DNA of 64,000 bases from Blastocatellia bacterium (lineage in GTDB: Bacteria; Acidobacteriota; Blastocatellia; HR10; J050): the NCBI GenBank assembly GCA_025054955.1, contig JANWZE010000112.1, positions 66,310 to 130,309 of the forward strand, read 5' to 3'. The translations under genes were made by a program, and so were the position numbers. The notes under the pieces were generated by a model, which saw only the letters and a list, made by a program, of their open reading frames with translations, was not told the origin of the DNA and ran no database searches. Shown here one piece after another: positions 1 through 64,000 of the stretch. The stretch's first letter is position 1; each line of letters begins with the position of its first letter.

Positions 1-1191
1 AATGGCAAGCTGACACTCAATCTGAAGGCCGGCGCGGCCTATAGCAATCGTGATCGGAGCTTCAACTCCCGACGCATCCGATTGATTGCCACTCGGCTGC
101 GCGGCATCAATTTGTTCCTGCCGCCTGAGCAATTGCTCGCGCCGCAGAACATCCGTCCGGATGGCTTCCTGCCGTTTGAGGAGACACGTCCAACAGACGC
201 CTATCAGGGGATTCACGACATCACGGCCGGTTACGCCATGGCCGACCTGACCATGAAGAAATGGCGCTTCATCGGCGGCCTACGCGCCGAAAGGTCTAAC
301 CAGCGCGTAGACACGTTTGATCCATTCACGCCGAATCGGCGACCCGTCACGGCTGGCCAAAAAGAGACTGATCTGATGCCCAGTCTCGCCGTTGTTTATG
401 GACTTACCGGCCAGATGAACCTGCGAGTCAGCTTCAGCCAGACTGTCGCGCGACCTCAGTTTCGCGAGCTCAGTCCATTTGAATTCACAGACGTGACGGG
501 CGGCCCGTCGCAACGCGGCAATCCTGAACTCCTGCGTTCGACGATTCGCAATTTTGATAGCCGGTGGGAATGGTTCATCAGCCCCCGCGAAGTGCTGGCT
601 GTGAGCTTCTTCTATAAGCGCCTCATCAACCCGATTGAGCAGATCATTCAACCATCCAATGAAACGACGATCCTCTCCTATCGCAACGTGAACGCCGCCA
701 ACAATTGGGGACTTGAATTCGAGGTGAGGAAAAATATGGGCTTCTTGTCATCCCGATTGGAGAACCTCAATGTCACGTCTAACTACACGTTTGTTGACTC
801 CCAGGTTGATATTGGAAAGCAAGGCCCATTGAATGTGCTGACCACGCTGCGACGCCCGCTGGTCGGTCAATCCCGGCATGCGTTTAACTCGTCGGTCGGA
901 TACGAAATACCGCGCTGGGGCATGGAGACCCGTGCTCTATTCAACTACATCGGCAGCCGCATCACGGATGTCGGCGGATTCGGATTGCCCGACATCATCG
1001 AAGATGGCATCCCCAGTCTGGATTTTTATGTGTCCAAACGATTTTTAGGCGAGGCTAAGAATCTCGAATTGAAATTCTCGGCGGAAAATCTCATCAACCG
1101 CGAGATTCGATTCAATCAGGGGAACCGGCCGTATTACTACTTCCGTCGTGGTCGCACGTTCAGCTTGGGGCTCTCATACACGCTCTTTTGA
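1..1191 (+). CDS. TonB-dependent outer-membrane receptor, C-terminal part (5' end outside window)
   Basis: The frame is open from base 1 to a TGA at 1189-1191, giving the last 396 residues of a longer protein. The sequence is typical of a 22-strand receptor barrel: alternating polar/aromatic strands, the segment TVARPQFRELSPFEF that recurs in one class of large TonB receptors, the FSAENLINREIRF segment near the end, and a C-terminal aromatic residue (YTLF) as expected for BAM-dependent insertion. Such receptors import scarce substrates across the outer membrane with TonB/ExbBD energy. The substrate cannot be read from this part. Its position beside a beta-helix protein, PhoX and the pst operon suggests phosphate-containing compounds (inference). 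Plug and signal peptide lie outside the window. Confidence 0.9.
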   Translation, partial: NGKLTLNLKAGAAYSNRDRSFNSRRIRLIATRLRGINLFLPPEQLLAPQNIRPDGFLPFEETRPTDAYQGIHDITAGYAMADLTMKKWRFIGGLRAERSNQRVDTFDPFTPNRRPVTAGQKETDLMPSLAVVYGLTGQMNLRVSFSQTVARPQFRELSPFEFTDVTGGPSQRGNPELLRSTIRNFDSRWEWFISPREVLAVSFFYKRLINPIEQIIQPSNETTILSYRNVNAANNWGLEFEVRKNMGFLSSRLENLNVTSNYTFVDSQVDIGKQGPLNVLTTLRRPLVGQSRHAFNSSVGYEIPRWGMETRALFNYIGSRITDVGGFGLPDIIEDGIPSLDFYVSKRFLGEAKNLELKFSAENLINREIRFNQGNRPYYYFRRGRTFSLGLSYTLF

Positions 1192-1305
1192 TCTGCACGC
1201 TGACATGTTCATGGAGGGGTGAAACGTAAAATTGCAAGTGCTTCACTCATTTCAATGCTCACAATGAAATCTTGATCATTCACTTTTTCTAGGAGGAGAA
1301 AACGC

Positions 1306-2574
1306 ATGAAACGACAACTACTGGGTATCGGGGCAGCGCTCGTGCTTGCGCTTGCCTCAACTTCTATTCAATTCATTGTTATGGCACAGGGCAACGTGCT
1401 GGAGGGACGCATCAGCACCAACACTACGTTGACACCGAACCGTGAATACACACTCAATGGAATCGTCTTTGTTGATCCTGGTGTGACATTGACCATTCTG
1501 CCCGGCACGACGATCAAGGGCGGCGACCGCAGCGCGCTGGTCATTGAGCGCGGCGCCAAGCTGATAGCTGAAGGGACGCCGACAGCGCCGATCATCTTCA
1601 CCAGCGCGAAAGCGCCTGGCTCGCGCACGCCGCGGGATTGGGGCGGTGTGTGGATCAATGGACGCGCGCCGATCAATGTTCCCGGCGGCGAAGACCTCGG
1701 TGAAGCCGGTCTGACCGGTGTCTACGGCGGCGGGCTCAATCCAGACCCCAACGACAACAGTGGTGTCATTCGGTACGTCCGCATTGAGTTTGCCGGGTTC
1801 CCTGTGGCGCCTGATCGTGAATTGAATAATTTCACTCTGGCAGGCGTCGGCGCTGGTACGACCATTGACCACATCCACGTCAACCGGGGCGGCGATGATG
1901 GCGTCGAGTTCTTTGGCGGGACGGTCAATGTCAAATACGTTCTGATCACCGGCCCTGGCGATGATGGATTCGATTGGCAGACCGGATATACGGGCAAAGC
2001 CCAGTTCGTGGTGGTGCAGCAAGATGCTGAGGTTGATGTGGCAGCCGACCGGGGCATCGAAGCCGACAACAACGAACAGGATAACGAGTTGCTGCCGCGC
2101 TCCAATCCGATCATTTACAATGCCACAATCGTTGGCGACCCGCGGCCCGGTTTGGGCGGCGGCGCCGGCGTTGTGTTGCGACGTGGCACGGCGGGCACAA
2201 TGCGCAATATGATTGTGACCGGCTTCAAGCGGGCTGGCATTGATGTGCAAGGTAGCTCCAGTCAAGCGCAACTCAGCAGCGGCCGATTGGTCGTCTCCAA
2301 CAGCATCGTGTTCGGCAATAATCCCAATTTCGCCAGCGGCGCGACGGCCACCGCCTTGGCTCCGCTCAACGCGCAGGTGGATCCACAACTGATTGATCCA
2401 TTCACACTGGGCAATCCGGATTTCCGCCCGCGCGAGACGTCACCGGCTAAGAACCCGATGATGGTGGCGACCCCGCCCAACGACGGTTTCTTCTCACCGG
2501 TGAACTTCCTTGGCGGCGTTGATCCGGAGAATGACTGGACCAAGGCGCAATGGATCCGCATCAACCTCAGCTAA
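1306..2574 (+). CDS. Secreted right-handed beta-helix protein
   Basis: A 422-residue protein that begins with a signal peptide (MKRQLLGIGAALVLALAS, cleavage expected near MAQG). An AGGAGG ribosome site lies 8 nt before the ATG. The mature part is Gly/Asn/Asp-rich with short repeating beta-strand units such as PGVTLTILPGTTIKGG, GRAPINVPGG and GGDDGVEFFGG, the pattern of pectate-lyase-like parallel beta-helices. No polysaccharide lyase catalytic set is recognisable. Proteins of this type often sit beside TonB-dependent receptors, and here the receptor stop is only 114 bp upstream with no clear promoter between, so co-transcription is likely. It is probably a cell-surface or periplasmic accessory of the receptor; no enzymatic role should be assumed. 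Confidence 0.75.
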   Translation: MKRQLLGIGAALVLALASTSIQFIVMAQGNVLEGRISTNTTLTPNREYTLNGIVFVDPGVTLTILPGTTIKGGDRSALVIERGAKLIAEGTPTAPIIFTSAKAPGSRTPRDWGGVWINGRAPINVPGGEDLGEAGLTGVYGGGLNPDPNDNSGVIRYVRIEFAGFPVAPDRELNNFTLAGVGAGTTIDHIHVNRGGDDGVEFFGGTVNVKYVLITGPGDDGFDWQTGYTGKAQFVVVQQDAEVDVAADRGIEADNNEQDNELLPRSNPIIYNATIVGDPRPGLGGGAGVVLRRGTAGTMRNMIVTGFKRAGIDVQGSSSQAQLSSGRLVVSNSIVFGNNPNFASGATATALAPLNAQVDPQLIDPFTLGNPDFRPRETSPAKNPMMVATPPNDGFFSPVNFLGGVDPENDWTKAQWIRINLS

Positions 2575-2576
2575 CT

Positions 2577-2697
2577 CGTGACTCGTGGGCCGTGGTTCGT
2601 GGACTGTGGACCGTGAACCGGTTCGCTGTCCACTGTTCACTCACCACGGATCACGAATCACGAATCACCGATCCACGGATCACGAATCACGAATCAT
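2577..2697. repeat. Short direct/inverted repeat cluster (ATCACGA heptamers)
   Basis: The gap after the beta-helix gene is built from short repeats. A 24-bp unit beginning CCACGGATCACGAATCACG occurs at 2644-2667 and again at 2673-2696, and each copy contains the heptamer ATCACGA in tandem. The upstream half (about 2577-2605, with CGTGACTCGTGG and CCGTGGTTCGTGG) is roughly the reverse complement of this unit, so the RNA could fold into a long imperfect hairpin. The downstream lipoprotein ATG lies in the last copy. Confidence 0.75.
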
Positions 2698-3208
2698 GAT
2701 TTACCATTCACGACTCATGTGGGTGCTCCTGAGTTTGCTGCTCTCGGTGAGCTGCGGCCACGTTGCTGGTCACAAACCACTCCCGTTGCTGCACGCTCAA
2801 CCGAGCGCAGAAGTACTCGCTCAACAGATTCTGCTTGGTATCGCCAATCGCGATGAGCAGGCTTTGCGGCAGTTGGCGCTGACCAAAGACGAGTTTTGTC
2901 AAGCCGTATGGCCGGAGCTGCCCTCCGCTCAAACGCCGAATATGACCTGTGAGTGGGCTTGGAATGCGTTCCTACCAAGCGATGTGGCTGGCTTGCGCCA
3001 GATTCTTTTGGAGCACGGTGGCAAGTCTTACAACCTGGTTCGCCTGCGATTCGCCAAAGGCACAACGACATACAAAAGCTTCAAGGTTCACGAAGACACG
3101 CGCATGATCGTCGTTGATGACGGAGGCAAAGAACAGGAATTGAAACTCTGCGGTTCGATCCTCGAATATCAAGGTCAATACAAGCTGTTCAGTTTCATCA
3201 TTGATTAG
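2696..3208 (+). CDS. Small predicted lipoprotein of unknown function
   Basis: A 170-residue protein when started at ATG 2696; the frame stays open upstream to 2585, but that part translates the repeat cluster. The N-terminus MIYHSRLMWVLLSLLLSVSC is a lipoprotein signal with a lipobox-like LSVSC, so the mature protein would be lipid-anchored. ATG 2717 is an alternative start but leaves no basic residue before the hydrophobic core. The rest is a small mixed alpha/beta domain with three further Cys residues that I do not assign to a family. No Shine-Dalgarno is visible, because the repeat cluster fills the upstream region. It probably follows the receptor and beta-helix genes in one transcript. 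Confidence 0.6.
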   Translation: MIYHSRLMWVLLSLLLSVSCGHVAGHKPLPLLHAQPSAEVLAQQILLGIANRDEQALRQLALTKDEFCQAVWPELPSAQTPNMTCEWAWNAFLPSDVAGLRQILLEHGGKSYNLVRLRFAKGTTTYKSFKVHEDTRMIVVDDGGKEQELKLCGSILEYQGQYKLFSFIID

Positions 3209-3310
3209 CGACGTATGTTCAGAATTCGTTCATCCATCTCTCCGCATTATTTGCGCTCCACTCGTTATAACCAAGCCCTCCTTTAATCCCACCTTTACCC
3301 GTGTCCGACA

Positions 3311-3337
3311 GGAGGCCGGTTTGCTCCGCCGGCCTCC
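3311..3337 (+). terminator. GC-rich stem-loop, possible terminator
   Basis: Perfect 9-bp stem GGAGGCCGG / CCGGCCTCC with a 9-nt loop, about 100 bp after the lipoprotein stop. No T-run follows, so intrinsic termination is uncertain; it may belong to the adjacent repeat. Confidence 0.45.
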
Positions 3338-3343
3338 ACTCTT

Positions 3344-3472
3344 GTGAGAATGTGGCATAGGCGTTCCCGCCTGTGCTCCGTTTTCATTCTTCATGGCGTG
3401 CAATCGCATAGGGGCGATTCCCGTGAAAATAACATTTTGTGGCGAGCGTAAGCTCATGGGCAATTTTTGAAA
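3344..3472 (+). repeat. Dispersed intergenic repeat, family A, copy 1
   Basis: Contains the segments GTGGCATAGGCGTTCCCGCC, TTTTCATTCTTCATGGCG, GGGGCGATTCCCGTG and TGGCGAGCGTAAGCTCATGG. The same ordered segments occur in reverse orientation near 8080-8285 and in direct orientation at 58850-59100, with related pieces at 32405-32580. Confidence 0.75.
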
Positions 3473-3486
3473 AGAATGTTGCGCGG

Positions 3487-3592
3487 CAATGAGGCCGATT
3501 CGCCGGATCAATCCCGATTCACCACCAGCCGCTACCTACGCACTCCCCAGCACCGATGAGGCCAATTCGCCGGATCAGCTCCGATCAACCAT
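3487..3592. repeat. Two-unit direct repeat, 67-bp offset
   Basis: The unit beginning ATGAGGCCGATTCGCCGGAT at 3489 recurs as ATGAGGCCAATTCGCCGGAT at 3556, and similarity continues for about 37 bp (CGATCA/CGATTC, then ACC). Confidence 0.75.
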
Positions 3593-3661
3593 CAATCGCC
3601 CATGTAGCGACTGCCCGTTGGCGACGCTTACTGCGGCCTCAGTGGGATGCACAGAACATGA

Positions 3662-3715
3662 TTTACTCATTTTTAACACAGGCGTCACCAGGTTGTAATG
3701 GAGGGCGTATAGAAT
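3662..3715 (+). promoter_or_regulatory. Pho-type promoter of phoX
   Basis: Four pentamers at strict 11-bp intervals: TTTAC (3662), TTAAC (3673), GTCAC (3684) and GTAAT (3695). Ten nucleotides after the last one comes TAGAAT (3710-3715), a good -10. PhoB-class activators bind 11-bp direct repeats that replace the -35 and sit about 10 nt before the -10, so the layout is what is expected. Transcription would start near 3722, about 50 nt before the phoX ATG. Confidence 0.8.
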
Positions 3716-3772
3716 CCCCGCCTTGCGCAAGCGATTCAACTTTTCAAACCAATTACAGGAGGGAGATATTCT

Positions 3773-5962
3773 ATGCACAAGACAATCTCACATCTGGCAA
3801 TCGGCGTCTTGCTGGCGGTGACACTGGCGGTCATCTTGCCGGCGTCACTGGCGCAGGATCAAACAGACCCGCTGTCGAGCATGGTAGCGGTGACGCTCAA
3901 AGATTCAGCGGGCACAGGCGCCACCAACGTCGCCGATTTCGTGAAAGCGCGTGTCAATCAATTTGCGCGCGGCCATCTTTCACCCACAATCCAGTTTCCA
4001 CTGGCCAACGCAGCGACTGACAGTGTGCGAGCCTTGCAGGGGCTTCACCACAACGTCGTCATCAAATGGCTGGACAATCTAACGTTCAGCAATGCAGCCG
4101 ATGCGCCGCGGTTTGGCGCCAATTGTGATTACCTTGCTTACTTTGGTGATGGTTGGAACGCCACGCCGGGCAGCGCGCCACAGTACAATGGCAGCGGCAG
4201 CGCCGGCTGGGTTTGGGTCAACCACGAATACATCTCTGGCGAGCCGGCGAACACAACGACGGCGCCCACGAATCAACATCTGACGCTTGCCAAATTCCTA
4301 CGAGCGCGCGGGCTGCTGACCAACGACATCACCTCCAACATCTGGTCACAGGCTGATGTGGATACGATCACGCGCGCGCACAAGCGCCAGCTTGGCGGTT
4401 CATGGTTCCGCGTCGTGCAGGACCCATCCACCGGCGAGTGGGTCGTGGATAAGAATTCACGAAACCTGCGCTACGACGCCACCAGCAACACGTTGGCGCG
4501 AGTGGCCGGACAGGGGCTGTTGACCCGGGCCAATGATGACAACGGCAATCCTCTACCAGAAGGTGTGGTGCCCGGCATTACCGGTGATTGCTCCGGCTTG
4601 CAGACGCCCTGGGGCACGATCATCACAGCCGAAGAAAATGTGCAGGATTATTACGGTGACCTGGAAGCATGCTGGACCAGCCAGAACCGCTTCGTGCCCG
4701 GCCAAGGCTTCGATCCGGGCCGAAACATTTCGCCGATTATTACGCCCAGCCCTGCCTCTGAATTCGGCCGGCTCTCCAATCCAAATGAACGGCATAGCCG
4801 CGAGTACTATGGTTACCTCGTGGAAATTGATCCCGGTGTGGCGCCCAACGAGTACGAAGGCAAGACGACGCCCGGTGTCGGTCACAAGAAACTCGGTTTC
4901 TTCGGTCGTGCCCGATGGGAAAACGCGGCAGTCGCAGTTGACGGCCGTTTTCAACTCATTCCCGATAGACCCATCGTGATGTATGCCGGCGACGACCGCC
5001 GCAGCGGCCGCATCTACAAGTGGGTCACGCGCGACAACTACGTCCCCGGCATGAGCAAGGCTGAGATTCGCGCCTTGCTCGAGAACGGCAAACTCTACGT
5101 GGCTCACTTTGCTGGCTTGGACAATACCACCGGTATCACGTTGCTTGGCGGTGGCACACCTACAGAGGAGAATCCGGGCCTGGGCCGTTGGATTGAGCTG
5201 AGCGTCAACAGCACTGACATCGCTCCTAACGCCGCCGCGCTGGGCAATCCGAACAAGACGGTCGGCGAAGCGTTGCGTGATGTGAATTGGAACGGGATCG
5301 GCGGCTTCCCTACCGATGACGATGTGCGTCGTGCCTTGTTCACTGCAAGCAACAAGATCGGCATCATGGAACTGAATCGCCCAGAAGACATCGAGTGGAA
5401 CCCGAAAGACCCCAGTGGCACGCCCCGCCTCTATGTGGCCTTCACCAATCACACAGGTCAGGTCGCCCTCGATCAAAATGGCGTCTTGTTTGATCCAGCC
5501 ACCCATGCCACGAGGGCTCCTCGCCGTACGGACCGCGCCGGCTCAATCTTCATCATCGAAGAGTCCCAACCGAACAATCCGGGCGCGTCGCGAACGTTCC
5601 GCTATTTCGCTGCGTGGCTCGGCACGCGCGGGCAAGGCGCGTTTGATGCGGCCAATCCAGATAACATCATGATTGACAGAGATGGCGGTGTCTGGTTCGG
5701 CACGGATGGTAATTACGGAACCAACGGCACAGCCGACGCGGTGTATTACCTGGATTTGAACCCGTCGCACAAAGCAGGCCTCGGCGGCATTGTCAACCCG
5801 ACGTTCGGCAAAGCCATTCGAGTTGTGGCTGGACCCAGCGATTCAGAAGCCACCGGACCGGCCTTTAGCTCCGACATGCGAACGTTATTCTTTAACGTGC
5901 AACATCCAGGTGAGACCATACCGAGCACCTGGCCGCAGACGCGAAGCAGCGGCAAGCGCTAA
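3773..5962 (+). CDS. phoX: PhoX-family (DUF839) secreted phosphatase
   Basis: A 729-residue exported protein with signal peptide MHKTISHLAIGVLLAVTLAV...SLAQ. It shows the PhoX hallmarks in order: WVNHEYIS, DCSGLQTPWGTIITAEEN (Cys273 at the place of the iron-ligand Cys), HSREYYGYLVEIDPG, the YAGDDRRSGRIYKWV strand, and FFNVQHPGE near the C-terminus. PhoX enzymes hydrolyse phosphomonoesters using Fe/Ca cofactors and supply phosphate when it is scarce. The ATG has a GGAGGGAG site and a Pho-box promoter upstream, consistent with induction by phosphate limitation. The signal lacks an obvious twin-arginine, unlike many PhoX proteins that travel by Tat, so the export route is uncertain. Confidence 0.9.
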   Translation: MHKTISHLAIGVLLAVTLAVILPASLAQDQTDPLSSMVAVTLKDSAGTGATNVADFVKARVNQFARGHLSPTIQFPLANAATDSVRALQGLHHNVVIKWLDNLTFSNAADAPRFGANCDYLAYFGDGWNATPGSAPQYNGSGSAGWVWVNHEYISGEPANTTTAPTNQHLTLAKFLRARGLLTNDITSNIWSQADVDTITRAHKRQLGGSWFRVVQDPSTGEWVVDKNSRNLRYDATSNTLARVAGQGLLTRANDDNGNPLPEGVVPGITGDCSGLQTPWGTIITAEENVQDYYGDLEACWTSQNRFVPGQGFDPGRNISPIITPSPASEFGRLSNPNERHSREYYGYLVEIDPGVAPNEYEGKTTPGVGHKKLGFFGRARWENAAVAVDGRFQLIPDRPIVMYAGDDRRSGRIYKWVTRDNYVPGMSKAEIRALLENGKLYVAHFAGLDNTTGITLLGGGTPTEENPGLGRWIELSVNSTDIAPNAAALGNPNKTVGEALRDVNWNGIGGFPTDDDVRRALFTASNKIGIMELNRPEDIEWNPKDPSGTPRLYVAFTNHTGQVALDQNGVLFDPATHATRAPRRTDRAGSIFIIEESQPNNPGASRTFRYFAAWLGTRGQGAFDAANPDNIMIDRDGGVWFGTDGNYGTNGTADAVYYLDLNPSHKAGLGGIVNPTFGKAIRVVAGPSDSEATGPAFSSDMRTLFFNVQHPGETIPSTWPQTRSSGKR

Positions 5963-6046
5963 CACAATGAAGGCACGGATGAGTGCCAGTGAGCAAAATT
6001 GAAACTGGCCTCATCCGGCTCACCCGTGTGTGAGGTGGAGGGCAAT

Positions 6047-7711
6047 ATGAAAACGCGAATGTGGCTTAAGGCAGCCTTTCTACTGCTATGCGGATGGTTG
6101 CTGATTAGCGATGTCACTGGCCATCGCATTGTTGGGCAGGATAACTATGATCCGCTGGCGCGAGCCATCGCCAGCATCGGTCAGACCGTCAACTTGGAAG
6201 CCGTTGTGCCGCCGCAGTGTTATACGAAGACGGCGGGCGTCGCCAATCCATGCTGGACGTGTCACACCGTACCCATGTTGGTCTCCAACAATTTCCTTGT
6301 GGATTGGGAGCTACAAGAGGAATACGCCTTCAGCGATTTTGCTCTGACCAACCGATGGACAAACCTGTTCGTGGATCGCTCCGAAAAGATCGCGGCCATC
6401 AGCGATCAGGAGGCGCTCCAGTACATCCGCGAGGATAACTATACACCGTTGCAACGCGCACTGAGTGGGCGCTCAGACTATCCTGGCTATGTACCTGATC
6501 TGGATTTCTCGCTCGGCTTCGATGAGGAAGGGTTTGCCAAAGACGGTAGCGGCTGGCGCGCGATTCGCTACAAACCGTTTCTCGGCACGTTTTGGCCGAC
6601 CAACGGCAGCACCGATGACGTCATGATCCGGTTACCGCGCGCCTTTCAAACCGACGCTGACGGCAAGCTGTCCCGCGAGATCTACAAGATCAATCTGGCG
6701 ATCCTCGAAGCAGCCATTGCCGGCAATCCACTGATGTCCGACAAAGAACTCATTCACCCGGTTGAACCGATCAACGAAACGCTGGTGGGGATTGACCTGA
6801 ACAAAAACAACAGACTGGATATTGCCACTGAGATTGTCGGACTGCCAGCGCGTTATGTCGGCGGCGCCAGCAACGTGGTGGTGACACGCGCACTGTATCC
6901 TCAAGGCACTGAGTTCCTGCATACGGTTCGCTACATTGACCCTGATAATCCCACGCTGCTTTCCACGCGGATGAAGGAGGTCCGCTACTCTCGCAAAGTC
7001 CTCTTTCTGGATACGTGGGCGCTGCTGCGGGCCTACGAGAAAGAGTTCAATGATAAACAAGAAAACGTGCTGCCCATCTTCGCTGGATCACCGCTGGTAG
7101 GGCTGCGCAACAGCTTTGGCTGGCAATTACAAGGCTTCATCGAAGATGAACGCGGTCGCCTGCGATTGCAAACGGAAGAGGAGCATCGCTTCTGCATGGG
7201 CTGTCACAGTGCTGTTGGGGTGACCGTAGATCAGACGTTCACGCTGGCTCGCAAAGTGCCGGGGGCGGCAGGCTGGCGGCATCAAGACCTGCGTGGCATT
7301 CCCGATGTACCACAAGCCGGTCATGCCGAGCCAGAGATTCTGACCTATTTCAAACGGGTCACCGGCGGAGATGAGTTTCGTAGCAATCAGGAGGTTCTGG
7401 ACCGCTTCTTCCCCAGCGGCCAGCTCGATGAAGTCAGCGTGCGGCGCGCCGCGCCCGGTGGCGATCAGGACATCACCTTCCTGATTGCACCCTCGCGCTC
7501 ACGAGCTTTGCAATTGAATAAAGCCTACATGGCGCTGGCGCGCGAACAACGCTTCGAGTTGGGCCGAGATACATTGCTTGCGCCCGCAGTCAATGTCCAT
7601 ACAGAGATCGAAAATGGATCAACCGAGCTGAACGCAACCGGCAAGGTTTTCCAAGATGGTCGTCTGTGGCTGGATTGGTCTCAGGCAATGTTCAAGCAAA
7701 AACGAAATTGA
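6047..7711 (+). CDS. Diheme cytochrome c-like secreted protein, unknown function
   Basis: A 554-residue protein; ATG 6047 is chosen over the earlier in-frame start at 5999 because a GAGGG site precedes it and it opens a signal peptide (MKTRMWLKAAFLLLCGWLLI). Two CxxCH heme-attachment motifs are visible: CWTCH at 69-73 and CMGCH at 383-387, far apart in a long protein. It should be a periplasmic or surface c-type cytochrome. No known oxidase, peroxidase or MauG signature is recognised. It starts 84 bp after phoX with no visible promoter between, so it is probably in the same Pho-controlled transcript. Why phosphate starvation should induce a cytochrome is not known to me. Confidence 0.75.
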   Translation: MKTRMWLKAAFLLLCGWLLISDVTGHRIVGQDNYDPLARAIASIGQTVNLEAVVPPQCYTKTAGVANPCWTCHTVPMLVSNNFLVDWELQEEYAFSDFALTNRWTNLFVDRSEKIAAISDQEALQYIREDNYTPLQRALSGRSDYPGYVPDLDFSLGFDEEGFAKDGSGWRAIRYKPFLGTFWPTNGSTDDVMIRLPRAFQTDADGKLSREIYKINLAILEAAIAGNPLMSDKELIHPVEPINETLVGIDLNKNNRLDIATEIVGLPARYVGGASNVVVTRALYPQGTEFLHTVRYIDPDNPTLLSTRMKEVRYSRKVLFLDTWALLRAYEKEFNDKQENVLPIFAGSPLVGLRNSFGWQLQGFIEDERGRLRLQTEEEHRFCMGCHSAVGVTVDQTFTLARKVPGAAGWRHQDLRGIPDVPQAGHAEPEILTYFKRVTGGDEFRSNQEVLDRFFPSGQLDEVSVRRAAPGGDQDITFLIAPSRSRALQLNKAYMALAREQRFELGRDTLLAPAVNVHTEIENGSTELNATGKVFQDGRLWLDWSQAMFKQKRN

Positions 7712-7844
7712 TGGATTCAACCCTGGCATGGATACCCGCTTTGTCTGCATTTCCACTGCTCCTACTTTGAGCCCGTCAGCGCCTTCATGGCACATCAGTA
7801 TTGACGGGTCCCGCCTCTAGACTGCTTTTTTCCTGTATCCGCCC

Positions 7845-7878
7845 GAGCCTCCCGGTGACCAAACGCGCCGGGAGGCTC
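7845..7878. terminator. Strong stem-loop between convergent transcripts
   Basis: An 11-bp perfect stem GAGCCTCCCGG / CCGGGAGGCTC with a 12-nt loop, about 135 bp after the cytochrome stop. There is no T-run on either side, so termination is plausible but not shown. Confidence 0.5.
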
Positions 7879-7911
7879 ACCTCCACGATTTGATTCAGGG
7901 CTTGCGCGATG

Positions 7912-7965
7912 TTCACACCGTTTTAACGATCAGTTTACACATCCGTTACAGGCCGCAGGTATAAT
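7912..7965 (+). promoter_or_regulatory. Pho-type promoter with no recognised gene
   Basis: Four pentamers at exact 11-bp spacing: TTCAC (7912), TTAAC (7923), TTTAC (7934), GTTAC (7945). Ten nucleotides later is a perfect TATAAT (7960-7965). This equals the arrangement before pstS and phoX. Predicted start is near 7972 on the plus strand; the next plus-strand gene is pstS at 8825, which has its own promoter. Confidence 0.8.
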
Positions 7966-7971
7966 CCATCA

Positions 7972-8070
7972 CGATTCTGTCTTTGCGATCGAATGGATTT
8001 GTTGGGTGGTCGCGGAGTGCATGCCTCCCCTACGCCTTTTGCTGGCCACCCATCAAATCGTATCCGCAGG
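7972..8070 (+). ncRNA. Candidate Pho-controlled structured RNA
   Basis: Begins about 7 nt after the TATAAT of the Pho-type promoter. Bases 7996-8009 (GATTTGTTGGGTGG) pair with 8046-8059 (CCACCCATCAAATC) in a 14-bp stem with a single mismatch, and the loop contains a second small helix GGAG...CTCC. There is no ribosome site or protein-like frame. The 3' end is unknown; read-through would make it antisense to the regulator at 8290-8667. The call rests on promoter plus fold only. Confidence 0.45.
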
Positions 8071-8079
8071 AACTGTCCA

Positions 8080-8285
8080 TCGGGTTCTTGCCACCAAGGA
8101 TGACTGCCACGAAGGATGAAAAGCAAGCGCAGGTTCAAGAGCAGCTCTTTGAATCTGTTGATCAGTTAATTTGTGCCTATTCTCATTTCAGGAGAATTGC
8201 CCCTATGCTTGGTGGCAGGCCACGAAGGATGAGAACGGCGCACAGGCGGGAATGCCTGCGCCACATTTGTGCCACATTCTCAGGG
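8080..8285 (-). repeat. Dispersed intergenic repeat, family A, copy 2 (reverse)
   Basis: On the minus strand it reads TGAGAATGTGGCACAAATG, then GGCATTCCCGCCTGTGCGCC, TCTCATCCTTCGTGGC and CATAGGGGCAATTCTCC, matching the order in the 3344-3472 copy. A shorter related piece (CTTTTCATCCTTCGTGGCAG) lies at about 8107-8126. Confidence 0.7.
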
Positions 8286-8289
8286 GACG

Positions 8290-8667
8290 CTACACCATCT
8301 GGCGTCGTCGCGCCGGCTCTGTCTGCGAAACCGTTAACGGGATGAACCGGTAGCCCACGCCGATTAACGTCTGAATGTAATTGTGTCCCGATTGCAAGCC
8401 CAGCTTGCGTCGCAATCGGCTCACGTGTACATCGAGCGTGCGCGGATCATGCGTCGCGCGTCCTTGCCATAATGTGTTGAGCAGAAACTCGCGTGTCAGG
8501 ACCCGGCCAGCATTAGTCATCAGTAAGCGCAGCAAGAGAAATTCCTGGCGCGTCAACTGAACCGGCACACCGCCACACTGCACGACAAAGCCTTCATAGT
8601 CCACGTACAGGTAGCCATCGAAGTAAAGCGTTTGACCAATTCCTTCAACAATGTTCGGCTTATGCAT
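8290..8667 (-). CDS. Orphan OmpR/PhoB-type winged-helix DNA-binding protein (no receiver domain)
   Basis: A 125-residue protein that is essentially only the DNA-binding domain of a PhoB-class regulator. It shows LTRQEFLLLRLLMTNAGRVL, the recognition-helix segment RTLDVHVSRLRRKLG, and the wing IGVGYRF. The recognition helix is nearly the same as that of the full PhoB encoded at 13319 (RTLDVHIRRLRQKLG), so it should recognise similar 11-bp repeats (inference). No receiver domain or phospho-acceptor Asp is present, so control must be by its level or by a partner. It is divergent from pstS, and the shared intergenic region is filled with Pho-box pentamers. The ATG is about 9 nt from a candidate -10, so the mRNA may be nearly leaderless. 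Confidence 0.85.
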   Translation of the reverse strand: MHKPNIVEGIGQTLYFDGYLYVDYEGFVVQCGGVPVQLTRQEFLLLRLLMTNAGRVLTREFLLNTLWQGRATHDPRTLDVHVSRLRRKLGLQSGHNYIQTLIGVGYRFIPLTVSQTEPARRRQMV

Positions 8668-8676
8668 CGTTATGGT

Positions 8677-8730
8677 TACATATCACAGCTTTGTAACAAG
8701 CGATTAAATATGATGTTACAGAGGTGTAAC
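8677..8730 (-). promoter_or_regulatory. Pho-type promoter of the orphan regulator
   Basis: Read on the minus strand: GTTAC (8730-8726), GTAAC (8719-8715), TTTAA (8708-8704) and GTTAC (8697-8693), all 11 bp apart. Ten nucleotides after the last is TATGTA (8682-8677), a weak -10 followed 9 nt later by the ATG. The first two pentamers form the palindrome GTTAC-n6-GTAAC. Autoregulation or control by PhoB is likely. Confidence 0.65.
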
Positions 8731-8758
8731 TTTTAGCGTCTGGTTGTGAGGATACGGA

Positions 8759-8801
8759 TTGACCAAAAGTTAACTTGGATTTAACATGCCGACCTTATAA
8801 T
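8759..8801 (+). promoter_or_regulatory. Pho-type promoter of pstS
   Basis: TTGAC (8759), TTAAC (8770) and TTAAC (8781) at 11-bp spacing, then exactly 10 nt, then TATAAT (8796-8801). Predicted start near 8808, leaving a short leader with a GAGG before ATG 8825. The pentamers are in the same 11-bp register as the divergent array at 8682-8730. Confidence 0.85.
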
Positions 8802-8824
8802 CACGCGGTGAGGTAAAAATCAGT

Positions 8825-9727
8825 ATGAAGAGAATTCTTCCGTTGATGGTGGCGCTCGTTGTGAGCGTCAGCGGAGCGAGTCTGAGTGGGTGTCCAGCGC
8901 CGCAAAATAATCAATCACAGGGTCCAGCCAAGCCGGTGACGGTCAAGGGCTCTGACACGATGGTGATTCTGGGCCAGCGATTTGCCGAGCGCTTCATGAA
9001 TCAGTATCCGGGCACGACAATCCAGATCACCGGCGGCGGCTCCGGCACCGGCATTGCCGCATTGATCAATGGCAGCACCGACATCGCCCAAAGCTCGCGT
9101 CCAATGAAAGAGACAGAGAAACAACAGGTCAGAGAAAGGCACAACAAAGAGGTCATCGAAACGCCGGTGGCGCTCGATGGACTGGCGGTATACGTGCATC
9201 ACTCGAATCCAGTGAACGAGTTGACGCTGGCTCAAGTCAAGGCGATCTACACTGGCAGCATCACCAACTGGAATGCCGTCGGCGGCAAGAATGCCCCGAT
9301 TGTGCTCTACAGCCGCGAGAATAGTTCCGGCACCTACGAATACTTCAAAGAGCATGTGTTGAACAAAGAGGATTTCGCTGCAACCGTTCAACCACTGCCT
9401 GGCACGGCTGCTGTCGTCAATGCTGTCGGTAAGGACCCCAATGCCATCGGCTATGGCGGCATTGCTTATCTGGAACAGGTCAAACCCCTGCGGCTGAAAA
9501 AGGACGATGCCTCGCCGGCTATACCCCCAACGCAGGAACACGTTCTGGCAAAAACCTATCCGATCAGTCGTGATCTGTATTTCTACACGGTGGGGAAGCC
9601 GAGCAATCCGGTGGCAATTGATTTCATTCGCTGGGTGCTCTCTGAGCAAGGACAAGCCGTCGTCAGAGAAGTAGAGTATTTTTCACTGCCGGAAGAACGG
9701 CGTCGAGCGATTCTGGCGCAGTGGTAA
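8825..9727 (+). CDS. pstS: Phosphate ABC transporter, substrate-binding lipoprotein
   Basis: A 300-residue protein with a lipoprotein signal ending at LSGC (Cys23), followed by an Asn/Gln-rich linker. The core carries PstS features: VTVKGSDTMVILGQRF at the start of the first lobe, GGGSGTGIAALINGSTDIA for phosphate-loop contacts, SRENSSGTYEYF, and IGYGGIAYL. It captures phosphate in the periplasm and hands it to PstCA. It is the first gene of pstSCAB-phoU-phoBR and lies directly behind a Pho-box promoter. The next gene starts 14 bp after its stop, so the cluster is probably one operon. Confidence 0.95.
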   Translation: MKRILPLMVALVVSVSGASLSGCPAPQNNQSQGPAKPVTVKGSDTMVILGQRFAERFMNQYPGTTIQITGGGSGTGIAALINGSTDIAQSSRPMKETEKQQVRERHNKEVIETPVALDGLAVYVHHSNPVNELTLAQVKAIYTGSITNWNAVGGKNAPIVLYSRENSSGTYEYFKEHVLNKEDFAATVQPLPGTAAVVNAVGKDPNAIGYGGIAYLEQVKPLRLKKDDASPAIPPTQEHVLAKTYPISRDLYFYTVGKPSNPVAIDFIRWVLSEQGQAVVREVEYFSLPEERRRAILAQW

Positions 9728-9740
9728 GGTTCAACCGATC

Positions 9741-10727
9741 ATGACCGAGCAGGCAACCATCGCCCTTGCTGTGCAAGCGGCTCACAGTCGTCGCCGCCAT
9801 ATCGTCAATCGGCTTGCGCAGACTGTCATTACCCTGCTGGCCTTGACGGCGATTGTGACGATTGTGCTGATTTTCGTCTTCGTGTTTCGCGAAGCTCTGC
9901 CGATTTTGACGGACGCCCGCATTCAGCAGGAAGCCAGCTTATCCAAGCTGTTTCTACCCCTGGCCGAGTTGCGGGAGGCGACACGGTTTATGTGGCAACC
10001 CATCGGCGGTGTGGTGGCCAAGTACAGTCTGGTCCCGCTGGTGGTCGGCACGTTGAAAACGACGATAGTGGCGCTGGTATTCGCCGCGCCATTGGGCATC
10101 ATGGCCGCCGTCTACACATCGGAATTTTCGCCGTCCCGACTGCGCGAATGGATTAAGCCGACAATCGAACTCCTGGCCGGAATTCCCTCGGTGGTGTTAG
10201 GGTTCTTCGCGCTGATTGTATTGGCTTCCTGGATGCAAGGCGTGTTTGGTTTTCAGTTTCGCTTAAATGCGATGACGGCTGGGGTGGCGCTGGCGCTGGC
10301 CGTTGTGCCCATCATTTACAGTGTCAGTGAAGATGCGCTGACGGCTGTGCCGCGCAGTTATCGCGAAGCCAGTCTGGCGCTGGGCGCGTCCCGCTGGCAG
10401 ACGGCTGTTCATGTGGTGGTGCCGGCGGCGTTGCCGGGCATTTTCGCCAGTGTCGTGCTGGGTTTTGGTCGCGCCATCGGTGAAACGATGATCGTGCTGA
10501 TGGCTTCGGGCAATGCTGCTGTGACGTCGTGGAGCTTGACCGATTCCACACGCACGCTGGCCGCCACGATTGCTGCTGAACTTGGGGAAGCTGTGCTGGG
10601 AAGCCCGCATTATCACGTACTGTTTTTCATTGGCGCCTTGTTGTTCATCGTGACATTCTTAACCAACTCGTTTGGCGCTTGGGTCGTTGGTCGGATGCGC
10701 CGGCGATTGACCGGAGGGGTCTCATAA
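9741..10727 (+). CDS. pstC: Phosphate ABC transporter permease
   Basis: A 328-residue inner-membrane protein with about six transmembrane helices. The first is near residues 30-52 (ITLLALTAIVTIVLIFVFVF), followed by a periplasmic segment and the five-helix permease core. The coupling loop that docks onto the ATPase reads [20 protein letters not shown], and RAIGETM follows as in PstC. It pairs with PstA to form the phosphate channel. It is transcribed between pstS and pstA with short gaps on each side. Confidence 0.93.
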   Translation: MTEQATIALAVQAAHSRRRHIVNRLAQTVITLLALTAIVTIVLIFVFVFREALPILTDARIQQEASLSKLFLPLAELREATRFMWQPIGGVVAKYSLVPLVVGTLKTTIVALVFAAPLGIMAAVYTSEFSPSRLREWIKPTIELLAGIPSVVLGFFALIVLASWMQGVFGFQFRLNAMTAGVALALAVVPIIYSVSEDALTAVPRSYREASLALGASRWQTAVHVVVPAALPGIFASVVLGFGRAIGETMIVLMASGNAAVTSWSLTDSTRTLAATIAAELGEAVLGSPHYHVLFFIGALLFIVTFLTNSFGAWVVGRMRRRLTGGVS

Positions 10728-10736
10728 CACGTCGGT

Positions 10737-11762
10737 ATGTTAGCAACGCCCACGATTCATAACCGCACGCATAGGTCATCGGTCTGGCAAACGCTGAGCG
10801 AACAAGCGTCGGTGGGATTGCTGGCTCTGGCGACGCTGATCATTGTCAGCATGTTGGCCGTGATCTTAGGCAATGTGATCATTCACGGGGCCGGCCACAT
10901 CAGTTGGCAGTTTTTGACCGAGCCACCGCGCGAGGGTATGACGGCCGGCGGTATCTATCCGGCGATTGTGGGGACCCTCTTCCTGGTATTGCTCATGACG
11001 GTTGCCGCTGTGCCCATTGGCGTCGCCACGGCTGTTTACTTGACAGAGTACGCACCAAAAATCACATTGACGCAAGCGCGCCACCATCTCAAAGACGCGC
11101 GGGGCATGCAGCGCCTGCGCGCGCTGGAACAACTCTTCCAGGTAATGTTAACGCAAGTGACGCGGGCCGCCGTCACCACCCTGGCGGGCGTGCCCTCGAT
11201 TGTATTCGGTCTGTTTGGCCTGGGATTTTTCATTCACTACGTAGGAGACAATCTGGATCGAAATCTGTACGCCGGCGAGCTGGTATTTGGGAAGCCCTCA
11301 GTTCTATGGGCGGCCTTGACGCTGGCCGTGTTGACGCTGCCGGTCGTCATCGTTGCCACGGAAGAAGCATTGCGCGCCGTGCCACGAGACGTGCGTGAAG
11401 CCAGCCTGGCGCTGGGCGCCACACAATGGCAGACGATTCGCCGCGTCGTTTTGCCACAGGCTCTGCCGGGTATCTTGACCGGCACGATCCTGGCCATTAG
11501 CCGCGGCGCCGGCGAGGTGGCGCCGATTCTGTTCACCGGCGCGGCTTATTTCTTGCCCCAGTTGCCTACACGCCTGAATGATCAATTCATGCACCTCGGT
11601 TATCACGTCTACATTCTTTCTACCCAATCGCCGAACATTGAAAAGACGAAGCCGATTCTGTATGCTACTGTGCTGGTCTTATTGGTGTTGACGTTCTCGC
11701 TGAACTTGGTCGGCGTGATGATTCGGATGCGCATTCGGCAGCAGCTTCGGGCGGGACAGTGA
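10737..11762 (+). CDS. pstA: Phosphate ABC transporter permease with inserted cytoplasmic segment
   Basis: A 341-residue permease with six predicted transmembrane helices. The EAA coupling loop is [20 protein letters not shown], and [13 protein letters not shown] follows as in PstA. Between YLTEYAP and [19 protein letters not shown] there is an extra charged segment of about 35 residues (roughly 108-142, containing [20 protein letters not shown]) not found in typical PstA proteins of about 290 residues. The insert lies at a cytoplasmic loop and may add a regulatory contact (inference). The start is 10 bp after pstC. Confidence 0.92.
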
Positions 11763-11772
11763 AGGAGGAACC

Positions 11773-12654
11773 GTGGAAGTTACTTCAGTCAAGGACACAG
11801 CGGGAATGCAGGCAAAACCACAATTGGAGAGCACCCAGGGAAGCTTGTTGAATATGCCGCTGGTCATGCCGCGAGAACAAAAGGAGATGGCGGTCACGAC
11901 GACCAAGGTCAAGGTCGAACGCTTCAATTTCTTTTACGGCGATAAACAAACGCTTTTCGACATCAATATCGGCTTCCCGGAGAAACGTGTCACGGCGCTT
12001 ATCGGCCCGTCTGGCTGCGGCAAATCCACGCTACTGCGCTCGCTCAATCGCATGAACGACACGATCCCTGAGACCCGCATGGAGGGTAACATCTGGCTGG
12101 ACGGTCAAAATATCTGCGCTCCTGATGTGGATGTCGTGCGGTTGCGCCAGCGCGTGGGCATGGTCTTTCAGAAGTCGAATCCATTCCCAAAGTCAATCTT
12201 TGAGAACGTCGCCTATGGACTGCGCGTCAACAAACTCTACCAGTCGCGCAGCGAATTGGAAGCGCTGGTAGAATACAGTTTGCGACAATCGGCCCTGTGG
12301 GATGAAGTGAAAGACCGGCTGCATGAATCGGCGCTGGCGCTGTCGGGCGGTCAGCAGCAGCGTCTGTGTATCGCCCGCGCGCTGGCCGTGAGACCAGATG
12401 TGCTGCTAATGGATGAACCGGCCTCGGCGCTTGACCCCATCGCCACGCAAAAGATCGAAGAGCTGATTCACGAATTGAAGCGCAATTACACCATCATCAT
12501 TGTGACGCACAACATGCAACAAGCTGCCCGCGTCTCAGACATCACGGCGTTCCTCTGGCTGGGCCGACTCATCGAAGTGGATTCAACGGTGAAAATCTTC
12601 ACCAATCCCGGTCAGAAGATGACTGAGGACTACATTACAGGAAGGTTCGGATGA
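11773..12654 (+). CDS. pstB: Phosphate ABC transporter ATPase
   Basis: A 293-residue ATPase started at GTG 11773, which has an ideal AAGGAGG four bases upstream. A later ATG (11887) would give the usual length of about 255, so the first roughly 38 residues are an extension. Walker A is GPSGCGKST (78-86), the signature is LSGGQQQRL, Walker B is [13 protein letters not shown], and the switch His is in VTHNMQQA. It powers phosphate uptake with PstC/PstA. Its TGA overlaps the phoU ATG (ATGA), so the two are translationally coupled. Confidence 0.94.
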
Positions 12655-13322
12655 CAGATCACCACCGCAGACTTGACGACGATTTGGATGTGCTGCGCGA
12701 CAAAGTTTTGCTGCTCGGTGGCGAGACAGAGGCGGCTGTGCAGAAGGCCATGGCGTCGCTGGTGCAGCGCGACTCCGACCTGGCCCGCGAAGTGCTCATC
12801 TACGACGACGTGATTGACAAAATCGAGCTGGAGATTGACGAACTAGCCATTGACATCCTGGCGTTATTTAATCCGGCTGCCCGCGACTTGCGATTGGTCA
12901 TCACCGCGGTCAAGCTGGCTCCAACGCTGGAGCGCATTGCTGATCATGCTTGCAACATCGCTCGCCACGCCATTGACTTGAATGATGAGCCACAATTGAA
13001 ACCATATATTGACCTGCCCGCCATGGCCGAATTAGCCCTCCAGATGCTGCGCTCAGCCATGGATGCGTTCGCGATGAGCGATGCCAGCGCCGTGCGTGGC
13101 ATCATCACGCAGGACGATCGCATTGACGCGCTCTATAGGCAGCTCATTCGTGAGTTGCTGACGTACATGATCGAAAATCCAAAAACGATCACGCAGGGAA
13201 TGAATCTGCTCTTCGTGGCCAAGCATCTGGAGCGCATCGCTGATTATGTGACGAACATCGCTGAGCAAATTGTTTACATGGTGGAAGGCCGGGTCATCAA
13301 ACACATGCCGTTAGAATCATGA
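12651..13322 (+). CDS. phoU: Phosphate signalling complex protein PhoU
   Basis: A 223-residue all-alpha protein of two PhoU three-helix bundles. Metal-binding motifs of the family are visible: [20 protein letters not shown] in the first bundle, and [12 protein letters not shown] and [16 protein letters not shown] as the paired ExxxD-type helices. PhoU links the Pst transporter to PhoR and switches the kinase off when phosphate is plentiful. It overlaps pstB by 4 bp at its start and phoB by 4 bp at its end. Confidence 0.94.
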
Positions 13323-14050
13323 AACGTCGCGTCCTGATCATTGAAGACGATCCCGACATCAGTCGTTCGATCCAATACAATTTGGAGCGCACGGGCGAGT
13401 ACGACGTGCACGTCGCCACATCCGGCGAGCAGGGTTTGGAGCGGCTGCTGCGCCATCCGCCGGATTTGCTCGTTCTGGACGTGAATCTGCCGCACATGAG
13501 CGGCTTTGAAATTTGCCGCCGCCTCCGTCGGGATGAGGCCACCATGCATATCCCTGTTGTGATGCTGACGGCGCGGACAGCAGAAACCGATAAGGTTCTT
13601 GGACTAGAGCTGGGCGCCGACGACTATGTGACCAAACCGTTCAGCATGCGAGAGCTGATAGCGCGGATCAAGGCCATCATGCGACGAACACAACCTGACC
13701 AGCCGTCAGCCGATTTCAACGACGGAGTGCTCCACATTCAGTTTGACGACTTCAAAGTGACGGTGGCTGGTCGAGAGGTCAAATTAACGCGCAAGGAATT
13801 TGATTTGCTCAAAGCGCTGGTGCAAAACCAAGGTCGCGTGCTGACCCGTGACCGTCTGCTCGACCGTGTCTGGGGATTGGAGTATCACGGCGCCACGCGC
13901 ACACTGGATGTGCACATTCGCCGGCTGCGACAAAAGCTGGGCGCTGCCGGCCAGGCGATCGAGACGGTGGTTGGTGTCGGCTATCGGTTCCGCGCGCAGC
14001 AGGCCGCCGCGTCTGATGAACAACCTTACGTGAAGGCCATGACATCATGA
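13319..14050 (+). CDS. phoB: Phosphate regulon response regulator
   Basis: A 243-residue OmpR/PhoB-type regulator. The receiver domain (about 1-125) has the acidic pair IIEDD, phospho-acceptor Asp54 (LVLDVNLP), the switch Thr in MLTARTAE, and the Lys of YVTKPF. The winged helix (about 135-230) has LTRKEFDLLKAL, the recognition segment RTLDVHIRRLRQKLG and VVGVGYRF. When phosphorylated by PhoR it should bind the 11-bp direct repeats seen at four promoters here. It overlaps phoU and phoR by 4 bp on each side. Confidence 0.93.
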   Translation: MKRRVLIIEDDPDISRSIQYNLERTGEYDVHVATSGEQGLERLLRHPPDLLVLDVNLPHMSGFEICRRLRRDEATMHIPVVMLTARTAETDKVLGLELGADDYVTKPFSMRELIARIKAIMRRTQPDQPSADFNDGVLHIQFDDFKVTVAGREVKLTRKEFDLLKALVQNQGRVLTRDRLLDRVWGLEYHGATRTLDVHIRRLRQKLGAAGQAIETVVGVGYRFRAQQAAASDEQPYVKAMTS

Positions 14051-15309
14051 GTTGGCTTGTCGGCCTGACGTTGTGTGTATTGTTCGGCGCCGTGCTCATT
14101 GGCGGATGGCTGGTTCATCACCGCGTGCGCTTGCCACTGGCTCGGTTACGCCATACGCTGCGCACTCTCGGCGTCCCGTGTGATGATTCTGCTGAAGCAA
14201 CGCTGCGGACGGCCACAGAGCAGCTCAAGGATTTGGCCAGGCATGCTCAACAAGCGGAAAAAGATTTAGCCCTGCTAAGCTCACTGATTCTGCGCACGGA
14301 CGATGGCATCATCGTTGTGGATCGTCACCTGCGCATCGTGTTAGCCAATCGGGCTGCGGCAGCCCTGTGGGGGCGCGCGGAGACCGGATTGGAGGGCAGC
14401 CGCCTGGCCGACCTCGTCAGAGACAAGCAGGTCTATGACGGGTTCTGCAACGCAATCGAGCAGCAGCAGCCGTTTCAAGGCCGGTTCGAGCGCGCTGAAG
14501 GCCATGATCGTCAGGTTTTTGAGCTGCACATTACGCCGCTGGATAATCAGCACGCAGCCGGCGTCTTCCTCAATATCACGCGCGTGGAGCAACTGGAGCG
14601 CGTGCGGCAGGAGTTTTTGACCAATGTATCTCATGAATTACGCACGCCGCTGACCTCCATCATGGCTTACGTGGAAACGCTGCTGGACGGCGCGCTGGAT
14701 GATCCTGAGCATCGCGTTGAGTTCCTTCGTGTGATCGAGCGTCATGCTCGCCGACTGCATAGCTTGATTGACGACATCTCCGATCTGTCCGCGATTGAAT
14801 CAGGAGAAATCCGATTGGAAATGACCGAGGTGAACCTGCGCTCGATTGTGGCTGAAGTGGTCCAAACGCTGCAACCGCGGGCGCAGCGCAACGACGTGCA
14901 TCTGGTCAATGAGGTTCCCTTTGAGCTTGTGGTGAAGGCCGATCATAAACGATTCGAGCAAATTCTCATCAACTTGATTGACAATGCGATCAAATTCAAT
15001 CGGCCCGGCGGGTCTGTGTATATTCACGCGCAGCGGTGCGACGATCAAATTATCATCTCGGTCAAAGACACAGGCATAGGCATCCCGGCGGCTGATTTGC
15101 CGCGCATCTTCGAGCGGTTTTATCGTGTGGACAAAGCGCGCTCTGTCGAAGCTGGCGGAACCGGATTGGGATTGGCCATCGTCAAACACCTGGTCAAGGT
15201 GCAAGGCGGTCGCATCAACATCGAGAGCAAGCCGGACGAAGGAACCTGCGTCAGTCTCACCTGGCCTGCCGCCAACGTGGCCGAAGCCGAAATGTCAGGC
15301 GTGGCTTGA
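14047..15309 (+). CDS. phoR: Phosphate regulon sensor histidine kinase
   Basis: A 420-residue kinase. One transmembrane segment at about 5-24 with no sizeable periplasmic domain, as in PhoR, which senses phosphate through Pst/PhoU. A PAS domain follows (about 75-180, DDGIIVVDRHLRIVLANRAA). The HisKA domain has NVSHELRTPLTS with His196. The ATPase domain has the N box LIDNAIKFN, then DTGIGIPAADLPRIFERFYR and GGTGLGLAIVK. It is the last gene of the operon, overlapping phoB by 4 bp. No terminator hairpin is evident right after it. Confidence 0.93.
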   Translation: MSWLVGLTLCVLFGAVLIGGWLVHHRVRLPLARLRHTLRTLGVPCDDSAEATLRTATEQLKDLARHAQQAEKDLALLSSLILRTDDGIIVVDRHLRIVLANRAAAALWGRAETGLEGSRLADLVRDKQVYDGFCNAIEQQQPFQGRFERAEGHDRQVFELHITPLDNQHAAGVFLNITRVEQLERVRQEFLTNVSHELRTPLTSIMAYVETLLDGALDDPEHRVEFLRVIERHARRLHSLIDDISDLSAIESGEIRLEMTEVNLRSIVAEVVQTLQPRAQRNDVHLVNEVPFELVVKADHKRFEQILINLIDNAIKFNRPGGSVYIHAQRCDDQIIISVKDTGIGIPAADLPRIFERFYRVDKARSVEAGGTGLGLAIVKHLVKVQGGRINIESKPDEGTCVSLTWPAANVAEAEMSGVA

Positions 15310-15817
15310 AGGCTCTGAAACTGCGGGTCGAGATTGATGCCAATTGCGTAGGGAAAGACCATGTTCATGGAGCGAAAAGGATGGCGGGACCTGAGCTGAC
15401 CGAGCGGCAGTGTGTGAGCTTCACTCGGCATTTACTTGGGCTGGCGGCAGCCGTCCCCAGCGGGTAGCCAGACGTGCAACGTCTGGGTGGGCATCATCGC
15501 CAATCCATCGCGCGTTCAGCAGCGCCACACGTTCCCTCATCGGCTCATTCATCCTGTCTCTTCGTTGGCCACACACGCGCTGCTCTAGTGCGTCTCCGGC
15601 GCGCCACTATTGTTCAGTATGCTCTTCCAGACGTGGCACGTCTGGCGACCTTCGCATGCGCCGCCGGCGTGGTCAATGACGCCGACATGCTCGCTCGCGC
15701 GATGCAATGCCAGGCGCATCGGCCACTGAACAGTGAAGCCGGCGTTATTGCCGAACGAGCGTGTTCTATTGAGGTTCGCCTTTTCTCCAAACGGACTGCA
15801 TGTTATGCTTGCTAACC
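15310..15817. other. Intergenic region with family B palindromes
   Basis: About 500 bp without a supported gene. Two hairpins of repeat family B lie here (15441-15490 and 15627-15645). Short frames across it have no ribosome sites and translate the repeat. Confidence 0.65.
15441..15490 (+). repeat. Dispersed palindromic repeat, family B, copy 1
   Basis: Contains CTGGCGGCAGCCG, then the hairpin CCAGACGTGCAACGTCTGG (15468-15486; 8-bp arms, 3-nt loop). Related copies are at 20704-20760 (reverse) and 44990-45040. A further hairpin of the same type, CCAGACGTGGCACGTCTGG, is at 15627-15645. Confidence 0.75.
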
Positions 15818-16843
15818 ATGCTGCCAGTGCTCGATCAAATCGGTCGTCCTTTGCGCAGTTTGCGCATTTCAGTGACTGACCGTTGCAATCTGCGATGTCA
15901 ATACTGCATGCCGGAGGAAGACTACGTCTGGCTCGAGCGCGACCAGTTGTTGAGCTATGAAGAAATCGCCGAACTGACCACTATCTTCACCGAGCTTGGC
16001 GTCGAAAAGGTGCGACTGACCGGCGGCGAACCGCTGTTGCGGCGTGATCTGGACCGATTGATCCGGCTGCTCGCTGGCAATCCCCGCCTGCGTGACTTAG
16101 CGCTCACCACCAACGGCGTCTTGCTAGCAGAACAGGCTCACCGGTTGCATGAAGCTGGCTTGCATCGGCTCACTGTGAGCTTGGACACGTTGCGGCCTCA
16201 GCGGTTTCGTGCGTTCACGCGCCGTGACCTGCACGGGCGCGTGCTAGAGGGTATTCGGACAGCCAAAGCAGCCGGTTTCCACCGGATGAAAATCAACGCG
16301 GTCATTATACGCGGTTTTAACGACGATGAGCTGCCAGACCTGATCGAGTTTGGCAAGCAGGTGAACGCTGAAGTTCGCTTCATCGAATACATGGACGTTG
16401 GCGGCGCCACGCGCTGGTCAATGGATCAGGTCGTTACGTCGCATGAAATGCTCCGTCTGCTCTGCCATCGCTACGGGCCGATCCAGTCCTTACAGGAGCA
16501 GGACGCCGCGCCAGCTAATCGTTATCGGCTGCCCGATGGAACGACCTTTGGCATCATCTGTTCGATGAGCCAACCGTTTTGCCGTTCCTGTGATCGAGCG
16601 CGCCTGACAATTGATGGCGTTTGGTTCCTCTGTTTATATGCGCGCGATGGCGTTGATCTGAAGCGATTATTGCGCGGTGGCGCATCACGAGAAGAGATTG
16701 CGAGAAAAATTGTTGATGCGTGGCAAGCCCGCATGGATCGCGGCGCTGAAGAACGCTTGCAGTTGCGCCAGCGGGATATTCTGTTTGCCGTTGATGAGCT
16801 GCGCGCCGACCCACACCGCGAAATGCACACGCGCGGTGGATGA
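15818..16843 (+). CDS. moaA: GTP 3',8-cyclase (molybdopterin biosynthesis)
   Basis: A 341-residue radical SAM enzyme that converts GTP to the precursor of molybdopterin. The N-terminal cluster motif is CNLRCQYC (Cys23, 27, 30), followed by LTGGEPLLR. The C-terminal cluster is held by CSMSQPFCRSCDRARLT plus the Cys in WFLCLY, and the chain ends in Gly-Gly as in functional MoaA. ATG 15818 is preferred; an in-frame ATG at 15800 is possible, but TATGCT (15804-15809) would fit as the -10 of a leaderless transcript starting at 15818. No other molybdopterin gene is adjacent. Confidence 0.92.
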   Translation: MLPVLDQIGRPLRSLRISVTDRCNLRCQYCMPEEDYVWLERDQLLSYEEIAELTTIFTELGVEKVRLTGGEPLLRRDLDRLIRLLAGNPRLRDLALTTNGVLLAEQAHRLHEAGLHRLTVSLDTLRPQRFRAFTRRDLHGRVLEGIRTAKAAGFHRMKINAVIIRGFNDDELPDLIEFGKQVNAEVRFIEYMDVGGATRWSMDQVVTSHEMLRLLCHRYGPIQSLQEQDAAPANRYRLPDGTTFGIICSMSQPFCRSCDRARLTIDGVWFLCLYARDGVDLKRLLRGGASREEIARKIVDAWQARMDRGAEERLQLRQRDILFAVDELRADPHREMHTRGG

Positions 16844-16887
16844 CGCTCCCTGCGGGCGGACCGTCGTCATCGGCTTGATCTGCGTCG

Positions 16888-17916
16888 CTATTGTTTTTCG
16901 AGGATGTTCTCTGCGGGCGGGGTGTTGATCCCGTCGAAGGCACGGTTGTTGAGCAGGCGCGACGCGGTTTTCCCGACGTAGTCTGAAGCCTTGTAAATCG
17001 TTCGTATTGGCAGCATGCCCAGCAAGCGATAATTGCCAACTGAATTCAATCCAGCTGAGGCGATACATCCACATTGTGAACAATCCGGATTCCCGCCGAA
17101 TTGACACGGCGAAATGCGAGTTTTGAGGTCGGCAGTGAAATTGACTGTCGTGCGGGCAAACATACAATCAGCAGGCGAGGCGGGCGGTTGGCGAAATCCT
17201 TCGATGACCTCATCGGGCAAGTAGAGCTTGGGAAACTCACGGCGCAACCGATCTAAGTCGCTCAACACCTGTTCCCGCTCCTGCGGCGTGAGAATTTCCT
17301 CATCTTGCGCGCCGACTTGCGGCGTGAACAAGCTGAACCAGATGCGTTCTACTTCGGGGCGAGCCGACCAGAACGATACAAATTCGTCAAAGTAGGCAGC
17401 GCGGGTCGTCATCTGATGTGTCACCGTGCAATGGACTGTGATCGTGTGTCCGACAATATGTTTGAGGATACGATCATAGGTGGCCGGCGCGCGGCGACGA
17501 TCGTGATCCGGTTGCAAACCATCAATCGAAACGATCAGATGGAGCCCTTTGATGCCGGCCCACTCAGCCGGAATCGGACGCACGGCGCTGGTGACCACTT
17601 GTACATCCAGTCCCATCTCGCTTAGGCGAGGCAGTAAAACATTCAACTCGCGAAATCGCACCAGCGGCTCGCCGCCCACAATAGAGACGTGCAGTGGGCG
17701 ACACTTGCGTACCAGCTCCAGCACGCCATCAATCAACGGCTGCCCTTGATAGTCGGCCACTGTTCGCAGCGGGCCGACCGCGCCCAAGTGAGCCGGTTCA
17801 TAGGCATAGCAACCAGGGCATGCCAGCGGACATTCCCGCGTGATTTCAATGGAGAGCGCCGGATACCGACCACTCAGGATCGCCTGCCAAGATCGTAGCA
17901 GTGTGATGATTTTCAT
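16888..17916 (-). CDS. Radical SAM protein with C-terminal Cys cluster
   Basis: A 342-residue radical SAM protein. The SAM-cluster motif is CPLACPGCYAYE (residues 29-36), with VGGEPL following, and the barrel includes LIVSIDGLQPDHD. The C-terminal part has several Cys residues (SPCQFGGNPDCSQCGC) typical of an auxiliary-cluster (SPASM-like) region. Such proteins modify peptides, lipids or cofactors; the substrate is not evident. An AAGGAG site is well placed before the ATG. It starts 40 bp after the transglutaminase-like gene, so the two are probably co-transcribed and may act on the same target (inference). Confidence 0.8.
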   Translation of the reverse strand: MKIITLLRSWQAILSGRYPALSIEITRECPLACPGCYAYEPAHLGAVGPLRTVADYQGQPLIDGVLELVRKCRPLHVSIVGGEPLVRFRELNVLLPRLSEMGLDVQVVTSAVRPIPAEWAGIKGLHLIVSIDGLQPDHDRRRAPATYDRILKHIVGHTITVHCTVTHQMTTRAAYFDEFVSFWSARPEVERIWFSLFTPQVGAQDEEILTPQEREQVLSDLDRLRREFPKLYLPDEVIEGFRQPPASPADCMFARTTVNFTADLKTRISPCQFGGNPDCSQCGCIASAGLNSVGNYRLLGMLPIRTIYKASDYVGKTASRLLNNRAFDGINTPPAENILEKQ

Positions 17917-17956
17917 GCTGAGTCACTCCTTGATGGAAGACGCGGTTCTCTGGTGG

Positions 17957-18670
17957 TCAGCGTCTTACTGACTCAATGGCGGCCTCGTGTTCAAAGTCTC
18001 CGTCAATCAAATTCTGCTCGTTGAAGACGCGGGGGTAGTGCCGCTTCAGTTCGGCAACCATCGCCTCGAATGGCACGTCGGCAAATTGCCCACGGTCTCG
18101 TACATATTCCATGTGCACCTGGCCGTTCGCATCGAACGGGTGAAAAACGGAATCGTGACGGCCATCAAACTCTAACGGCTTGACGCCGAATCGCTCGCAC
18201 AATGAACGATTGAACGCAGGCGTCGCTTTGACCCAACGCCCCTCCAACCACAACTCGGTGTAGCCATGAAAAACGAACAGGTCTGTTTGCAGCCACTGCC
18301 GCAGGCGCTCTGTTGCCAGATGATTGCGAACATCAGCAAAGCCCAACCGACTGGGGATCGTCAACGCACGCGCCGCAGCAGCCAAGAGCACAGCCTTTTC
18401 AATGCAAAACCCAAATCCTCGCGCGAGCACGGCGCTCGCTTTCATCATCTCCGGGCGTAGCTCGATGTGATAGGGATCGTAACGAATCTCGTCGCGGACG
18501 CGATAGTAGAGCCGCACGGCTTTGTCAATATCGCTGCTTGCCTCGCCAACAGTTGACTGCGCGAATTGAATGACGCTAGGCGTATCCCAGTCAATGAACG
18601 GCGTCGGCTGCAAATAAATCTGATAGCCGTCCGGCATCTTGGCAAAGCCATCAACGAGGTTATGTCCCAT
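17957..18670 (-). CDS. Transglutaminase-like (cysteine protease fold) protein
   Basis: A 237-residue cytoplasmic protein of the transglutaminase-like superfamily. The catalytic Cys is in GFCIEKAVLLAA, the His in FHGYTELWLEGRW, and an acidic partner is probably in the FHPFDANGQ segment. Bacterial members are often peptidases or amide hydrolases rather than cross-linkers. There is no signal peptide. It is the first gene of a likely two-gene operon with the radical SAM gene. The start is not firm; Met12 is an alternative. Confidence 0.8.
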   Translation of the reverse strand: MGHNLVDGFAKMPDGYQIYLQPTPFIDWDTPSVIQFAQSTVGEASSDIDKAVRLYYRVRDEIRYDPYHIELRPEMMKASAVLARGFGFCIEKAVLLAAAARALTIPSRLGFADVRNHLATERLRQWLQTDLFVFHGYTELWLEGRWVKATPAFNRSLCERFGVKPLEFDGRHDSVFHPFDANGQVHMEYVRDRGQFADVPFEAMVAELKRHYPRVFNEQNLIDGDFEHEAAIESVRR

Positions 18671-18887
18671 TCATCTGACTCCAGGCCCGAAGGTGATGGT
18701 ATACACTACGCTCAGGTATGGTGTCCAGTGCGTGATCAACAGTGTCATGAGCAAGCGCCACCGTGACCAACAAGAGCCTGTTGGTTATGCGTCGCGCAGC
18801 GACTCGATTTTGCACAACTCTCGTTGACGCAGCCCGTCGTTTTGACTCAATATAGCCGGCGACATCGCAACACGGGAGGTGACGTTT

Positions 18888-20588
18888 ATGATCAAAGAAA
18901 TCGGTTTGTTTGTCGTGCCGTTGATCTTTTTGTCGCTGGTCGCGCGCGGGCAAGACCGCATCACGGGCCGGATGTTTGCCACGCGCTCAGAAGTCATCGC
19001 GCAGCATGGCATGGCGGCCACCAGTCAGCCACTGGCCACGCAAATCGCGCTGGACATCTTGAAACAAGGCGGCACAGCCGTTGATGCGGCCATCGCTGCC
19101 AATGCGGCGCTGGGACTCATGGAGCCGACAGGATGCGGCATCGGAGGCGACTTGTTCGCTATCATCTGGGACGCGAAGACGCAAAAACTCTATGGGCTGA
19201 ATGCCAGCGGTCGCTCGCCGCGCAGCCTCACGTTGCAGCACTTTCAGTCGCTCGGCCTGAAGCAAATTCCTTCATACGGTCCGCTGCCTGTATCGGTGCC
19301 CGGTTGCGTTGATGGCTGGTTCCAGATGCACAAGCGATTCGGCCGATTGCCCATGACAACCATCCTCGCGCCCACCATCAAGTACGCCCGGCAAGGATTT
19401 CCGGTCAGCGAGCTGATCGCCTATTACTGGCAGGGCAACGCCACTCAGTTGGCCAAATATCCGGGCTTTCAGGAGACGTTCATGCCCAATGGCCGCGCCC
19501 CGCGCAAGGGCGAGATTTTTCGCAATCCTGACTTGGCTCGCACGCTCGAACAAATCGCCGAAGGCGGGCGCGACGTCTTTTATCGAGGCCAGATCGCCCG
19601 CACGATTGACGCTTACATGAAACGAAACGGCGGCTTCCTTTCCTACGAAGATTTGGCCGAGCATACATCCGAATGGGTTGAGCCTGTCTCGACCAACTAT
19701 CGCGGCTATGATGTATGGGAACTGCCGCCCCCCGGACAGGGCATCGCCGCTCTGCAAATGCTCAACATCCTGGAAGGCTACGACATCAAAAGTTTCGGCT
19801 TCGGCAGCAAAGAGCACATTCACTATCTGGTTGAGGCCAAGAAGTTGGTATTTGAAGATCGCGCCAAGTTCTACGCCGATCCGGCATTCAATCGAATCCC
19901 GGTTGATGCGCTCATCTCAAAAGCCTATGCCAATGAGCGTCGAAAACTGATCAGGCCGGATCGCGCAGCTCGACACTACGATGCCGGCCAGCCAGCGTTG
20001 CGCGAAGGTGACACAGTTTATCTAACGGTCGCCGATCAGGACGGCATGATGGTCTCGCTCATTCAGAGTAACTTCCGTGGCATGGGTTCGGGCATGACGC
20101 CGGATGGTTTAGGATTTGTCTTGCAAGATCGCGGCGAACTGTTCAATCTGGAGCCGGGGCACTTCAACTCGTATGCGCCGGGCAAGCGCCCGTTCCATAC
20201 AATCATCCCGGCATTCATCACCAAAGACGGGAAACCGTTCATGAGTTTTGGCGTGATGGGAGGCGACGTGCAACCGCAGATGCACGTGCAAATCATCATG
20301 AACATTGTGGACTTCGGTATGAATATCCAAGAAGCTGGCGATGCGCCGAGAATCTTTCACACCGGCTCATCTTCTCCGACCGGCGGCCGAATGACCGATC
20401 AAGGCGAAGTCCTCTTGGAAACCGGTTTTCCTTACGAAACTATTCGTGAGTTAATCAAAATGGGGCATCGGATCGGATACAACGTCGGCGGCTACGGCGG
20501 CTATCAGGCTATCATGTACGATGCCCAAAACAAGGTCTACTACGGCGCGTCGGAATCGCGTAAGGACGGCCAAGCCGCCGGCTATTAG
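18888..20588 (+). CDS. ggt: Gamma-glutamyltransferase
   Basis: A 566-residue Ntn-hydrolase precursor, exported by an N-terminal signal (MIKEIGLFVVPLIFLSLVARG). ATG 18888 has GGGAGG eight bases upstream. The autoprocessing and catalytic Thr is Thr376 in GDTVYLTVAD, which splits the protein into large and small subunits. GLMEPTGCGIGGDLFAI is the family motif near the N-terminus, and PFHTIIPAF and GVMGGDVQPQMHVQ lie in the small subunit. It cleaves or transfers the gamma-glutamyl group of glutathione-like compounds in the periplasm. It appears to be a single-gene transcript. Confidence 0.92.
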   Translation: MIKEIGLFVVPLIFLSLVARGQDRITGRMFATRSEVIAQHGMAATSQPLATQIALDILKQGGTAVDAAIAANAALGLMEPTGCGIGGDLFAIIWDAKTQKLYGLNASGRSPRSLTLQHFQSLGLKQIPSYGPLPVSVPGCVDGWFQMHKRFGRLPMTTILAPTIKYARQGFPVSELIAYYWQGNATQLAKYPGFQETFMPNGRAPRKGEIFRNPDLARTLEQIAEGGRDVFYRGQIARTIDAYMKRNGGFLSYEDLAEHTSEWVEPVSTNYRGYDVWELPPPGQGIAALQMLNILEGYDIKSFGFGSKEHIHYLVEAKKLVFEDRAKFYADPAFNRIPVDALISKAYANERRKLIRPDRAARHYDAGQPALREGDTVYLTVADQDGMMVSLIQSNFRGMGSGMTPDGLGFVLQDRGELFNLEPGHFNSYAPGKRPFHTIIPAFITKDGKPFMSFGVMGGDVQPQMHVQIIMNIVDFGMNIQEAGDAPRIFHTGSSSPTGGRMTDQGEVLLETGFPYETIRELIKMGHRIGYNVGGYGGYQAIMYDAQNKVYYGASESRKDGQAAGY

Positions 20589-21140
20589 CTCGCTCGGTTG
20601 TGTGATAGCAGCTTGCTCATGAGATGGCAACGCATTTGAGCGCCGCCTCGATGAGGGAGCCGGTGGCGCCTCTTGAAGGCCCGATGGATTGCGGATGACG
20701 ACTCCCAGACGTTGCGCGTCCGGATACGATCGTGCGGGCGGCTGCCGCCGCTGCTTCCACAGCTCGCTCAGTTCAAAACGCCTAAACATCAGTGTCTCCA
20801 TCAGAGACTTCATACCAATTGGGCGCAGAAAATCGGACACCGCCGCTTGGAAAGCTCTGCTCCTGCTTTCCATCTCGCTTCATCAAACATGACCTTTTTC
20901 CGGTGGTATCAGAAACAGGAATAGAATCGCACACATCTTGTTCGTTGCCGTGCCCGCACGGCAAGCGCATCACTGCGATATTGCAAACCTCTTGTGTACC
21001 ACTGTGGTGTTGCAAACGTCTTGCGCATCACTGCGGAGTTCCAAGCCTCTTGCGCATCAATCAGAGAGCAGGTTGAGGGTACATACTTTCACGTTGCAGA
21101 CTTCTCGCGCATCACTGCGGAGTTCCAAGCCTCTTGCGTA
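20589..21140. other. Intergenic region with two repeat arrays
   Basis: Convergent ends of ggt and proA flank this gap. It contains a reverse copy of palindromic family B (20704-20760) and a decaying direct-repeat array running into the proA 3' end (20964-21161). No gene is supported. Confidence 0.7.
20704..20760 (-). repeat. Dispersed palindromic repeat, family B, copy 2 (reverse)
   Basis: CCAGACGTTGCGCGTCCGG (20704-20722) is a degenerate form of the family B hairpin. On the plus strand it is followed by CGGGCGGCTGCCGCC, the reverse complement of the GGCGGCAGCCG flank of copy 1. Confidence 0.65.
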
Positions 21141-21161
21141 TCAATCAGAGAGCAGGTTGAG
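20964..21161. repeat. Direct-repeat array overlapping the proA 3' end
   Basis: Two 55-bp units at 21023-21077 and 21107-21161 differ at one base (offset 84 bp), and looser similarity extends each unit about 14 bp upstream. Earlier partial units (GCGCATCACTGCG at 20964) precede them. The second unit includes the last codons and stop of proA. Confidence 0.85.
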
Positions 21162-22487
21162 CGGCTTGTGCGTGAATCGTCTGGCGCCGGGGCCTGAATA
21201 CATACCAACCGTGTGACCATTGCCGACAAGTTTGTACTTGTACGTCACCAGCCCCTCCAATCCCACTGGGCCGCGCGGATGCAGTTTGCCTGTGCTGATG
21301 CCGACCTCCGCGCCGAATCCATAACGATAGCCATCGGCAAATCGCGTCGAAGCGTTCCAGTAGACGCCGGCTGAATCAACTTCGGCGAAAAACTGCTCAA
21401 ACGCAGCACGGTCTTCGGTGACAATCGCGTCCGTGTGACGCGAGCCGTAAGCGTTGATGTGCTCAATGGCTTCTTCGAGTGAATCAACGACTCTGACAGC
21501 GAGAATCAGGTCGCCATACTCTGTTCGCCAATCCTGGTCAGTGGCCCGTGATATGTTGCTCAAGCCGCATTGTTCAATGGCGCGCTCGTCGCAGCGGACC
21601 TCAACGCCGCGTTGTTGCAAGGCGCTGACCATCTCTGGGAGAAATGCTTGGGCCACGTCCCGATGAACAACCAGCGTCTCGACAGCATTGCACGCTGAGG
21701 GGTACGAGAGCTTGGCATCGAGCGTAATGGCACGCGCTTTGTCCAGATCAGCCGCGCGATCCACATATACGTGACAAATCCCTTCGGCATGCCCCAACAC
21801 GGGAATGGTCGTGTTACTTTGAACGTAGCGCACAAGCGCATTGGAGCCTCGCGGGATGATGAGGTCAACGAGGCCGTCAGCGCCAAGCAGCACCGCGACA
21901 TCCTCGCGGTCTTCCAGCAACGCCATCGCATCGGCTGGGATGCCAGCAGTGATGGCAGCCGCGTGGATGATCTCAAACAGCGCGCGATTGGAATGTTGCG
22001 CTTCATGTCCGCCTTTGAGTAAAACGCTATTGCCGCTCTTGAGGCACAGTGAAGCAATCTGCACCAGGGCATCCGGGCGAGACTCGAAAATGACGCCCAC
22101 GACGCCAATCGGGCAAGTCACCCGATACAGGCGAAGTTCTTCATCCAGCTCAGTGGCCAACGTGACACGTCCAACGGGATCGTCCATGGTCACAAGCTGC
22201 TCGATGCCGGCGATGATGTCGCGCCATTTGGCTTCGGTCAGTTCAAGCCGATGATAGAGCGATTCAGTCATCTGGCCAGCTTGAACCAATGATTGTGCAG
22301 CTTCCAGGTCCTTGGCATTAGCCGCCAGCACGCGCGCCTGATGCTCGCTCAATTGCTGCGCAACCAACCGGAGCGCCCGATTTTTCTGATCGGTCGTTAA
22401 TCGCGCCATCCGGCCTGCCGCCGCTTTGGCTCGTTTGGCGATCTCAAGAACAGTGGATGTCATCGTTTTGTCGGCTCTGGATTGCAT
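21141..22487 (-). CDS. proA: Glutamate-5-semialdehyde dehydrogenase (gamma-glutamyl phosphate reductase)
   Basis: A 448-residue aldehyde-dehydrogenase-fold enzyme, the second step of proline synthesis. The catalytic Cys lies in [15 protein letters not shown], and [13 protein letters not shown] and [15 protein letters not shown] are characteristic ProA segments. It begins 2 bp after the proB stop, so the pair is a tight operon. The C-terminal tail ([13 protein letters not shown]) lies within the duplicated 55-bp unit, so the natural C-terminus may have been altered or the tail copied downstream. It is slightly longer than typical ProA (about 417). Confidence 0.94.
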
Positions 22488-22489
22488 CG

Positions 22490-23674
22490 TTAGCGCCTCT
22501 CCAAAAACGCAATGTTGTCGCGCGTGATGAGCGCGTCGTAGTTCCGGTTTTCGATCAATTCGTCTATTTTGGTGGAATGCGCGCCGGAGATTTTCCGCGC
22601 TTCGGCGCTTGAATAATTGACGATGCCGCGTGCAAACTCGCGTCCTCGCTCATCCAGGATGCTGACTACATCGCCGCGATCAAACTGGCCTCGCACTTCG
22701 GTGACGCCGGCTGCCAGCAGGCTGGCTTTGCGTTCCAGCAGCGCGCGCCGGGCGCCTTCGTTGACGACCACCGCTGCTTTGACGCTGGTGGCAAAGGCAA
22801 TCCAGCGTCGTTTGCCGGGCAGCCCTGGCTGCGGCAAAAACAGTGTGCCCAGCGGCTCACCGGCAAACACACGATCAATGACAGCAGGAATTTTGCCGCC
22901 GGCCAGCAGCACGGCGCAGCCCGATTGCGTGGCGATGCGAGCCGCTTCCAACTTAGTTTTCATGCCGCCGCGGCCCAGCCGTGAACCGCTGCCGCCGGCC
23001 AATTCTTCGAGATCAGGTGTGATTTCTTCAATGACAGGGATGAGCTGAGCATCGCCAATGTCCTTCGGGTTGGCTGTGTAGAGACCTTCGACGTCCGTTA
23101 AGATCACAAGTAAGTCGGCTTCCATTTTGCTGGCGACCAGCGCGGCCAGCTTGTCATTATCGCCGAAGTTGATTTTGACGTAAGGCGCAGCTTCGAGCAA
23201 TTCTAGTTCGGCTGTGGAGACGGTATCGTTCTCGTTGATGATCGGCAGAGCGCCCAGTTCCAGCAACGTGGTCAGCGTGCTGCGAAGATTTAAGTACCGG
23301 CCGCGATTGGAAAAGTCTTCTTCGGTCAGCAGCACCTGAGCGACCGTGATGTTATGGCTGGCAAACGCATCGGCATAGAGCGCCATGAGCCGGCCTTGAC
23401 CCACGGCCGCGCAGGCCTGCTTGAGCGGCAACAGGTGTGGGCGACTCTTGAGTCCTAAGCGTTCAACACCCAGTCCAACAGCGCCCGAAGAGACAAGCAA
23501 CAGCTCGCGATTTTTGCACTTGAGTTCAGCCATGGACTCGATGAACGAGTGGAAACGACTCAGCGCAACTCCGCCTCCATCACGCATGAGCACCGCTGTG
23601 CCGAGCTTAATGACGATACGTCGCGCTTGCGAAATGATACGACTGCGCTCAGTGGTTGAAACGGACGATTCCAT
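22490..23674 (-). CDS. proB: Glutamate 5-kinase with C-terminal PUA domain
   Basis: A 394-residue enzyme when started at ATG 23674. The amino-acid kinase domain has [31 protein letters not shown] and [16 protein letters not shown] domain occupies roughly the last 110 residues, as in long-form ProB. It makes gamma-glutamyl phosphate, the first step of proline synthesis, passed directly to ProA. The frame extends to 23695, but those codons contain a perfect TATAAT ending 9 nt before ATG 23674, so the longer start is unlikely and the mRNA may be leaderless. Confidence 0.93.
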
Positions 23675-23985
23675 AAGCGCAGGATTATAAGCCAAGACCC
23701 GTGTTTGACCAACCGATTTGCTCGAAGCGGTTGGCGCTGCCTCATAAAGTGGTAGACCAGATGGCTTGGTCCCCGCCTCTGACGCTTCAACAGGAGAAAG
23801 CCATTTGCCTATCGTGGTTACCGTGCGAGCCTCACGAACAAACAGGCTGGCCTCACGCTAGGCGCGGGCAAACATTGGGAGCACTACACCTGCAATCCGG
23901 ACAGAGCTTGCCTTGACACTGCTTGCGAGTCGTTCGTAGAATCTTTTGCCAAACAGCTTATACACGAGCTCAAAAGGGGTTATCT
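23675..23985. other. Intergenic region between divergent proB and membrane-protein genes
   Basis: Apart from the proBA promoter I see no gene, repeat or clear terminator in this 310-bp stretch. Confidence 0.5.
23684..23712 (-). promoter_or_regulatory. Promoter of proBA
   Basis: On the minus strand TTGGTC (23712-23707), 17 nt, then TATAAT (23689-23684). The -10 is perfect; the -35 matches three of six. Predicted start falls within a few bases of ATG 23674. Confidence 0.6.
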
Positions 23986-24537
23986 GTGGAGCCATTCCAG
24001 GAACAGCGTGAGAGCCAATCGTTGCCTGAAGCAGCGGGTGGTAACATTTCTTCAATTCCTATCAACCCACCGGCCGCTCCTGATGAAATGGGACGCTTGG
24101 GCGCATCACCGCCTGCGGCCCATCAGTCAACTGCCTATCTGCGCGAGGGGGCGCCACAGGTGTCTATGATCAGAACGGCCTTGGCGTGTGTGGCCGGCTT
24201 GCTCATCCCCGGATTGGGACATCTGCTCATTGGACGATGGGGCCGCGCCGTGTTGTTAGCGCTGGCCATCGGTGGCATGTTTGCCGTCGGCCTATTTTGG
24301 ATGGGCGGACGACTTCATCAGCCTGAACCGGGCGAGCCGCTCTCTTTCTTCCCGTTCATCGCCAATGCCGGACTGGGCGCTATCTATGCGCTCTGCTACG
24401 CCTGGAAGGTGGGCTTTGAAGCTAATGCAGCCGTCCCAACATACGAATTTGGTAATACGCTGCTGTTTGGTTCGGGCCTGTTGAACTACCTGGTGGTGCT
24501 CGATGCGTTCGATATTGCCGTAGGGAGGAAAGACTAA
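23986..24537 (+). CDS. Membrane protein of unknown function
   Basis: A 183-residue protein started at GTG 23986, which has AAAAGGGG seven bases upstream; the frame is open further but without a better start. The first 70 residues are Pro/Ser-rich and probably disordered. Then come hydrophobic helices (about 82-105, ALACVAGLLIPGLGHLLIG, and AVLLALAIGGMFAVGLFW) and a further pair near the C-terminus. The PGLGHLLIGRWGRA segment is common in small membrane proteins with paired helices. No function is assigned. Its TAA overlaps the ATG of the next small gene (TAATG). Confidence 0.65.
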   Translation: MEPFQEQRESQSLPEAAGGNISSIPINPPAAPDEMGRLGASPPAAHQSTAYLREGAPQVSMIRTALACVAGLLIPGLGHLLIGRWGRAVLLALAIGGMFAVGLFWMGGRLHQPEPGEPLSFFPFIANAGLGAIYALCYAWKVGFEANAAVPTYEFGNTLLFGSGLLNYLVVLDAFDIAVGRKD

Positions 24538-24701
24538 TGCAGTTGGTGGCGATGATGCTGTTTGCTTTTTTCGTCTCGGTCGTGTTTGCCATCATCAGCA
24601 AGAGCACGCCCAGTGAACGGTTCTGGTATGGCACGAAAATTTTCTTCGGATTTATGGGCATTGGCTTGATGGTCGCCTATCTGATGTATCCGTTCAGCTA
24701 A
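24537..24701 (+). CDS. Small two-helix membrane protein, 54 residues
   Basis: Starts at ATG 24537 inside the TAATG overlap with the preceding membrane-protein gene and ends at TAA 24699-24701. AGGGAGGAA precedes the ATG. The protein has two hydrophobic segments (MQLVAMMLFAFFVSVVFAII and IFFGFMGIGLMVAYLMYPF) separated by a short polar turn STPSERFWYG. Translational coupling suggests that it works with its neighbour. No family is recognised. Confidence 0.7.
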   Translation: MQLVAMMLFAFFVSVVFAIISKSTPSERFWYGTKIFFGFMGIGLMVAYLMYPFS

Positions 24702-24917
24702 GCTAAATGGGGAGCTTAACGGCAGAATTGCATACAGGCCAAGGCTGTTGGGTGGATGACGATGATGATTACCTGATCAATTGGTTAGAGTCCCCGCAAC
24801 GATGCCAGCGACGACTGAGATGAGGCAATACATCAGGCCAGTTTATTCAGAGAGAATGTGTTCACCACCGGAGTGTATCAAAGTTGAAGTATCCCAGTTT
24901 TCTTGAGGAGGACAATC

Positions 24918-27900
24918 ATGAATCTGAAATTCGGTCATGACGCTCGAGCGCGCGTCTGGCGCGCTCTGATTGGCCTGCTGATCGGGTTCTTCGGTGTAAC
25001 GCACGCGATGGCCCAATCACAGGCGAGCACCGGTCAGATCGTAGTCACAGTGCTGGACCCCCAAGGCGCTGCGATTGTCGGCGCGCAGGTGACGGTCAGC
25101 AATCCGGCTACTGGTTTGACACGAACGGTGCAAACAAACGATGTAGGACAATTCCGCTTGGTCTTGCTGCCTCCGGGAACGTATGACGTCACCATCGAGG
25201 CGACCGGCTTCCAGCGTGTCGTGCAGAAGAATGTTGTGGTCAGCGTCGGAAGCAGCGTTGATGTCAACGTGGTCATGAGTGTCGGGTCGGTCAGCGAAGT
25301 GGTCGAGGTGCAAGCTACCATCGGCGTGGAAACGACGCGGCAGGAATCGGGCGCTGTCGTCAATAACATCGCCATCCGCGACCTGCCCATCAACGGTCGG
25401 CGGTTTCAAGATTTCGTGACGCTGACGCCGGCCGTGCAAATTGAGCCACAACGCAACCAGATTTCGTTTTCCGGCCAGCGCGGCATCAACAGCAACATCT
25501 CGATTGATGGCGCAGATTACAACAATCCGTTCTTTGGCGGCATTCGCGGCGGCGAACGGTCAAACAACGCGTTCACTATTCCGCAAGAATCGGTGGGCGA
25601 GTTTCAAGTGGTGGCTGCCGGCTTCAATGCTGAGTTTGGACGCTCGTCAGGCGGCATTGTCAACGTCATCACCAAGTCGGGCACCAATGAGTACCATGGC
25701 AGCGCGTTCTATCAGCTCCGCCATAAAGAACTCAACAGCAAGGATGCTCTTGGTCAACTGGCACTGGGCACACAGCATCAATTTGGCGGCTCCATTGGTG
25801 GGCCGATCGTGCGTGAAAAGATGTTTTTCTTTGGCTCGGCTGAGTTTCAGGAGTTCAGCACGCCGCGACGGGTGCTCTTCGCTCGATTGATTGGCGTGAC
25901 CCCCACCCCTGAAACACAAGAGGCGTTCAATCTCTTCAAATCGTTGGAAGGGCCGTTCACCCAGACCAATGATGCGCAAGCCTTTCTGGTGCGCACGGAC
26001 AATCAATTCGGGCCCAATCATCGCCTAGCAGTGCGCTACAATTTCAGCAACAACAAGGCGCTCAATGCCAATGCGACCGGTGATGCCATCAGCCCATTGA
26101 CCAATCGCGCGCTCAGTAACAACGGCACGGAGAAGGACCGAACCAATACGATCGTTGGCCAATTCTCTTCGATCTTCACGCCAACGGTGATCAATGAGCT
26201 GCGCGTGCAGTACTCCCGCGAACTCCGTCCGCGCGAAGCCAATGCGCGCTTGCCCAACGTGGACACAGCCATCGGCAATTTCGGCTCACGCAATTTCCTA
26301 CCAACGACGCTGACCGACTGGCGGTTTCAGATAAGCCAAGCGTTGACCTGGAATGCGGGACGTCACAGCTTCAAGTTTGGCGGCGAGTGGAATCATACAT
26401 TCGCCGATCAAATCTTCGGGTTCAACCAATTCGGCGCGTTCGTTGTGTCGGGCACGAATGTGGATGCGATCTTGCGCACGCTGTCGCGCACGCCCGGCGT
26501 AGCCACCGACAATCGTTTTGACGATGCCAGCGTCGTCTATCGCCGGCAGCTTGGCAATCTGGCCTTGAAAGGCGAGATGGATGAGATTGCCGCGTTCGGT
26601 CAGGACAGTTGGCGGATCCGTAACAACTTCACGTTGTACTATGGCCTGCGTTACGAAGCGCAACTGAACCCCGAGCCTGAAGTCAACAATACGAGCGTAT
26701 ACGAGCTGGTGCGCAATTTCAATTTTCCGCGTGGCCGCATTGATCCGGCGCGCATTCCTGACAACACTGATCAGTGGATGCCGAGACTTGGTTTTGCCTG
26801 GGACCCGTTTAGCGAAGGCAAGACCGTCATTCGCGCCAACATTGGTATTTACTACGCGCGTACGCCGCTGCTGTTGATGGCCAGCCCGCTGAATAACTTC
26901 CGATTGCCGCCGGGCGACCTCTCGATCCAGCTACCGTTGGCTGTGCCCGCTGGCAATCCGAACAATACGGTCTACCGGCAGTTGCTCGCTATCGGCGTAG
27001 ACCTGAACCGCTTCAACCTGGACAATCTGCCGATCATCTCTATCGAAGATGTGCAACGCGTCGCATCGGCTCTGGGATTGCCGGCGCCGAATCCGTTCTC
27101 AGGAGCGAACCTGATCACCTGGGCGCCGAATTATCGCAATCCTCGCGCCCTGCAATGGAGCGCCGGCGTTGAGCATGAGTTGTTCCGTGGGTTCACCACT
27201 GGCGCGGAATTCAGCTACGTCAACACAGTCAACCTGCAGCGCAGCATTGACTATAATCTGCCTGTGCCGATTGTTCGCGCCACTGACAGGAGTCAGCGCC
27301 CCTTCTTTGGGCTGCGCTCGCGCGCGCTGTCGCGGCCAATCCCCACGCTGGGCACTGTGCTGGTGCGTGAATCGTCTGCCCATGCGCTTTATCGTGGGTT
27401 TACGTTCCGCGCCGGATTGCAACGCTCGCGCATCCAGTTCCAAGCGTTTTACACGTTGTCGTGGAATTACTCAGATGACGACAACGAGCGAAGCGCCACC
27501 GGCCAGGAAGACACCAATGATGCTTACAACCTTCGACCGGAGTATCACTACTCCCGATTGGATGCGCGTCATCTGTTCTCGTTCAACGGCGTCTACAGCC
27601 TGCCGCTTGGATTCGATATAGGAGCCATCTGGCGCGTTCGGTCGGCTCGGCCACTCAATCCGTTGACGGGCGCCGATACCAACGAGGACTTCTTCACCAA
27701 CGACCGTCCGATGAGGACACCGGGCGAGCTGTTCTTGCGCAATTCATTCCGTGATCGCGCCACGCAAGCCTTCGACCTGCGCATCCTGAAAGGGTTCAAC
27801 CTGTGGAATGAGCAGCGCAAGCTGCAACTCTCGGTAGAATTCTTCAACTTGTTCAACTCAGACAATGTGACGTTCGGGAGTCAGTCGGCCATTTACGGAC

Positions 27901-28043
27901 TGGGCATTGATCCGGCTACAGGACAGCCGGCAGCAATTGACGCCCGGTTCCGACGGCTGCGCTTGGCTGATGGCAGCTATGATCCCAATAACACGCCGGG
28001 CACGCCGTTTCAGGCGCAAGTCGGCGTGCGCTTCATCTTTTAA
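24918..28043 (+). CDS. Oar-like TonB-dependent receptor with carboxypeptidase-regulatory domain
   Basis: A 1041-residue outer-membrane protein; ATG 24918 follows GAGGAGG. Signal peptide about 1-32 (LIGLLIGFFGVTHAMAQ). Residues about 40-120 form a carboxypeptidase regulatory-like beta-sandwich (GQIVVTVLDPQGAAIVGAQV, LLPPGTYDVTIEATGFQ). A plug domain follows (LPINGRRFQDFVTLTPAV, SGGIVNVITKSGTNEYHG), then a long barrel with FFGSAEFQEF and FFNLFNSDNVTFG, ending in Phe (VRFIF). Acidobacteria carry many such Oar-like receptors, thought to take up large or sugar-derived substrates or to act in adhesion. Substrate unknown. A second, larger paralogue follows. Confidence 0.88.
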   Translation: MNLKFGHDARARVWRALIGLLIGFFGVTHAMAQSQASTGQIVVTVLDPQGAAIVGAQVTVSNPATGLTRTVQTNDVGQFRLVLLPPGTYDVTIEATGFQRVVQKNVVVSVGSSVDVNVVMSVGSVSEVVEVQATIGVETTRQESGAVVNNIAIRDLPINGRRFQDFVTLTPAVQIEPQRNQISFSGQRGINSNISIDGADYNNPFFGGIRGGERSNNAFTIPQESVGEFQVVAAGFNAEFGRSSGGIVNVITKSGTNEYHGSAFYQLRHKELNSKDALGQLALGTQHQFGGSIGGPIVREKMFFFGSAEFQEFSTPRRVLFARLIGVTPTPETQEAFNLFKSLEGPFTQTNDAQAFLVRTDNQFGPNHRLAVRYNFSNNKALNANATGDAISPLTNRALSNNGTEKDRTNTIVGQFSSIFTPTVINELRVQYSRELRPREANARLPNVDTAIGNFGSRNFLPTTLTDWRFQISQALTWNAGRHSFKFGGEWNHTFADQIFGFNQFGAFVVSGTNVDAILRTLSRTPGVATDNRFDDASVVYRRQLGNLALKGEMDEIAAFGQDSWRIRNNFTLYYGLRYEAQLNPEPEVNNTSVYELVRNFNFPRGRIDPARIPDNTDQWMPRLGFAWDPFSEGKTVIRANIGIYYARTPLLLMASPLNNFRLPPGDLSIQLPLAVPAGNPNNTVYRQLLAIGVDLNRFNLDNLPIISIEDVQRVASALGLPAPNPFSGANLITWAPNYRNPRALQWSAGVEHELFRGFTTGAEFSYVNTVNLQRSIDYNLPVPIVRATDRSQRPFFGLRSRALSRPIPTLGTVLVRESSAHALYRGFTFRAGLQRSRIQFQAFYTLSWNYSDDDNERSATGQEDTNDAYNLRPEYHYSRLDARHLFSFNGVYSLPLGFDIGAIWRVRSARPLNPLTGADTNEDFFTNDRPMRTPGELFLRNSFRDRATQAFDLRILKGFNLWNEQRKLQLSVEFFNLFNSDNVTFGSQSAIYGLGIDPATGQPAAIDARFRRLRLADGSYDPNNTPGTPFQAQVGVRFIF

Positions 28044-28081
28044 GCGACGGTTGCCGTCAGGCGCTGGTTAAGTTTGATGAA

Positions 28082-28120
28082 TTCGGGCGCTGTTGGCGAG
28101 GGTGGCCAACAGCGCCCGAA
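28082..28120 (+). terminator. Perfect 16-bp stem-loop after the first Oar-like receptor
   Basis: TTCGGGCGCTGTTGGC (28082-28097) pairs perfectly with GCCAACAGCGCCCGAA (28105-28120) around a 7-nt loop, 38 bp after the receptor stop. No T-run follows, but the stem is strong enough to shape or protect the transcript end. Confidence 0.65.
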
Positions 28121-28305
28121 CTGGGGCTTGGGAGAAGGCCACTGCCGATTGATGCTGGCGCAAACAATCGGTGGTCATCTTGTCATCCGTGCCTTCAGCG
28201 CGCCGGCGGTGTCTTCTCGGTTCTGACATTACGGCTTTGTTATGTGGTTGCCGACTCGCCTCGCTTGCCGCGAGACGCGGGCGGCTGAGTTTTTACATGT
28301 TTCAG

Positions 28306-28334
28306 ATGACAATCTGTGCCTGCTCGGCTACAAT
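28306..28334 (+). promoter_or_regulatory. Promoter of the second Oar-like receptor
   Basis: ATGACA (28306-28311), 17 nt, TACAAT (28329-28334): five of six matches to each sigma-70 hexamer. Start near 28341 gives a 48-nt leader and supports ATG 28389. Confidence 0.65.
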
Positions 28335-28388
28335 GCCTTTCCAAGGCTCAATACTGGCGGATACGAAACTTGTTTTGGAGGAAACATT

Positions 28389-31300
28389 ATGCGAGGCAAG
28401 GTTAGCATTCTCTGGCGTCTCGTCACACTTGCCGGCGCCTTCTTGATCACATCTGCGGTGGCGATTGCCCAATCAGGAACAGGACAGATCGTCGGCAACG
28501 TCACCGATCAAAGCGGTGCGGTGATTCCAGGCGCTACGGTGACGGCGACACGTCAACAAGCAGGGTCTATTACGACCCAGACCGACAACAATGGAAATTA
28601 TCTATTCGTCAATCTCATTCCCGGCAAATATTCGGTGACCATTGAAGCGCCGAATTTCAAAAAAGTCACGCTGACAGACATCCTGGTCGAAGTCGGCAGC
28701 GTGGTGACGCGCGATGTAGTACTCGAACCCGGAGAGATCACGGATGAAATTGTCGTGACCGCTGCCGATCAGCCAGCAATCGAAATTGGCAAAGGGCCGT
28801 CCGTGGGAGACGTTGTTGATGCGCGGCGTGTGTTGGACTTGCCGTTGAATGGCCGCAATCCGCTAGACCTGATTCAAATCCAGAGCGGCGTGGTCTACAA
28901 CAACGTTTCGGGCACCCGCACGACCTCCAACAACATCCGCGTTGATGGCATCCAGGCGCAAGATAATTTCATTCAGGAAAACATCAACACCTCGTTCATC
29001 GCTACAACAGCAGATGATGTGGCTGAATTCCGCGTGACCACGTCGCCGGTGGACGCCGAATTCGGCCGTGGCGGCGGCGCACAAGTGGATGTGGTGACCC
29101 GCTCAGGGACCAACGAATTTCACGGCGCTGTCTGGGAATTCCATCGCAATACGGTCTTCAATGCCAATACATTTTTCAATAATGCCATCCCTAGAAGAGC
29201 CGACGGTAGCGAAGTGGCGCCACGTGACGTGCTGCTGCGCAATCAATATGGATTTCGCCTGGGCGGGCCGATTTTCAAAAACAAGACATTCTTTTTTGGC
29301 CTCTACGAGGGCTTTCGTGAGAGCACTGGCACAAGCATCACCCGCACGGTCTTAACGGCGACGGCGCGACGGGGCATCTTTCGTTACTTCCCTAATGTCC
29401 CCAATGGGAACATCACCAGCGTGGCTCCCACGGTGGATAATGTCGGCAATCCGGTGGCCCCAGCCGGCCTGACGCTGGCCGATTTGAAGCAAGTGAATCT
29501 GTTCACACTTGACCCGCGACGCGCTACGGCCGACCGCAGCGGCATCATGCAACGGCTCATTGATGCCACGCCGTTGCCCAACGATTTTTCTGTTGGCGAT
29601 GGTCTGAACACGGCCGGCTTCACATTCTTCTCACCACGCAGAACCAAACGTGACCAATTCACCATCCGCATTGACCATTCGTTCAACGACAAACACCAGC
29701 TCTATGGCATCTATCGGCATCAGGAAGAGACCAACTTTGGCGCGATTTTCTTCCAGACATTCCCCGGCCTCGGACAAGACCGGCTGCCGTTTGAGCCACA
29801 GAGTTTTTCGGGCACGTTGGTCTCCAGCTTGAGCCCGACGTTGGTGAACGAGTTTCGCTTCGGGCTCCAATACGCCCCGGTAGGCTTCTTCCCGCCTGAG
29901 GAAGGGGGCCTAGCGGCCGTCGGTGGAAAGTTGCCCACGTTGCAGAATTTCCCGATCTCGCTTGGCACTGCTTCATTCAGCAACCCAATTAATAACTTTG
30001 AAGAGCAGTACCGGGTCGCGCCGTTGTTCCAATACACCGACACGCTCACTTGGACGCGCGGTGACCATGAATTCAAATGGGGTGCCGAAATTCGCTTCAT
30101 CAGAGCGAATTCGACCGATACGTTTGGTGTCCGCCCATCGGTTGATTTGGGCGAGGCACCAGCCAGTCAGGTTCAGCTTCCAACCGATGTCAATCCGGGC
30201 AATTCTGGTCTTGCACGCGCTATTCTCTATGATCTGACCGGTTCGATTGCCCGCGTGGATCAACTCTACCGAACGCCGGATGGCAAAACGCTGATACCGT
30301 TCCAGGGCGAGAATTTTGGTTTGCGCAATCGGCAGTTTAATTTCTTCTTCCGTGATCGCTGGCGCGTCAAGTCGAATTTGACGCTGATCATGGGATTGCG
30401 CTATGAGTACAACACGGTTCCTTTCGACGTCCACGATTTCCTTGTGCAGCCGACACTGGGGCCGGGACGCACGCGGTTTGAAGCTGCGCTCGGCGTCTCC
30501 AATCGCACAGGAACGTATGCGGACGTCTTCCGTGGGGACTCTCCGATCATTGATCCCACCACCATCGGCCCGGTCGGCTTTGAATTGACCGGACCGGGAC
30601 AGCGCACCAATTTGTTCAAAGACGACTACAATAATTTCTCGCCATCGCTGGGGATTTCCTGGAGTCCGAACACGAAACTGTGGGGCTTGCGGCATCTGCT
30701 GGGTGGCGAAGGCAAGAGCGTGTTGCGCGCCGGTTACTCGATTGGTTACGAAGCGTTCCCATTGGTGCTGTTTGCTCAGTTCAGCCGATTCAATCCGGGC
30801 ATCACCACCGGTCCGTTCATTCAACCGGCTGCCACGCCGGATGCTGTCAGTCGGTTGGATAATCCAGTAGGCGTCACACTACCGGTTCCGTTGGCCGATA
30901 CGCGGGCGCTCCAGCCGCTCGATCTGCAACGACGTGACAGTGGTTTCTTCATTGATGAAAACTTGCGCTCGCCTTATGTGCAGAATTGGAACATGTCGTG
31001 GGAACGAGAGATCGCCAAGGACACTGTTTTGGAACTGCGTTACGTCGGCACCAAAGGCACCAAGCTGGTTCGCACGGCCAATATCAATGAAATCAACTTA
31101 GTGGAAAACGGTTTGGCCCGCGAATTTGCGCTGGTGCGGCAACAACTGCTCGACAGCGGCGACCCGTTTGGGTTTACGCCCCGCGCATTTCCTGCCGGGG
31201 TCACAGCGTTGGCGCAAATTTTCCGCACGCCGGCTCGGTTTTTGGGCCTGTTTGGCGGACGCGATCAACTGCTGATTGGCGACTTCGTTCAGTTAGCCTT

Positions 31301-32267
31301 TCGGATTGACCGGGAGCAAATATTCGGCGCGGTCGGCGCGTGGCTTTCGCGCGCTGGACTGCCGGTAAACTTCATCAGCGCCAATCCGGAATTTGCCAGC
31401 GTGCTGTACATGTCCAACTACTCGAATTCAACCTATCATGCCGGACAGGTGGAGCTGCGCCGTCGGTTCTCCAATGGCTTGCAGTTCCAAGGCAACTACA
31501 CATTCAGTCGCGCGCTGGGCGATGGTTTTGACGACGGCACGGATCAGTTCGGATTCACCGTCAACTTCCGCACCCTTCGCAATCGCAGCATCGAAAAAGG
31601 CCGACTCGTGTTCGACCGTGAACACGTCGTCAAGCTCAACGGCATTTATGAGCTGCCCATCGGGCCTGGCCGACGGTTCTGGAATGGTGGGCCGAGGGTG
31701 ATTGCCAAAATGCTCGAAGGGTGGCAGTTGAGCGGCATCTTCCAAGCTTACTCAGGGCGGCCGCGGGTCATCACGGCAGGCCGCTTCACGCTGTATGGCG
31801 CAGGTGGATTCAATGTGCTGCCGGCCAATCCGGCGCCCGGCTTTAACATTCGCAAGTTTGCCGGCAAAGTCACCCGCCTGCCTAATGGAGTCACGTTCTT
31901 CCCCGGTGTGACCAATCCGCTGGATCGGTTCGGCCTGAATCGTTCGCTCGTGGACGCTAAAGGCAATGTGATCATCACTACGCCCGAAGGCGGCACTGGC
32001 GGAACACTGGGTATCGGCTCCATTTCTGACCCCGGTGAAGTTTTCTTCGATGCTGGTGTGATCAAACGAACCAACGTGACGGAGACGATCAACGTCGAGT
32101 TCCGCGCTGAGTTTTTCAATCTGTTCAATAATGTCAACTTCACGTTTAACCCACTGCGCGGCGGCGGCGGATTCGTCTCCAACATCAACAGCGTGCAGTT
32201 CGGACGACTCAACTTCCAGTCGAATGATCCGCGCATCATTCAGTTGGCACTGAAGGTTAACTTCTAA
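28389..32267 (+). CDS. Oar-like TonB-dependent receptor, large paralogue
   Basis: A 1292-residue outer-membrane protein. ATG 28389 is chosen because GGAGGAAAC precedes it and a signal peptide follows (LVTLAGAFLITSAVAIAQ). A carboxypeptidase-regulatory domain (GQIVGNVTDQSGAVIPGATV, LIPGKYSVTIEAPNFK) leads into the plug (LPLNGRNPLDLIQIQSG, VDVVTRSGTNEFHGAVWEF). The barrel includes FFFGLYEGFRES, RLDNPV and FRAEFFNLFNNVNFTFNP and ends VNF. It shares the family and order of the preceding receptor but is about 250 residues longer. The two have separate promoters. Substrate unknown. Confidence 0.88.
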   Translation: MRGKVSILWRLVTLAGAFLITSAVAIAQSGTGQIVGNVTDQSGAVIPGATVTATRQQAGSITTQTDNNGNYLFVNLIPGKYSVTIEAPNFKKVTLTDILVEVGSVVTRDVVLEPGEITDEIVVTAADQPAIEIGKGPSVGDVVDARRVLDLPLNGRNPLDLIQIQSGVVYNNVSGTRTTSNNIRVDGIQAQDNFIQENINTSFIATTADDVAEFRVTTSPVDAEFGRGGGAQVDVVTRSGTNEFHGAVWEFHRNTVFNANTFFNNAIPRRADGSEVAPRDVLLRNQYGFRLGGPIFKNKTFFFGLYEGFRESTGTSITRTVLTATARRGIFRYFPNVPNGNITSVAPTVDNVGNPVAPAGLTLADLKQVNLFTLDPRRATADRSGIMQRLIDATPLPNDFSVGDGLNTAGFTFFSPRRTKRDQFTIRIDHSFNDKHQLYGIYRHQEETNFGAIFFQTFPGLGQDRLPFEPQSFSGTLVSSLSPTLVNEFRFGLQYAPVGFFPPEEGGLAAVGGKLPTLQNFPISLGTASFSNPINNFEEQYRVAPLFQYTDTLTWTRGDHEFKWGAEIRFIRANSTDTFGVRPSVDLGEAPASQVQLPTDVNPGNSGLARAILYDLTGSIARVDQLYRTPDGKTLIPFQGENFGLRNRQFNFFFRDRWRVKSNLTLIMGLRYEYNTVPFDVHDFLVQPTLGPGRTRFEAALGVSNRTGTYADVFRGDSPIIDPTTIGPVGFELTGPGQRTNLFKDDYNNFSPSLGISWSPNTKLWGLRHLLGGEGKSVLRAGYSIGYEAFPLVLFAQFSRFNPGITTGPFIQPAATPDAVSRLDNPVGVTLPVPLADTRALQPLDLQRRDSGFFIDENLRSPYVQNWNMSWEREIAKDTVLELRYVGTKGTKLVRTANINEINLVENGLAREFALVRQQLLDSGDPFGFTPRAFPAGVTALAQIFRTPARFLGLFGGRDQLLIGDFVQLAFRIDREQIFGAVGAWLSRAGLPVNFISANPEFASVLYMSNYSNSTYHAGQVELRRRFSNGLQFQGNYTFSRALGDGFDDGTDQFGFTVNFRTLRNRSIEKGRLVFDREHVVKLNGIYELPIGPGRRFWNGGPRVIAKMLEGWQLSGIFQAYSGRPRVITAGRFTLYGAGGFNVLPANPAPGFNIRKFAGKVTRLPNGVTFFPGVTNPLDRFGLNRSLVDAKGNVIITTPEGGTGGTLGIGSISDPGEVFFDAGVIKRTNVTETINVEFRAEFFNLFNNVNFTFNPLRGGGGFVSNINSVQFGRLNFQSNDPRIIQLALKVNF

Positions 32268-32294
32268 GAGCTAGCCAACCGATTATCAACCACG

Positions 32295-32328
32295 CAACGC
32301 GAAGAGACGCTCCGGTCTCTTCGCGTTG
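32295..32328 (+). terminator. Stem-loop after the second Oar-like receptor
   Basis: CAACGCGAAGAGAC (32295-32308) pairs perfectly with GTCTCTTCGCGTTG (32315-32328) around a 6-nt loop, 27 bp after the receptor stop. Likely transcript-end structure, without a long T-run. Confidence 0.65.
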
Positions 32329-32404
32329 TGTTGCGTTGACGCAGCTCCTTCAGCAAATCACCTCCCGAAAACAGCCACAGAGGGGGCAGAGGGTTTTCGG
32401 CAGA

Positions 32405-32580
32405 CGCTGTGACCTCGGTGGCTTCATTTTCATCGTGCGTGGCGAGCCTCGGCTCATAAGCGACTCCCTTGAAAATCGCCGGGAGCGCATGCCTGCGGGC
32501 GTGCCGGAGCCCGCAAGATGCGGGCGCTCCCAGGTTTTCATGGTTCGTGGCGAGCGCGGATCTCACGGACGATTCCTGTG
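32405..32580 (+). repeat. Dispersed repeat family A fragments plus large hairpin
   Basis: TTTTCATCGTGCGTGGCGAG at 32427 and TTTTCATGGTTCGTGGCGAG at 32535 are two family A modules, each followed by GCGACTCCCTTG or GACGATTCCTG. Between them, 32481-32531 folds on itself: GGGAGCGC at one end and GCGCTCCC at the other, with an inner GCGGGC/GCCCGC helix. Confidence 0.7.
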
Positions 32581-32653
32581 GACTAAATCAGGCCGTCGTT
32601 TCAGCAATGTGAGCAAAACCGCCCGTACACCCTGCGCATCGGCGCGACTGCCT

Positions 32654-33049
32654 TCACCCCGGATACTTCGCTTCGATCACACTGCGCAAGCCACCGCGGG
32701 GCGTGAACTCGCCGCGCACACTCATGGAGACCGGCTGACAGGCTGCCACCAGGTCGCGCAGAATGCGATTGACGGCGTTTTCATAGAAAATTCCAAGGTT
32801 GCGGTAAGCGAGCAAGTACATCTTGAGCGATTTCAGCTCGAGACACCATCGGTCGGGCACATAGCGAATGGTGATGGTGCCGAAATCAGGGAGACCTGTT
32901 TTGGGGCAGACTGCCGTATATTCGGTCGCTTCAATGGTGATTTCATAGTTCGGATATTGGTTCGGCCAGCATTCAATCCGTGGCAGTGGCGTCGTCAAAC
33001 CTGACGTGGCATGTTCCTCGGTGTATTCACCAACAATTGGTTCGTCCAT
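32654..33049 (-). CDS. queF: NADPH-dependent 7-cyano-7-deazaguanine reductase
   Basis: A 131-residue enzyme of the short (unimodular) QueF type, reducing preQ0 to preQ1 on the way to queuosine in tRNA. The catalytic Cys48 is in TAVCPKTGLPDFG, and ELKSLKMYLLAYRN supplies the QueF signature for NADPH binding. ATG 33049 has AAGGTGAG just upstream; an earlier GTG at 33064 overlaps the galT stop and is less likely. No other queuosine gene is adjacent; it follows galT by 11 bp. Confidence 0.92.
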   Translation of the reverse strand: MDEPIVGEYTEEHATSGLTTPLPRIECWPNQYPNYEITIEATEYTAVCPKTGLPDFGTITIRYVPDRWCLELKSLKMYLLAYRNLGIFYENAVNRILRDLVAACQPVSMSVRGEFTPRGGLRSVIEAKYPG

Positions 33050-33060
33050 ACGCCTCACCT

Positions 33061-34125
33061 TCACAAGTCAGATTCATCACGTAGAGCCTGATTATCAATT
33101 TTCTGCCGCAGATAATCGGCGGCGATTTCCGGCGGCGTCGGGTTGATGAACAGACCGGCGCCCCATTCAAACCCGGCGATGCGCGTCAATCGCGGAATGA
33201 TTTCAATGTGCCAATGGTAGTCATATTCGATTGAGCTCCAATGATCGGCGTAGCCAGCTCGCTTAAACGGTGGCGGCGCCGTGTGCAGCACGAAGTTGTA
33301 TGGCGGATCATTTAACAGCTCCTTGAGGCTGAGCAAGGTGACTTTCAACACGCCGGCCACGCCGGTTAATTCGGCGTCGCTCAACCGCGTGTAATCATGC
33401 AGATGGTGCTTGGGTAGCAGCATGATCTCAAACGGAAAACTGGAAGCAAACGGCGCCCACACCAGAAACCGATCGTTCTGGTAAATCACCCGCTCGCCCA
33501 GGCGGAGTTCTTGGTCAATCACATCGCAGATGAGGCATCGCTCTTTGGTGCGGAAATGTTGCCGGCAGACGGTGAGTTCCTCCTTGATCGTCGGCGGCAC
33601 CATCGGCGTGGCGATCAATTGCGAGTGCGTATGCTCCAGTGATGCGCCGGCGGCCAGCTTGTGATTTTTGAAGACCAACACATAGCGCAATCGAACATCG
33701 CGATTGAGGTCGCGGATGCGTTCACGGAATGTCAGCAGCACATCGCGCACCCAATCAATGGGTAAGTCAGCCAGGCTGAACTGGTGTTCCGGCGTCTCGA
33801 TGATGACTTCATGAGCGCCGGCGCCGCTGACCACATCAAAGATACCGACGCCATAGCGAATGGCATTATCTTCGATACGCAACGCGGGAAATTTGTTCGG
33901 AACCACCCGCACGCGCCAGCCGGGTTGATTCGGCGGGCTGTCGTCCGGTCGAATAGCGTAGATTTCCGGCGGCGTCTTCCCTTCGCTGCCCGCGCAAAAC
34001 GGACAGGCCACCGCGTCTTGAACAGGTTCGGGTTCATAGAGCAAATAATCACTGGGCCGCCGCGCCCGTTCCGGCACAACCACAACCCACCGATTCCTCA
34101 ACGGATCAAATCGCAATTCGCGCAT
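33061..34125 (-). CDS. galT: Galactose-1-phosphate uridylyltransferase
   Basis: A 354-residue HIT-superfamily enzyme that exchanges UMP between UDP-glucose and galactose-1-phosphate. The active-site motif is HTHSQ (165-169), the second His being the nucleophile. CPFC (41-44) is part of a zinc site, and VVPNKFPAL and WHIEIIPRLTR are typical GalT segments. AGGAG precedes the ATG. It lies downstream of a GH57 enzyme in the same direction, suggesting a role in glucan or UDP-sugar turnover. A related phosphorylase activity cannot be excluded by sequence alone. Confidence 0.9.
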   Translation of the reverse strand: MRELRFDPLRNRWVVVVPERARRPSDYLLYEPEPVQDAVACPFCAGSEGKTPPEIYAIRPDDSPPNQPGWRVRVVPNKFPALRIEDNAIRYGVGIFDVVSGAGAHEVIIETPEHQFSLADLPIDWVRDVLLTFRERIRDLNRDVRLRYVLVFKNHKLAAGASLEHTHSQLIATPMVPPTIKEELTVCRQHFRTKERCLICDVIDQELRLGERVIYQNDRFLVWAPFASSFPFEIMLLPKHHLHDYTRLSDAELTGVAGVLKVTLLSLKELLNDPPYNFVLHTAPPPFKRAGYADHWSSIEYDYHWHIEIIPRLTRIAGFEWGAGLFINPTPPEIAADYLRQKIDNQALRDESDL

Positions 34126-34181
34126 CTCATCTCCTGGCTTCTAGCTTCGTTCTGAGTCTGGCTTCTACCTTCTGACTTGTT

Positions 34182-34292
34182 GCTGCCGCAAGCACACCAT
34201 CTGGTTCTCAAGCTCCAACCACCGCTCCGCACGCATGCCACCAGAATGCAATAGCTGCCACGCTCACACCATCCAGTTCTCCAGCTCCAACT
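34182..34292. repeat. Direct duplication of the GH57 3' end, 72-bp offset
   Basis: GCTGCCGCAAGCACACCATC (34182) and GCTGCCACGCTCACACCATC (34254) start two units of about 38 bp. The second contains the last codons of the GH57 gene (ELELENWMV); the first would encode the similar LELENQMV out of any gene. Confidence 0.7.
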
Positions 34293-36369
34293 CCTGACTG
34301 GGCACGCTCAAGATCAAACTGCCGCCGTGAGGGAACCGCTCGATTTCATGTGTATCAGCAATGATAACTATTAACTCGAACCGGTCGCCGAATGAGACCC
34401 CTAATGCCGCCAACGGAACCTTGATTTCAGCGATATCTCGGCAAGCCGCATCGGCTCGAACTTCTCCTGGCGCGACCTCCAGGCCGATCTGCTGATGGCC
34501 TGAGTAGAGTTCCAACCTCAGCCGAGATGCAGTCAAAGCTTCCACGGCTGGTCGGTCAAAATCAACGCGGAAGTAGGCATGCTGAAGATCGAAGCCGAAA
34601 AATAATCGCGACAATCGGCTGACGGCACGTTGCATCGAGCCATGCGTGCGCAAACTTAACATCCCGGCTGACAGCCATTCAAAATAGTCGGAATCGTACC
34701 CGTCAATCCGGGGTGTCATGAAAGCCGTCGGCTGGCGCTGCCAGTCGCCGCGATAGACCATGATCGGCGCATCCAGATAGGCCGGCCATGGCTGATTCAG
34801 ACCTGCGTACACATTCTTCAAATGAGTGCGGAATAAGGCGTCAAACACGGCGTCCTGTCCGCTCGAATGCGCGGGGCCAAACCACCAGAACCAATCGCTC
34901 CCTTCAGCCGCCAGCAATGATCGGCGCGTCAGTTCCGGCAGGCAGTCTGTCGTTAGCAGGGGCGCTGCCGCCGCTCCATCGCTGGAGCCGGTCGCCCGTT
35001 TGCGCACAGCTTCACGCGCCCGCTTCAGGTAATCCCATGCGCGATTTTTCTCTTCATCGCCAATCCACGTTTGAAAATCGGCGCCGATCCACGAGCCAGG
35101 ATGCACGCTCTCCAAACGCCCGTGCCGCGTCGTTGTTGTCAGGCACTCGGAAAACGTGGTGGCTTCGATCCACTCCGCTTGATCTATACGCTCGTAAAGC
35201 TGCGTGAGGAAATCGTAGCCATTGGCCGCATAGTGCTCCCAAGCGTTTTCGCCATCGAGAATGATGGAAACGACAGCATCGGGCATCGCCTGATGAATCG
35301 CCCGCAATCGCTTCATTAAATCATGCACGGCCTCCGTCTCATTCCAGCGTTGGTAGACGAAGCCGATTAAATCCGAGAGCGTATGATCGCGGAAGAAGAG
35401 CGCGATCTCTTTGTGGCCGACGCGATACCAATACGGTTGATAAGCCAGCAATCCGGCATCGCGGCGAGCCGGATGCTCCTTGGGTAACGTCAGTTTTGAT
35501 CGGCGAAGGATGCTTTCATCTGTGGCGGCCCATCGCGCACCGTATTCGCTCAACACCACCAACGCTTCATGACTGACGCCGCCTTCCGCAGGCCAGAATC
35601 CGTTGGGGACGCGGCCAAACGTTTTCCGGAAACAGTCAACAGCCAGCGCCGTCTGGCTGCGCGCGTCATCGGGATACGCAAAATGCAACTGCGGGAGCGT
35701 CACGCGGGGTGTTGATTGCGCCGCGCTCCGTGTATCGCACACGAGCGGAAGAATCGGATGATAGTAGGGCGTTGCCGAGACTTCGATCTTGCCGCGCTCC
35801 CACAGCGATTGATACAACGACAGCGTCTGTTGACACAACTCGCTGATGAGCGCCAAGAGCGTCTGCTTGTCGTCTTCTGTATAGCCGCGTTGCTTGCTGA
35901 CCAGCCGTCGAATCGCTGGGCGATGACGCTTGAAACTTTCGCCGAGCCAGGCCAGATGAAAGTGCATTTGCAGGTCTCGCACATCGGCATGTGAAAAAGG
36001 CTCTCGCCGCGTTTGCTTCAGATAGAGTTCCTTGTATCGCGGCATCGGCTCGATATAGCGTTCGGCATCTACCGTGAAAAATTGTTCGCGCACAAATTGC
36101 CGCTCATCCTCGGTCATCTGCTCTGGCGGCTTTTGGAACAGACGGAGCCACTCATCACGAGCATGACCCTGCGCGTAATCGCTGATGGCTTCGATCAATG
36201 ATGGCGTCAGATTAAACGTCATTCGCAGCCGTGCGAACGGCTCAATCAGATGAGGCATCTCGTAATAATCTTTCGTCGTGTGCAGATAGGCCCAGGGCAG
36301 ATGGTACTGCCCCGTGGCATAGTCTTTATAACTGGGTTGGTGCATGTGCCACAGCAATAGCAGTTTCAT
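34264..36369 (-). CDS. Glycoside hydrolase family 57 protein
   Basis: A 701-residue enzyme. GH57 motifs appear in order: LLLWHMHQPSYKD (residues 4-16), EVSATPYYHPILPLV, the nucleophile-region motif GFWPAEGGVS, and WAATDESIL with the likely acid/base Asp. The last roughly 150 residues are beta-rich and may form an accessory domain. GH57 enzymes are alpha-amylases, branching enzymes or 4-alpha-glucanotransferases, and the exact activity cannot be read here. No signal peptide, so it acts on cytoplasmic glucan. galT lies downstream, and a ROK sugar kinase lies further upstream on the same strand. Confidence 0.88.
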   Translation of the reverse strand: MKLLLLWHMHQPSYKDYATGQYHLPWAYLHTTKDYYEMPHLIEPFARLRMTFNLTPSLIEAISDYAQGHARDEWLRLFQKPPEQMTEDERQFVREQFFTVDAERYIEPMPRYKELYLKQTRREPFSHADVRDLQMHFHLAWLGESFKRHRPAIRRLVSKQRGYTEDDKQTLLALISELCQQTLSLYQSLWERGKIEVSATPYYHPILPLVCDTRSAAQSTPRVTLPQLHFAYPDDARSQTALAVDCFRKTFGRVPNGFWPAEGGVSHEALVVLSEYGARWAATDESILRRSKLTLPKEHPARRDAGLLAYQPYWYRVGHKEIALFFRDHTLSDLIGFVYQRWNETEAVHDLMKRLRAIHQAMPDAVVSIILDGENAWEHYAANGYDFLTQLYERIDQAEWIEATTFSECLTTTTRHGRLESVHPGSWIGADFQTWIGDEEKNRAWDYLKRAREAVRKRATGSSDGAAAAPLLTTDCLPELTRRSLLAAEGSDWFWWFGPAHSSGQDAVFDALFRTHLKNVYAGLNQPWPAYLDAPIMVYRGDWQRQPTAFMTPRIDGYDSDYFEWLSAGMLSLRTHGSMQRAVSRLSRLFFGFDLQHAYFRVDFDRPAVEALTASRLRLELYSGHQQIGLEVAPGEVRADAACRDIAEIKVPLAALGVSFGDRFELIVIIADTHEIERFPHGGSLILSVPSQELELENWMV

Positions 36370-36549
36370 ATCTGTTGCGTCGTCATCAATGTGCGGCGAT
36401 GGGCGAACCTGCTGAACCTGTTTGCAGTGGTTGGCTCATTGCTGCGCGTCGGCTGGCTTACGCTGGTCTTCATTGGCTCGGCCTGGACATGCGCGCGGAC
36501 GCTGCGCCTTGCCATTGGATACGCGTGATCCATCCACTCAGTCATGGTT

Positions 36550-36924
36550 TCAGGCGATGGCTTTCTGGCTCCGCTGCGCCAACACGCGCTTGACTTCTTG
36601 CAGTAGCTCGTCTGGATCACCTGACTTGACCAGGTAGCGTTCAGCGAGCCATGAGGTATAGTCATCCTGAAATGAAATGTAAGCCGAGCACAACACAACA
36701 GGCACTTGGGGATGCTGACGGACAATCCGTCGTAGCACATCCAGCCCATTTTCCGCTTTCAACTTGATGTCCAGCACGACCAGGTCTACGGCCTGTTGAT
36801 CGAGCACCTGTAAGCCCTCAGCGCCGGTTTCCGTTGCGATGACATCATAGCCTTCCTCTTTTAAGAGGCCCTCGTACATCAATCGAATATTGGCTTCATC
36901 ATCAATCACCAGAATTGTGGCCAT
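36550..36924 (-). CDS. Single-domain response regulator (receiver only)
   Basis: A 124-residue CheY-like receiver: acidic pair VIDDE, phospho-acceptor Asp52 (LVVLDIKL), switch Ser in LCSAYIS, and Lys of YLVKSGD. No output domain. GGAGG precedes the ATG. It overlaps the end of the upstream histidine kinase gene by 23 bp, so it is almost certainly that kinase's partner. It probably acts by protein contact or as a phosphorelay intermediate. Confidence 0.9.
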   Translation of the reverse strand: MATILVIDDEANIRLMYEGLLKEEGYDVIATETGAEGLQVLDQQAVDLVVLDIKLKAENGLDVLRRIVRQHPQVPVVLCSAYISFQDDYTSWLAERYLVKSGDPDELLQEVKRVLAQRSQKAIA

Positions 36925-38614
36925 TGTGTGCCTCCTTCATCGAGGGGATCTTCACATGAACAGCACATCCACTCCCCGGTTCGCAGATGATGCTGAGATT
37001 GCCGCCCAAACCTTCAATGATCTCTTTTGCTGTATAGAGACCCAGACCGCTGCCGGTTGGTTTGGTCGTGAAAAACGGTTTGAATAGGTTCTGCAAGGCC
37101 TCTTCCGGCATACCCTGCCCGGTGTCAGCGACACGAACCGTGAGCCATCCGTCATCGTCACCTGCTGTTTCCAGAAACAGGGAGCCGCCGTTGGGCATCG
37201 CTTCGATCGCATTGTTGATGAGATTCTCTAAGCAATTGTATAACTGCCGCCGATTGGCCAGCACCATCGGCGCGTCCGCTTCCAGTCGGACGTGCGGCGT
37301 CACTTTCAGCGCATGCCACAACCGCTCTTTCTCCTGACACAATACGCTGATCAATTGATTGACATTGACAGGTTCTTTGTCGGACGCATATCGCGCATCA
37401 ACAAACTTGACGAAATCCTTGAGCATCTCCTCCAATCGGGTTGCCTCCTGCACAATCGCCTGCGTGTAGCGAGCATGCGCCGTATGCTGGCCCAGCTTGC
37501 GATTGAGCAATCGCGCCAGCCCGCCGATAGCCACGACGGGATTCTTCACCGAATGCGTCAGTTGGAGGATCATTTCACTGGCTGCGATGTCTTCTCGTAG
37601 TTTGAGGATCACAGCTTGATTATGTTGAACGAGCTGGTTGGTCTGCTGGAGCCTTTGCAATTGCTGTTGCAACTCAGTATGCGCCAACCCGCGCTCCAAG
37701 GCCAGCGCGATCTCTTTGGCGACAATCCGCATGGCGCGCAAATCTTCAGGCATCGCATCGCGGCGGGTCAGAAAATTATCCAGCAAAATCACGCCCAGTG
37801 GACGTTCCACATGCGTAAAGAGCGGCAATATCCAAAACGGCGTCTGCTGATAGAACTCGCGTAGGCGTGGCGCAATCTCCATCTGCGGATCAACCCGCAT
37901 GACGTAGGCCTGCTCAAACGCTTGCTTAAACGGCGGGTCGTCCACAGTGAACGTCAATTGATCTAACCAATGCTGAAACTTCGCCCGCTCGCGCTCATAG
38001 TCCAACGTTTCGGCCGGCGCGCTGATCAGGTCAATGGCCGTCAATCCCTTGCTGAGAATATCATTCCAAATCCGATTGGCTTCTTCTTCATCGCGCGGGC
38101 CGAGCGCGAACGTTCCCCGCAGCGATTCGCCCTGCATCAGCAGCGCCACACCGCGGTTGAATCCAAAGCTCGTCCCCGCGGTGAAGGCAATCAACCCACG
38201 ATGAATGATCTCATGAGGATCGAGCGTCCACCCCAACGTGTCAGTCAAATGCAAAAGGATGTTCAGAATTTCATCGCGTATTTCCAACGCCTCGCTCAAC
38301 TGCGTCCACTTGTGGCTGCGTTGAATCGTTTCGTCGGCCAACTTGACCGCCACGTCTAATTCACGCTGCGTCACGGTGTAGCTTTCGCGCATGCGCGTCA
38401 GTTCATCTAACAACGTGAGCATCACGCCAAACAAGGCTCCCTGCTCTCGTTGCAGTTGCTCTAGATCACTGCGGAAGTAGTCGCACGCAAGACACTTCTT
38501 GACCAATCGCGCTTTCACATCCTGAATCAACACCGTGTCCTGCGGACTGAGAAAAGGACACACCGATGGATCATCGGCGATGAGAAAACAATACGTGTCA
38601 TTCACCTTCGGCAT
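36902..38614 (-). CDS. GAF-domain sensor histidine kinase with N-terminal four-Cys motif
   Basis: A 570-residue soluble kinase. The first 50 residues hold four Cys (9, 19, 41, 44), the last two as KKCLACDYF, suggesting a metal or redox site. A coiled-coil helix follows, then a GAF-like domain (about 115-310), another coiled coil, and the kinase core with THSVKNPVVAIGG (phospho-acceptor His), LINNAIEAMP, DTGQGMPEEALQNLFKPFFTT and GSGLGLYTAKEI. No transmembrane segment, so the signal is intracellular. It overlaps the receiver gene by 23 bp. Confidence 0.88.
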   Translation of the reverse strand: MPKVNDTYCFLIADDPSVCPFLSPQDTVLIQDVKARLVKKCLACDYFRSDLEQLQREQGALFGVMLTLLDELTRMRESYTVTQRELDVAVKLADETIQRSHKWTQLSEALEIRDEILNILLHLTDTLGWTLDPHEIIHRGLIAFTAGTSFGFNRGVALLMQGESLRGTFALGPRDEEEANRIWNDILSKGLTAIDLISAPAETLDYERERAKFQHWLDQLTFTVDDPPFKQAFEQAYVMRVDPQMEIAPRLREFYQQTPFWILPLFTHVERPLGVILLDNFLTRRDAMPEDLRAMRIVAKEIALALERGLAHTELQQQLQRLQQTNQLVQHNQAVILKLREDIAASEMILQLTHSVKNPVVAIGGLARLLNRKLGQHTAHARYTQAIVQEATRLEEMLKDFVKFVDARYASDKEPVNVNQLISVLCQEKERLWHALKVTPHVRLEADAPMVLANRRQLYNCLENLINNAIEAMPNGGSLFLETAGDDDGWLTVRVADTGQGMPEEALQNLFKPFFTTKPTGSGLGLYTAKEIIEGLGGNLSIICEPGSGCAVHVKIPSMKEAHNGHNSGD

Positions 38615-38705
38615 CGCCCTTTATCTTACCACGAAGCGAGAAGTCGCGCACAGTGGATTGAGGATCGAGCTTGGTGAGGCTGGAGTTGGTCAGATACGAC
38701 ACCGA

Positions 38706-39680
38706 TCACATGGCCAGCCCATCAGCATCGCGAGCGAGCATCGCCGCGCCAACCAAACAGGAATCTTGTCCCAGTTGCGCCATAACAATCTGGCAACACG
38801 CAAAGGCCAATGGCATGGCTCGCTTCTTCGCTTCCTGGCGAATCGGCTCGACCAGCAGATCACCAGCGGCGCTCATGCTCCCGCCGAAGACAACCATCTC
38901 GACATTCAGCAGATTGATAATGCCGGCCACCGCCGCGCCCAAAAACGCGCAGGTTCGACGCAGCACTGACTGCGCCAGTTTGTCATGCTGCCGCGCTGCC
39001 TCGACGATGCGTTGAAACGTCAACGTACCTTCCATGTCTCGAGCCAATGGCGACACAGAATAAGCAGGATCAGTGAACAACCGCTCGCGCACGCGGCGAA
39101 CGATGTTGGGTCCCGACGCCACCGTTTCTAAACAACCGACACTGCCACAGGCGCATTGCAGCCCGTTCATGTCAATCGGCACGTGACCGAACTCGCCAGC
39201 ATAACCACGGCAGCCGCGATGCAATTGACCATGCAAAATCAAGCCAGCGCCAATGCCTGTTCCCATCGTAATGTAAAATACATCGCGACAGCCACGGGCA
39301 GCGCCACAACACATTTCACCATAAGCGCCGGCGTTGGCGTCATTATCAAAGATGACGGGCAAACCTGTTGCCTTGCGCAACTCAGCGGGCAAATCCAGTG
39401 AAGAGACATCCAGCAGATTGACGGCGCGCTCCGGGCGATTCGTCTCCACGTCAACCATGCCCGGCCAACCAATCCCAACCGCTTTGACCGATTGGTCGGC
39501 TTCCGGCGAGGACTGCAAAGCGTTGATCGTGTCAACGAGTTGATCAACGAAGACACGCGGGTTGCGAACTTCCGAGATCATCTGCCGTCGGCAACGGATG
39601 TGGCCTTCACCGTCAATGAGCGCCCCGCGAATCGTTCGCCCGACATCCAGGCCGATATATAGTGTGTCAGCGCGTGTCAT
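38706..39680 (-). CDS. ROK-family sugar kinase
   Basis: A 324-residue ROK protein started at ATG 39680 (a TTG two codons earlier is possible). The phosphate-binding loop is IGLDVGRTIRGALID, the catalytic region is FDNDANAGAYGE, GTGIGAGLILHG follows, and the zinc signature is CACGSVGCLETVASG. There is no helix-turn-helix domain, so it is a kinase rather than a repressor. The likely substrate is glucose or a related hexose, fitting the GH57/galT neighbourhood. Confidence 0.9.
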   Translation of the reverse strand: MTRADTLYIGLDVGRTIRGALIDGEGHIRCRRQMISEVRNPRVFVDQLVDTINALQSSPEADQSVKAVGIGWPGMVDVETNRPERAVNLLDVSSLDLPAELRKATGLPVIFDNDANAGAYGEMCCGAARGCRDVFYITMGTGIGAGLILHGQLHRGCRGYAGEFGHVPIDMNGLQCACGSVGCLETVASGPNIVRRVRERLFTDPAYSVSPLARDMEGTLTFQRIVEAARQHDKLAQSVLRRTCAFLGAAVAGIINLLNVEMVVFGGSMSAAGDLLVEPIRQEAKKRAMPLAFACCQIVMAQLGQDSCLVGAAMLARDADGLAM

Positions 39681-39911
39681 ATTCAAAGCGGATATGCAAC
39701 GTCACTGACGCGGCTCATCCTCGCGCAGTGACATTGCTCAGATCGTAAATCCACCGCCAAGACCATGAGAATGACTCACCAGCAGACGCAGCATTGATGG
39801 TTGAAGCAGTGAGTGTTGATTTATTGACGAACCATTGAGTCAACGATCTACAGGTCCTCGTAGTCAATTCGCATCGCATGCATCCTTGGCGGCAGATGTT
39901 TGAGGTGGTCT

Positions 39912-40571
39912 CTAGTAGATGACGCTAATCCCCTGAATCACCAAACTGCCGGGGCACGTATCTGTGGACGCAGCGGCTGAGCGAAACAGTCCTACAATAA
40001 CTGAATCGCCCGGACGCAGCTCGGTGACGCCATCCGGCGAGGTGATGAGATAATCTTTCGCTTCGGATCGGTTTGCCACGGCCGACGTATTGAGCACCGT
40101 CCCGCCCACAGCCGAAAGACCGCTCGAGGCGCCTGCGCCCTGGATGTGCGTTCGTCCCGCACGCGCAACACTGATGTAGTTGGGGCGCAACTCAATGCCA
40201 CAATTGGTTGACGGCGAATGCCAGATGACCCGGATAATGATCGCCGTTCCCGGCGTGTAATCGGGTGGTACCGTAAACCCAAACGAAATGTTTGGCGTCC
40301 CCTCATTAGGTAAGGCTATGCCTGCAAATGCGCCGAATCCCGTGTTAAATGTTCCTTCTCGCAAAAGCACGCCGTATGGATTGATGTTAATAAATCGCGC
40401 CACGCTAGCCGGCCTGTCCACTTGCGACTCAGCAAGGCTCGTTGTCGCTTCAGCAGCCTTTCCCTTGTCTTGCGCGGCTACGGTTAACTGGAACGGTTGA
40501 ACAATCCACAGTGTGAAAATCAAGATCAATGTGAGAAATTTGATCAAGGATGTTGTGTTGTTGCTCTGCAT
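39912..40571 (-). CDS. Secreted protein of unknown function
   Basis: A 219-residue protein with a clear signal peptide (LIKFLTLILIFTLWIVQPFQLTVAAQ) and AGGAGGAG before the ATG. The mature part is beta-rich with a single domain of about 150 residues (GFTVPPDYTPGTAIIIRVIW, RPGDSVIVGLFRSA) and two Cys that could form a disulfide (STNCGIEL, TDTCPGS). I do not recognise a family. It stands alone between the ROK kinase and the Ser/Thr kinase genes. Confidence 0.7.
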   Translation of the reverse strand: MQSNNTTSLIKFLTLILIFTLWIVQPFQLTVAAQDKGKAAEATTSLAESQVDRPASVARFININPYGVLLREGTFNTGFGAFAGIALPNEGTPNISFGFTVPPDYTPGTAIIIRVIWHSPSTNCGIELRPNYISVARAGRTHIQGAGASSGLSAVGGTVLNTSAVANRSEAKDYLITSPDGVTELRPGDSVIVGLFRSAAASTDTCPGSLVIQGISVIY

Positions 40572-40714
40572 AGCTCCTCCTGGGTTAGTTGTTGGCGCTT
40601 ACACGAGTGCGTGCAAGCTGATTGTTAAACATGTCGTTGCTGCACCTGCGGGGCAGATTATCTCTTGGTAGGATGTCATCCGTCAATGACTAACTCGTCG
40701 GAGAAGACCGGCCG

Positions 40715-42730
40715 TTACGACGCGACATTGGATGCGGAGATGGACACGCTGGCCTTGTGCAATCGGCTGAGCGCCCACCGGGCCTTGGCGCGGACACCTT
40801 CGTCCTCATCTCTCAATCGGTTTTGCAGCGCTTCCTGCGCCGCTGGATCACACAGGTGGCCGAGCGCCTCCGCGGCAGCGAATCGTTTATTGCCGCTACT
40901 GGCATCGAGCATAGCAATCAATTCGGGAACTGCCTTCGCGTCAGAGAGCCGCCCAAGCGCCAGGGCTGCTTCACAGGCGACAAACGTATCTTCACTGTGC
41001 AGCAGGTCCAACAGCACGGAGGTAATCTTGCGGTCACCGATCAAGCCGAGCGCCTTAGCGGCAAACCGCGCTGTCAGGTAGTCGCCCTCATCCATGGCAT
41101 CGTGCAGCAGCTCAATGATCGGCCCAGTGGCTTGCTCGCCCAGCTTGACCAGCGCTTTGACGGCCTCAGCTTTCACCGTCATGCTCGAATCACGCAGCGC
41201 TTCAATCAACGCCCACAACGCACGCGGGTCGTGTGAAAACGCCAGCGTCCGCACAGCATCGAGTCGGACTTGCTCGTTTTCGTCCTTCAACAACTCGACT
41301 GGATCAACAGCCACCTGACCGCTGGTCAGTTGGTTCACGATTCGTTGCGAGATGCGATCCTGAACAACCAGCGCGTTGTGCGTCGCCGTATCAATTTTCT
41401 CGCTCCAGATCAATCCGCCTGTATGTGCATCAATCAGTTGAGAAGTCACCCGCAAACGATCGCCTGCTGAGAGGTAATTGCCGGTGAGCACCAACTCGAC
41501 TGCCAATTCTCTGCCCACTTCTATTGGATCAACCGGCCGGTTTTGGTACTTGGCAACTGTCTGCGATGACCTAACCACGAGCGATTTGATCTTGCCCAGC
41601 TCAGTAATCAGGCTATCGGCCAATGTAAGTCCATAAAAATCTGCGGCTGGGTCGCCACTCAAGTTGCGAAACGGCAGCACAGCCAGCGTCTTCATCGCGC
41701 CGCGCGTCAACGAGAAGTCCCGTTCGTGTCCTCGCTCATGTTCGATGTGTGATGGCTCAGACAACAAGCTGAGGCTGGGCCGCGTCTCCCAACTGATGTC
41801 CCGTCCGAGCAACTGCTCGATGCGTCGTTTGACGGCTCCCAGTAGCGTTTGCCGCTGCGGCCTCACATAGGGAACGGCCAGGATCGAAGCCGATGGCATT
41901 GATAGCAGGGCTTGCCGCAGGTCTTGCAATAATTGCGGCATGGATTGATAGCGATCGCTCGGTCGCTTGGCCAGCGCCCGGTCAATCACGGCGGCCAGCG
42001 TCGCCGGCACTTTTTTGTTCAGCGCCGTCACCGGCGCATGCTGTTGGTGGATGACGGCGTGCATCGTCTCAACCTGTGAGTGGCCTTTGAATGGCATCTG
42101 TCCTGTGGCCATTTCATAAAGCACCACTCCGAACGAAAAGATGTCGCTGCGATGATCGGCTCGCTCGCCACGAGCCTGTTCTGGCGACATGTAGGACGGC
42201 GTGCCCAGCGTCGCTCCCATGCGTGTCAGTTCGACTTCGCCACCGCCTCGCGCCGCGCCTTCGGAGACCAGTTTGGCGAGCCCAAAGTCCAACACCTTCA
42301 CTTGACCGCGTGGTGTGATCATCACGTTCGCTGATTTGACATCACGATGGACGATCCCTCGCGCATGCGCCGCAGCCAGCGCGTCACCCACCTGTAAGCC
42401 AATCGAGAGCAGGCTTTCGCAATTCAATGGATGCCCACCGATGACCTGTTTGAGCGTTTTGCCGGGCACATACTGCATGGCAATGAAGTAGACTCCCTCG
42501 GCTTCGGCGATTTCATAAATCGTGCAGATGTTGGGATGATCGAGCGCCGAAGCTAATCGCGCCTCGCGCAACAGTCTGGTGCGCGATTCTCTGTCAGCCA
42601 TCAACTCAGGATTGAGTAGCTTCAACACGACGACACGGTCAAGCACCGTATCATAAGCTTTGTAGACAGAGCCAGCGCCACCACGGCCGAGTTCTTGCTC
42701 TAAACGGTAATGGGAGATTGTGCGCGCCAT
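40715..42730 (-). CDS. Ser/Thr protein kinase with TolB-like domain and HEAT repeats
   Basis: A 671-residue cytoplasmic protein started at ATG 42730, which has GAGGTAAGA upstream and a good promoter 22 bp away. The kinase domain (about 10-270) has GRGGAGSVYKA, Lys37, IVHRDVKSANVMI, VLDFGLAK and SYMSPEQARG. Residues about 345-460 resemble the TolB/FlgO-like module found behind many such kinases (MKTLAVLPFRNLSGDPAADF, GGLIWSEKID). The C-terminal roughly 170 residues are about five HEAT-type repeats (AVRTLAFSHDPRALWALIEA, AAEALGHLCDPAAQEAL). No transmembrane segment is present. Targets unknown. Confidence 0.88.
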   Translation of the reverse strand: MARTISHYRLEQELGRGGAGSVYKAYDTVLDRVVVLKLLNPELMADRESRTRLLREARLASALDHPNICTIYEIAEAEGVYFIAMQYVPGKTLKQVIGGHPLNCESLLSIGLQVGDALAAAHARGIVHRDVKSANVMITPRGQVKVLDFGLAKLVSEGAARGGGEVELTRMGATLGTPSYMSPEQARGERADHRSDIFSFGVVLYEMATGQMPFKGHSQVETMHAVIHQQHAPVTALNKKVPATLAAVIDRALAKRPSDRYQSMPQLLQDLRQALLSMPSASILAVPYVRPQRQTLLGAVKRRIEQLLGRDISWETRPSLSLLSEPSHIEHERGHERDFSLTRGAMKTLAVLPFRNLSGDPAADFYGLTLADSLITELGKIKSLVVRSSQTVAKYQNRPVDPIEVGRELAVELVLTGNYLSAGDRLRVTSQLIDAHTGGLIWSEKIDTATHNALVVQDRISQRIVNQLTSGQVAVDPVELLKDENEQVRLDAVRTLAFSHDPRALWALIEALRDSSMTVKAEAVKALVKLGEQATGPIIELLHDAMDEGDYLTARFAAKALGLIGDRKITSVLLDLLHSEDTFVACEAALALGRLSDAKAVPELIAMLDASSGNKRFAAAEALGHLCDPAAQEALQNRLRDEDEGVRAKARWALSRLHKASVSISASNVAS

Positions 42731-42751
42731 ACTCTTACCTCGTTCAACCAG

Positions 42752-42780
42752 ATTGTACGAAGAGCATGGCAAGATTGCAA
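42752..42780 (-). promoter_or_regulatory. Promoter of the Ser/Thr kinase gene
   Basis: On the minus strand TTGCAA (42780-42775), 17 nt, TACAAT (42757-42752). Predicted start near 42745, 15 nt before ATG 42730. Confidence 0.65.
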
Positions 42781-42794
42781 TTAAGGTGAAGCTG

Positions 42795-42846
42795 AGCCGG
42801 CAAACTTCATGGTAACCGGAATCGGTTCCTCTGAAGTCTGCCGGCT
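42795..42846. terminator. Large nested stem-loop after the DUF6600 gene
   Basis: AGCCGGCA and ACTTCA on one side pair with TGAAGT and TGCCGGCT on the other, with one mismatch between blocks, an internal loop, and an inner AACCG/CGGTT hairpin with loop GAAT. It lies 27 bp beyond the DUF6600 stop and just upstream of the kinase promoter. A terminator or operator is possible; no T-run. Confidence 0.55.
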
Positions 42847-42873
42847 ATCGTGTGCGCTGAACCTGACGAGGCG

Positions 42874-44493
42874 CTACGGGCGAGGTTTTGTGGACGAGCC
42901 GCTGCTACGAGGCACCGTCGGGCCTGGCGCCGATGGCCACGCCGAGGGTGACTTCATCGGTGGTTGATAGATATGACGAGGCGTTTTCTCCAAGCCCTCA
43001 CGAGGGACCTGAATCACGGGCGAGCGCGGGCTGGATTTCTGAGGTGGTTGCGCAGTTGGTGGCGAGCCGCTTGGCCAGCTTGGTGACGACCGCTTGTACA
43101 CCCGTGGATCCTGTGACGGCGGAGCGGAAGGAAAGGTGTCAGGCCGAGGTGATGGTGAAGACTTGTACCTGGGCTGATCCTGCTCAAAGGGTTGATCCCA
43201 CCTCCTTGGTTGATCGGTCACCTTCGGATACTGACGTGGTTGTGGACGAGGCTGCATCCGCTGCCACAATTCAGGCGAGGGCTTTTCCGAGCGAGACCTC
43301 GGTTCGTATTGCGGTGACTCGCTCTTGGGAGCACGTTGCGAAGTTGGCGCGTTGTACTTGTCATCACGACCGGGCCGAACCTGGGGCGCACCCGTGCGAG
43401 GCGCATTGTATTTTTCATCACGACCTGCCTCTGTGGACGTGCCAACGCCCGGATACTCGCCTCGAATGATTGGGCTGTGCTTCTCATGATTGCCATCCAT
43501 TCGCGGTGTCAGGCCAGCCTTCGGATTATGCTCGTCGCGCATTTGCCCCTTGAACGAGCCCCGAATCGGTTCAGGCAAAGCCTTCTCGCCATCCGTTCGC
43601 GGCGTTAGGCCGGCTTTCGGATTATACTCGTCGCGCATTTGCCCCTTGAATGGGTTTCGGCTTGGGTCGGGCAACGTGCGTTCTTTGAACGGAGTCGCAA
43701 CGTCTACCCGACCTGACGAGCGCAGCTCGCCGATCGGCTGAGGCTTTACGCCAAGCTGGCTCAGCTTCAAGCGAGTCAGATTGAATTTACCAATGCGTGA
43801 CTCGCCAGCCAGTTGCTCACCGCCAACCTGCTCGCCGCCCGGCGCGCCGCCCGGTCCGGGATTGAAGATGTGATCCTTCTCAATTATCAAGTTCGTCATC
43901 GGGTCCGTGCCGCTGATGGCCTCACCGTACTGCTCATAAGGGATACGCACATCGCCAATATCCGAGTAGCCAATCGAACCGGATGGCACAAACACCCACG
44001 AGCGATCAATCACAACGACCGATGGACAAGCGCCGCCATAGAAGAAACTGTAGCCAGGCGGCAACGGAGCCCAACCAATATAATGCGGGCCGTAGCGCCA
44101 CGTGACCCACGCCGGCGCCCATACGTATCCGGGAACCCACACCCAGCCATAGATCGGTAATAGCGTCCACGCGCCGTAGTGGTAGGGAATCCAACCAAAA
44201 TCGTCATAGGACACCCACGTCCAGCCGAACTCAGTATAAACCCAGTAGCCGTTGCTGTAGGGTTGCCAGTACCGGCCAACGCCGACAGGATACCAGACCT
44301 GACCATATCGAGGTACATAAATCCAGCGTCCGTATGGACGCAATCGGTGATAGAAAAAGTCGAAGCTGATGCGGAAACCCCAATCAGCTTGGACCGGTTC
44401 GGTCAAATTCAGTGCCGGACTGCCTCCCATGAGAAGCGTCAACGCCAGTGTTAATCCTATAATCCGCTTCGTTAATCCTATAATCTGCTTCAT
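42874..44493 (-). CDS. DUF6600-type exported protein with Pro-rich tail
   Basis: A 539-residue exported protein. GGGAGG precedes the ATG. The signal peptide starts with a 7-residue duplication (IIGLTKRIIGLT). Residues about 40-170 are the aromatic repeat region of the DUF6600 family (RPYGRWIYVPRYGQVWYPVG, YGWVWVPGYVWAPAWVTWRY). After about residue 240 the chain is low-complexity: two copies of a 31-33-residue unit with FKGQMRDEYNPKAGLTPR, further KYNAP repeats, and a Pro/Ser/Arg-rich tail of about 150 residues. Function unknown; a surface or envelope role is likely. Confidence 0.8.
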   Translation of the reverse strand: MKQIIGLTKRIIGLTLALTLLMGGSPALNLTEPVQADWGFRISFDFFYHRLRPYGRWIYVPRYGQVWYPVGVGRYWQPYSNGYWVYTEFGWTWVSYDDFGWIPYHYGAWTLLPIYGWVWVPGYVWAPAWVTWRYGPHYIGWAPLPPGYSFFYGGACPSVVVIDRSWVFVPSGSIGYSDIGDVRIPYEQYGEAISGTDPMTNLIIEKDHIFNPGPGGAPGGEQVGGEQLAGESRIGKFNLTRLKLSQLGVKPQPIGELRSSGRVDVATPFKERTLPDPSRNPFKGQMRDEYNPKAGLTPRTDGEKALPEPIRGSFKGQMRDEHNPKAGLTPRMDGNHEKHSPIIRGEYPGVGTSTEAGRDEKYNAPRTGAPQVRPGRDDKYNAPTSQRAPKSESPQYEPRSRSEKPSPELWQRMQPRPQPRQYPKVTDQPRRWDQPFEQDQPRYKSSPSPRPDTFPSAPPSQDPRVYKRSSPSWPSGSPPTAQPPQKSSPRSPVIQVPREGLEKTPRHIYQPPMKSPSAWPSAPGPTVPRSSGSSTKPRP

Positions 44494-44989
44494 TTTTCCG
44501 ACCTCCCTTCCATTTCATTCTTCGGGGGCTATCCACATTATAGAGCAATCTCTATGCCACAGGCACGAAGTATCAGCGTGACTCATCATCAATCACATCC
44601 GCATCGTTCCTCTCAGTCTGCTCTTCGCACAATTGCTAAGCGTTAAATGATTTCTGAAGTTTGCCACAAACACCAAGTTATTCGGCGCGATTTGAACGAA
44701 GCATGAATGTCTGATTTCCGGGATTCATCAGATATGGCTCATACACGATTTGGTGAATGAGATGGCCCATATAGAGCGGGAGTCTATACCGGCAACGGTG
44801 TCGGCGTTGGCAAGTGTCTCCGCAGAAGCAAGGCATCGGCAAACGGAGACTCTGAGAATGCCACTCAACCCAACCAAAACTTGAACCGAGTGAGCTACAG
44901 CAGCAATGGCAGCAAATGCCCACAAGAAGGCAACCACACGTGCAATGCCTGGGCTGAAGTGTGGCGTTTTGAGCCAAACAAGCTGCAGG

Positions 44990-45040
44990 TGCGGCGGCAG
45001 CCGCTCACCAGATGGTAACCAGACGTGCAACGTTTGGGCG
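44990..45040 (+). repeat. Dispersed palindromic repeat, family B, copy 3
   Basis: GCGGCGGCAGCCGCTCACC, then CCAGACGTGCAACGTTTGG (45019-45037), then GCGAGGCTCATC; the order equals copy 1 at 15441-15490. Confidence 0.75.
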
Positions 45041-45218
45041 AGGCTCATCCCCAAGCCCCGTGCGCCTTTGAAGAGGCGCAAGATTCATCACAGCTTCTGT
45101 AAGGCTGGTTGGGTGTCCCTCGGTTCACTGCGCCTCTGGCGTCTTGCTAGCTGCGCCGATGGCGCGAAACTATTGCCGACACGCGACCCCCTGATGAGAC
45201 AAATGGCTTTGAAAAATG

Positions 45219-45330
45219 GAGCCGCCGAGCTGTGTAAACCGCCAACCATCGTAGTGGGCGTGCGACCCACTATCGGGGCGAAGCCCGGCAGAGCCGCCGA
45301 GCTGTGCAAATCACCGAGCACCGCAGTGGC
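45219..45330. repeat. Two-unit direct repeat, 72-bp offset
   Basis: GAGCCGCCGAGCTGTGTAAA (45219) and GAGCCGCCGAGCTGTGCAAA (45291), with looser similarity to about 39 bp (ATCGTAGTGG / ACCGCAGTGG). Confidence 0.75.
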
Positions 45331-45813
45331 CTCGCGAGTAACGCCCCACTCGGCGCAGTAGCCCTGCTCGCCCTGTTTGATGTCTATCGTGACGGAACGC
45401 CGAGAGCAGCTTCTCTTGGCTGCCCGTCCATCCTGTGCCAATTCGCTTCTTGCTTGTGGGGCGCTCGTCTCCCGATTGGGATAATCGTTTTTGATGAGCT
45501 GCCTGAACGAGCACGATCTAGAGTGTCGGTTGCAAGCAACAGGAGATGAAAGGACGATTGATTCGCTATCTGATTATCTCACTGCTGTTTCATTGAATCA
45601 GCCGGAACAGTTACATGGGGCGATTCAGACTGAGTGAATGACGGCAAACAAAACTGTCCCGCAGCAGAGACACATCGAGCCATCCGCACCAGCAGTCGCT
45701 CTTTGTCTCTCAACCTGTTGCTTGCGGCTCGCTTAGCAGCAGCGGAGTACAGCAGCACCCAGTCCGTTATGCTCTGGCACGATGGTTGCTCAGAGGTTGG
45801 AGGGAGCAATAAA

Positions 45814-45939
45814 ATGGCAAGCCAGTATCACCAGATTGATCAACACCGTTGGCTAGAACCGATGCGTGTAGATCACAACGGAGGCGTCGGCGGGCTTTTA
45901 AGCTACGGACTCATGCCCAATTCATATTTCTCTTCATAG
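45814..45939 (+). CDS. Candidate small peptide gene, 41 residues
   Basis: ATG 45814 is preceded by GGAGGGA at a usable distance (10 nt), and the frame ends with TAG 45937-45939; a T-run terminator follows at 45994-46032. The peptide begins MASQYHQIDQHRWLEP and ends GGVGGLLSYGLMPNSYFSS: a polar, charged first half and a Gly/aromatic second half, resembling a leader-core layout. There is no signal peptide. It could be a precursor peptide, a small regulator, or chance; no maturation gene is adjacent. The frame is open upstream to 45634, but that part has no ribosome site. Confidence 0.4.
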   Translation: MASQYHQIDQHRWLEPMRVDHNGGVGGLLSYGLMPNSYFSS

Positions 45940-45993
45940 TGCCCCTTACCCTCCTATCATACCGGCTACCACTCAAGCCCCCTTCCTTACACG

Positions 45994-46032
45994 CGGGCTC
46001 GCATGGGTCACCAAGCGAGCCCGTCCCTTTTT
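45994..46032 (+). terminator. Intrinsic terminator
   Basis: Perfect 9-bp stem CGGGCTCGC (45994-46002) / GCGAGCCCG (46015-46023) with a 12-nt loop, followed by TCCCTTTTT. It faces right and lies 55 bp after the 41-codon frame, implying a plus-strand transcript in the otherwise empty region. Confidence 0.7.
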
Positions 46033-46490
46033 ATCCGAAGCGCATTGAGCCACGACATCTGCTCTGTCTTCAATAGCGATGTGCATCTGTGATCAGTTTG
46101 TCCGGTTGTCCACTCACTACCTGCACCAGTGAGGTGCGCGCCAGCCGATTGTCGCCGGCACGCGACAGCCTGCTCACAACCTCCCCAAGCCTAACTTCAA
46201 GTTTCTCATCAGTTGCTGCCATCACCCCCAGTCTGAGCCTTGCGCCCGTCTCACCGACAGCACCCTCTCCTGCCAGATTCGTCCTTCGTCAACGACAATA
46301 CTCAGCAAGGTAAGTGAGTCCATCCATCCATCCGCCCCAATGCGCTATCTGCTTGAAAGTGGCTGAACTTGCTCGTGCGCTCGGTGTTCTGCCTGTTGTT
46401 ACCCGCCTTCTGGCACAGTGCTTGCTCACGCTTTAGACGGATGCAGTTATGAAGATGACTAGAGGCGATACATAGTCAAGTTTGTTTAGC

Positions 46491-46538
46491 CCCGACGGCG
46501 GATGGATGTTAAACCGGGCTCTTCTACTCGCCGTCGGG
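46491..46538. other. Stem-loop in the gap beyond tkt
   Basis: CCCGACGGCG (46491-46500) pairs with CGCCGTCGGG (46529-46538) around a 28-nt loop. It lies 225 bp past the tkt stop. Role unknown. Confidence 0.45.
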
Positions 46539-46762
46539 TGCTTCCTTTCTCACGGTTGTCTTGTCCCTTGCCTGATTTCATCACCCGCTGCACGCTCAGG
46601 CGTTCCGCTGATCAAGCACGGCCTGGCGCCTCATTATGAACATGCCTCTGGAAACACTGACAACAACTTCGCATGGACGGAGAAGAACAACGCCTGCTAC
46701 TTCACAGGCTCCTGGTCACGTCTAAGAAATCAACCAGCAGAAACCTACCTCAAAGAAATCGG

Positions 46763-48835
46763 CTATCGCACCGGTACGTCACTGAGTTGACTTCGCTGAT
46801 ACTCAGCGTATTTGGCTAGGGTGATTTGAACAACATTCTCGACAGTAAAGCCGAATTCTTTCGCCAGGTCATTCATCGGCGCTGATGCGCCGAAGCGATC
46901 CAAGCCGATTTCATATCCATACGAGCCGGTGTAGCGCTTCCATCCGTGCGTCGAGCCGGCTTCCAGCGAGATGCGGAACCGCGCCTGTGGAGGCAAAATC
47001 TTATTGCGGTAGGCCTCAGGTTGTTCTTCAAATAATTCCCACGAAGGCAAATTGACGACGCGGACCTTGAAGCCTTCCAGGCGTTCGGCGGCTTGCAACG
47101 CCAGATGCACTTCCGAGCCTGTGGCAATGTAGATGATGTCGGGCAGCTCATCTTCAGCACCATACAGAATGTAGCCGCCGGCACGCAAATTCTCCGCGCT
47201 GGGATAACGCTGTCGGTCAAGTACGGGCAGCGCCTGACGCGAAAGAATGATCGCCGTCGGGCGGTGTTGTTCAAGAGCAACCTGCACGGCTGTGACTGTC
47301 TCCGTAGCATCAGCCGGGCGAATCACTACGAAATCAGGGATGGCTCGTAACGCGCTGAGGTGTTCAATTGGCTGGTGAGTCGGCCCATCTTCCCCCAGGA
47401 AAATAGAATCGTGAGTAAATTCGTGAATGACTCGCAGCTTTTGCAGCGCTGCCATTCGCAACGCCGCACGCTCGTAGTCGGAGAAGACAAGAAATGTCGC
47501 GCCAAATGGAATCAATCCGCCGTGCAGCGCCAATCCATTGCAAATTGCTCCCATGGGAAATTCGCGCACACCGAAGATAAGGCAGCGTCCGGCAGGCGTC
47601 GTCCGACTGAACTGACCGACAGCGCGGCGGAACCCAGCAGTCATATTGGATGGCTCCAGATCAGCCGAACCACCGACTAAGCCCGGCACTTGGTGAGCCA
47701 ACTCGGTCAGCACATCACCAAAGGCTACGCGCGTAGCCAACTTATCCTTGCCGGTGCAATCGGGATACCGCAAGTCAGGGGGAATCTCGCCGCTGAGCAT
47801 CTGCTGCCAGCGACGGCCATCTTCCGGGCGCTCTCGCATAAATGTTTCCACCCGCTCCTTCCATGCTTGTTGCCTCTGGCGCAACTCAGCATGCCGGGCG
47901 CGCATGTGGGTAACCACCGATGGCGGCAGATAAAACGTTTGGTCCGGCGGCAAGCCTAATTTAATTTTGGTGGCACGAATTTCATCGGGCGGCAGTGGTT
48001 CGCCGTGCGTCTTTTCACTGCCTTCCATCGTGGCGCAGCCCCGGGCAATCGTCGTGTGCCCGATGATCAGCGATGGGCGATCGGTTACCTCACGCGCATT
48101 GATGATGGCTTGACGGATTTCATCATGATTGTGACCGTCAATCTCCTGAACATGCCACTGGAATCCTTCAAATACCTTGGCGAAATCCTCGCTTGAGGCG
48201 TGCTCGGTGGGGCCGGATAGTTGAATCCGGTTCTTGTCATAAAAGACGATCAGCCGACCAACGCCCAAGTGGCCGACCAAGGAAGCCGTAGCCAGTGTGA
48301 TCGGTTCTTGAAGGTCACCGTCGCTGGCAATGACGTAGGTGAAATGGTTGACGAGGTCTTGGCCGAAGGTCGCTCGCAGAATCGCCTCGCCAATGGCCAT
48401 GCCGGCGGCCATGCCGAAGCCTTGACCAAGAGGTCCCGTTGTTGCCTCAACGCCCGGCGTCAATTCACGCTCTGGATGGCCCGGCGTGCGACTATGAAGT
48501 TGACGAAATTGCTTCAAGTCCGACATGTCCAAATAGCCTATGAGCATCAACAACGTGTACAACAGCACGGACTCATGACCTGCCGACAGAACAAACCGAT
48601 CTCGATCAAACCACAACGGATCATCGGGGCTGTAATTATAGAACTCGCGGAACAAAACATAGGCGAAATCAGCCGAGGACATCGGCCCGCCCGTGTGTCC
48701 TGAATTCGCCTTGCGCACTGCATCCATGATCAATCCTTTGATGACGTTGACGCAGTATTGATCCATCTCAGGTGTTGTTGCGACTGCATCAATCCCACGG
48801 TCTGGCGCTGTTGCTGGTGTGTGTTGATGATTCAT
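46763..48835 (-). CDS. tkt: Transketolase
   Basis: A 690-residue thiamine-diphosphate enzyme of the pentose-phosphate pathway. Visible motifs: NSGHTGGPMSSADFAYVLF (substrate His region), the TPP signature starting GDLQEP, GPLGQGFGMAAGMAIGE, and in the second domain LIFGVREFPMGAICNGLALHGG and FLGEDGPTHQPIEHLSALRA. The C-terminal domain has VVNLPSWELFEEQPEAY and WKRYTGSYGYEIGLDRFGAS. GAGGAGG is just before the ATG. The leader is an imperfect duplication, so a second GAGGAGG occurs 74 bp upstream. Confidence 0.94.
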   Translation of the reverse strand: MNHQHTPATAPDRGIDAVATTPEMDQYCVNVIKGLIMDAVRKANSGHTGGPMSSADFAYVLFREFYNYSPDDPLWFDRDRFVLSAGHESVLLYTLLMLIGYLDMSDLKQFRQLHSRTPGHPERELTPGVEATTGPLGQGFGMAAGMAIGEAILRATFGQDLVNHFTYVIASDGDLQEPITLATASLVGHLGVGRLIVFYDKNRIQLSGPTEHASSEDFAKVFEGFQWHVQEIDGHNHDEIRQAIINAREVTDRPSLIIGHTTIARGCATMEGSEKTHGEPLPPDEIRATKIKLGLPPDQTFYLPPSVVTHMRARHAELRQRQQAWKERVETFMRERPEDGRRWQQMLSGEIPPDLRYPDCTGKDKLATRVAFGDVLTELAHQVPGLVGGSADLEPSNMTAGFRRAVGQFSRTTPAGRCLIFGVREFPMGAICNGLALHGGLIPFGATFLVFSDYERAALRMAALQKLRVIHEFTHDSIFLGEDGPTHQPIEHLSALRAIPDFVVIRPADATETVTAVQVALEQHRPTAIILSRQALPVLDRQRYPSAENLRAGGYILYGAEDELPDIIYIATGSEVHLALQAAERLEGFKVRVVNLPSWELFEEQPEAYRNKILPPQARFRISLEAGSTHGWKRYTGSYGYEIGLDRFGASAPMNDLAKEFGFTVENVVQITLAKYAEYQRSQLSDVPVR

Positions 48836-49466
48836 CCATTCCTCCTCACCGTAAGCTCAGTTTCAAGTGATCGTCATCGCGCGTTAGGTTTTCCATTCGC
48901 GCGTTAGCAAAATTCCTCCTCACCATAAGCTCAGTCTCACGTGATCATCGAACTTTTCAAAAATGCTGCTGACTAACTGCGTCTGGTTTTGTTTGTTGAT
49001 TGGTTTGACAGGCAATCGCCCGCTCTGAGTAACTCGATGACGCAGGACAGTGATCTGCCAAAATGCTGCCATCATATTAAGCGCCAGCCCATGATAGCTC
49101 TTCAGCCCGGAGCAATGCACCCTCAGATCATTGATGTGACACGTCTCATGGGCAGCTTTCCGTTGTTTGAGACATGCCTGATCAGTTTGCAATTTCATCC
49201 TCCCTGATCTCGTTGTTGCCAAGCTCAACACGACATGTTTGCTGATGGCCGGGGTAGTATAGCATCAGCCGGTCATTGATACTACCGCATCCTTTGCTGA
49301 AACTTGCTGAGACCAACAAGCTCTGCACAGCAGGAAAAAGGCTTGTTTGCTATAATCCGGTCGGGACGGGTTTAAGCACATGAGCTTCTGCCGACGAACG
49401 AAATTGACCAAGAATGGGCACAGGGCAATGAGATGTCCCGGGGTCGTGAGCAACGGTTCAAGACTG
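48836..49466. other. Intergenic region between divergent tkt and TonB receptor genes
   Basis: Besides the duplicated tkt leader I see no gene, strong promoter or hairpin in this stretch. Confidence 0.5.
48838..48946. repeat. Duplicated tkt leader, 74-bp offset
   Basis: ATTCCTCCTCACCGTAAGCT (48838) and ATTCCTCCTCACCATAAGCT (48912) begin two units of about 35 bp; each carries, on the minus strand, GAGGAGG. The tract TCGCGCGTTAG also occurs twice between them. Confidence 0.85.
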
Positions 49467-51788
49467 ATGAAGGTCCGACAGCTATTCGCAGCCTTTTGGA
49501 TGCTGATGGTGCTGACAGCTCTCTGCTCTGTCGTGGAGGGAAAACCTTTGGGGACCGCCCAAGACTCTGGACACGTCGCCGGCACAGTGTTGACTTGGGA
49601 TGATCGCGTCGTGGTCCACGCTCGGATCACTCTTATCCAACTGCATGGTCGCGTCGAACGGCAGGTTCACACCGATGCTGAGGGACGCTTCAGTTTTTCT
49701 GAGTTGCCACCCGGCGAGTACACGTTGCGCGTTGAGTTGGAAGGGTTCATCAGCGTCAGCCACACAATCGCGGTGATGCCCGGCCAGACAACATCGTTGA
49801 ACGTATCACTCACGCTGGCGCCGCTGACCGAGACAATGACGGTCACGGCGACATTGGCTGAACAAAGACTCGGCGACATCCCAACGATGATCTCAGTGCT
49901 GACCCGCGATGAAATCAAACGCTCGGCCGGGCTGACGCTCGACGATGTGCTCAAACAAGTTCCCAGCTTCAGTCTCTTCCGCCGCACCAGCAGCCTGGTC
50001 TCTCAGCCGACAACGCAGGGCGTTTCGCTGCGCGGCATTGGGGCCAGCGGCGCCAGTCGCACAGTTGTTTTGCTCGATGGCGTGCCCCACAATGATCCAT
50101 TCGGCAATTGGGTCTACTGGAGCAAGATTCCACAATCACAGATTGAGTCCATTGAAATCGCTGATGGCGGTCTTTCCAGTCTCTACGGAAGTTCAGCGAT
50201 GGCCGGCGTGATTAACATCATAACCCGACGCCCGCAACGGCGGAGCTTCACGCTCAAAGCACAAGGTGGAACGCTTAAGACAGGCGATCTGGATCTTGCA
50301 GCCAGCCACACGTTCGGACCGTTGGCTGTGTCTGTGGGCGGCAGGCTGTTTCGCACGGATGGCTACCATCTGATCCGCGCCCAGGAGCGCGGACCGGTTG
50401 ACATCAAAGCCAACTCGCGACATCAGATGGGTCACTGGCGCGTGCAGTACACGCCGCTTCCGCATCTCACCATCTTTCACGCCGGTCGGTTTTTCAACGA
50501 GAACCGCGACAACGGAACACGATTGCAAACCAACGCCTCGCGCGAAACCTACCTGGGCGGCGGCTTGCGCGCTACAACCAGCGATGGCAGCGAATGGCAA
50601 GCTACTCTCTATTCACACATCAGCACGTTCAAGGCTGGCTTCAGCGCCATCGTCCCCACTCGCGCTTCTGAATCGCTGACGTTGCTGCAAGATGTGCCGT
50701 ATCGGGATGTCGGCGGCAACGTTCAATGGTTCCCCCGGTTCGCCGATCAACACCGGCTCACCATTGGCGCCGATACCCGCTGGATCAAAGCTGAAAGCAA
50801 GGAGGACGTGTTCACCAACAACGTCAACAGCCGTGACCGCATCATTCGCGGCAAACAACTCTATGCCGGATTTTTTGCGCACGACTTCATGAGGCTACAT
50901 CAGCGGTTCGTGCTGACGCTCGGCGCACGCATTGATTACTGGCGCAACTTTGAAGCCTCTCGCCAAGAGATCGTCACTTCAACCGAGGCGCAAACGGTCA
51001 CGCTGTTTCCCGATACCTCAGAGATCACCGTCACACCCCGAGCCGGCATCCTCTACCACGTCACCGATCACCTGGCCGTCAGAGGCGCATTCTATCAGGG
51101 GTTTCGTGCCCCGACGCTGAACGAGCTGTACCGCCCATTCCGAGTGGGCAATGTCAACACAGAAGGGAATCCCGACCTGGGCCCAGAGCGACTCACCGGC
51201 GGCGAAGTCGGCTTTAATCACATCATCACGCGCAGTCTGCTCTGGCGCGTCACCGGTTTCTGGAATCGGGTGAAAGACCCGATTTCCAACGTCACCATTT
51301 CCGTCACGCCAGCCCTCATCACCCGTCAGCGACAAAACCTCGGACGCGCACGCGTGCGCGGCATAGACGCCGAATGTCAGTACCGCTTCACTTCGCAATG
51401 GAACCTGCGCGCTCATTACTTGTTCAGCGAAGCCACCGTTGAGCAATTCCCGGCGGATCGGACGCTGGAAGGAAAATTCCTTCAACAAGTCCCTCGTCAT
51501 CGGGCTGTAATGGCGCTTGATTATTTGAATCCGCGCATCGTGAATCTGCGCCTCCAAGCTCGGTTTGATGGCTTGCGATTCGACGATGATCTGAACGGAT
51601 TCAAACTCGGAAGTTTCTTGGTCGCCGACCTAACTGCGTCGCGGTCGCTGGGCGAGTGCTGCGAACTATTCCTCGCTATAGAAAATCTGTTTGACCGTCA
51701 ATACACTGTGCAAGCAACACCAGTGCAAGCGCGCGGTACACCGAGGCTGCTGAGTGGCGGCGTCCGCTTGCATCTGTTTCCTCGATAG
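49467..51788 (+). CDS. TonB-dependent receptor with carboxypeptidase-regulatory domain
   Basis: A 773-residue receptor when started at ATG 49467, which opens the signal peptide MKVRQLFAAFWMLMVLTALC; earlier in-frame ATGs (49380, 49428) are possible and no start has a strong ribosome site. A short regulatory beta-sandwich comes first (HARITLIQLHGRVERQVHTD, LPPGEYTLRVELEGF), then a classical plug (MISVLTRDEIKRSAGLTLDD, GVSLRGIGASGASRTVVLLD, SSLYGSSAMAGVINIITRRP) and a barrel ending LFDRQYTVQATPVQ...LHLFPR. It is more like cobalamin or siderophore receptors than the Oar group. Substrate unknown. Confidence 0.88.
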   Translation: MKVRQLFAAFWMLMVLTALCSVVEGKPLGTAQDSGHVAGTVLTWDDRVVVHARITLIQLHGRVERQVHTDAEGRFSFSELPPGEYTLRVELEGFISVSHTIAVMPGQTTSLNVSLTLAPLTETMTVTATLAEQRLGDIPTMISVLTRDEIKRSAGLTLDDVLKQVPSFSLFRRTSSLVSQPTTQGVSLRGIGASGASRTVVLLDGVPHNDPFGNWVYWSKIPQSQIESIEIADGGLSSLYGSSAMAGVINIITRRPQRRSFTLKAQGGTLKTGDLDLAASHTFGPLAVSVGGRLFRTDGYHLIRAQERGPVDIKANSRHQMGHWRVQYTPLPHLTIFHAGRFFNENRDNGTRLQTNASRETYLGGGLRATTSDGSEWQATLYSHISTFKAGFSAIVPTRASESLTLLQDVPYRDVGGNVQWFPRFADQHRLTIGADTRWIKAESKEDVFTNNVNSRDRIIRGKQLYAGFFAHDFMRLHQRFVLTLGARIDYWRNFEASRQEIVTSTEAQTVTLFPDTSEITVTPRAGILYHVTDHLAVRGAFYQGFRAPTLNELYRPFRVGNVNTEGNPDLGPERLTGGEVGFNHIITRSLLWRVTGFWNRVKDPISNVTISVTPALITRQRQNLGRARVRGIDAECQYRFTSQWNLRAHYLFSEATVEQFPADRTLEGKFLQQVPRHRAVMALDYLNPRIVNLRLQARFDGLRFDDDLNGFKLGSFLVADLTASRSLGECCELFLAIENLFDRQYTVQATPVQARGTPRLLSGGVRLHLFPR

Positions 51789-51800
51789 AACCGGCTGTGA

Positions 51801-51806
51801 TACAAT
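51801..51806 (+). promoter_or_regulatory. Extended -10 of the coiled-coil nuclease gene
   Basis: TGATACAAT carries an extended -10 (TGn before TACAAT at 51801-51806). TTCCTC lies 17 nt upstream. Start near 51813 supports translation from ATG 51829. Confidence 0.5.
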
Positions 51807-51828
51807 GCAGGCCGGAGAAATTGAGAAC

Positions 51829-52638
51829 ATGCCGGGAGAATTGACACCTCAAGAGCGAAAAGAAATCCTTGGCACGCTCACTCGCGCGTTTGATGATACG
51901 TCTGCCGAGGTGTTAATAGATGCTATGGATCGCGTCGCGGCGCACCGTGCTCAGGCGATTATTCTCGAGGGTTTCCAAGAGTTGAAAGCGATCATTGCGA
52001 CCCTCGCTCAGGCTCAAGCCCGCACTGAGCAGGCTCTGAACGAGCTATCTCAGGCTCAAGCTCGCACTGAGCAGCGCCTGGAAGAGCTATTTCAGGCTCA
52101 AGCCCGCAGCGAAGCGCGTATTGATCGCTTAGAAGCGGCTATGCAGCGATTGGCCGAAGCTCAAGCCCGCACTGAGCAACGCGTCGAAGAGCTGGCTGAG
52201 GCTCAAGCGCGCACTGAGCAGGCATTGCAACAACTGGCACGTCAGGTAGGGGGCTTGAGCGAAACGGTTGGCGGCGACATTGAAGACATCGCCTACATTG
52301 TGCTTCACGATGTGTTGGCGCGAGAGTTTGGCTGGGAAGTTGGTTTACTGGAGCGTTCCTGGCAACAATGGGACGGCGAATTGGAGGAAGTCAACATTTT
52401 TGGCCAAGCGCGTGATCCAGCCCGTCCTGATTTGCCGATCTGGATTATCGGTGAAGCCAAACACAATCTGACTATGCGTGAGGTGGAACGCTTCGCCAAG
52501 CAAGTGGAGCGAGCGCGGAAACACCTGGAAGGTCTCTTATTTCCTGTGGCGTTTTGCTATCGGGCGCGCCCAGAAGTGCAAGCTCGGCTGCGAGAGTTAC
52601 AGATTCGGCTCGTCTTCTCCTATGGCCGCTTGGTTTGA
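51829..52638 (+). CDS. Coiled-coil protein with C-terminal PD-(D/E)XK nuclease-like domain
   Basis: A 269-residue protein. Residues about 45-145 are a long coiled coil built from 14-residue repeats around AQARTEQ (QAQARTEQALNELS, QAQARTEQRLEELF, EAQARTEQRVEELA). The last 120 residues resemble the DUF3782-type predicted nuclease fold, with EVNIFGQA followed by IWIIGEAKHNLTMREVERF, which supplies a plausible E-x-K active site. Longer in-frame starts at 51754 and 51805 precede the promoter element and are less likely. Role unknown; related proteins are common in thermophiles and cyanobacteria and often occur in many copies. Confidence 0.75.
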   Translation: MPGELTPQERKEILGTLTRAFDDTSAEVLIDAMDRVAAHRAQAIILEGFQELKAIIATLAQAQARTEQALNELSQAQARTEQRLEELFQAQARSEARIDRLEAAMQRLAEAQARTEQRVEELAEAQARTEQALQQLARQVGGLSETVGGDIEDIAYIVLHDVLAREFGWEVGLLERSWQQWDGELEEVNIFGQARDPARPDLPIWIIGEAKHNLTMREVERFAKQVERARKHLEGLLFPVAFCYRARPEVQARLRELQIRLVFSYGRLV

Positions 52639-52822
52639 CGGTTCGCTCGTTTGTCTTTCCACGATTTTTTCCGGGTCGGTAAGGGGGCTGGCAAGGTTGT
52701 TTGGGCGTAACTCTCACCTTTAGGATCTTGCGTCAAAAACGTTACATCTTGCCAGCTCAACGCGACTGAGCGGCACAAGTTCAGGATTGCGCGTCCTGCG
52801 CACGAGCGATATGATTGGGGCC

Positions 52823-53335
52823 ATGGCGGCAATCAAGCAACATGTGATCGGGGCAAATCTCACAGTCAAGCGGATGACCGTCAAAGATGTGCATCGGTGT
52901 TGGGAGTTAGACCGGCGCTGTTTCACCGACGGGGAAGCCTACGATCTGGATACGTTTCATTATTTGCTGACGAATCCTGACGCCGTGACCAGAAAAGTTG
53001 AGCACCAGGCTGACATGATGATCGGCTTTGCTATCGGCATGATCGAACCTGGCGCCGTCGGACACGTGATCTCGGTTGCTGTCGCCCCGGAATGGCGTCG
53101 CCGCGGTATTGGCACATTGTTAATGGCGGAAATCGAACGCGATTTCATCAGGCGGAATGCGACGATTGCCCGGCTAGAAGTCCGCGTAGCCAATGTGATT
53201 GCTCAGCAGCTTTATCTGCGGCTCGATTACGTCATCACCCAGCAGATTCCCAATTATTACTCCAACGGAGATGACGCACTCGTGATGGTCAAATCGCTAC
53301 CTCAGCGTCGGTCATTCTGGCGATTGATATACTGA
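52823..53335 (+). CDS. GNAT-family N-acetyltransferase (RimI-like)
   Basis: A 170-residue acetyltransferase. The acetyl-CoA pyrophosphate-binding loop is VAPEWRRRGIGTLLMAEIE, preceded by the strand VISVAVAP. The C-terminal YLRLDYVITQQIPNYYSNGDDALVM resembles RimI-type protein N-terminal acetyltransferases. ATG 52823 begins 7 nt after TATGAT (52810-52815), with TTGCGC 17 nt further up, so the mRNA may be leaderless; ATG 52811 is an alternative start. The substrate could be a ribosomal protein or another N-terminus. Confidence 0.82.
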   Translation: MAAIKQHVIGANLTVKRMTVKDVHRCWELDRRCFTDGEAYDLDTFHYLLTNPDAVTRKVEHQADMMIGFAIGMIEPGAVGHVISVAVAPEWRRRGIGTLLMAEIERDFIRRNATIARLEVRVANVIAQQLYLRLDYVITQQIPNYYSNGDDALVMVKSLPQRRSFWRLIY

Positions 53336-53478
53336 TGTTGATCAACCGCAGGATCGCCTCGAACGAGCTGATAAGCGGTTGACCTGATTGCAAACTCACA
53401 TTTGACATGCAAAAGAAGCAAGCTCCATCAGCTTGGTTAAACCGAAATAAAACTTCGATCACACACGGAGGATTGACC

Positions 53479-54687
53479 ATGGCACGACGCGGTCTGGTTG
53501 TTGCTCTATACATCATTTTGATGAATGCATGCAGCGCCGGTGAGCCGTTCGCCACAGATCATGCCGCACTGTCGGAGACGCTGATGGAGCGAGCCCGGCG
53601 CGTTCACCAACAAGCGATTGTGATTGACGCGCATTCGGATACAACATCCATCATACTAGACAAGGGATTCGATCTGGGTCTTCGTTCAGACCAAGGCCAC
53701 ATGGACTTGGTTCGCATGAAAGAAGGGGGACTGGATGCTCAATTCTTCTCCATTTACGTGGCAGCGCGTTACGCCAACAAGGGCGCGGCGCGGCGCGCGC
53801 TGGACATGATCGGGGCGCTTGACCGTCAACTGGCCAAGTATCAGGACAAGGTCGCGCTGGCCACGTCTGTGGCTGATATTCGCCGGTTGCACGTGGAAGG
53901 AAAAATCGCGGCGCTCATGGGCATTGAAGGTGGGCATGCGATTGAAGACAGCCTGGACACGCTGGAGATGTTTTATCGAAAAGGAATTCGCTACATGACG
54001 CTGACTCACTCGAACACCAATAACTGGGCTGATGCTACAGGCGCGACACCGCGTTGGGGCGGCCTGAACGAGCTCGGACGCCAGGTCGTGCGTCGGATGA
54101 ACCAGCTTGGCATGATCGTGGATGTCTCCCACGTTTCCGACGAAACGTTCTGGGACGTGTTGGAAGTTTCCAGCGCCCCTGTGATGGCTTCGCACTCCTC
54201 CTGTCGCGCGCTGACGCCGATTCCGCGTAACATGAGCGACGAGATGATTCGAGCATTGGCCAACAAAGGTGGCGTCATCATGATCAATTTTGGCTCCGCG
54301 TTTGTGAATGCGCGACATGCCGAGCGAGCCACTCAGGTGATGAGCATCCTCAGACGAAAGTATGGCGGCGATTTCTCACGCTGGAACGAAGTGGAGCGTG
54401 AATTAAACCGCAAGGACCCATTGCCGCCGGCTACGCTTGAGGATATTGTGGCGCACATCGAACATGTGGTGAAGCTCGTTGGCGTGGATTATGTAGGACT
54501 CGGCTCCGATTTCGATGGCGTGCCGAGTTTGCCGCAAGGCATGGAAGATTGCACGAAGCTACCTTCGATCACTTACGAACTACTCAAACGCGGCTACTCC
54601 GAGCAAGATGTGATGAAGATCCTGGGGGAGAACTTCCTGCGCGTGTTTCAAGCCGTTGAGCAAGTGGCCGCGCGGTCGCCGCAGTGA
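53479..54687 (+). CDS. Membrane dipeptidase (peptidase family M19), lipoprotein
   Basis: A 402-residue enzyme; ATG 53479 has GGAGG upstream. The N-terminal MARRGLVVALYIILMNAC is a lipoprotein signal with Cys18. M19 zinc-site motifs follow: VIDAHSDTTS, GIEGGHAIED, LTHSNTNNWADA, VDVSHVSDETFWDV, MASHSSCRAL and YVGLGSDFDGV. Family members hydrolyse dipeptides, including D-residue or beta-lactam substrates, in the envelope. The gene appears to stand alone. Confidence 0.92.
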   Translation: MARRGLVVALYIILMNACSAGEPFATDHAALSETLMERARRVHQQAIVIDAHSDTTSIILDKGFDLGLRSDQGHMDLVRMKEGGLDAQFFSIYVAARYANKGAARRALDMIGALDRQLAKYQDKVALATSVADIRRLHVEGKIAALMGIEGGHAIEDSLDTLEMFYRKGIRYMTLTHSNTNNWADATGATPRWGGLNELGRQVVRRMNQLGMIVDVSHVSDETFWDVLEVSSAPVMASHSSCRALTPIPRNMSDEMIRALANKGGVIMINFGSAFVNARHAERATQVMSILRRKYGGDFSRWNEVERELNRKDPLPPATLEDIVAHIEHVVKLVGVDYVGLGSDFDGVPSLPQGMEDCTKLPSITYELLKRGYSEQDVMKILGENFLRVFQAVEQVAARSPQ

Positions 54688-54831
54688 GACATGCTGAATG
54701 CTGTTGAGGACGAGTCATTGATCATCCCAAGGCCACAATGATTGTACCTATTGCGAAACGTGGATTGGCACGTTTGCATTCTGTAGCCATCTCTCCGTGA
54801 TCAATGAACCTCTTTCAAAAGACAACGGGTG

Positions 54832-55602
54832 TTAGTTCTTTTTGCGTTCGAGGAATTGCTGAATGCCCTGCTGGAGGTCATCAGTCATACGGGCGATGGT
54901 ATTGATTTCCGCGCCGGTCTGCATAGCCAGCTCGAATGTCATCCCGTCAATGCGATAGAGCAGCCGTTTCGTTAATGCCATGGCCGACGCGCTGTTTTGA
55001 TCCAACGCGCTGAGAAATGTCTCAGCGCGCGCATCGAACTCATCGTCTGGGTAGACATGATTGATCAAGCCGATGCGTTCAGCTTCGTGTGCGCCGATGG
55101 TCTGGCCGCCGACGACCAGTTCAAAGGCGCGCTTCTCTGACACGTTGCGACGCAGCAATGCTGTCACAATGGCCGGCACGAATCCAATCTTGACCTCAGC
55201 GTAGCCAAACTGAGCCGTCTCGCTGGCCAACACCAGATCACACGCTGTTGCGAGCCCGCAGCCGCCAGCCAATGCACGCCCGCGAACGAGCGCCACAATT
55301 GGCTTGGGCAGATAGCGCATCGAGGTGAGCACGTGAACCATGCGGGTGGCATCCTCCAAGTTCTCCAGGATGGACGCCTGGCGGATTTTCTGGAGCGCCG
55401 TTAGGTCTAATCCCGAACAAAAATCTTGGCCGGCTCCCGTCAACACAACAACACGAACCTCTTTATCGTTGCCGGCCTGCGCAAACGCGCTGCTCAACTC
55501 ATCAAGCATGAGCGCGTCCAATGCGTTTCGTTTCTCAGGCCGGTTCAGCGTGATGTAAGCCAGAGACCCTTTGACCTCGTAAAGAATGCGTTCGTAGCTC
55601 AT
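54832..55602 (-). CDS. Enoyl-CoA hydratase/isomerase family protein
   Basis: A 256-residue crotonase-fold enzyme started at ATG 55602, which has GAGGGGA upstream. Oxyanion-hole segments are RPEKRNALDA and GAGQDFCSGLDL, and ALAGGCGLATACDLVLA and AQFGYAEVKIGFVPA complete the active site. It lies downstream of the two AtuA-type genes on the same strand, suggesting a branched acyl-CoA or terpenoid breakdown pathway, for example a methylglutaconyl-type hydratase (inference). Its start region is duplicated just upstream (see repeat 55583-55691). Confidence 0.9.
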   Translation of the reverse strand: MSYERILYEVKGSLAYITLNRPEKRNALDALMLDELSSAFAQAGNDKEVRVVVLTGAGQDFCSGLDLTALQKIRQASILENLEDATRMVHVLTSMRYLPKPIVALVRGRALAGGCGLATACDLVLASETAQFGYAEVKIGFVPAIVTALLRRNVSEKRAFELVVGGQTIGAHEAERIGLINHVYPDDEFDARAETFLSALDQNSASAMALTKRLLYRIDGMTFELAMQTGAEINTIARMTDDLQQGIQQFLERKKN

Positions 55603-55691
55603 CCTGTTCCCCTCTCCTCTTAACGCCAATCCCAGTAGAGAATCCGTTCGGAGGTCATATTGTTCCCTTCCGGTCTTATACCAGTCCCAGT
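55583..55691. repeat. Duplicated start region of the enoyl-CoA hydratase gene, 56-bp offset
   Basis: AGAATGCGTTCGTAGCTCAT (55583) and AGAATCCGTTCGGAGGTCAT (55639) begin two units of about 54 bp. The outer copy keeps an ATG and ribosome site and encodes MTSERILYWDWR then stop, echoing the true start MSYERILYEVKG. Confidence 0.8.
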
Positions 55692-56023
55692 TGACTGGCT
55701 GTGGCATCATCAACGTCAATGTACATGCGGAGCAGTGCTGTGCTTAGCGTTTTGCCTTGTGCATCGGTGCGAAGCGAGATCGTACCGCCGCCGCCGAGGG
55801 CGTGGTGCAACAGGAAATTCAGCGCATGGAGGTTAGGCAGCTCGAAGCGTTCCACCTCACCTTGGCAAATTCCTTGGAAGTGTTGCTTGACCCGTTCTGC
55901 TGTCACATGTTCAACCAGCAGGGGATAGTACTCCGGACGATAGGCGATCAGGCCGATATTGGCCGTATCGCCTTTATCACCGGAACGGGCGTGAGCTAGT
56001 TTGAGCAGTTGAATCTTGGCCAT
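55676..56023 (-). CDS. AtuA-like C-terminal (ferredoxin-fold) domain protein
   Basis: A 115-residue protein started at ATG 56023. It matches the small C-terminal domain of AtuA/DUF1446 proteins: LLKLAHARSGDKGDTANIGL, VERFELPNLHALNFLLHHAL and GGGGTISLRTDAQGKTL. In many bacteria this domain is fused to the larger domain; here it is a separate gene 143 bp downstream of its partner. Together they are linked to acyclic terpene or branched acyl-CoA catabolism, though the chemistry is unclear. Confidence 0.82.
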   Translation of the reverse strand: MAKIQLLKLAHARSGDKGDTANIGLIAYRPEYYPLLVEHVTAERVKQHFQGICQGEVERFELPNLHALNFLLHHALGGGGTISLRTDAQGKTLSTALLRMYIDVDDATASQLGLV

Positions 56024-56166
56024 AACACGATCAGCTCTTCCGGCAGCGCGACAGCGCAACTCGGCCTATGCGACGAGCCGCTCGTTGGCACGAGCAGGAA
56101 GTGTTGGTGCAAGGTGTTTCTTGTTCGGCCCATTCTCAAGCTATAGCTATGCTGTTGCCGCTGTGG

Positions 56167-57537
56167 TCAGGACTGGCGGATTTCAATCGAAGGCTCGACC
56201 TGGGATTTGGGCAGCAACGCAGGCCAGTAAGCGACGATCTCCTGTACGTGAGGACGACCGCCAGCAAAGCCCGTCGCCGTGGGCGGGCCGGTCAGGATCA
56301 GCGGCGCGATCTCTCGTGTAAACCGATCCACTGCCTGCCGGTTCTCGCTCCTAACACTGATGCGCAATTCGACTTCTGCCAGGTCTGGCGACGGATCGGC
56401 TGCCAGCGGACCATGACAAGCGTTGACGCCCACGAACTCCGTGAGAATTTCGTCAAACGTCAGTCCCAATCGCTCCAGTCGCGCGCGAATGATTTGGTCG
56501 GCGGCTTTGGCTTTGGCGTAAGCGTCCGGCCAAGAGTAGACCATTGTGCCGACGGCTTTATAGCCGTAGTGATAACTGATCGAGACTTTATAAAACGGCG
56601 TTGCCGGCTGCCCCCGAATGCCGAACACACGAACGCGATCGTCGCCGACCTGCTCAAGTTGAATGCTGGTGAAGTCGGCAATGCAATCCGGCGTGATATA
56701 CTGGCGCGGATCGCCGATTTCATAAACCAGTTGTTCTGTCACGGTGGCCACGGTGACGCGCCCACCTGTGCCTTCGTGCTTGGTAATGACAAACGAACCA
56801 TCTTCGTAGGCTTCAACAATCGGAAAACCGACATCTGCCAGATCAGGAATGGATGCCCAATCCACCTGACAGTTGCCGCCTGTGCATTGAGCGCCGCATT
56901 CGACGATGTGGCCGGCAACAGTTCCTGCCGCCAGTTTGTCCCAATCGTCGAGCGCCCAGCCAAAGCGGTGAATCATCGGCGCCAGTGTCAGACCGGTGTC
57001 TGTGCAACGGCCTGTCACAATGATCTGCGCGCCGCGTTCTAATGCTTGGACAATCGGCGCAGCGCCGAAATAGACGTTGGCGCTTTGAATCCGGTCTCGA
57101 ATCTGCGCGAGCGGCCGACCGGTGTCCATGTCGTTCAACTCATAGCCAGCAGCCATCAACTCATCGAGCCGGTGCATGATGTCGTCGCCAGCGACGATCC
57201 CTACTTTCACGCCTTGAAGGCCGAGTTGACGCGCAACCGTGATAATCGCCTCAGCGCAAGCATGCGGGTTGACGCCGCCGGCATTGGAAATAACCTTGAT
57301 CTGACGTTCGACGCACGTCGGCAAAATCCTTTCCATGAGCGAGACAAAATCAGTTGCATAACCGAGCTGCGGATCGCGAGCGCGTTGCTTCTGCATGATT
57401 GACATGGTGACTTCTGCCAGATAATCAAGCGTCAACACATCAATCGGGCCGCCTTCGACCTGTCTGACAGGCGCCTCGCGCCAATCGCCCCAGAAGCCTT
57501 GTCCATTAGCAATCCGAATCATTGCTCGCTCATCCAT
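56167..57537 (-). CDS. AtuA/DUF1446 family protein
   Basis: A 456-residue protein of the DUF1446 family, named from AtuA of acyclic terpene utilisation. Conserved segments include [73 protein letters not shown] and [19 protein letters not shown]. The enzyme's reaction is not established. It heads a minus-strand cluster with the AtuA-like small domain and an enoyl-CoA hydratase. Two 25-bp palindromic repeats lie about 90 and 160 bp upstream and could be operators. Met6 (57522) is an alternative start. Confidence 0.85.
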
Positions 57538-57624
57538 CTGATGTGCTCATCTTCGATCGCAACCCGCTTAATCGCGCGTGACCATCATCACCGCCGCGTT
57601 CACGTTCGATGGCCAGCACCGACC

Positions 57625-57720
57625 TGTCTCGGTCCGGACCGGTGATGATTTTATTGTATCGCCACTGACTAAGCCACAGCACACAGCGCCGGAGATGTCT
57701 CGGTCCGGACCGGTGATGAT
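57625..57720. promoter_or_regulatory. Duplicated 25-bp site with 12-bp perfect palindrome
   Basis: An identical 25-bp sequence at 57625-57649 and 57696-57720 (offset 71 bp) contains the palindrome CGGTCCGGACCG followed by GTGATGAT. It lies upstream of the AtuA-type cluster on the minus strand and beyond the 3' end of the lipoprotein gene. Likely a pair of operators or a duplicated repeat. Confidence 0.55.
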
Positions 57721-57743
57721 AGGCCAGCCGGCGGCAGCCAAGC

Positions 57744-58598
57744 TTATTGTTGTTCGCCCATGGCCGACATGCTGAGTTTCTTGTAATCGGCTGGCACGGT
57801 GAACAGGGCATCGTCCAACTTTTTCCGCTCGATCTTGGTGGCTTCCATGGTCATTGTGACCTTGCCGCCTTCAGTTGCTGTGATCTTCAACGGAAACGCG
57901 CCGCCCGACAAGAACTTGACCCATTCGGGATGAGCTGCGGCAGCCGCCAGCATCTTCGGACTGAACATGAGATTCTTCATCGGGCCGAAGCCGCCTATCT
58001 TGCTGCCCGTGCCAAAATAACCGAGTCCCTTGGCGACACACATGTCAATCTCTTGCTGGTCGCCCATGAGCCAGTGCTCACACTGATAGCCGGCGATTGT
58101 CTCGGTCTTACCCGTTGGTGTGAGCTTAGGAAACTCGAACTCTTTACTCTCTTGATCCGCAGCGCCCATTTGTTCGGCCATCTTTCTCATCTCTTCGAGG
58201 TTCATGGTCACGTACATTTTCTGTTGCGGAATGAGCGTGGTCATTTCCCCTTTGGCCATGTCCATGAGCATCACAGCCTGAGCCTCAGGCACATCGCCCA
58301 TATTCGTCTCCATACGAGTCCGCTCGCCTTTCAGATAAAACGTCATGCCCATCGGTTGTGCTCTGTCAGGAGTGCTCAGTTTCATCTCGACCAGCCCTTC
58401 AAATTCGCCTGCGCCTTCAATGGCATGTTTGACAGCCGATGTCACTGCTGATGTGGTAGACGGCGCGCCAGAGTCCGTTTGCTGATCGCTCTTGCAAGCA
58501 CTGGCAAATGCCGCTGTCATGATGAGAACGATGAATAAGCAGACCGTCCGCAGCAGATGAGTCGCGGGCGTATAGTCAATCGCGCGTTGTTGAAGCAT
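57744..58598 (-). CDS. DUF4412-type predicted lipoprotein
   Basis: A 284-residue envelope lipoprotein; AAGGAG precedes the ATG and a clear promoter lies upstream (58642-58670). The signal TVCLFIVLIMTAAFASAC ends in a lipobox with Cys35. The mature domain (about 70-275) is beta-rich and matches the DUF4412 pattern: EGLVEMKLSTP, MTFYLKGERTRMETNMGD, QKMYVTMNLEEM, TIAGYQCEHWLMGD and KKLDDALFTVPADYKKL. The family is thought to bind hydrophobic ligands in the envelope, but function is not established. Confidence 0.82.
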   Translation of the reverse strand: MLQQRAIDYTPATHLLRTVCLFIVLIMTAAFASACKSDQQTDSGAPSTTSAVTSAVKHAIEGAGEFEGLVEMKLSTPDRAQPMGMTFYLKGERTRMETNMGDVPEAQAVMLMDMAKGEMTTLIPQQKMYVTMNLEEMRKMAEQMGAADQESKEFEFPKLTPTGKTETIAGYQCEHWLMGDQQEIDMCVAKGLGYFGTGSKIGGFGPMKNLMFSPKMLAAAAAHPEWVKFLSGGAFPLKITATEGGKVTMTMEATKIERKKLDDALFTVPADYKKLSMSAMGEQQ

Positions 58599-58641
58599 GA
58601 GAATTCTCCTTTTCGCGGTAATTCAAATACACAGCGACGTG

Positions 58642-58670
58642 ATTATATCCGGTGAGTCTTCGTTCGACAA
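58642..58670 (-). promoter_or_regulatory. Promoter of the DUF4412 lipoprotein gene
   Basis: Minus strand TTGTCG (58670-58665), 17 nt, TATAAT (58647-58642). Start near 58635, about 37 nt before the ATG. Confidence 0.7.
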
Positions 58671-58687
58671 ACGTAACATGGGCCTCG

Positions 58688-58720
58688 CCGCTCGTTAACC
58701 GGTCAGCCGTTAACGAGCGG
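58688..58720. other. Strong inverted repeat with GTTAAC palindromes
   Basis: CCGCTCGTTAAC (58688-58699) and GTTAACGAGCGG (58709-58720) form a perfect 12-bp inverted repeat with a 9-nt spacer, 18 bp upstream of the -35 of the lipoprotein promoter. Could be an operator or a terminator for msrA. Confidence 0.6.
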
Positions 58721-58849
58721 AAGCAGGCGCAAACGATCCGAGCGGCAACGGTGCCGCGGAACTATTCACACAACGACGACAGTCGTCCGGCAACTCAACA
58801 TGAAACACAAAGGCACCAAGTATCACAGAGTCTCTCCCCTTTGTTTGCC

Positions 58850-59100
58850 TGCTCAGAAAAAGTGGCACAGGCGTTTCTGCCTGTGCGCCATTATCATGAT
58901 CTGTGGCGTGCGGAGCTGATGGGCGATTCCTGACTTTTTCTTGGAGTGTGCCGGCAGAGCGAAGCGGCGACGGCGCTTTGTCACTTGAAAATGAACACTT
59001 TCATGCTTCGTGGTGAACGTAAGTTCATGGACGACTCCCTTAAAAATAACCATTTTCATCCTTCGTGGCGAGCTGTTGCATATAGGCGATTCTCTTGTAG
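58850..59100 (+). repeat. Dispersed intergenic repeat, family A, copies 3 and 4
   Basis: Copy 3 (about 58855-58935) reads GTGGCACAGGCGTTTCTGCC, GCCATTATCATGATCTGTGG and GGGCGATTCCTGAC. Copy 4 (about 58995-59100) has two modules, TTTCATGCTTCGTGGTGAAC with GTAAGTTCATGGACGACTCC, and TTTTCATCCTTCGTGGCGAG with AGGCGATTCTCTTG. Confidence 0.75.
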
Positions 59101-59151
59101 CTTCGGCCGCTCATCTTTCGCAGTGATCATGCTGCTCATGAACGTTGCTTT

Positions 59152-59796
59152 TTACGGCTTGGCCTGATCCCATAGCTCCCGCAATCGGGCGTCGCGGCCA
59201 CACCCGTAGCGATAGGATTTGTACCTCACGGGGTTTTTCTTATAAAAATCCTGGTGATACTCCTCAGCCGGATAAAAAGTCGTTGCAGGAACAATCTCGG
59301 TATAAATGTTCTTGAATCGCTGGCTCAACTTCTGTTTGGATTCTTCGGCCAGTCGCTTTTGTTCTTGATCGTGATAGAAAATTGCTGAGCGGTATTGCTT
59401 GCCCACATCGCAAAACTGCCGGTCTTTCACTGTCGGATCAATGTTACGCCAGAATACATCGAGCAACTCAGCATAGCTGATTTTTGTTGGATCGTAGAGA
59501 ATCTCGACGGCCTCAGCATGGCCAGTATGACCGGCTGAAACTTCCTCGTAGGTTGGGTTTTTCTTAAACCCGCCGGTATAACCGGACTTGACCTCAACCA
59601 CGCCATCCAATTGTTCAAATGGCGGCTCCATGCACCAGAAACATCCACCAGCGAAGGTCGCTTTGGCAAGCGGCTTGCCGCTGGCTAAGGCTTGTTTGCG
59701 AGCCTGCTCCAGGTGGTTGTTTGTAGATGTCGAATAACTATAGACGACCAATGCGCCCAGCAGGGCAAGTCCAAGAGCGAGATACAGTTTTTTCAT
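59152..59796 (-). CDS. msrA: Peptide-methionine (S)-S-oxide reductase, membrane-anchored or exported
   Basis: A 214-residue MsrA started at ATG 59796 with GAGGA upstream. The catalytic motif is GGCFWCMEPPFE (Cys52), and EEVSAGHTGHAEAVEI, VFWRNIDPTVKDRQFCDVG and YPAEEYHQDF are family segments. An N-terminal hydrophobic helix (LYLALGLALLGALVVYSYS) implies export or membrane anchoring, so it likely repairs oxidised envelope proteins. No msrB is nearby. It stands alone on the minus strand. Confidence 0.93.
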   Translation of the reverse strand: MKKLYLALGLALLGALVVYSYSTSTNNHLEQARKQALASGKPLAKATFAGGCFWCMEPPFEQLDGVVEVKSGYTGGFKKNPTYEEVSAGHTGHAEAVEILYDPTKISYAELLDVFWRNIDPTVKDRQFCDVGKQYRSAIFYHDQEQKRLAEESKQKLSQRFKNIYTEIVPATTFYPAEEYHQDFYKKNPVRYKSYRYGCGRDARLRELWDQAKP

Positions 59797-59859
59797 AGCC
59801 AATTCCTCAGCTCAATGAGATATCCAATAAACACGCGTCATACCGAGCCGAACATTCTT

Positions 59860-60480
59860 TCAGGCTTGCAGGCGCAGCGACCGGCGACGGAACCAACCCG
59901 TCAGGCTCAACCGCATGCGCGTTGCCGGCAACACTTCATGGTAAATCGTGTCGCTGCGAAACACAACCAATGTGCCGGCCTGTGGCAATACATCCACGAA
60001 TCGCTGCGGCTCGTCTTGGCACGGGTAGAGTCGCAAGGCGCCGCCAGCAGCCTCAGGCCAATCAATGTTCAAATAAAGCGATGTCGAAATGAGACGCGCA
60101 TCGTCGGTGCGAAACCGATCCAGATGCTTTCGGTAAAACGCTCCCGGCGGATAGACTGCATAATGTGCCTCCAGTTCCCTCAATCCCACAAACAACGCCT
60201 GATTCAACGCCTCTTTTAATTGTTCCATCTTCATCCAGTACGATGTTTGCGCCGGCGTCAACGCATGTTCGTCCAGCCATCGGATGAAATCTCCGCGAAT
60301 CTCTGAACGAACCTGTCTCTGTGCGTCTCGTCCGATTGCTGCTTGTAGGAAAAGACCGTTGCGCCACCCGTGCCAGGCCTCGCAGGCCAGGGCTTCAATC
60401 TCGGCCATCGAGAAAAGCTCGCGGCTGACTGCCCAATGCTGCTCGGCAAGTTGGTCTATGAGGGGAGCGAATAACCCCAC
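59860..60480 (-). CDS. 2-oxoglutarate/Fe(II)-dependent oxygenase (prolyl 4-hydroxylase-like)
   Basis: A 206-residue protein started at GTG 60480, ten bases after AGGGAGG; the frame extends upstream only through pnuC sequence. The iron-binding set is HLD (His119, Asp121 in FYRKHLDRF) and His181 (DTIYHEVLP), with the 2OG-binding Arg in ATRMRLSLTGWFRR. The arrangement is that of prolyl 4-hydroxylase/PKHD-type oxygenases acting on proteins or small molecules. The gene follows pnuC by 29 bp, so the two may be co-transcribed. Confidence 0.85.
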   Translation of the reverse strand: MGLFAPLIDQLAEQHWAVSRELFSMAEIEALACEAWHGWRNGLFLQAAIGRDAQRQVRSEIRGDFIRWLDEHALTPAQTSYWMKMEQLKEALNQALFVGLRELEAHYAVYPPGAFYRKHLDRFRTDDARLISTSLYLNIDWPEAAGGALRLYPCQDEPQRFVDVLPQAGTLVVFRSDTIYHEVLPATRMRLSLTGWFRRRSLRLQA

Positions 60481-60509
60481 CGGTGTTGAGCCTCCCTGAT
60501 AGGATATTG

Positions 60510-61085
60510 CTACCCGGACGCAGGCTCGGTTTTTTGAAGACTCTTGAGCCACTCCCAGTACCCCATCACCGCCATGACAAACAAGATTACGTACAATGTC
60601 GCTGAAGGGAGCATCGCTTGACTCACAAACATGCCGACATAGACGACGTTGACCCCGATCCAAAACAGCCAGTTTTCAAGATATTTCTTGGCCAGCATCC
60701 ACTGCGCAACGAGGCTGAACGCAGTGGCTGCCGAATCCCAATAAGGCAGTGCTGCGTCCGTGCGCCATTTCAGAAACGTTCCTAACACAACAGTCCCGAC
60801 CAAGCCAAGCCCTGCGCATATCGTCAATTGACGATCACCGACACGGCGCACCGGCAATTTCGTATGTCCCTCGCCGCCATAGAGCCATTGATACCACCCA
60901 TAGAACTGCAATGCCAGATAGACGGCTTGTAAGCCCATATTGGCGTAGAGTTGCGCTCGCCAGAAGACATATCCATAGAGCGTCACCGCCACAGCGCCAA
61001 CCGGCCAACACCAGATGCTACGCGCCACAACCAGCGCCACGTTCAACAGCACAAGCAGGGCAGCGATGATTTCCAGTCGGCTCAT
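60510..61085 (-). CDS. pnuC: Nicotinamide riboside/mononucleotide transporter
   Basis: A 191-residue inner-membrane protein with about seven transmembrane helices. PnuC features: SIWCWPVGAVAVTLYGYVFW, ALQFYGWYQWLYGG (aromatic substrate-binding motif), the helix LENWLFWIGVNVVYVGMFV, and the terminal GYWEWLKS. It imports nicotinamide riboside for NAD synthesis. There is no clear ribosome site, but the 80-bp leader can form alternative stems (see leader feature), which may control translation. Confidence 0.92.
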   Translation of the reverse strand: MSRLEIIAALLVLLNVALVVARSIWCWPVGAVAVTLYGYVFWRAQLYANMGLQAVYLALQFYGWYQWLYGGEGHTKLPVRRVGDRQLTICAGLGLVGTVVLGTFLKWRTDAALPYWDSAATAFSLVAQWMLAKKYLENWLFWIGVNVVYVGMFVSQAMLPSATLYVILFVMAVMGYWEWLKSLQKTEPASG

Positions 61086-61091
61086 AATCGT

Positions 61092-61162
61092 GCGATAGTC
61101 AACCTCACGGATTGGGCAACGCGCGTCAGCCAGGCGCTATCGTTGATGAAACAACAATAGCG
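61092..61162 (-). promoter_or_regulatory. pnuC leader with mutually exclusive stems
   Basis: On the minus strand CGCTATTGTTG (61162-61152) pairs with CAACGATAGCG (61145-61135) in an 11-bp hairpin. The second arm could instead pair, through CGATAG, with CTATCG just before the start codon. Such a switch could hide or free the start. It does not match a riboswitch class I can identify with certainty. Confidence 0.35.
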
Positions 61163-61172
61163 GGCCGGCCAT

Positions 61173-61262
61173 ATAGGATTTTGCGTGTAATGACACTCAA
61201 GCTCACCGGTGCATAACACTAATTAGGCAACCGGCTCCATAGGATTTTGCATGTAATGACAC
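61173..61262. repeat. Two-unit direct repeat, 66-bp offset
   Basis: ATAGGATTTTGCGTGTAATG (61173) recurs as ATAGGATTTTGCATGTAATG (61239); 23 of the first 24 bases agree. Confidence 0.85.
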
Positions 61263-61420
61263 CCTGACTCTCTGACCAACTCCAGGGGCATCGCCATTGA
61301 CGTCGCGCCGGTGTGATGAAGGCTCCCGAACACCTGCTAGACCGCGCTCCTCATACGATTGATTGCAGATGACGCCGCGCCAGTATGACGAGGGCGTCGG
61401 TCAGGAATCAACTTCCTTTA

Positions 61421-63097
61421 CTACGATGCAACCGCCATCGGCCAGGCGCGCGCGATGATCTGATTGAATTCCACGCTCGCCGGCAATGTCCCATACAGAT
61501 GATGGCTCTGATCGCCGAGTCGCGACGCGCAGAATGCGTCGGCCACATAGGACGGGCTGTGTCTGAGCAGGAGCGAACCCTGCAACGCCAGCGCCATCAG
61601 GCCGGTGATGCGCCGCGCCCGCAGCTCAGCATCTACTTGATCGCGCACCGCGTCGCGCATTTGATCAATCACTGCATCGAGCCGTGCATCAGCGCCGCGC
61701 GCACGTTCCACTTCTTCGATAAACGCTGGCCACGCCTCCGGCTCGCGTCGCAGCGCCCGCAGGACATCGAGGCAAATGACGTTGCCCGAACCTTCCCAGA
61801 TAGACGAGAGTGGCGCTTCGCGATAGAGCCGCGCCATGATAGATTCCTCGACGTAGCCGTTGCCGCCCAGGCATTGCAACGCTTCGTAGACCATCGCCGG
61901 CGCGCGTTGACAAATCCAATACTTCAGCACGGCGGTGGCGAGGCGGGCAAAGACGCGGGCGCGAGGATCATCTCGACTCTCGTCGTAGGCGCGCGCTAGT
62001 CGTAACATGCTGACGGTCGCCGCTTCAACTTCAATGGCCAAATCGGCCAACACGTTTTTCATCAGCGGCTGCTCAATCAACAAACGTCCGAAGGCCAAAC
62101 GATGCGCCGTATGGTGCATCGCTTGAGCCAACGCCTGCCGCATACCAGCGACTGAACCGATAATGCAATCGAGCCGCGTGTGATTGACCATCTCGATAAT
62201 TGTGGCCACGCCGCGACCATCCTCGCCAACCATCCAGGCGAGCGCTCGATGGTACTCGATTTCACTCGACGCATTTGAGCGATTGCCGAGCTTGTCTTTC
62301 AATCGCTGGATGAAGAGCCGATTGCGCGTCCCATCGGGCAACCAGCGCGGCAACAAGAAACACGATAAGCCGTTGTCTGTTTGCGCCAGCGTCAAAAACG
62401 CATCGCTCATTGGCGCCGAGCAAAACCATTTGTGGCCGGTTAATTCATAGGCCTGCCCTGGCCCTGAGGCTCCAACTGGCACGGCGCGCGTGGTGTTAGA
62501 CCGGACATCAGAGCCGCCTTGTTTTTCTGTCATTGCCATGCCGATGAGCGCGCTCTTTTTCTGCTCAGCAGGAATGAAGCGTGGATCATATTCAGTCGAA
62601 CGCAGCCGCGGTTCCCAGATGGCGGCCAGCTCCGGTTGGCGACGCAGCGAAGGCACGCACGCAAAGGCCATCGAAAGCGGGCACTGCGTGCCGTTTTCCA
62701 CTTGTCCAAACAGATAGAACATCGCGGCCCGCGCCACATGAGCGCCTGCCCGCGTCTCTTTCCATGGTAGGCAGTGCAACCCGTGCTCCATGCCAATTTT
62801 CATCAACTCGTGATACGCCGGATGGTACTCGACTTCATCAATCCGATGACCGAATCGGTCATGCGTTTTCAGCACCGGCGTATTCTTGTTCGCTTGAAAG
62901 CCCAATTCGATAAGATGCGGCGTGCCCAACAACGCGCCAAAGGCGCTGATCGTTTCACTGGCCCAACCGGCGCCTTCGCGTTGCACGCCTTCTTTCAAGG
63001 CGCAGTCCTGTTCAAAAAGATTGTAATTCTCCAGCTCGGGCGGCTGGTTCTGAACTTCGTGCGTTGCAATCAGCGATGATACTTGATGAGTCGTCAT
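61421..63097 (-). CDS. AidB-like acyl-CoA dehydrogenase
   Basis: A 558-residue flavoprotein started at ATG 63097, five bases after AGGAGG. The FAD/acyl-CoA dehydrogenase fold has MAMTEKQGGSDVRSNTTRA, GHKWFCSAPMSDAFL, LGNRSNASSEIEYHRALAW and LQCLGGNGYVEESIMARLYREAPL (flavin- and substrate-binding regions), followed by WEGSGNVICLDVLRAL. Length and the N-terminal PPLEN-like segment (PPELENYNLFEQD) place it with AidB rather than short-chain dehydrogenases. AidB binds DNA and is induced by alkylation in E. coli; here a metabolic role beside an acyl-CoA ligase is equally possible. Confidence 0.88.
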   Translation of the reverse strand: MTTHQVSSLIATHEVQNQPPELENYNLFEQDCALKEGVQREGAGWASETISAFGALLGTPHLIELGFQANKNTPVLKTHDRFGHRIDEVEYHPAYHELMKIGMEHGLHCLPWKETRAGAHVARAAMFYLFGQVENGTQCPLSMAFACVPSLRRQPELAAIWEPRLRSTEYDPRFIPAEQKKSALIGMAMTEKQGGSDVRSNTTRAVPVGASGPGQAYELTGHKWFCSAPMSDAFLTLAQTDNGLSCFLLPRWLPDGTRNRLFIQRLKDKLGNRSNASSEIEYHRALAWMVGEDGRGVATIIEMVNHTRLDCIIGSVAGMRQALAQAMHHTAHRLAFGRLLIEQPLMKNVLADLAIEVEAATVSMLRLARAYDESRDDPRARVFARLATAVLKYWICQRAPAMVYEALQCLGGNGYVEESIMARLYREAPLSSIWEGSGNVICLDVLRALRREPEAWPAFIEEVERARGADARLDAVIDQMRDAVRDQVDAELRARRITGLMALALQGSLLLRHSPSYVADAFCASRLGDQSHHLYGTLPASVEFNQIIARAWPMAVAS

Positions 63098-63164
63098 CAA
63101 TGCCTCCTAATAAAATTGCATTGTGGATTGACCCGATTGCGGGTTGATCTCGTTGACGCCGATC

Positions 63165-63644
63165 TCAGTTGACATCGCCCAGATATACCACCGCGTCAGC
63201 CGCATCGGTTGACGCCAGATACGGGATCAACGCGCGAGGATAAAAGCGATATGAAGCAAGCGACGCCAACGGAAGCCACTTGACGCCGGTTTGCTGGGAA
63301 TCGGCTGCTGCTCTCGGATTCGGTTCCTCTCCCGGCATCAATTCACACTCGAATATCAATTCGACTTGGTGCTGCTCGGCGTCTTCATCGGCGAATTCGT
63401 GATTCTTGCCGATGTAATCCCGCACAAACCGCAGGCGACCAACGCGCACATCGCAGCCGATCTCTTCGCGGCACTCGCGCCTGAGCGCGCTCACCAAATC
63501 TTCGCCATGCCGCTGGCCGCCGCCGGGCAGCAGGTACCATTCTCCGACTGGATCAACATTGACCGTCACCAACACATGACCGTCGCGCGTGATCAACGCG
63601 CGGGCAGCCGTGCGAATCGGTTTCTCTGCCGGCTCCCACATCAT
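63165..63644 (-). CDS. Nudix hydrolase
   Basis: A 159-residue protein started at ATG 63644 (the adjacent ATG 63641 is equally possible; AAGG is just upstream). The Nudix box is GQRHGEDLVSALRRECREEI, matching G-x5-E-x7-R-E-x2-E-E, so metal-dependent pyrophosphatase activity is expected. WYLLPGGG precedes it. The substrate (nucleotide, sugar nucleotide or CoA derivative) cannot be told. The frame extends upstream to 63722 without a better start. It ends 65 bp before the AidB-like gene on the same strand. Confidence 0.88.
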   Translation of the reverse strand: MMWEPAEKPIRTAARALITRDGHVLVTVNVDPVGEWYLLPGGGQRHGEDLVSALRRECREEIGCDVRVGRLRFVRDYIGKNHEFADEDAEQHQVELIFECELMPGEEPNPRAAADSQQTGVKWLPLASLASYRFYPRALIPYLASTDAADAVVYLGDVN

Positions 63645-63766
63645 CAGCCTTGATGCTGAAAAATTCGGCATGCAGGCAGCAGCGTTGTGCTCATCACGGA
63701 CAACAAGCCCAATCAATCCCACGCGCTCACGTCATCTTGAGCTGAATGGAACCAGCGCCGTCAGCT

Positions 63767-63874
63767 CGGATTCAACCCCTTCAGGCCGTTTGTCAATTCA
63801 CCTCTGTTCAGCCCTTGGCTGGTAATCTCTATCGAACCGGATTCAACCCACTCAGGTTGCCTGTCAATTCACCT
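63767..63874. repeat. Duplicated 3' end of the AMP-ligase gene, 71-bp offset
   Basis: CGGATTCAACCCCTTCAGG (63767) and CGGATTCAACCCACTCAGG (63838) start two 37-bp units, both ending TGTCAATTCACCT. The second unit contains the ligase stop codon and last codons. Confidence 0.8.
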
Positions 63875-64000
63875 GCCGCTCACGACCAGCCCAATAGGGA
63901 GCGCGCAGTTCGCGCTTGAGAATTTTACCTGAAGCGTTACGCGGCAATGCCTCGACGAAATCTACCGATTTAGGCGCTTTGTAGCTGGCAATATGCTGTT
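63864..64000 (-). CDS. AMP-forming acyl-CoA ligase, C-terminal end (5' part outside window)
   Basis: The last 44 or so codons of an ANL-superfamily enzyme run off the window edge. The segment [19 protein letters not shown] followed by [12 protein letters not shown] is the invariant C-terminal motif with the catalytic Lys of acyl-CoA synthetases. The stop is TGA at 63866-63864. It lies upstream of the Nudix and AidB-like genes on the same strand, so a shared acyl-CoA pathway is plausible. Confidence 0.85.

Follow-up and report, generated by a model that had tools for sequence, protein, structure and literature searches.

An orphan four-box Pho promoter convergent with a receiver-less PhoB-like regulator gene in a Blastocatellia Pho cluster

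In the Pho cluster of a Blastocatellia bacterium, a complete Pho promoter with no credible gene downstream faces the 3' end of a PhoB-like regulator gene that lacks the receiver domain and whose orientation is inverted relative to that in related genomes. These elements are established from the sequence, and the likely product of the promoter is predicted to be a Pi-induced non-coding transcript that converges on the regulator gene and perhaps reaches pstS. The window, i.e., the whole 64,000-nucleotide stretch of DNA that was analysed (G000:C112:66310-130309), belongs to a 4.69-Mb genome, and the cluster follows the order TonB-dependent receptor tail, phoX, 570-aa protein, orphan promoter, regulator (minus strand) and pstS-pstC-pstA-pstB-phoU-phoB-phoR (Table 1). 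The 570-aa protein, which contains CxxCH/CxxC-like motifs, had no match in Pfam or NCBIfam and no homologue in the order's other comparison genomes; these comprised two of the same family and seven more of the same order, the nearest belonging to another genus. The hairpin that follows the phoX operon is likely its terminator.

Table 1. Positions in the window of the orphan promoter, its target region and the neighbouring genes.
Feature	Position	Strand	Remarks
TonB-dependent receptor	82-1191		tail only
Pho promoter of phoX	3662-3715
phoX	3773-5962
570-aa protein	5999-7711		directly 3' of phoX; no family match
Strong hairpin without U tract	7845-7878	.	3' of phoX operon
Four Pho boxes TTCACACCGTT TTAACGATCAG TTTACACATCC GTTACAGGCCG	7912-7955	+	11-bp period
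-10 element TATAAT	7960-7965	+	15 nt from the start of the last box; start predicted near 7972
Unique non-coding DNA	7966-8105	+	just 3' of promoter
Stem-loop, arms 7996-8009 and 8046-8059	7996-8059	+	13 of 14 pairs, one U-U mismatch, further inner pairs
Dispersed intergenic repeats	8106-8275	.
Receiver-less PhoB-like winged-helix regulator, 125 aa	8290-8667	-	convergent with orphan promoter
Pho-box array upstream of regulator gene	8677-8730	-	score 26.8, weak -10
Pho promoter of pstSCAB-phoU-phoB-phoR	8759-8801	+
pstS	8825-9727	+	853 nt downstream of orphan start, same direction

The four Pho boxes of the orphan promoter start at 7912, 7923, 7934 and 7945, and these 11-bp direct repeats occupy the place of a -35 element. 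The 15-nt register between box and -10 element is common to the orphan promoter, the pst and phoX promoters and two more Pho promoters that lie upstream of the window. With a box matrix trained on those four other promoters of the genome and the orphan site held out, the orphan promoter including its -10 element scored 37.6, as compared to a maximum of 17.4 over 40 shuffled 64-kb sequences, which bears out the four-box Pho promoter with perfect TATAAT reported in the preliminary description. In a further 20 stretches of this genome (about 395 kb, all outside the window), the best site, preceding a tonB-like gene, reached 22.5 and the next 13.7. A consensus scan with the four-box score also placed the orphan site first in the window at 25, with the phoX and pst sites at 21, and the highest of 40 shuffles was 19. 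Based on the matrix score relative to the shuffles and on the rarity of such sites in the 395 kb, we judge the orphan promoter to be real and not a chance arrangement.

Of the Pho sites that score at least 22 in the window or in the fetched loci, the other 20 all have a frame of at least 90 aa opening within about 120 nt, and most of these frames are recognisable Pho-regulon genes. Further Pho promoters upstream of the window (L175:8934-9600; L239:13469-13602) drive genes for a small J-domain-like protein and a TonB-dependent receptor and a tonB-like gene. In E. coli, many PhoB sites are transcriptionally inert, but those sites are intragenic (PMC10294691), whereas the orphan site has a matched -10 element.

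The promoter had been described as aimed at DNA without a credible gene, and this was confirmed for the plus strand at 7966-8290, where the codon log-odds were those of non-coding DNA and no Pfam match was found. The sole long plus-strand frame after the promoter has a TTG start, no ribosome-binding site and a codon score of -0.16, which falls in the non-coding range, while the first percentile of coding sequences is 0.01 and the regulator gene reaches 0.22. A search for coding remnants in 7821-8446 gave no Pfam match at E values up to 10. A small protein as the product of the promoter is very improbable: frames of 36 aa (starting at 7993), 32 aa (at 8021) and 120 aa (at 7983) are open at a suitable distance, but they have neither a good ribosome-binding site nor a Pfam match, the 120-aa and 36-aa frames have codon scores near the non-coding median, and the 120-aa frame crosses a dispersed repeat.

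Further downstream, the segment 8184-8268 has approximately 50 partial copies in the genome, and the segment 8106-8173 has one 80% copy, while its first 17 bases recur many times. The former belongs to a dispersed repeat that contains an internal palindrome (GCACAGGCGGGAACGCCTGTGC-like) and is present in the window at 8184-8268, 3349-3428 and 58858-58911 and at about 50 places in the genome. As a dedicated terminator the 8184-8268 repeat was rejected, because its copies occur in gaps of all three kinds, tandem, divergent and convergent. The codon and repeat evidence shows the DNA downstream of the promoter to be non-coding, and nothing more.

A 14-bp stem-loop had been proposed shortly after the predicted start; the stem is present, beginning 24 nt past that start, with 13 pairs rather than 14. 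Its local fold was -31.4 kcal/mol with a z score of -3.4, and the larger folds of a 179-nt segment (z -1.4) and a 329-nt segment (z -1.3) were not significant. Inverted repeats of the same quality number five in the window versus 0-2 in shuffles, and 470 kb of the genome contain 31 comparable palindromes (about one per 15 kb), of which 25 lie outside predicted genes and 10 no more than 100 nt from a gene 3' end. Since such palindromes are common in the genome and mostly intergenic, the stem supports a functional RNA only weakly and is not specific to regulatory RNA. It may be an ordinary palindrome, possibly terminator-like, in which case the transcript could end after about 90 nt. As a dispersed element the stem was rejected, with no other copy in the genome. 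Strong hairpins without a U tract follow several genes in this genome, and long near-perfect palindromes without U tracts were also seen at 28080-28122, 32292-32331, 42795-42846 and 58688-58720, several just past stop codons; possibly, hairpins of this kind are a terminator style of the genome. No U-tract consensus terminator was found between 7600 and 9000.

A discrete, phosphate-induced structured small RNA of about 90-300 nt acting in trans on target mRNAs is improbable. The stem with its z score and close position to the start, the non-coding DNA and the existence of phosphate-linked small RNAs in other organisms are consistent with it, but palindromes of this kind are common, a U-tract terminator is missing, Rfam gave no meaningful match for the candidate RNA at gathering or relaxed thresholds, DNA relatives of the promoter and stem were found neither in 39 near genomes nor then across the class in its 161 other genomes, and pairing with the translation starts of the window genes was not above shuffles (best z -1.2). 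Compared with a stranded promoter and a selected antisense RNA, the trans-acting small RNA is the least supported. From the preliminary interpretation, the gene-less Pho promoter aimed at the regulator 3' end is well supported, while the discrete structured small RNA is a mere candidate, given a common palindrome and no terminator.

The regulator at 8290-8667 is coding by its log-odds, matches Trans_reg_C (E 1.5e-25) and lacks a receiver domain, in agreement with its earlier assignment as receiver-less and PhoB-like. Its residues 21-108 align with the effector domain of PhoB (DNA-binding domain, PDB 1GXP), and it differs from PhoB in lacking the receiver domain. By its orientation, the orphan promoter (7912-7965, plus strand) would have the strand opposite to the regulator gene (minus strand) transcribed, so that the antisense direction claimed for it was correct. 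The Pho-box array at 8677-8730 implies that the regulator itself would be Pho-controlled, and the regulator start codon almost coincides with the predicted transcript start; the regulator mRNA may be leaderless and Pho-controlled.

A profile built from four receiver-less members and used across the class set about 26-29 short proteins, most of them 103-171 aa long, apart from the full-length PhoB-like regulators of the class. Members of this family include L157:16311-16685, L158:14354-14767, L159:12311-12778 and L201-L223, with the motif Y-D-D-G-Y-L-R-V-E. The usual order in the Pho clusters of the class is TonB-dependent receptor, regulator, then Pho promoter and pstS. In 16 relatives, counted where pstS was visible in the fetched flanks, the regulator lies immediately 5' of pstS in the same direction, many of them with a Pho promoter between the two genes, and the window is the sole, inverted exception. 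At the nearest pst loci (G001, G004), other genes lie upstream of pstS and no such regulator is present there; the gene in G001 looks porin-like.

A stranded promoter is plausible in view of the flipped regulator, and a function is plausible in view of the intact boxes. It is possible, though short of probable, that the promoter is a relic stranded by gene loss or inversion and transcribed without a selected function. The regulator flipped relative to 16 relatives, the repeat-filled downstream DNA and the absence of the arrangement from relatives point in this direction, but the four boxes and the perfect -10 element are intact, the score is on par with gene-linked sites, and no gene remnant was found. 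A promoter stranded by inversion is as plausible as a selected antisense RNA.

The explanation preferred here is an effect in cis, which as a whole, with its origin by a regulator flip, we consider about as probable as its opposite. Since the orphan promoter is of PhoB type and has no gene, low phosphate should give a plus-strand transcript from about 7972: PhoB would activate the promoter, and a non-coding transcript would begin near that position, converge on the regulator 3' end and, if unterminated, cross the regulator gene into pstS. We infer this transcription and the extent of the RNA, and likewise that any effect would most likely be in cis, the regulator being damped by convergent or antisense transcription while some read-through reaches the pst operon, and that the regulator gene was probably flipped relative to the order in relatives, leaving a Pho promoter without its gene. 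The promoter score, the non-coding, repeat-containing downstream DNA, the linkage of the other Pho sites to genes, the opposite regulator orientation found only here against 16 relatives and the missing U-tract terminator at 7600-9000 all favour this explanation. Against it, the stem or the repeat hairpin could stop the RNA short of the regulator, neither inverted repeats flanking the regulator and able to mediate an inversion nor a remnant of an ancestral gene marks a flip, and in the relatives it is a TonB-dependent receptor gene, and not a promoter dedicated to the regulator, that precedes the regulator.

An excludon is a long leader antisense to a neighbouring gene, and in such a form the orphan promoter could be a distal second promoter of pst, with an 853-nt leader antisense to the regulator acting as a double-negative switch between regulator and pst. 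The shared direction with pstS, the lack of an intervening U-tract terminator and the Pho boxes of the regulator itself would fit, but pst has a strong promoter of its own, strong hairpins stand in the path and the arrangement is not conserved, and we regard this reading as unlikely. More doubtful still is the full sequence of events in which, after inversion of the regulator, a non-coding transcript fired by PhoB silences the Pho-controlled receiver-less regulator and reads into pst as a double-negative RNA switch. The transcript could end early at the stem, act as an antisense RNA on the regulator or read through into pstS, and the promoter could equally be a stranded one; roughly, we assign a third of the weight to the relic, half to a cis effect including read-through (these readings overlap) and an eighth to a trans-acting small RNA.

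If transcribed and functional, the orphan promoter would mean that phosphate control in this little-studied group has an additional RNA layer, and it would be a clear case in which the inversion of a gene gave rise to antisense control. As a relic it would still illustrate the rearrangement of Pho clusters, and it leads to a conserved family of receiver-less PhoB-like regulators beside pst.

As in an excludon, the transcript predicted to start at 7972 would first cover the regulator gene in antisense and next run into pstS; unlike in an excludon, the read-through here is a prediction and pst has its own promoter. In E. coli, EsrL is a proposed phosphate-linked small RNA that is repressed by PhoB according to a review, and PhoB binding there was not seen in K-12; sRNA132 of Haloferax is also phosphate-linked (PMC6560208). 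The candidate has the link to phosphate in common with both, and no sequence or Rfam relation. In Nostoc sp. PCC 7120, NtcA- and HetR-dependent antisense RNAs arise from nutrient-regulator promoters (PMC10287535), and the orphan promoter resembles them in combining a nutrient-regulator-dependent promoter with a non-coding antisense transcript, which is predicted here; the transcripts in Nostoc were mapped and as_gltA was tested, whereas the present case consists of the promoter only, and for phosphate.
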